From positions 1 through 9,240 of the forward strand of contig WAOY01000049.1 in assembly GCA_015520985.1 (NCBI GenBank): a stretch of DNA of 9,240 bases, written 5' to 3'. Position 1 is the stretch's first letter; each line of letters begins with the position of its first letter. Shown here one piece after another: positions 1-9,240 of the stretch. A program made the translations under genes and the position numbers. The notes below the pieces were generated by a model that worked only from the letters and a program-made list of their open reading frames with translations, was not told the DNA's origin and searched no databases. The DNA is from DHVE2 group archaeon. Its GTDB lineage: Archaea; Thermoplasmatota; Thermoplasmata; Thermoplasmatales; Aciduliprofundaceae.

Positions 1-653
1 AGATACACCCGCTCTTCGCCAGGAACATCGTGGTCGGCTTTGCGCGGTTGAACGGGAAAACTGTTGGCATAGTTGCCAATCAGCCCGCCGTTTACGCTGG
101 AGTCCTTGACATAGATGCCAGCGATAAGGCGGCGAGGTTCGTTCGGTTCTGCGATGCGTTCAACATTCCAATCGTAACGCTGGTGGACGTTCCAGGCTAC
201 ATGCCCGGCGTGGCCCAGGAGCACGGAGGGATAATAAGGCATGGCGCGAAGTTGCTCTACGCGTACAGCGAGGCCACCGTGCCGAAATTAACTGTGATAA
301 TGCGCAAGGCTTACGGGGGAGCGTACATCGCCATGGGTTCAAAGCACCTTCGCGCGGACGTGGTATACGCCTGGCCAAATGCGGAGATCGCGGTGATGGG
401 TCCTGAGGGCGCCGTGAACATAGTGTTCAGGAAGGAAATCGCGAAGGCGGAGGACCCGGAGAAGAGGAGGGAAGAATTGATAAAAGAGTACCGCGACAAG
501 TTCGCGAATCCGTACGTTGCGGCATCGCGCCTCTACGTGGACGACGTGATATACCCGCACGAGACGAGGGTGAAACTGATTCAGGCGCTTAACATGCTGG
601 AGAACAAGAGGGAAGAGAGGCCCATGAAGAAGCACGGAAACATACCACTGTAG
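1..653 (+). CDS. mmdA: Methylmalonyl-CoA decarboxylase alpha (carboxyltransferase) subunit, C-terminal part, truncated by the window edge
   Basis: This is the C-terminal part of an acyl-CoA carboxyltransferase; the frame is already open at base 3 and the true start lies upstream. About 216 residues are visible of a family usually near 510-520. Family signatures are clear: [17 protein letters not shown] near the beginning, DVPGYMPG, the glycine-rich [12 protein letters not shown] (around bases 315-350), which supplies the oxyanion-hole region, and the [18 protein letters not shown] block. The same fold serves the beta subunit of propionyl/acetyl-CoA carboxylases. Here the downstream genes are an OadG-like subunit, a biotin carrier and the OadB-type ion pump, so a membrane decarboxylase alpha subunit is the better reading. 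It would move the carboxyl group from methylmalonyl-CoA (or a similar CoA ester) to biotin, in the cytoplasm at the membrane. The exact substrate is inferred; glutaconyl-CoA is possible. The TAG stop is followed 9 bases later by the next start. Confidence 0.93.
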
Positions 654-662
654 GTGTGCTCC

Positions 663-1394
663 ATGAGGATCATAGTACCCCTTGTGATTGCAATCCTCCT
701 CGCGCCCCTTGCGATGGGCTCCGGGTTCCCGGAGTGGAGCCGGTGGGAGTTCAGCGATATGTCCAAGATTCAGATAGACGACGGGGTTCTTAGGATCCAC
801 ATATCCAACGAGTCCCTTGAAGCCAGGGCAGTTTTTGGGGGAATTGAAAAGGGAGACAGGATAAGCATGCGTCTGGAATACCACGCATCAAAGCTATCTG
901 TGGTGTCGGGTCTTCGTGTAGAGGTGGACGGCGGGGAAGGGAGCAGGATGGATCTGATTGACTCGGGGGTCAGGTACATAAACATCACGTGCACCAGGGG
1001 AGGAGATCTGGGGGTGAGCCTGGTATTCTACGTGGTTCAGGGCTCCCTCTGGGTTAACGTATCCTCTGGGAAAATCGTCTCTCCACCGAGGGGTGTGGAG
1101 AGCGGTTTGCTCATATCAGGGGTTGGAATAACCACGGTGTTCATAGTCCTGGGTCTCCTATCAGGAGTGATGTACGCCTTCGGCGCCTTGGAAAGGGAGG
1201 AGAGAGAGGAGAAAGAGGAAGAGGTGAAGGACGTGGCGAACGCGCATGTGAATGGAATACCTCCGGAGGACCTCGTGGCCATCATGGCGGCGATACAGGA
1301 GTATATGAAGGGCAGGAAGTTCAGGATAATTTCCGTGAAACCCTCCCCCTGGAAGTATTACGGAAGACTGGTTAGCATGAGGCGATGGAGATGA
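663..1394 (+). CDS. OadG/MmdD-like small subunit of the sodium-pumping decarboxylase with an exported N-terminal domain
   Basis: 243 residues from the ATG at 663, chosen because AGGTG at 652-656 gives a well-placed ribosome-binding site; a GTG at 654 is in frame but less likely. Residues 1-20 look like a signal peptide or anchor (hydrophobic core ending LAMGSG). Residues 21-145 are predicted outside the cell and alternate like beta strands. A membrane helix spans about 149-173 (GVGITTVFIVLGLLSG). A very acidic and basic stretch follows (about 177-190), then a tail with IPPEDLVAIMAAIQEY. The helix and the 'AIMAAI' tail are typical of the OadG/MmdD family, which anchors the carboxyltransferase to the OadB-type pump. 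OadG proteins are commonly under 120 residues, so the extra ectodomain is notable. The stop overlaps the next gene as ATGA. The family call rests on pattern and operon position, not on an alignment. Confidence 0.75.
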   Translation: MRIIVPLVIAILLAPLAMGSGFPEWSRWEFSDMSKIQIDDGVLRIHISNESLEARAVFGGIEKGDRISMRLEYHASKLSVVSGLRVEVDGGEGSRMDLIDSGVRYINITCTRGGDLGVSLVFYVVQGSLWVNVSSGKIVSPPRGVESGLLISGVGITTVFIVLGLLSGVMYAFGALEREEREEKEEEVKDVANAHVNGIPPEDLVAIMAAIQEYMKGRKFRIISVKPSPWKYYGRLVSMRRWR

Positions 1395-1783
1395 GGCGGA
1401 AGTTCAGAGTTGTTGTGAACGGAAGAGAGTACGTGGTGGAAGTGGAAGAGATCGGCGGAGAAGGTGAGATCAGGAGCGTTGAGAGGGTGCAGCCTGTGAG
1501 TCCGAAGCAAAGCGCCCCTGCGCCAGCGCCAGCACCGACGGCTATGGAAAGGGACAGTGTGCAAAACGTCTCCGGCGGCGTGACCGCGCCGATGCCCGGT
1601 AAGATAATAGAGATCCGGGTTAAGGTGGGCGATGCGGTGAAGAGAGGACAGGTCATAGCCATCCTGGAAGCGATGAAGATGGAGAACGAAATCCCCGCCC
1701 CCAAGGACGGCGTGGTCAGGGAGATCAGGGTGAGCGAGGGGGACAACGTGAATCGCGGAGATGTGCTCGTGGTAATAGAGTGA
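1391..1783 (+). CDS. mmdC: Biotin carboxyl carrier subunit (gamma) of the decarboxylase
   Basis: About 130 residues. The N-terminal 35 residues (FRVVVNGREYVVEVEEI) form the small beta segment usual in these carriers. An Ala-Pro linker follows (APAPAPAP, around residues 40-50). A biotinyl/lipoyl domain fills the rest, from GGVTAPMPGKI to the C-terminus. The biotin attachment motif EAMKME is intact; the lysine codon is at 1676-1678 (residue 96 counted from ATG 1391). The protein swings carboxybiotin between the carboxyltransferase and the membrane pump. Two starts are possible, ATG 1385 and ATG 1391. I prefer 1391 because it forms the ATGA overlap with the previous stop and lies 8 bases after GAGG at 1379-1382; ATG 1385 has only 2 bases of spacing. 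The TGA stop shares one base with the next gene's ATG, which suggests translational coupling. Confidence 0.93.
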   Translation: MRRKFRVVVNGREYVVEVEEIGGEGEIRSVERVQPVSPKQSAPAPAPAPTAMERDSVQNVSGGVTAPMPGKIIEIRVKVGDAVKRGQVIAILEAMKMENEIPAPKDGVVREIRVSEGDNVNRGDVLVVIE

Positions 1784-2898
1784 TGGCGATGCTGGACATA
1801 CTGGGAAACCTCGTGGGGATATTCGACCTCACCTGGGGAAACGTTGTTATGATAGCGGTGGGCTCCATATTCATTCTCCTGGGCATAAAGTACCGCATGG
1901 AGCCCCTTCTCCTGGTTCCCATTGGATTCAGTGCCATCATCGTTAACCTCCCGCTGAGCGGGATCACGGATGCCCCCCACGGATTCCTGTACCTGGTTTA
2001 CAAATACCTGATAAGCACGGAGATCGTCCCCCTGCTGATATTCCTCGGGATAGGCGCGATGACGGACTTTGAGCCCCTCCTGGCAGATCCAAAGACATTC
2101 CTCCTGGGAGCGGCGGCGCAGGTTGGCATATACTGCGCCCTTCTCTTTGCGCTGATATTCGGCTTCAATCTGCCAGAGGCAGCGGCCATAGGGATAATCG
2201 GCGGGGCGGATGGCCCGACGACAATATACACTGCCACCAAGCTTGCGCCGGAGATACTCGGCGCGGTCGCGGTTGCGGCGTATTCCTACATGTCCCTCGT
2301 ACCCATCATCCAGCCCCCGGTGATAAGGGCGCTCACCACGAAGAAGGAGAGGAGCGTCAGGATGGAGCCCCTGAGGAAGGTTAGCAAGAGGACGAAGATA
2401 CTGTTCCCCATAATAACCACCATCGTCGTCGGCCTCCTCGTGCCCACTGCGCTGCCCCTCATAGGCATGCTCATGTTCGGAAACCTCCTGCGGGAGTGCG
2501 GTGTAACGGAGAGATTGTCCAAGACCGCGCAGAACGAACTGATCAACATCGCCACCATATTCCTCGGGCTGGGCGTGGGCTACATGATGACCGCGGAGAT
2601 GTTCGTCCGCCTCGAGACCCTTGAGATAATGTTCCTCGGCGTCGTGGCCTTCGCCACCGCAACCGCCGGCGGCGTTCTCCTGGGGAAACTCTTCTACGTG
2701 CTCTCCAGGGGGAAGATAAACCCAATGATTGGCGCCGCAGGTGTCAGCGCTGTGCCCATGAGCGCCCGGGTGGTGCAGAAGATGGGGGCGAGGGAGGACC
2801 CGGAGAATTTCCTGCTGATGCACGCAATGGGCCCCAATGTGGCGGGAGTGATCGGCTCTGCAATCGCGGCTGGGGTTTTCATCGCCTACCTATTGTAA
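1783..2898 (+). CDS. mmdB: Sodium-pumping decarboxylase beta subunit (OadB/MmdB/GcdB family)
   Basis: 371 residues, strongly hydrophobic with many membrane helices. This subunit decarboxylates carboxybiotin and couples it to Na+ export. The residues I remember as functionally important in Klebsiella OadB (D203, Y229, N373, G377, S382, R389) all have counterparts at a constant offset of 60: D143 in GGADGPT, Y169 in AYSYM, and N313, G317, S322 and R329 in the NPMIG...GVSAVPMSAR block. This argues for an active pump with no internal insertion or deletion relative to OadB between those points. The protein lacks roughly 60 N-terminal residues compared with that enzyme, within the family's range. 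Start: ATG 1783 overlaps the previous TGA as TGATG; ATG 1789 is an alternative. Its stop codon lies inside a GTAACAC half-site described separately. Confidence 0.95.
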   Translation: MAMLDILGNLVGIFDLTWGNVVMIAVGSIFILLGIKYRMEPLLLVPIGFSAIIVNLPLSGITDAPHGFLYLVYKYLISTEIVPLLIFLGIGAMTDFEPLLADPKTFLLGAAAQVGIYCALLFALIFGFNLPEAAAIGIIGGADGPTTIYTATKLAPEILGAVAVAAYSYMSLVPIIQPPVIRALTTKKERSVRMEPLRKVSKRTKILFPIITTIVVGLLVPTALPLIGMLMFGNLLRECGVTERLSKTAQNELINIATIFLGLGVGYMMTAEMFVRLETLEIMFLGVVAFATATAGGVLLGKLFYVLSRGKINPMIGAAGVSAVPMSARVVQKMGAREDPENFLLMHAMGPNVAGVIGSAIAAGVFIAYLL

Positions 2899-2953
2899 CA
2901 CTAATTTAAAAATTCTTACTATTTTGTAACACAAATCTTTTTATTGGTGTTAC
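2895..2953. promoter_or_regulatory. Cluster of three GTAACAC/GTGTTAC half-sites, candidate operator for the small membrane protein genes
   Basis: GTAACAC occurs at 2895-2901 (overlapping the mmdB stop) and 2926-2932, and its reverse complement GTGTTAC at 2947-2953. Repeat starts are 31 and 21 bp apart, close to three and two helical turns, so all could be bound on one DNA face. The second and third copies flank a T-rich TATA-like element. The middle copy sits in the small dyad TTTGTAACACAAA. I recall GTGTTAC-N13/14-GTAACAC as a NikR box in some bacteria. Here the inverted pair has the same 14-bp gap, but the half-sites face the opposite way. With a nikR gene just downstream, NikR is the natural candidate; that assignment is inference. 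Confidence 0.55.
2938..2945 (+). promoter_or_regulatory. TATA-like element of the small membrane protein operon
   Basis: TTTTTATT lies between two half-sites in an otherwise AT-rich intergenic region (2899-2964). Transcription would start about 25 bases further on, near 2965-2970, leaving a short leader with GAGGTGA (2967-2973) before ATG 2979. The upstream TTTAAAAA at 2905-2912 is an alternative box. A regulator on the flanking half-sites would block TBP/TFB access. The T-rich tracts may also help end mmdB transcription. Confidence 0.45.
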
Positions 2954-2978
2954 GCAATACACCCATGAGGTGAGAAAG

Positions 2979-3320
2979 ATGGCATGCTTCCTGGTTCCCG
3001 GATCAGAGGGGGTCGTGGTGACCCTCCTGACGAAGGTCGTGGGAAAGGAGAGAGCGGAACGCCTGAAACTGAGGTGGCTCAGCGCCATGCTGTGGGGAGG
3101 CACGATACTCCTCGCCATAGAGCACATATGGCACGGCGAGGTTGTTCCCTGGCCCCCATTCCTGACGGCGATGGCAAATCCATCGGATACGGCGGCCATG
3201 CTGCACGAGATGGCGACCCACGGTACCCTCATGGCCTCATTGATCACACTGGTCTGGAGTGTTATGCTCTGGATGCACAACTCAACGGCGAAAAGCGACG
3301 CGAGGGCAGTGAGGGGATGA
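2979..3320 (+). CDS. Small three-helix membrane protein with Glu/His motifs, function unknown
   Basis: 113 residues from ATG 2979, chosen because AGGTGA at 2968-2973 is correctly spaced. Likely membrane segments are about residues 5-21, 36-50 and 80-99. The segment between the second and third helices holds the most striking residues: E48 H49 and H52 followed by G53 E54 (EHIWHGE), the run VVPWPPFL, and H76 E77 with H81 (HEMATHG). Together with C3 these could form a metal site; that is inference. I have an impression of similar conserved hypothetical proteins in other anaerobes but cannot confirm it. The next gene starts 6 bases after the stop and encodes a protein of the same architecture, so the two probably act together. 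The half-site cluster upstream and nikR downstream suggest nickel-linked expression. No known nickel transporter motif (for example NiCoT HX4DH) is seen. Confidence 0.8.
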   Translation: MACFLVPGSEGVVVTLLTKVVGKERAERLKLRWLSAMLWGGTILLAIEHIWHGEVVPWPPFLTAMANPSDTAAMLHEMATHGTLMASLITLVWSVMLWMHNSTAKSDARAVRG

Positions 3321-3326
3321 TGCCCC

Positions 3327-3626
3327 ATGTGGCTCCTGGTTATGCTCTTCCTGGCCATATTCTCCACCGCGGCCTGGTACATGTGGAGCAGGGGTGATGA
3401 GTACAGAATGGACGTACTGGCCCTCATTTCCTGGGGAACGGTGATAATGGTATTCGCGGATCACCTGATGGGCTACATAGAAGAGGGTGAATTCATGGAG
3501 ATGTCACTGGATGCTCTCGTGCTCGGCTTAACAATGGCTGCCACCGCCCTGCTCATCTGGCTCGCCGTTCTGCTGATAAGGGACCCCAAAGGAAAGATCA
3601 GGAAGATCACGGTTCCACGAGCGTGA
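3327..3626 (+). CDS. Second small three-helix membrane protein, partner of the preceding gene, function unknown
   Basis: 99 residues with three probable membrane helices (about 2-20, 30-48 and 62-84) and a short basic tail (KGKIRKI). An acidic-His pair, D45 H46 (FADHLMGY), lies at the end of helix 2, where the preceding protein has E48 H49. An acidic run, EEGE, follows it. The parallel layout suggests a heteromeric pair. The gene is in the same frame as its neighbour: only the TGA stop and two more codons separate the last sense codon from this ATG. A short GGGG-ATGATG-CCCC hairpin (3313-3326) lies directly before the start, and the GAGG at 3311 is rather far from it, so translation may be coupled to the upstream gene. 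The 3' end overlaps nikR by 20 bp, convergently. No function can be assigned. Confidence 0.78.
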   Translation: MWLLVMLFLAIFSTAAWYMWSRGDEYRMDVLALISWGTVIMVFADHLMGYIEEGEFMEMSLDALVLGLTMAATALLIWLAVLLIRDPKGKIRKITVPRA

Positions 3627-4014
3627 ACACGAACTTAACGTTCTTCACACCCTTTATTCCGGAAAGCTCGTCAACAAGTTTCCTCATTTTTTTCGCCTTT
3701 CCGTGAAATATGACCACCTCGAGGCAGTTCCTGCGGTCAACGTGCACATGCACCGCCGACCTTATCTCACCGTGGTACGCGTGCTGCACATGGGTTATCT
3801 TCTCGGTTATGCCCTTCACCTCGTGGTCGTATATCATGGTGATTGTCCCGAATACCTCACTGCCGGGGTCTGTGGATATGGTGTCCTCTATCAGGGCATC
3901 CCGTATCAGCATGCGGATGGCCTCGGACCTGCTCACGTAACCCCTCCTCTTGATGAACGCGTCGAACTTATCCAGGAGATCCCTGCTCATGGATACGCTG
4001 AACCTCTCGATCAT
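3607..4014 (-). CDS. nikR: Nickel-responsive transcriptional regulator, NikR family
   Basis: 135 residues. Residues 1-45 form the ribbon-helix-helix DNA-binding domain (FSVSMSRDLLDKFDAF...GYVSRSEAIRMLIRDAL). The rest is the ACT-like tetramerisation and nickel-binding domain. Aligned by eye with E. coli NikR (H76, H87, H89, C95), the ligands are H78, H89, H91 and C97, in VQHAYH and VHVHVDRRNCLE, so the high-affinity square-planar site is complete. Length matches the family. It should repress or activate genes in response to Ni2+. Ribosome-binding AGGAG is 11 bases upstream, somewhat far; a TATA-like box near 4040-4045 would give an almost leaderless mRNA. I see no GTAACAC site at its own promoter, so autoregulation is not evident. 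It converges on the small membrane protein pair, which has the candidate operator. Confidence 0.94.
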   Translation of the reverse strand: MIERFSVSMSRDLLDKFDAFIKRRGYVSRSEAIRMLIRDALIEDTISTDPGSEVFGTITMIYDHEVKGITEKITHVQHAYHGEIRSAVHVHVDRRNCLEVVIFHGKAKKMRKLVDELSGIKGVKNVKFVFTLVEP

Positions 4015-4039
4015 AGCGAGATAATCTCCTTGGGAGTCT

Positions 4040-4068
4040 TAAACTTTGCCACGCGCAAAGGTTAAATC
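4040..4068. promoter_or_regulatory. Divergent promoter pair for nikR and the metallophosphoesterase gene
   Basis: Two mirror-image elements sit back to back. On the plus strand GCAAAG (4055-4060) precedes GTTAAAT (4061-4067). On the minus strand GCAAAG (4049-4044) precedes TTTAAG. This fits archaeal BRE plus TATA for each direction, with 5 bases between the two BREs. Both starts lie about 25-30 bases from their box (ATG 4090 and ATG 4014), so both transcripts may be leaderless or nearly so. The CTTTGC-N5-GCAAAG dyad could also be an operator; two BREs explain it equally well. Confidence 0.5.
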
Positions 4069-4089
4069 CACCATGGAAATTTTCACATT

Positions 4090-4713
4090 ATGAAGCTCCT
4101 GGCGCTGGCTGACGTGCACGGCCGGGATGACGTGGTGTACATGGTGCAGGAGATCCAGGGGACACACGACTTCGACGCGGTGCTGGTCGCAGGCGACATA
4201 ACCGACTTTGGGCCACCGGAGTTCGCCAGGGAATTTCTAGATGCTTTGCCTGCCAGGGTATTCGCGGTCCCGGGCAACTGCGATCCTCCCGAGGTGATAG
4301 ATGCCATTGAGGCGAGCAGAGCCACCAACGTGCACATGAAGCGCTCCATCCTTGGGGATATCAAAATCGCGGGCATTGGCGGGGTGAACGGCGGGTTCAG
4401 CATGGGCATACGGTTCAGGGATGACTTCGCCGCAAGTTTCCTGGGATCGTGCAGGGGATGCATATTCCTGACGCACCAGCCACCCCACGGCATCCTGGAC
4501 GAGGTACCTGGAGGAAGACACATAGGAAGCATGGGGATAAGGAAGGCGGTGGAAATCGCGAAGCCAGTGCTGGTTGTATCGGGGCACGTGCATGAATCCA
4601 GGGGGAAGGTGATAACCCCGGACACCATCTTCGTGAACCCAGGACCTGCAAGGGATGGGTATGCGGCCATCGTGGACCTGGATTCCAGGGAAGTCATCAT
4701 GCTCGAAAGGTGA
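4090..4713 (+). CDS. Calcineurin-like metallophosphoesterase
   Basis: 207 residues, the size of small archaeal and bacterial YfcE/MJ0936-like phosphodiesterases. The dinuclear metal site is complete: D8 and H10 (LADVHG), D36 (AGDITD), N63 (PGNCD, where many relatives have GNHD/E), H129 (LTHQPP), and H166 and H168 (SGHVH). The HQPPHG...GRHIGSMGIRKAV segment is typical of an archaeal subgroup in which a conserved loop follows the third motif. It probably hydrolyses a phosphodiester or phosphomonoester with Mn2+ or similar; the natural substrate cannot be read from sequence. No signal peptide, so cytoplasmic. ATG 4090 has no clear Shine-Dalgarno sequence and lies about one promoter length from a TATA-like box, consistent with leaderless translation. 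It ends 53 bases before the zinc-ribbon gene, which appears to have its own promoter. Confidence 0.9.
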   Translation: MKLLALADVHGRDDVVYMVQEIQGTHDFDAVLVAGDITDFGPPEFAREFLDALPARVFAVPGNCDPPEVIDAIEASRATNVHMKRSILGDIKIAGIGGVNGGFSMGIRFRDDFAASFLGSCRGCIFLTHQPPHGILDEVPGGRHIGSMGIRKAVEIAKPVLVVSGHVHESRGKVITPDTIFVNPGPARDGYAAIVDLDSREVIMLER

Positions 4714-4724
4714 AAGGGCAAAAG

Positions 4725-4741
4725 TTTCATATCATATGAAA
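4725..4741. promoter_or_regulatory. Perfect 17-bp palindrome in the promoter region of the zinc-ribbon gene
   Basis: TTTCATATCATATGAAA has two perfect 8-bp arms around a central C. It lies in the 53-base gap between two genes, next to AAAATATAC (4740-4748), which could be the TATA box. AAAGTTTCATAT within it could also serve as BRE/TATA. A dimeric regulator bound here would control access to the promoter. No regulator gene is adjacent, so none is proposed. Confidence 0.45.
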
Positions 4742-4766
4742 AATATACCCCTCTGGAGGTATAGAT

Positions 4767-5549
4767 ATGAGTGGCGAGGATATTGGAGACCTCAGCATGC
4801 TGGATCAGGTACAGTCAATTCTGGCGAAGGTCAAGCAGGAAGCGGAAGAAGTGAAGAAGAAGCGTAAGGAACTGGAAGAGTTTGAGGCTTCTCTCAAGCA
4901 GAAGGAAGAGGAGATCCAGGAGAGGGAGAGGAAACTCCAGGAGAAGGAGAACTTCCTGGAGAAGAAGAGCGCTGAGCTCGAGGAGTACGCCAAGGAGATA
5001 GATAGGAAGAAGAGCGAACTTGACGCGAAGATGGAGGAGCTTAACAGGCGGGTAAACGCGCTCGTGGCAGCCGAGGCAGCCCTCAAGGAGTACGAGGAGA
5101 GCATCAAGGGGCTCAAGCAGGCCATGGAGGAGAAGATGAACTCCCTGCAGGAATTCGAGAAGTACGCCAAGGAGACCATAGAGTCCATGATCCAGAAGGA
5201 GAAGGAAGTCATCGAGCAGGGTCTCAACGTCGCTCAGCTGCAGACATCGCTCTCCGATCTCAAGGAGAGGATGTACCAGGCCATACAGGCCCTCACAGGC
5301 GAGATAACCATCGAGCCGGGCGCGGTGGAGAGGAAGGAAGAGGCTCCCGCGGAATCAGCTGCGGAGGCGAAGGAAGAGAAAAAAGAGGAGGAAACGAAGG
5401 AGGAGCAGGGAGGCCAAGAATTCGAGGTCGTGGTGGTGGACGGCGAGGAGTTCATCAAGTGCCCGCAGTGCGGCACCCTGAACTCCAAGGACGCCATAAT
5501 GTGCTACAACTGCGGCTTCGTTTTCAAGCCCGAGGAGCTCGGGGAGTGA
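4767..5549 (+). CDS. Coiled-coil protein with C-terminal zinc ribbon, function unknown
   Basis: 260 residues. Residues 13 to about 160 are almost unbroken charged heptad-like sequence rich in Lys, Glu, Leu and Gln (KQKEEEIQERERKLQEKENF), predicted to form a long parallel coiled coil. Residues 160-185 form a shorter helical stretch (LSDLKERMYQAIQALTG). A disordered Glu/Lys/Ala linker follows (about 190-218), then EFEVVVVDGEEFIKCPQCG. The ribbon uses C232, C235, C246 and C249 (CxxC-N10-CxxC). ATG 4767 is firmly set by GGAGGT at 4755-4760, the strongest ribosome-binding site in the window. No membrane segment or signal peptide, so cytoplasmic. The rod-plus-ribbon layout suggests an oligomeric scaffold that contacts nucleic acid or protein, but I do not recognise a characterised family. 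Coiled coils give false similarity to myosin- or SMC-like proteins, so such hits should not be trusted. Confidence 0.85.
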   Translation: MSGEDIGDLSMLDQVQSILAKVKQEAEEVKKKRKELEEFEASLKQKEEEIQERERKLQEKENFLEKKSAELEEYAKEIDRKKSELDAKMEELNRRVNALVAAEAALKEYEESIKGLKQAMEEKMNSLQEFEKYAKETIESMIQKEKEVIEQGLNVAQLQTSLSDLKERMYQAIQALTGEITIEPGAVERKEEAPAESAAEAKEEKKEEETKEEQGGQEFEVVVVDGEEFIKCPQCGTLNSKDAIMCYNCGFVFKPEELGE

Positions 5550-5563
5550 ATTTCCCCAACACA

Positions 5564-5570
5564 TTTTTAT
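5564..5570 (+). promoter_or_regulatory. TATA-like element of the transporter gene
   Basis: TTTTTAT lies in the 41-base gap after the zinc-ribbon gene, 20 bases before the GTG start at 5591. Transcription would begin at or within a base or two of the start codon, giving a leaderless mRNA, in keeping with the absence of a Shine-Dalgarno sequence. The T-rich run may also terminate the upstream transcript. Confidence 0.45.
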
Positions 5571-5590
5571 TTTGAAACGTATGCACCGCC

Positions 5591-6739
5591 GTGAAAAAGA
5601 AGTTCGTGTACGGCGCTATTATACTCATACCGCTTCTCGGCGGCACGGCGGCCAGGCTTCTGCGCGTGATAATCGCCTTCACCCTCAGGGACCTCGGGGT
5701 GTCCGTCTTCGAGATAACCGTCCTTTCCGCCACGTACATGCTCACCCGTGCACTGTTTTCCCCGGTGGTGGGCCACTGGGCTGACAGGGGTGCGAAGAGG
5801 CACTTACTCGTCCTGATAGGGTTCCTGGGGCTCCTCGTGGACAGTCAGCTGTACTTGCTCCTCCCCTACTTCGGCATACTCGCGCTTCGCGCCCTGGACG
5901 GGTTCTTCGGTGCCATGGTTTGGCCCACGATGCAGGCGCTGGTGCACTTCTCCTCCCCAAAAAGCATGAGGGCGAGGATAATGAGCGGTTACTTCGTAAT
6001 GGGCTCCCTTGGGATGTCCCTTGGGTACCTCCTCTACTCCTACCTCGCCGGGGAGATCGTAAGGGCAATAGTGCTCCTGGCCATCGTATACGCCCTGGAG
6101 GTGGTTCTTTCGCTTGCATTCAGGGAAGTTAACGGCGAGGCGCAGGAGAGGAAAAAAGAGGCAAAAGATAGACTGGGGATCTCGCTTTTTTACCTGGCTC
6201 TATTCTTCGGTATGTACATGTCCCTGGGGAACGAGGTGCTGCTCTTCTACCTAGCCGAGACCATGGGCCTCGGAAGGGTATACGCAACGATGATCCTCTT
6301 CGCATCGGGCGTGGCTGCACTCCTAGGGAGCCTAGCCCTGGGCCAGGCCGCCGACAAAAGAGGGTTTCGCTTCTCCCTCATTCTCCTGGGCATTATGGCC
6401 CCCGTTGCTTCCCTCCTCATATCCGTGAACTACGTGCCCATCGCAATCGCGGGCACGGTGCTCTTCTTTGTGGCTGGAAGGGGATTCATGCCCATATCGC
6501 GAAGTTTCACCGCATCGGAGAGCAGGAAGATAGGGACCTCCCTCGGCTACGTGAACCTGGCCTCCAACATGGGCTCCGTCGTGGCGCTCCTCCTCGGGGG
6601 TGCCTTCCTGGATTACGCGGAGCACGTAACGATCGGAGTTTTCAACCTAGCCGCGGCTAGTTTCGTGGTGATAGGCGCCGCGATACTCGTCACCACTCTC
6701 TGGTTTGAGAGGCAATTCTTCCGAGGTAGTCCCGGATAA
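5591..6739 (+). CDS. Major facilitator superfamily transporter, substrate unknown
   Basis: 382 residues with about twelve membrane helices in two halves split by a charged cytoplasmic loop (about 176-193, REVNGEAQERKKEAKDR). The MFS motif A is clear in loop 2-3 (G61-H-W-A-D65-R-G-A-K-R70), and a degenerate copy (GQAADKRGFRF) lies at the matching place in the second half. Length is normal for a 12-helix MFS member. Arg22 and Arg25 in helix 1 are unusual charges in a membrane segment and might bind an anionic substrate or a proton; this is speculative. Drug or metabolite export is common for this type but cannot be assigned. GTG 5591 is the most plausible start: it begins with KKK, no ATG lies in frame nearby upstream, and a TATA-like box is 20 bases before. 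The gene runs 50 bp into the convergent phosphopantothenate synthetase gene. Confidence 0.9.
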   Translation: MKKKFVYGAIILIPLLGGTAARLLRVIIAFTLRDLGVSVFEITVLSATYMLTRALFSPVVGHWADRGAKRHLLVLIGFLGLLVDSQLYLLLPYFGILALRALDGFFGAMVWPTMQALVHFSSPKSMRARIMSGYFVMGSLGMSLGYLLYSYLAGEIVRAIVLLAIVYALEVVLSLAFREVNGEAQERKKEAKDRLGISLFYLALFFGMYMSLGNEVLLFYLAETMGLGRVYATMILFASGVAALLGSLALGQAADKRGFRFSLILLGIMAPVASLLISVNYVPIAIAGTVLFFVAGRGFMPISRSFTASESRKIGTSLGYVNLASNMGSVVALLLGGAFLDYAEHVTIGVFNLAAASFVVIGAAILVTTLWFERQFFRGSPG

Positions 6740-7451
6740 AGAGTATGGCCTCCGATAGAACGGCACCGTTGTCGTACCCGTCAAGAATTTTCCGCGCTTC
6801 CTCCCTGCTCATCTCCGATGCAATCTCCCTCATGTTCCTCAGGGCCCTGGTTATCTCGTCCACCACGGTTACGTCGGCGGTCCTGGCGGTCCTGGACAGC
6901 GGGTTGAGGTCCACGGTCACCACGAACTTCCCCATGTCCCTTAGGGCCTTCGTCCTGTCACCGTCCTCCAAAGGAACGAGGACAACGTCGGCGGAGAATA
7001 TGCCCTCTGACGTGCACAGGGCCCTGGCGTGGTCAAGTCCCGGTATTCGGGCATCCGGATTCTCTCCCAGCACCTCAACGCCCCGGGACCTGAAGAGATC
7101 CGCGATCCTCCTAACCCTATCCTCGGTGCGGTAGAACAGGTTCACCTCTATCTTCATGCCCAGCGCCTCTGCGAGGGATATCACATCGTCAACGGCGAGG
7201 GCGGCCACGTTGCCATTTACGGAAAAAACCGGGTTCTCCGCAAGCATTATGGCTGCCACGGCAGCCTTCTCCGCCTTCAGACCGAACTCACGCGTCTTCT
7301 CACCGATGAGGTAATCGAAGGCCTCGCCACGTCCATGGGCTATGAGCCCAGCGTGGGCAACGATGCCCTTTTTGAATCCCTCTATGATCCTCTCCCTCTT
7401 CAGAAGAGACTGGTACCTGGGATGGCTCGGGGGAATGCTGAACCCGGACAT
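6690..7451 (-). CDS. 4-phosphopantoate--beta-alanine ligase (archaeal phosphopantothenate synthetase)
   Basis: 253 residues, the usual length for the archaeal COG1701 family. It joins 4-phosphopantoate to beta-alanine with ATP, giving 4-phosphopantothenate for coenzyme A; archaea use it with pantoate kinase in place of the bacterial PanC/PanK route. Family blocks are plain: IPPSHPRYQSL (6-16), GLIAHGRGEAFDYLIGE (35-51), NPVFSVNGNVAAL (73-85), and the central IEVNLFYRTEDR with LVPLEDGDRTKAL. Pantoate kinase, often a neighbour, is not in this window. The gene follows the DHH nuclease gene by 14 bases and is probably co-transcribed. Its ATG lacks a clear Shine-Dalgarno sequence, but the SHPRY block so close to the N-terminus fits this start. 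Its last 50 bases overlap the transporter gene tail to tail. Confidence 0.93.
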   Translation of the reverse strand: MSGFSIPPSHPRYQSLLKRERIIEGFKKGIVAHAGLIAHGRGEAFDYLIGEKTREFGLKAEKAAVAAIMLAENPVFSVNGNVAALAVDDVISLAEALGMKIEVNLFYRTEDRVRRIADLFRSRGVEVLGENPDARIPGLDHARALCTSEGIFSADVVLVPLEDGDRTKALRDMGKFVVTVDLNPLSRTARTADVTVVDEITRALRNMREIASEMSREEARKILDGYDNGAVLSEAILFIRDYLGRIASQTREW

Positions 7452-7465
7452 GGAGGGACCATGGG

Positions 7466-8737
7466 CTACCTGGATAAACTTCTTTCTATCTCCGCGTTCA
7501 CCTTCTCAACGAACTCCTCCTCCCTGCCCCTGGGGATAGTCGCGCCGGCGGCCATGCGATGTCCCCCACCGTGGCCCCCGAGTTCCTCCGCGACCCTGCG
7601 CATCACGTCGCCCAGGTCCACGTGGTCCATAATGCTCCGGTGCGCCCTGGCGGAAACGCTCGTAACCTCGCCCATGTGCATGGCGAGCGTGACCTTCTTT
7701 GGATCGAGGAGGTGCATGGTAGCTATGGTGGCCACGGTGCTGGCCAGGTACGATGAGCGGGCGTAGTAGAACTGCACGTGTTCCCTCTCAATGAGGTTTT
7801 CCAGCATGCGGTACAGTTCCTCTATAACCTGCGACCGGTATTCTCTCCGCAGGACCTCCATCCTGTCAAAGCTCTCCTCCTCTCCCAGGATGTACGCCAT
7901 GGCGACGCTCTGGTTGTCCGTCCTGCACGCGGAGTCTATGAGCTCGGTGAGGTATCTGACGCTACCCTCCACCTGAAAATCAAGGTCAACTATGTGCTTG
8001 CCCGCATCGGGGATCTTGCTGTTCCGCACCAGGTTAAGGGCGAGGTACGACCCCAGGCGGGTCTTTTCATCCGGGTCAAGGGTATCCACGTTCCTTGTGG
8101 GGTTTATCCCTATGCGCTCCAGCATCCGGTGCACTCCTTCCCTGTTGCCGGAAAGCCCGGGGTAGAATGGCTCGATTGAGTAGAACACGGCGTCTCCCAC
8201 CTCACCGAAGAGGGGGAGGTCAAACTCCATCCTCACGTCAAGGAGTTCAACGAGTTTCCTGTTAAGGCCCACCGGGCCATCCCGGGGGAGGTACTGCTTG
8301 TCCCCCAGGATCCCAGCGAGGAAGCACCTCGCGTATTTTCTGTCCGATGCAAGTATGTAGGCCATGGTTGTCGCGGTTGCCTCTATGGAGCCATCGTAGC
8401 CAAAGAGGTGTGGATTGATGTGTATAACCTCATCACTGTCACCGGGGGGCTTGTGGTGATCGAGGATGAGAACATCGCCTTTAAGTTCGTTGACCAGGGA
8501 TGAGCCGAGATCAGTTAAAATTATGGGCTCGCCCTTCTCCGCCTCCCTCAGGATAAAATCCCTGTCGGCGTTCCTGAGGAAGGATATGTGGAACCTCTTC
8601 CCCATATCGAGAAGTTTGGACGCCACGATGCCCGCGGAGCAGACACCGTCGACGTCGTAATGAGTTAAGATTCTGAAATGCTCCCCCTCCTCCAGGAACT
8701 TCCTGCCCCTCTCTAAACGGGAGTCAAGGGAAGACAT
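7466..8737 (-). CDS. Archaeal RecJ-like DHH-family phosphoesterase/exonuclease
   Basis: 423 residues. The DHH domain has all catalytic motifs: H26-x-D28-x-D30-G (THYDVDG), D76 (LTDLGSS), D93-H94-H95 (ILDHHK) and D146 (GILGDK). The C-terminal DHHA1 domain ends with GGHGGGHRMAAGA (about 387-399), the substrate-binding glycine/histidine loop. Archaeal RecJ homologues degrade single-stranded DNA or RNA 5' or 3' ends depending on type, and some (GAN, Cdc45-like) bind GINS in the replisome. With intact metal ligands this copy should be an active Mn2+-dependent nuclease; polarity and GINS binding cannot be told here. ATG 8737 shares a base with the uS15 stop (TGATG) and follows GGTGAGG at very short spacing, so translation is probably coupled. 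A GTG one codon upstream is also in frame. I recall rps15 next to a recJ-like gene in several archaea. Confidence 0.93.
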   Translation of the reverse strand: MSSLDSRLERGRKFLEEGEHFRILTHYDVDGVCSAGIVASKLLDMGKRFHISFLRNADRDFILREAEKGEPIILTDLGSSLVNELKGDVLILDHHKPPGDSDEVIHINPHLFGYDGSIEATATTMAYILASDRKYARCFLAGILGDKQYLPRDGPVGLNRKLVELLDVRMEFDLPLFGEVGDAVFYSIEPFYPGLSGNREGVHRMLERIGINPTRNVDTLDPDEKTRLGSYLALNLVRNSKIPDAGKHIVDLDFQVEGSVRYLTELIDSACRTDNQSVAMAYILGEEESFDRMEVLRREYRSQVIEELYRMLENLIEREHVQFYYARSSYLASTVATIATMHLLDPKKVTLAMHMGEVTSVSARAHRSIMDHVDLGDVMRRVAEELGGHGGGHRMAAGATIPRGREEEFVEKVNAEIERSLSR

Positions 8738-9192
8738 CACCTCACCAGAAGCTCAGCCTCTTTTATGCTGTACTTCCAGTCCTCCGGAAGCTTTCCGACC
8801 CTCTTGTAGTACTTTATGAGCCTCCTGATCTTCGCCTCAACCAGCTGCAGTCCACGCTTATTACCAAGGTCCTTGGGGTGGTTCTGGAGGTGATTGTTTA
8901 TGCGCACAGCCTTGCGCATCAATGCCATGAGATCTTCGGGTATCTGGGGCGCGAGATTGTTCTCCGCGAGGATGCGCCCTATGCTCTTACCCGTCATGAA
9001 CTTCACGTCAGGAACGCCGTACTGATCCCTGAGAATGGTGCCTATCATGGCCTGGGAGTGCCCCTCCTTTGCAAGCTCGATGACCTTCGCCACTATCTCC
9101 TCCTCGCTCAGGGGCACCCAGTCGGGCTTGTCGGTCCTCAGGGGGCGATGAGATCCTGATTTTCCTCTCCTTCTAGCGTGAATCCTTCCCAT
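8737..9192 (-). CDS. rps15: 30S ribosomal protein uS15, archaeal type
   Basis: 151 residues. The archaeal/eukaryotic form has an N-terminal extension absent from the ~89-residue bacterial S15; it is seen here as [17 protein letters not shown]... followed by the helical segment around [38 protein letters not shown]. The conserved 16S rRNA-binding core occupies the C-terminal half ([30 protein letters not shown]). The protein binds the central domain of 16S rRNA early in small-subunit assembly. ATG 9192 follows AGGTG (with a 7-base spacer) and a TATA-like box further up, so it appears to head the operon with the DHH nuclease and phosphopantothenate synthetase. The length and the [14 protein letters not shown] start are as expected for the family. 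Confidence 0.97.
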
Positions 9193-9225
9193 GCATCTTC
9201 ACCTACGGCGTTTAATAGCAACAAA

Positions 9226-9233
9226 TACTTAAA
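9226..9233 (-). promoter_or_regulatory. TATA-like element of the rps15 operon
   Basis: On the minus strand this reads TTTAAGTA, in the AT-rich region at the window edge. Initiation about 26 bases downstream, near 9203, would leave a leader of about ten bases carrying the AGGTG ribosome-binding site before ATG 9192. The upstream BRE region is only partly inside the window. Confidence 0.5.
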
Positions 9234-9240
9234 TCTTACC

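Follow-up and report, generated by a model that had tools for sequence, protein, structure and literature searches.

A NikR-associated pair of small membrane proteins as a probable nickel importer of archaea

The window, that is, the whole 9,240-nt stretch of DNA analyzed here, comes from a DHVE2 group archaeon (contig WAOY01000049.1). As the first-pass annotation had described, it carries nikR convergent to two genes encoding small membrane proteins, here termed P1 and P2. There is a 20-bp overlap between P2 and nikR. The features are:

2895..2901, plus strand: half-site GTAACAC, an exact match, overlapping the oadB stop codon.
2926..2953, no strand assigned: everted candidate NikR box GTAACAC-N14-GTGTTAC, found by pattern search and conserved ahead of homologues.
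2933..2946, plus strand: A/T-rich spacer AAATCTTTTTATTG, read from the sequence, which may hold a TATA element.
2979..3320, plus strand: P1, 113 amino acids, with three main predicted helices, N-terminal Met-Ala-Cys, and E48, H49, H52, E54, E77.
3327..3626, plus strand: P2, 99 amino acids, with three predicted membrane helices, a short C-terminal helix, and invariant D45.
3607..4014, minus strand: nikR, by homology a nickel-responsive ribbon-helix-helix repressor.

In agreement with that annotation, no known Ni-transporter family is seen in the window; moreover, the CbiM and NicO families have no match in the window's assembly, which is 79.75% complete.

The NikR protein matches PF08753 (NikR_C, 1.9e-29, 102.1 bits vs a gathering score of 22), PF01402 (RHH_1, 1.5e-8, 34.7 bits vs 20.5) and the NCBIfam equivalog NF003381 (156.5 bits, cut-off 105), and stays under the cut-off of TIGR02793 (101.1 vs 175.45). 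Its residues His78, His89, His91 and Cys97 align to NikR of P. horikoshii, and we take them to be the four Ni ligands (three His, one Cys), which agrees with the earlier reading of a NikR with all four candidate ligands.

The sequence GTAACAC/GTGTTAC occurs in the window in three exact copies (2895, 2926, 2947), all inside 2895-2953, so the three copies noticed earlier in the promoter region are confirmed. The number expected for the whole window is 0.38, and three or more were obtained in 2 of 200 dinucleotide shuffles; in the region 2891-2978, three half-sites were reached in 0 of 200000 mononucleotide shuffles. The everted N14 pattern with fewer than two mismatches has a sole fit in the assembly, 2926-2953, where the half-sites are everted and 14 bp apart, in agreement with the delta-proteobacterial box type of GTGTTAC/GTAACAC 13-14 bp apart. 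The likeness to bacterial NikR boxes noticed earlier holds for the half-site sequence, which is listed for NikR in PMC545781. The order is everted relative to the usual box; Table 4 of the same paper has this everted type for the NikR of a delta-proteobacterium. Each half-site (GTRNYAC) is nearly palindromic, and this may be the reason why both everted and inverted orders occur.

The start of P1 at ATG 2979 (MACF..., 113 aa) is the better one, since 86 of 90 P1 homologues, with starts picked by a script near the query's own start, begin with MACF (two begin with MGCF, and the rest with LACF and MACV). The start at GTG 2970 (116 residues) is disfavored by the same count, and the length of P1 reported previously is corrected accordingly from 116 to 113. 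In the 120-row P1 set, the N-terminal Cys-Phe is absent in one row and lies further in in three.

An acidic-His pair closes predicted helix 2 of both proteins (E48-H49 in P1, D45-H46 in P2), as had been noted from the sequence. In P1, Cys3, E48, H49, H52 and E77 are retained in 91 of 91 aligned homologues, and E54 in 90 of 91. Both P1 motifs pointed out earlier, EHIWHGE and HEMATHG, are present, though the first His of the latter is kept in just 65 of 91 homologues. D45 of P2 is retained in 90 of 90 aligned homologues, and His46 is replaced by Ala in 29 of 44 bacterial P2 proteins. The homologue sets comprised 17 of 120 matches in one analysis, 119 of 120 in another, and 68 of 89 P2 along with 9 of 11 matches in a third. 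The profiles of P1 and P2 match each other (hhalign probability 90, E 1.7e-6), and P2 is likely a distant paralogue of P1. P1 matches no Pfam or NCBIfam family, P2 has no Pfam match above cut-off and no NCBIfam match, and neither protein matches CbiM (PF01891) or NiCoT/NicO (PF03824). The family is widespread in archaea, Bacillota, Chloroflexota and Elusimicrobia: the protein database contains 4862 P1 relatives at E<=1e-3, and among the GTDB genomes 431 loci were confirmed. The two genes stay together as a pair across loci.

Conservation of the sites upstream of orthologues, proposed initially as a check, was found in archaea. Box-like pairs (at most 2 mismatches in 14, spacer N13 or N14, at most 150 nt upstream, the mismatch limit and the 150-nt window being set after a first look at the loci) precede the homologous genes at 25 of the 45 archaeal loci left after deduplication (17 of the 32 that are named and 8 of the 13 that are not). 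The background is one such pair among 1183 random windows and two among 2250 shuffles. All other spacers from 6 to 22 give 0 or 1 match per orientation and group, and the spacers of 24 everted boxes, the window's included, are on average 89% A+T. The remaining 20 of 45 archaeal loci (e.g., L020, L023, L030, L042) have no box-like pair at the chosen stringency. Extension to complete frames and deduplication dropped two of 34 named archaeal loci from this count, namely, L021, which is cut by a contig end and has an exact box with adjoining nikR, and L044, which has no box; one of 46 bacterial loci was dropped (L064), and none of L097-L113 was left after deduplication against the named loci.

Co-occurrence of the pair with nikR, the other check proposed, was seen in many archaea and was mostly absent in bacteria. 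In the phylum sample, at least 22 of the 52 genomes with P1 carry nikR no more than 1 kb away from it, in several gene orders, and a NikR_C match is absent in six of the 52. Among the bacterial loci, a box-like pair was found in 1 of 45 and nikR nearby in 2 of 45; since the other 43 have no nikR within 2.5 kb, NikR control seems to be mainly an archaeal feature of the P1-P2 family.

At the genome level, P1 is associated with NiFe hydrogenase: in the phylum sample, a match (E<1e-9) is found in 51 of 52 P1-bearing genomes, vs 76 of 191 others. Of these 127 hydrogenase genomes, 51 carry P1 and 76 do not; CbiM is present in 9 of the former and 28 of the latter (p=0.028). With families f4-f8 set aside, the counts become 0 of 41 and 10 of 50, respectively (p=0.0018), where the limit and the split by family were chosen post hoc and the genomes are not phylogenetically independent. 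NicO was found in none of the 52 P1-bearing genomes. Outside f4-f8, 40 hydrogenase genomes have neither P1 nor CbiM, hence other nickel routes exist. A further hydrogenase search covered 15 of the 46 bacterial loci and 5 of the 34 archaeal ones; among the 15 bacterial genomes, the match was absent in five and weak in one, and two of these five have no match to Lar_N either.

In one relative from the same family (L131), a NikMNQO-type CbiM-PDGLE-CbiQ-ABC cassette replaces P1-P2 between oadB and nikR. The flanking genes are ordered as in the window (carboxyltransferase, oadG-like, biotin-carrier, oadB, nikR and phosphoesterase genes, followed by the coiled-coil gene, the gene at 6690-7451, the recJ-like and S15 genes), and a half-site pair lies 1 base upstream of the nikM start. 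This swap with ordered flanks is seen in one genome; in another (G068, L130) nikR adjoins the cassette, but the flanks differ. Of six CbiM loci from genomes without P1, three (L131, L134, L135) have a half-site pair by cbiM, and at L130, L132 and L137 none was found at the chosen stringency.

The presence of the pair in a NikMNQO-type slot and the recurrence of NikR-type sites in other archaea make an overlooked nickel importer likely. Judging from sequence comparisons, we put at about 0.72 the probability that P1 and P2 are two paralogous subunits of a small, likely ATP-independent, NikR-repressed nickel importer standing in for NikMNQO. The initial description had left three options, a permease, a substrate-binding accessory and a metal-stress protein; the slot swap and the lack of CbiQ in 18 of 22 genomes (see below) favor the first one, and the other two less so. 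In the proposed mechanism, NikR would repress P1-P2 when nickel is plentiful, a Ni-loaded tetramer binding 2926-2953 with one ribbon-helix-helix dimer per half-site and blocking the promoter, whose A/T-rich element would lie in the spacer. P1 and P2 would form a hetero-oligomer (3+3 helices) with no ATPase. The first Met of P1 is predicted to be removed, and the amine, amide and thiolate of the resulting N-terminal Ala-Cys may capture Ni(II), as the first two residues of NikM and CbiM do; on its way into the cell, the ion would then pass E48, H49, H52 and E77 in P1 and D45 in P2.

NikN, NikL and NikK are thought to act as substrate-binding or assembly accessories, and P1-P2 might similarly serve another transporter (e.g., an ECF module), being no permease alone. 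This could be the case in G122 (L127), where P2-P1 lie directly upstream of two cbiM-family genes, in L051, where the pair follows a ZnuABC-like cluster (with similar-looking genes in L060), and in families f4-f8, where CbiM is also present in 9 of the 10 hydrogenase genomes that carry P1 (just a fragment in G165). However, CbiQ has no match in 18 of the 22 genomes tested (picked from 43 with P1 and without CbiM), hence P1-P2 does not, as a rule, serve an ECF module as an accessory. The window's genome is among the four with CbiQ, with one match (4.2e-11) on another contig (C215), and no CbiQ/ABC module lies beside P1-P2 in the window. Given that the pair occupies the slot of a relative's whole cassette, and that an accessory would require an unlinked, so far unrecognised partner, we consider this role unlikely.

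NikR is described in PMC7055735 as an inhibitor of import genes in excess Ni, and thus an exporter under its control would be shut off when needed. This and the importer-type cassette in the swapped slot argue against a nickel exporter or metal-stress protein; a membrane nickel store or hydrogenase-maturation chaperone under NikR is a variant of the same view, and all these roles seem quite improbable, even though the invariant His/Glu/Cys set fits metal binding and the pair has hydrogenase-maturation neighbours, namely, HycI and HypC in L023, a CobW/HypB/UreG-family gene in L042, and HycI with NiFe hydrogenase in L092. NikR and the pair might instead serve another metal, e.g., zinc or cobalt: the pair adjoins the ZnuABC-like cluster in L051, and cobalt carriers are among the members of the CbiM family. 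In Methanothermobacter, a NikR homologue encoded next to ZnuABC was proposed to respond to zinc (PMC3087415). Still, the four candidate Ni ligands kept in the window's NikR and the tracking of NiFe hydrogenase by P1 in 51 of 52 genomes make this equally improbable.

According to a 2009 survey of Ni and Co use, just three transporter families occur in archaea (PMC2667541). P1-P2 as a nickel transporter was not found in the open-access literature, nor was any open-access paper found for five P1 peptide motifs. More tentatively, at somewhat less than even odds, the pair might found a superfamily of nickel permeases that has no name yet, ATP-independent and spread through anaerobic archaea and bacteria, with two paralogous three-helix subunits and a processed N-terminal Ala-Cys hook for Ni(II). 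It would then account for nickel uptake in many archaea that have hydrogenases but neither NikMNQO nor NiCoT. If P1-P2 is indeed a nickel importer, it would explain the nickel supply of NiFe-hydrogenase archaea without NikMNQO or NiCoT (41 genomes in the sample), assign a function to a protein pair that is widespread but has no name, offer a minimal model for studies of metal selectivity, and indicate what an unassigned NikR target from 2004 may look like.

Among known systems, NiCoT/NicO permeases take up nickel without an ATPase and have an acidic-His motif in helix 2; P1-P2 share the motif and, as proposed, the ATPase-free uptake, but have no PF03824 match and three helices each. NikMNQO (CbiM/PDGLE/CbiQ/ABC, a group I ECF system) occupies the same nikR-side slot in one relative, where nikM has a half-site pair at its start, and its NikM, like CbiM, binds the substrate via the first two residues (PMC6828968), as is proposed for P1; unlike it, P1 and P2 have no CbiM match, no ATPase or CbiQ beside them, and are two three-helix proteins rather than four subunits. 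In the Desulfotalea NikR regulon, as listed in PMC545781, everted boxes precede nikMLKQO and an uncharacterised two-gene cluster, 422176-177; the half-site sequence, the everted order, a spacer of similar length (13 there, 14 here) and the presence of an uncharacterised two-gene target are shared with the window, whereas the box here precedes P1-P2 in archaea.

The half-site module beside the P1-P2 pair and nikR is a real finding. In the window, a decarboxylase operon is followed by the genes of two small membrane proteins, P1 and P2, and then by nikR on the opposite strand:

3-2898: biotin-dependent sodium-pump decarboxylase operon (carboxyltransferase part, assigned by eye; oadG-like gene; biotin carrier; oadB)
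2926-2953: everted half-site pair GTAACAC-N14-GTGTTAC
2979-3320, plus strand: P1, downstream of oadB
3327-3626, plus strand: P2, after P1
3607-4014, minus strand: nikR
4767-5549: coiled-coil protein with a C-terminal zinc-ribbon-like motif CPQCGT...CYNCGF (by eye)

The window has three copies of GTAACAC or its complement, always inside 2895-2953; when 2891-2978 was shuffled 200000 times by mononucleotide, no shuffle reached three half-sites. The pair at 2926-2953 is the sole fit of the everted N14 pattern with fewer than two mismatches in the genome assembly (239 contigs, 79.75% complete). The second-best everted pair of this genome (L002, G000:C86:3946-3973) has two mismatches, fits GTRNYAC twice and may be due to chance. 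The biotin carrier of the operon resembles methylmalonyl-CoA decarboxylase gamma, with a score below the cut-off.

The predicted NikR box of delta-proteobacteria is GTGTTAC-N13/14-GTAACAC according to PMC545781, so the first-pass annotation was right in taking the motif for the NikR box of some bacteria. The everted order also has a precedent, since the same paper reports the reversed predicted box GTAACAC-N13-GTGTTAC in Desulfotalea psychrophila, before nikMLKQO and before the two-gene cluster 422176-177, left unassigned there.

Loci with P1 relatives (80 fetched out of 431 confirmed, plus 30 from a phylum sample) yielded 90 scored loci after deduplication, 32 archaeal ones from the 80-locus set, 13 from the phylum sample and 45 bacterial ones. 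A box was defined by at most 2 mismatches out of 14, a spacer of 13 or 14 nt and either orientation, within 150 nt upstream. It is present in 17 of the 32 archaeal and 8 of the 13 phylum-sample loci, and in 1 of the 45 bacterial ones; 20 of the 45 archaeal loci (both archaeal sets together) lack a box at this criterion, and the loci are phylogenetically non-independent. As background, such a pair turned up in 1 of 1183 random windows of archaeal loci; shuffling the upstream regions gave 2 in 2250. Everted boxes have spacers of N13 (11) and N14 (6) in the 32-locus set and N13 (7) in the 13-locus set, while every other spacer from 6 to 22 gives counts of 0 or 1. The consensus of 24 everted boxes, including that of the window, is GTARCAC-N13/14-KTGYTAC, with a spacer of 89% A+T. 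Each half-site fits GTRNYAC, a roughly self-complementary pattern, and this may be the reason why both everted and inverted boxes (the latter in L070, L088 and L118) exist. Inverted GTATTAC-N13 pairs are also seen at L128 5006-5032 and L129 5879-5905, downstream rather than upstream of P2-P1, ahead of the next gene cluster.

Among the 243 genomes of the phylum sample, P1 is found in 52 and NikR_C in 168; NikR_C is present in 46 of the 52 P1-bearing genomes vs 122 of the 191 others (p=6e-4, with no correction for kinship). According to the listed positions, at least 22 of the 52 have P1 and NikR_C within 1 kb of each other. Of the bacterial loci, 43 of 45 have no nikR nearby. The nikR gene is convergent and downstream of the pair in the window and L017-L020, divergent and upstream in L022, L026, L036, L038, L039 and L041, divergent and upstream of the order P2-P1 in L115, L117, L119, L120, L122 and L123. 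In two Elusimicrobia, L067 and L070, it lies upstream of the pair and shares its strand. L070 is also the one bacterial locus with a box, and nikR adjoins P1 there. P1 and P2 adjoin in 77 of 80 loci (tblastn); the exceptions are L021 and L064, whose sequence stops shortly after P1, and L089, where a diverged P2 lies directly downstream. The orders P1-P2, P2-P1 and divergent are all found, which speaks for P1 and P2 acting as partners. At L023 432-1928, P1-P2 is divergent from genes for HycI (hydrogenase maturation protease) and HypC, with no nikR within the locus and no box at the criterion.

A NiFe-hydrogenase match (E<1e-9, a limit set after many genomes proved to match weakly) is found in 51 of the 52 P1-bearing genomes vs 76 of the 191 others (p=3.6e-16). 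Among these 127 hydrogenase genomes, CbiM is present in 9 of the 51 that have P1 and in 28 of the 76 that lack it (p=0.028). When the genomes were split after the fact, the 91 outside families f4-f8 comprised 0 with both P1 and CbiM, 41 with P1 alone, 10 with CbiM alone and 40 with neither (p=0.0018); inside f4-f8 the respective numbers are 9, 1, 18 and 8, and P1 and CbiM show no mutual exclusion there (p=0.39); G165, counted among the 9, has only a CbiM fragment. Of the 243 genomes, 13 have NicO, and all 13 lack P1. No CbiQ was found in 18 of 22 tested P1-bearing genomes lacking CbiM (out of 43), the matches being in G198, G138 and, weaker, G012 and the window's own genome; therefore, P1-P2 does not as a rule depend on an ECF module.

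In the window's family, G034 and G068 (99% completeness) have nikR and CbiM and no P1, while in G198 and the window's own genome P1 and nikR are present and CbiM has no match. In G227, which belongs to the same genus, neither nikR nor P1 nor CbiM has a match, and the hydrogenase match is only weak. In the G034 locus, L131, ten window genes keep their order on the two flanks (31-90% identity; the MFS gene is absent), and the slot between oadB and nikR, filled by P1-P2 in the window, contains a NikMNQO-type cassette of genes matching CbiM (1e-62), PDGLE (6.5e-8), CbiQ (4.9e-37) and ABC_tran (8.8e-30). A pair GTATCAC-N14-GTAACAC lies a single base ahead of the nikM start codon. In the G068 locus, L130, nikR adjoins a similar cassette, with flanks different from those of the window. 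Of six CbiM loci fetched from P1-less genomes, L131, L134 and L135 have a half-site pair just upstream of cbiM, and none was found by cbiM in L130, L132 and L137. Judging by nikR and the box, these cassettes probably carry nickel. L131 and L140 both retain the decarboxylase operon next to the nikR slot, and the coiled-coil gene keeps its place in the order in L017 (79%) and L131 (41%). At L127 3933-7931, two cbiM-family genes come after P2-P1; the second encodes 606 aa with CbiM, CbiN and CbiQ matches.

Bacterial P1-P2 may be under other regulation or serve another metal. Hydrogenase matches in 15 bacterial genomes reached via the loci (of 46) are at E<1e-9 in 9, weak in 1 and absent in 5; in these 5, Lar_N (LarA) is strong in 2, weak in 1 and absent in 2. 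Genes resembling complex I or energy-converting hydrogenase are in the neighbourhood in L077. At L051 4753-8716 (Dehalococcoidia), the pair comes after a ZnuABC-like ZnuA/ABC/ABC-3 cluster, a possible sign of a different metal or of common control; a methyltransferase-like gene, seen by eye, also precedes the pair.

P1 has 4862 relatives in the protein database at E<=1e-3 and matches no Pfam or NCBIfam family. Five JGI records (P0098, P0099, P0107, P0113, P0119) name relatives 'polyferredoxin' or 'nitrate reductase gamma subunit', names for which no supporting evidence was seen; others, annotated as hypothetical, are encoded by large Eubacterium/Lachnospira eligens and Ruminococcus albus plasmids (NC_012780.1, NZ_CP085937.1, NC_014825.1). 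AlphaFold2 models have three main helices in P1 (pLDDT 79.7, pTM 0.56) and three plus a short one in P2 (pLDDT 90.3, pTM 0.77), and a search for relatives of either with a solved structure found none. The two profiles align over 79 columns (probability 90, E 1.7e-6), and thus P1 and P2 are likely paralogues. Cys3, Glu48, His49, His52, Glu77 and Trp93 are invariant in 91 P1 sequences, including that of the window, and Glu54 differs once; Trp36, Asp45 and Trp78 are invariant in 90 P2. In the P1 motif HEMATHG, pointed out by the first-pass annotation, the first His (His76) is retained in 65 of 91 only. In the acidic-His pair of P2, His46 is retained in archaea (28/32 and 13/13), whereas 29 of 44 bacterial sequences have Ala at this position.

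The best reading of what was observed, namely the sites, the pairing, the nikR linkage, the exchanged slot contents of one relative, the co-occurrence and the conserved residues, is that P1-P2 is a NikR-repressed nickel importer standing in for NikMNQO. P1 and P2 would form a hetero-oligomer, with nickel as the substrate, import as the direction of transport and a putative N-terminal hook in P1, while repression would act at the box spacer.

The N-terminus of P1 is MACF in 86 of 90 homologues and 112 of 120 rows of the P1 alignment A2, and MGCF in 2 and 4, respectively. With Ala or Gly at the second position, loss of the initiator Met is predicted, after which Cys would be residue 2. Nickel superoxide dismutase uses the N-terminal amine and Cys2. 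In NikM and CbiM, according to PMC6828968, metal is bound by the first two residues. We hypothesize that the N-terminus of P1 is analogous to those of NikM/CbiM and of nickel superoxide dismutase.
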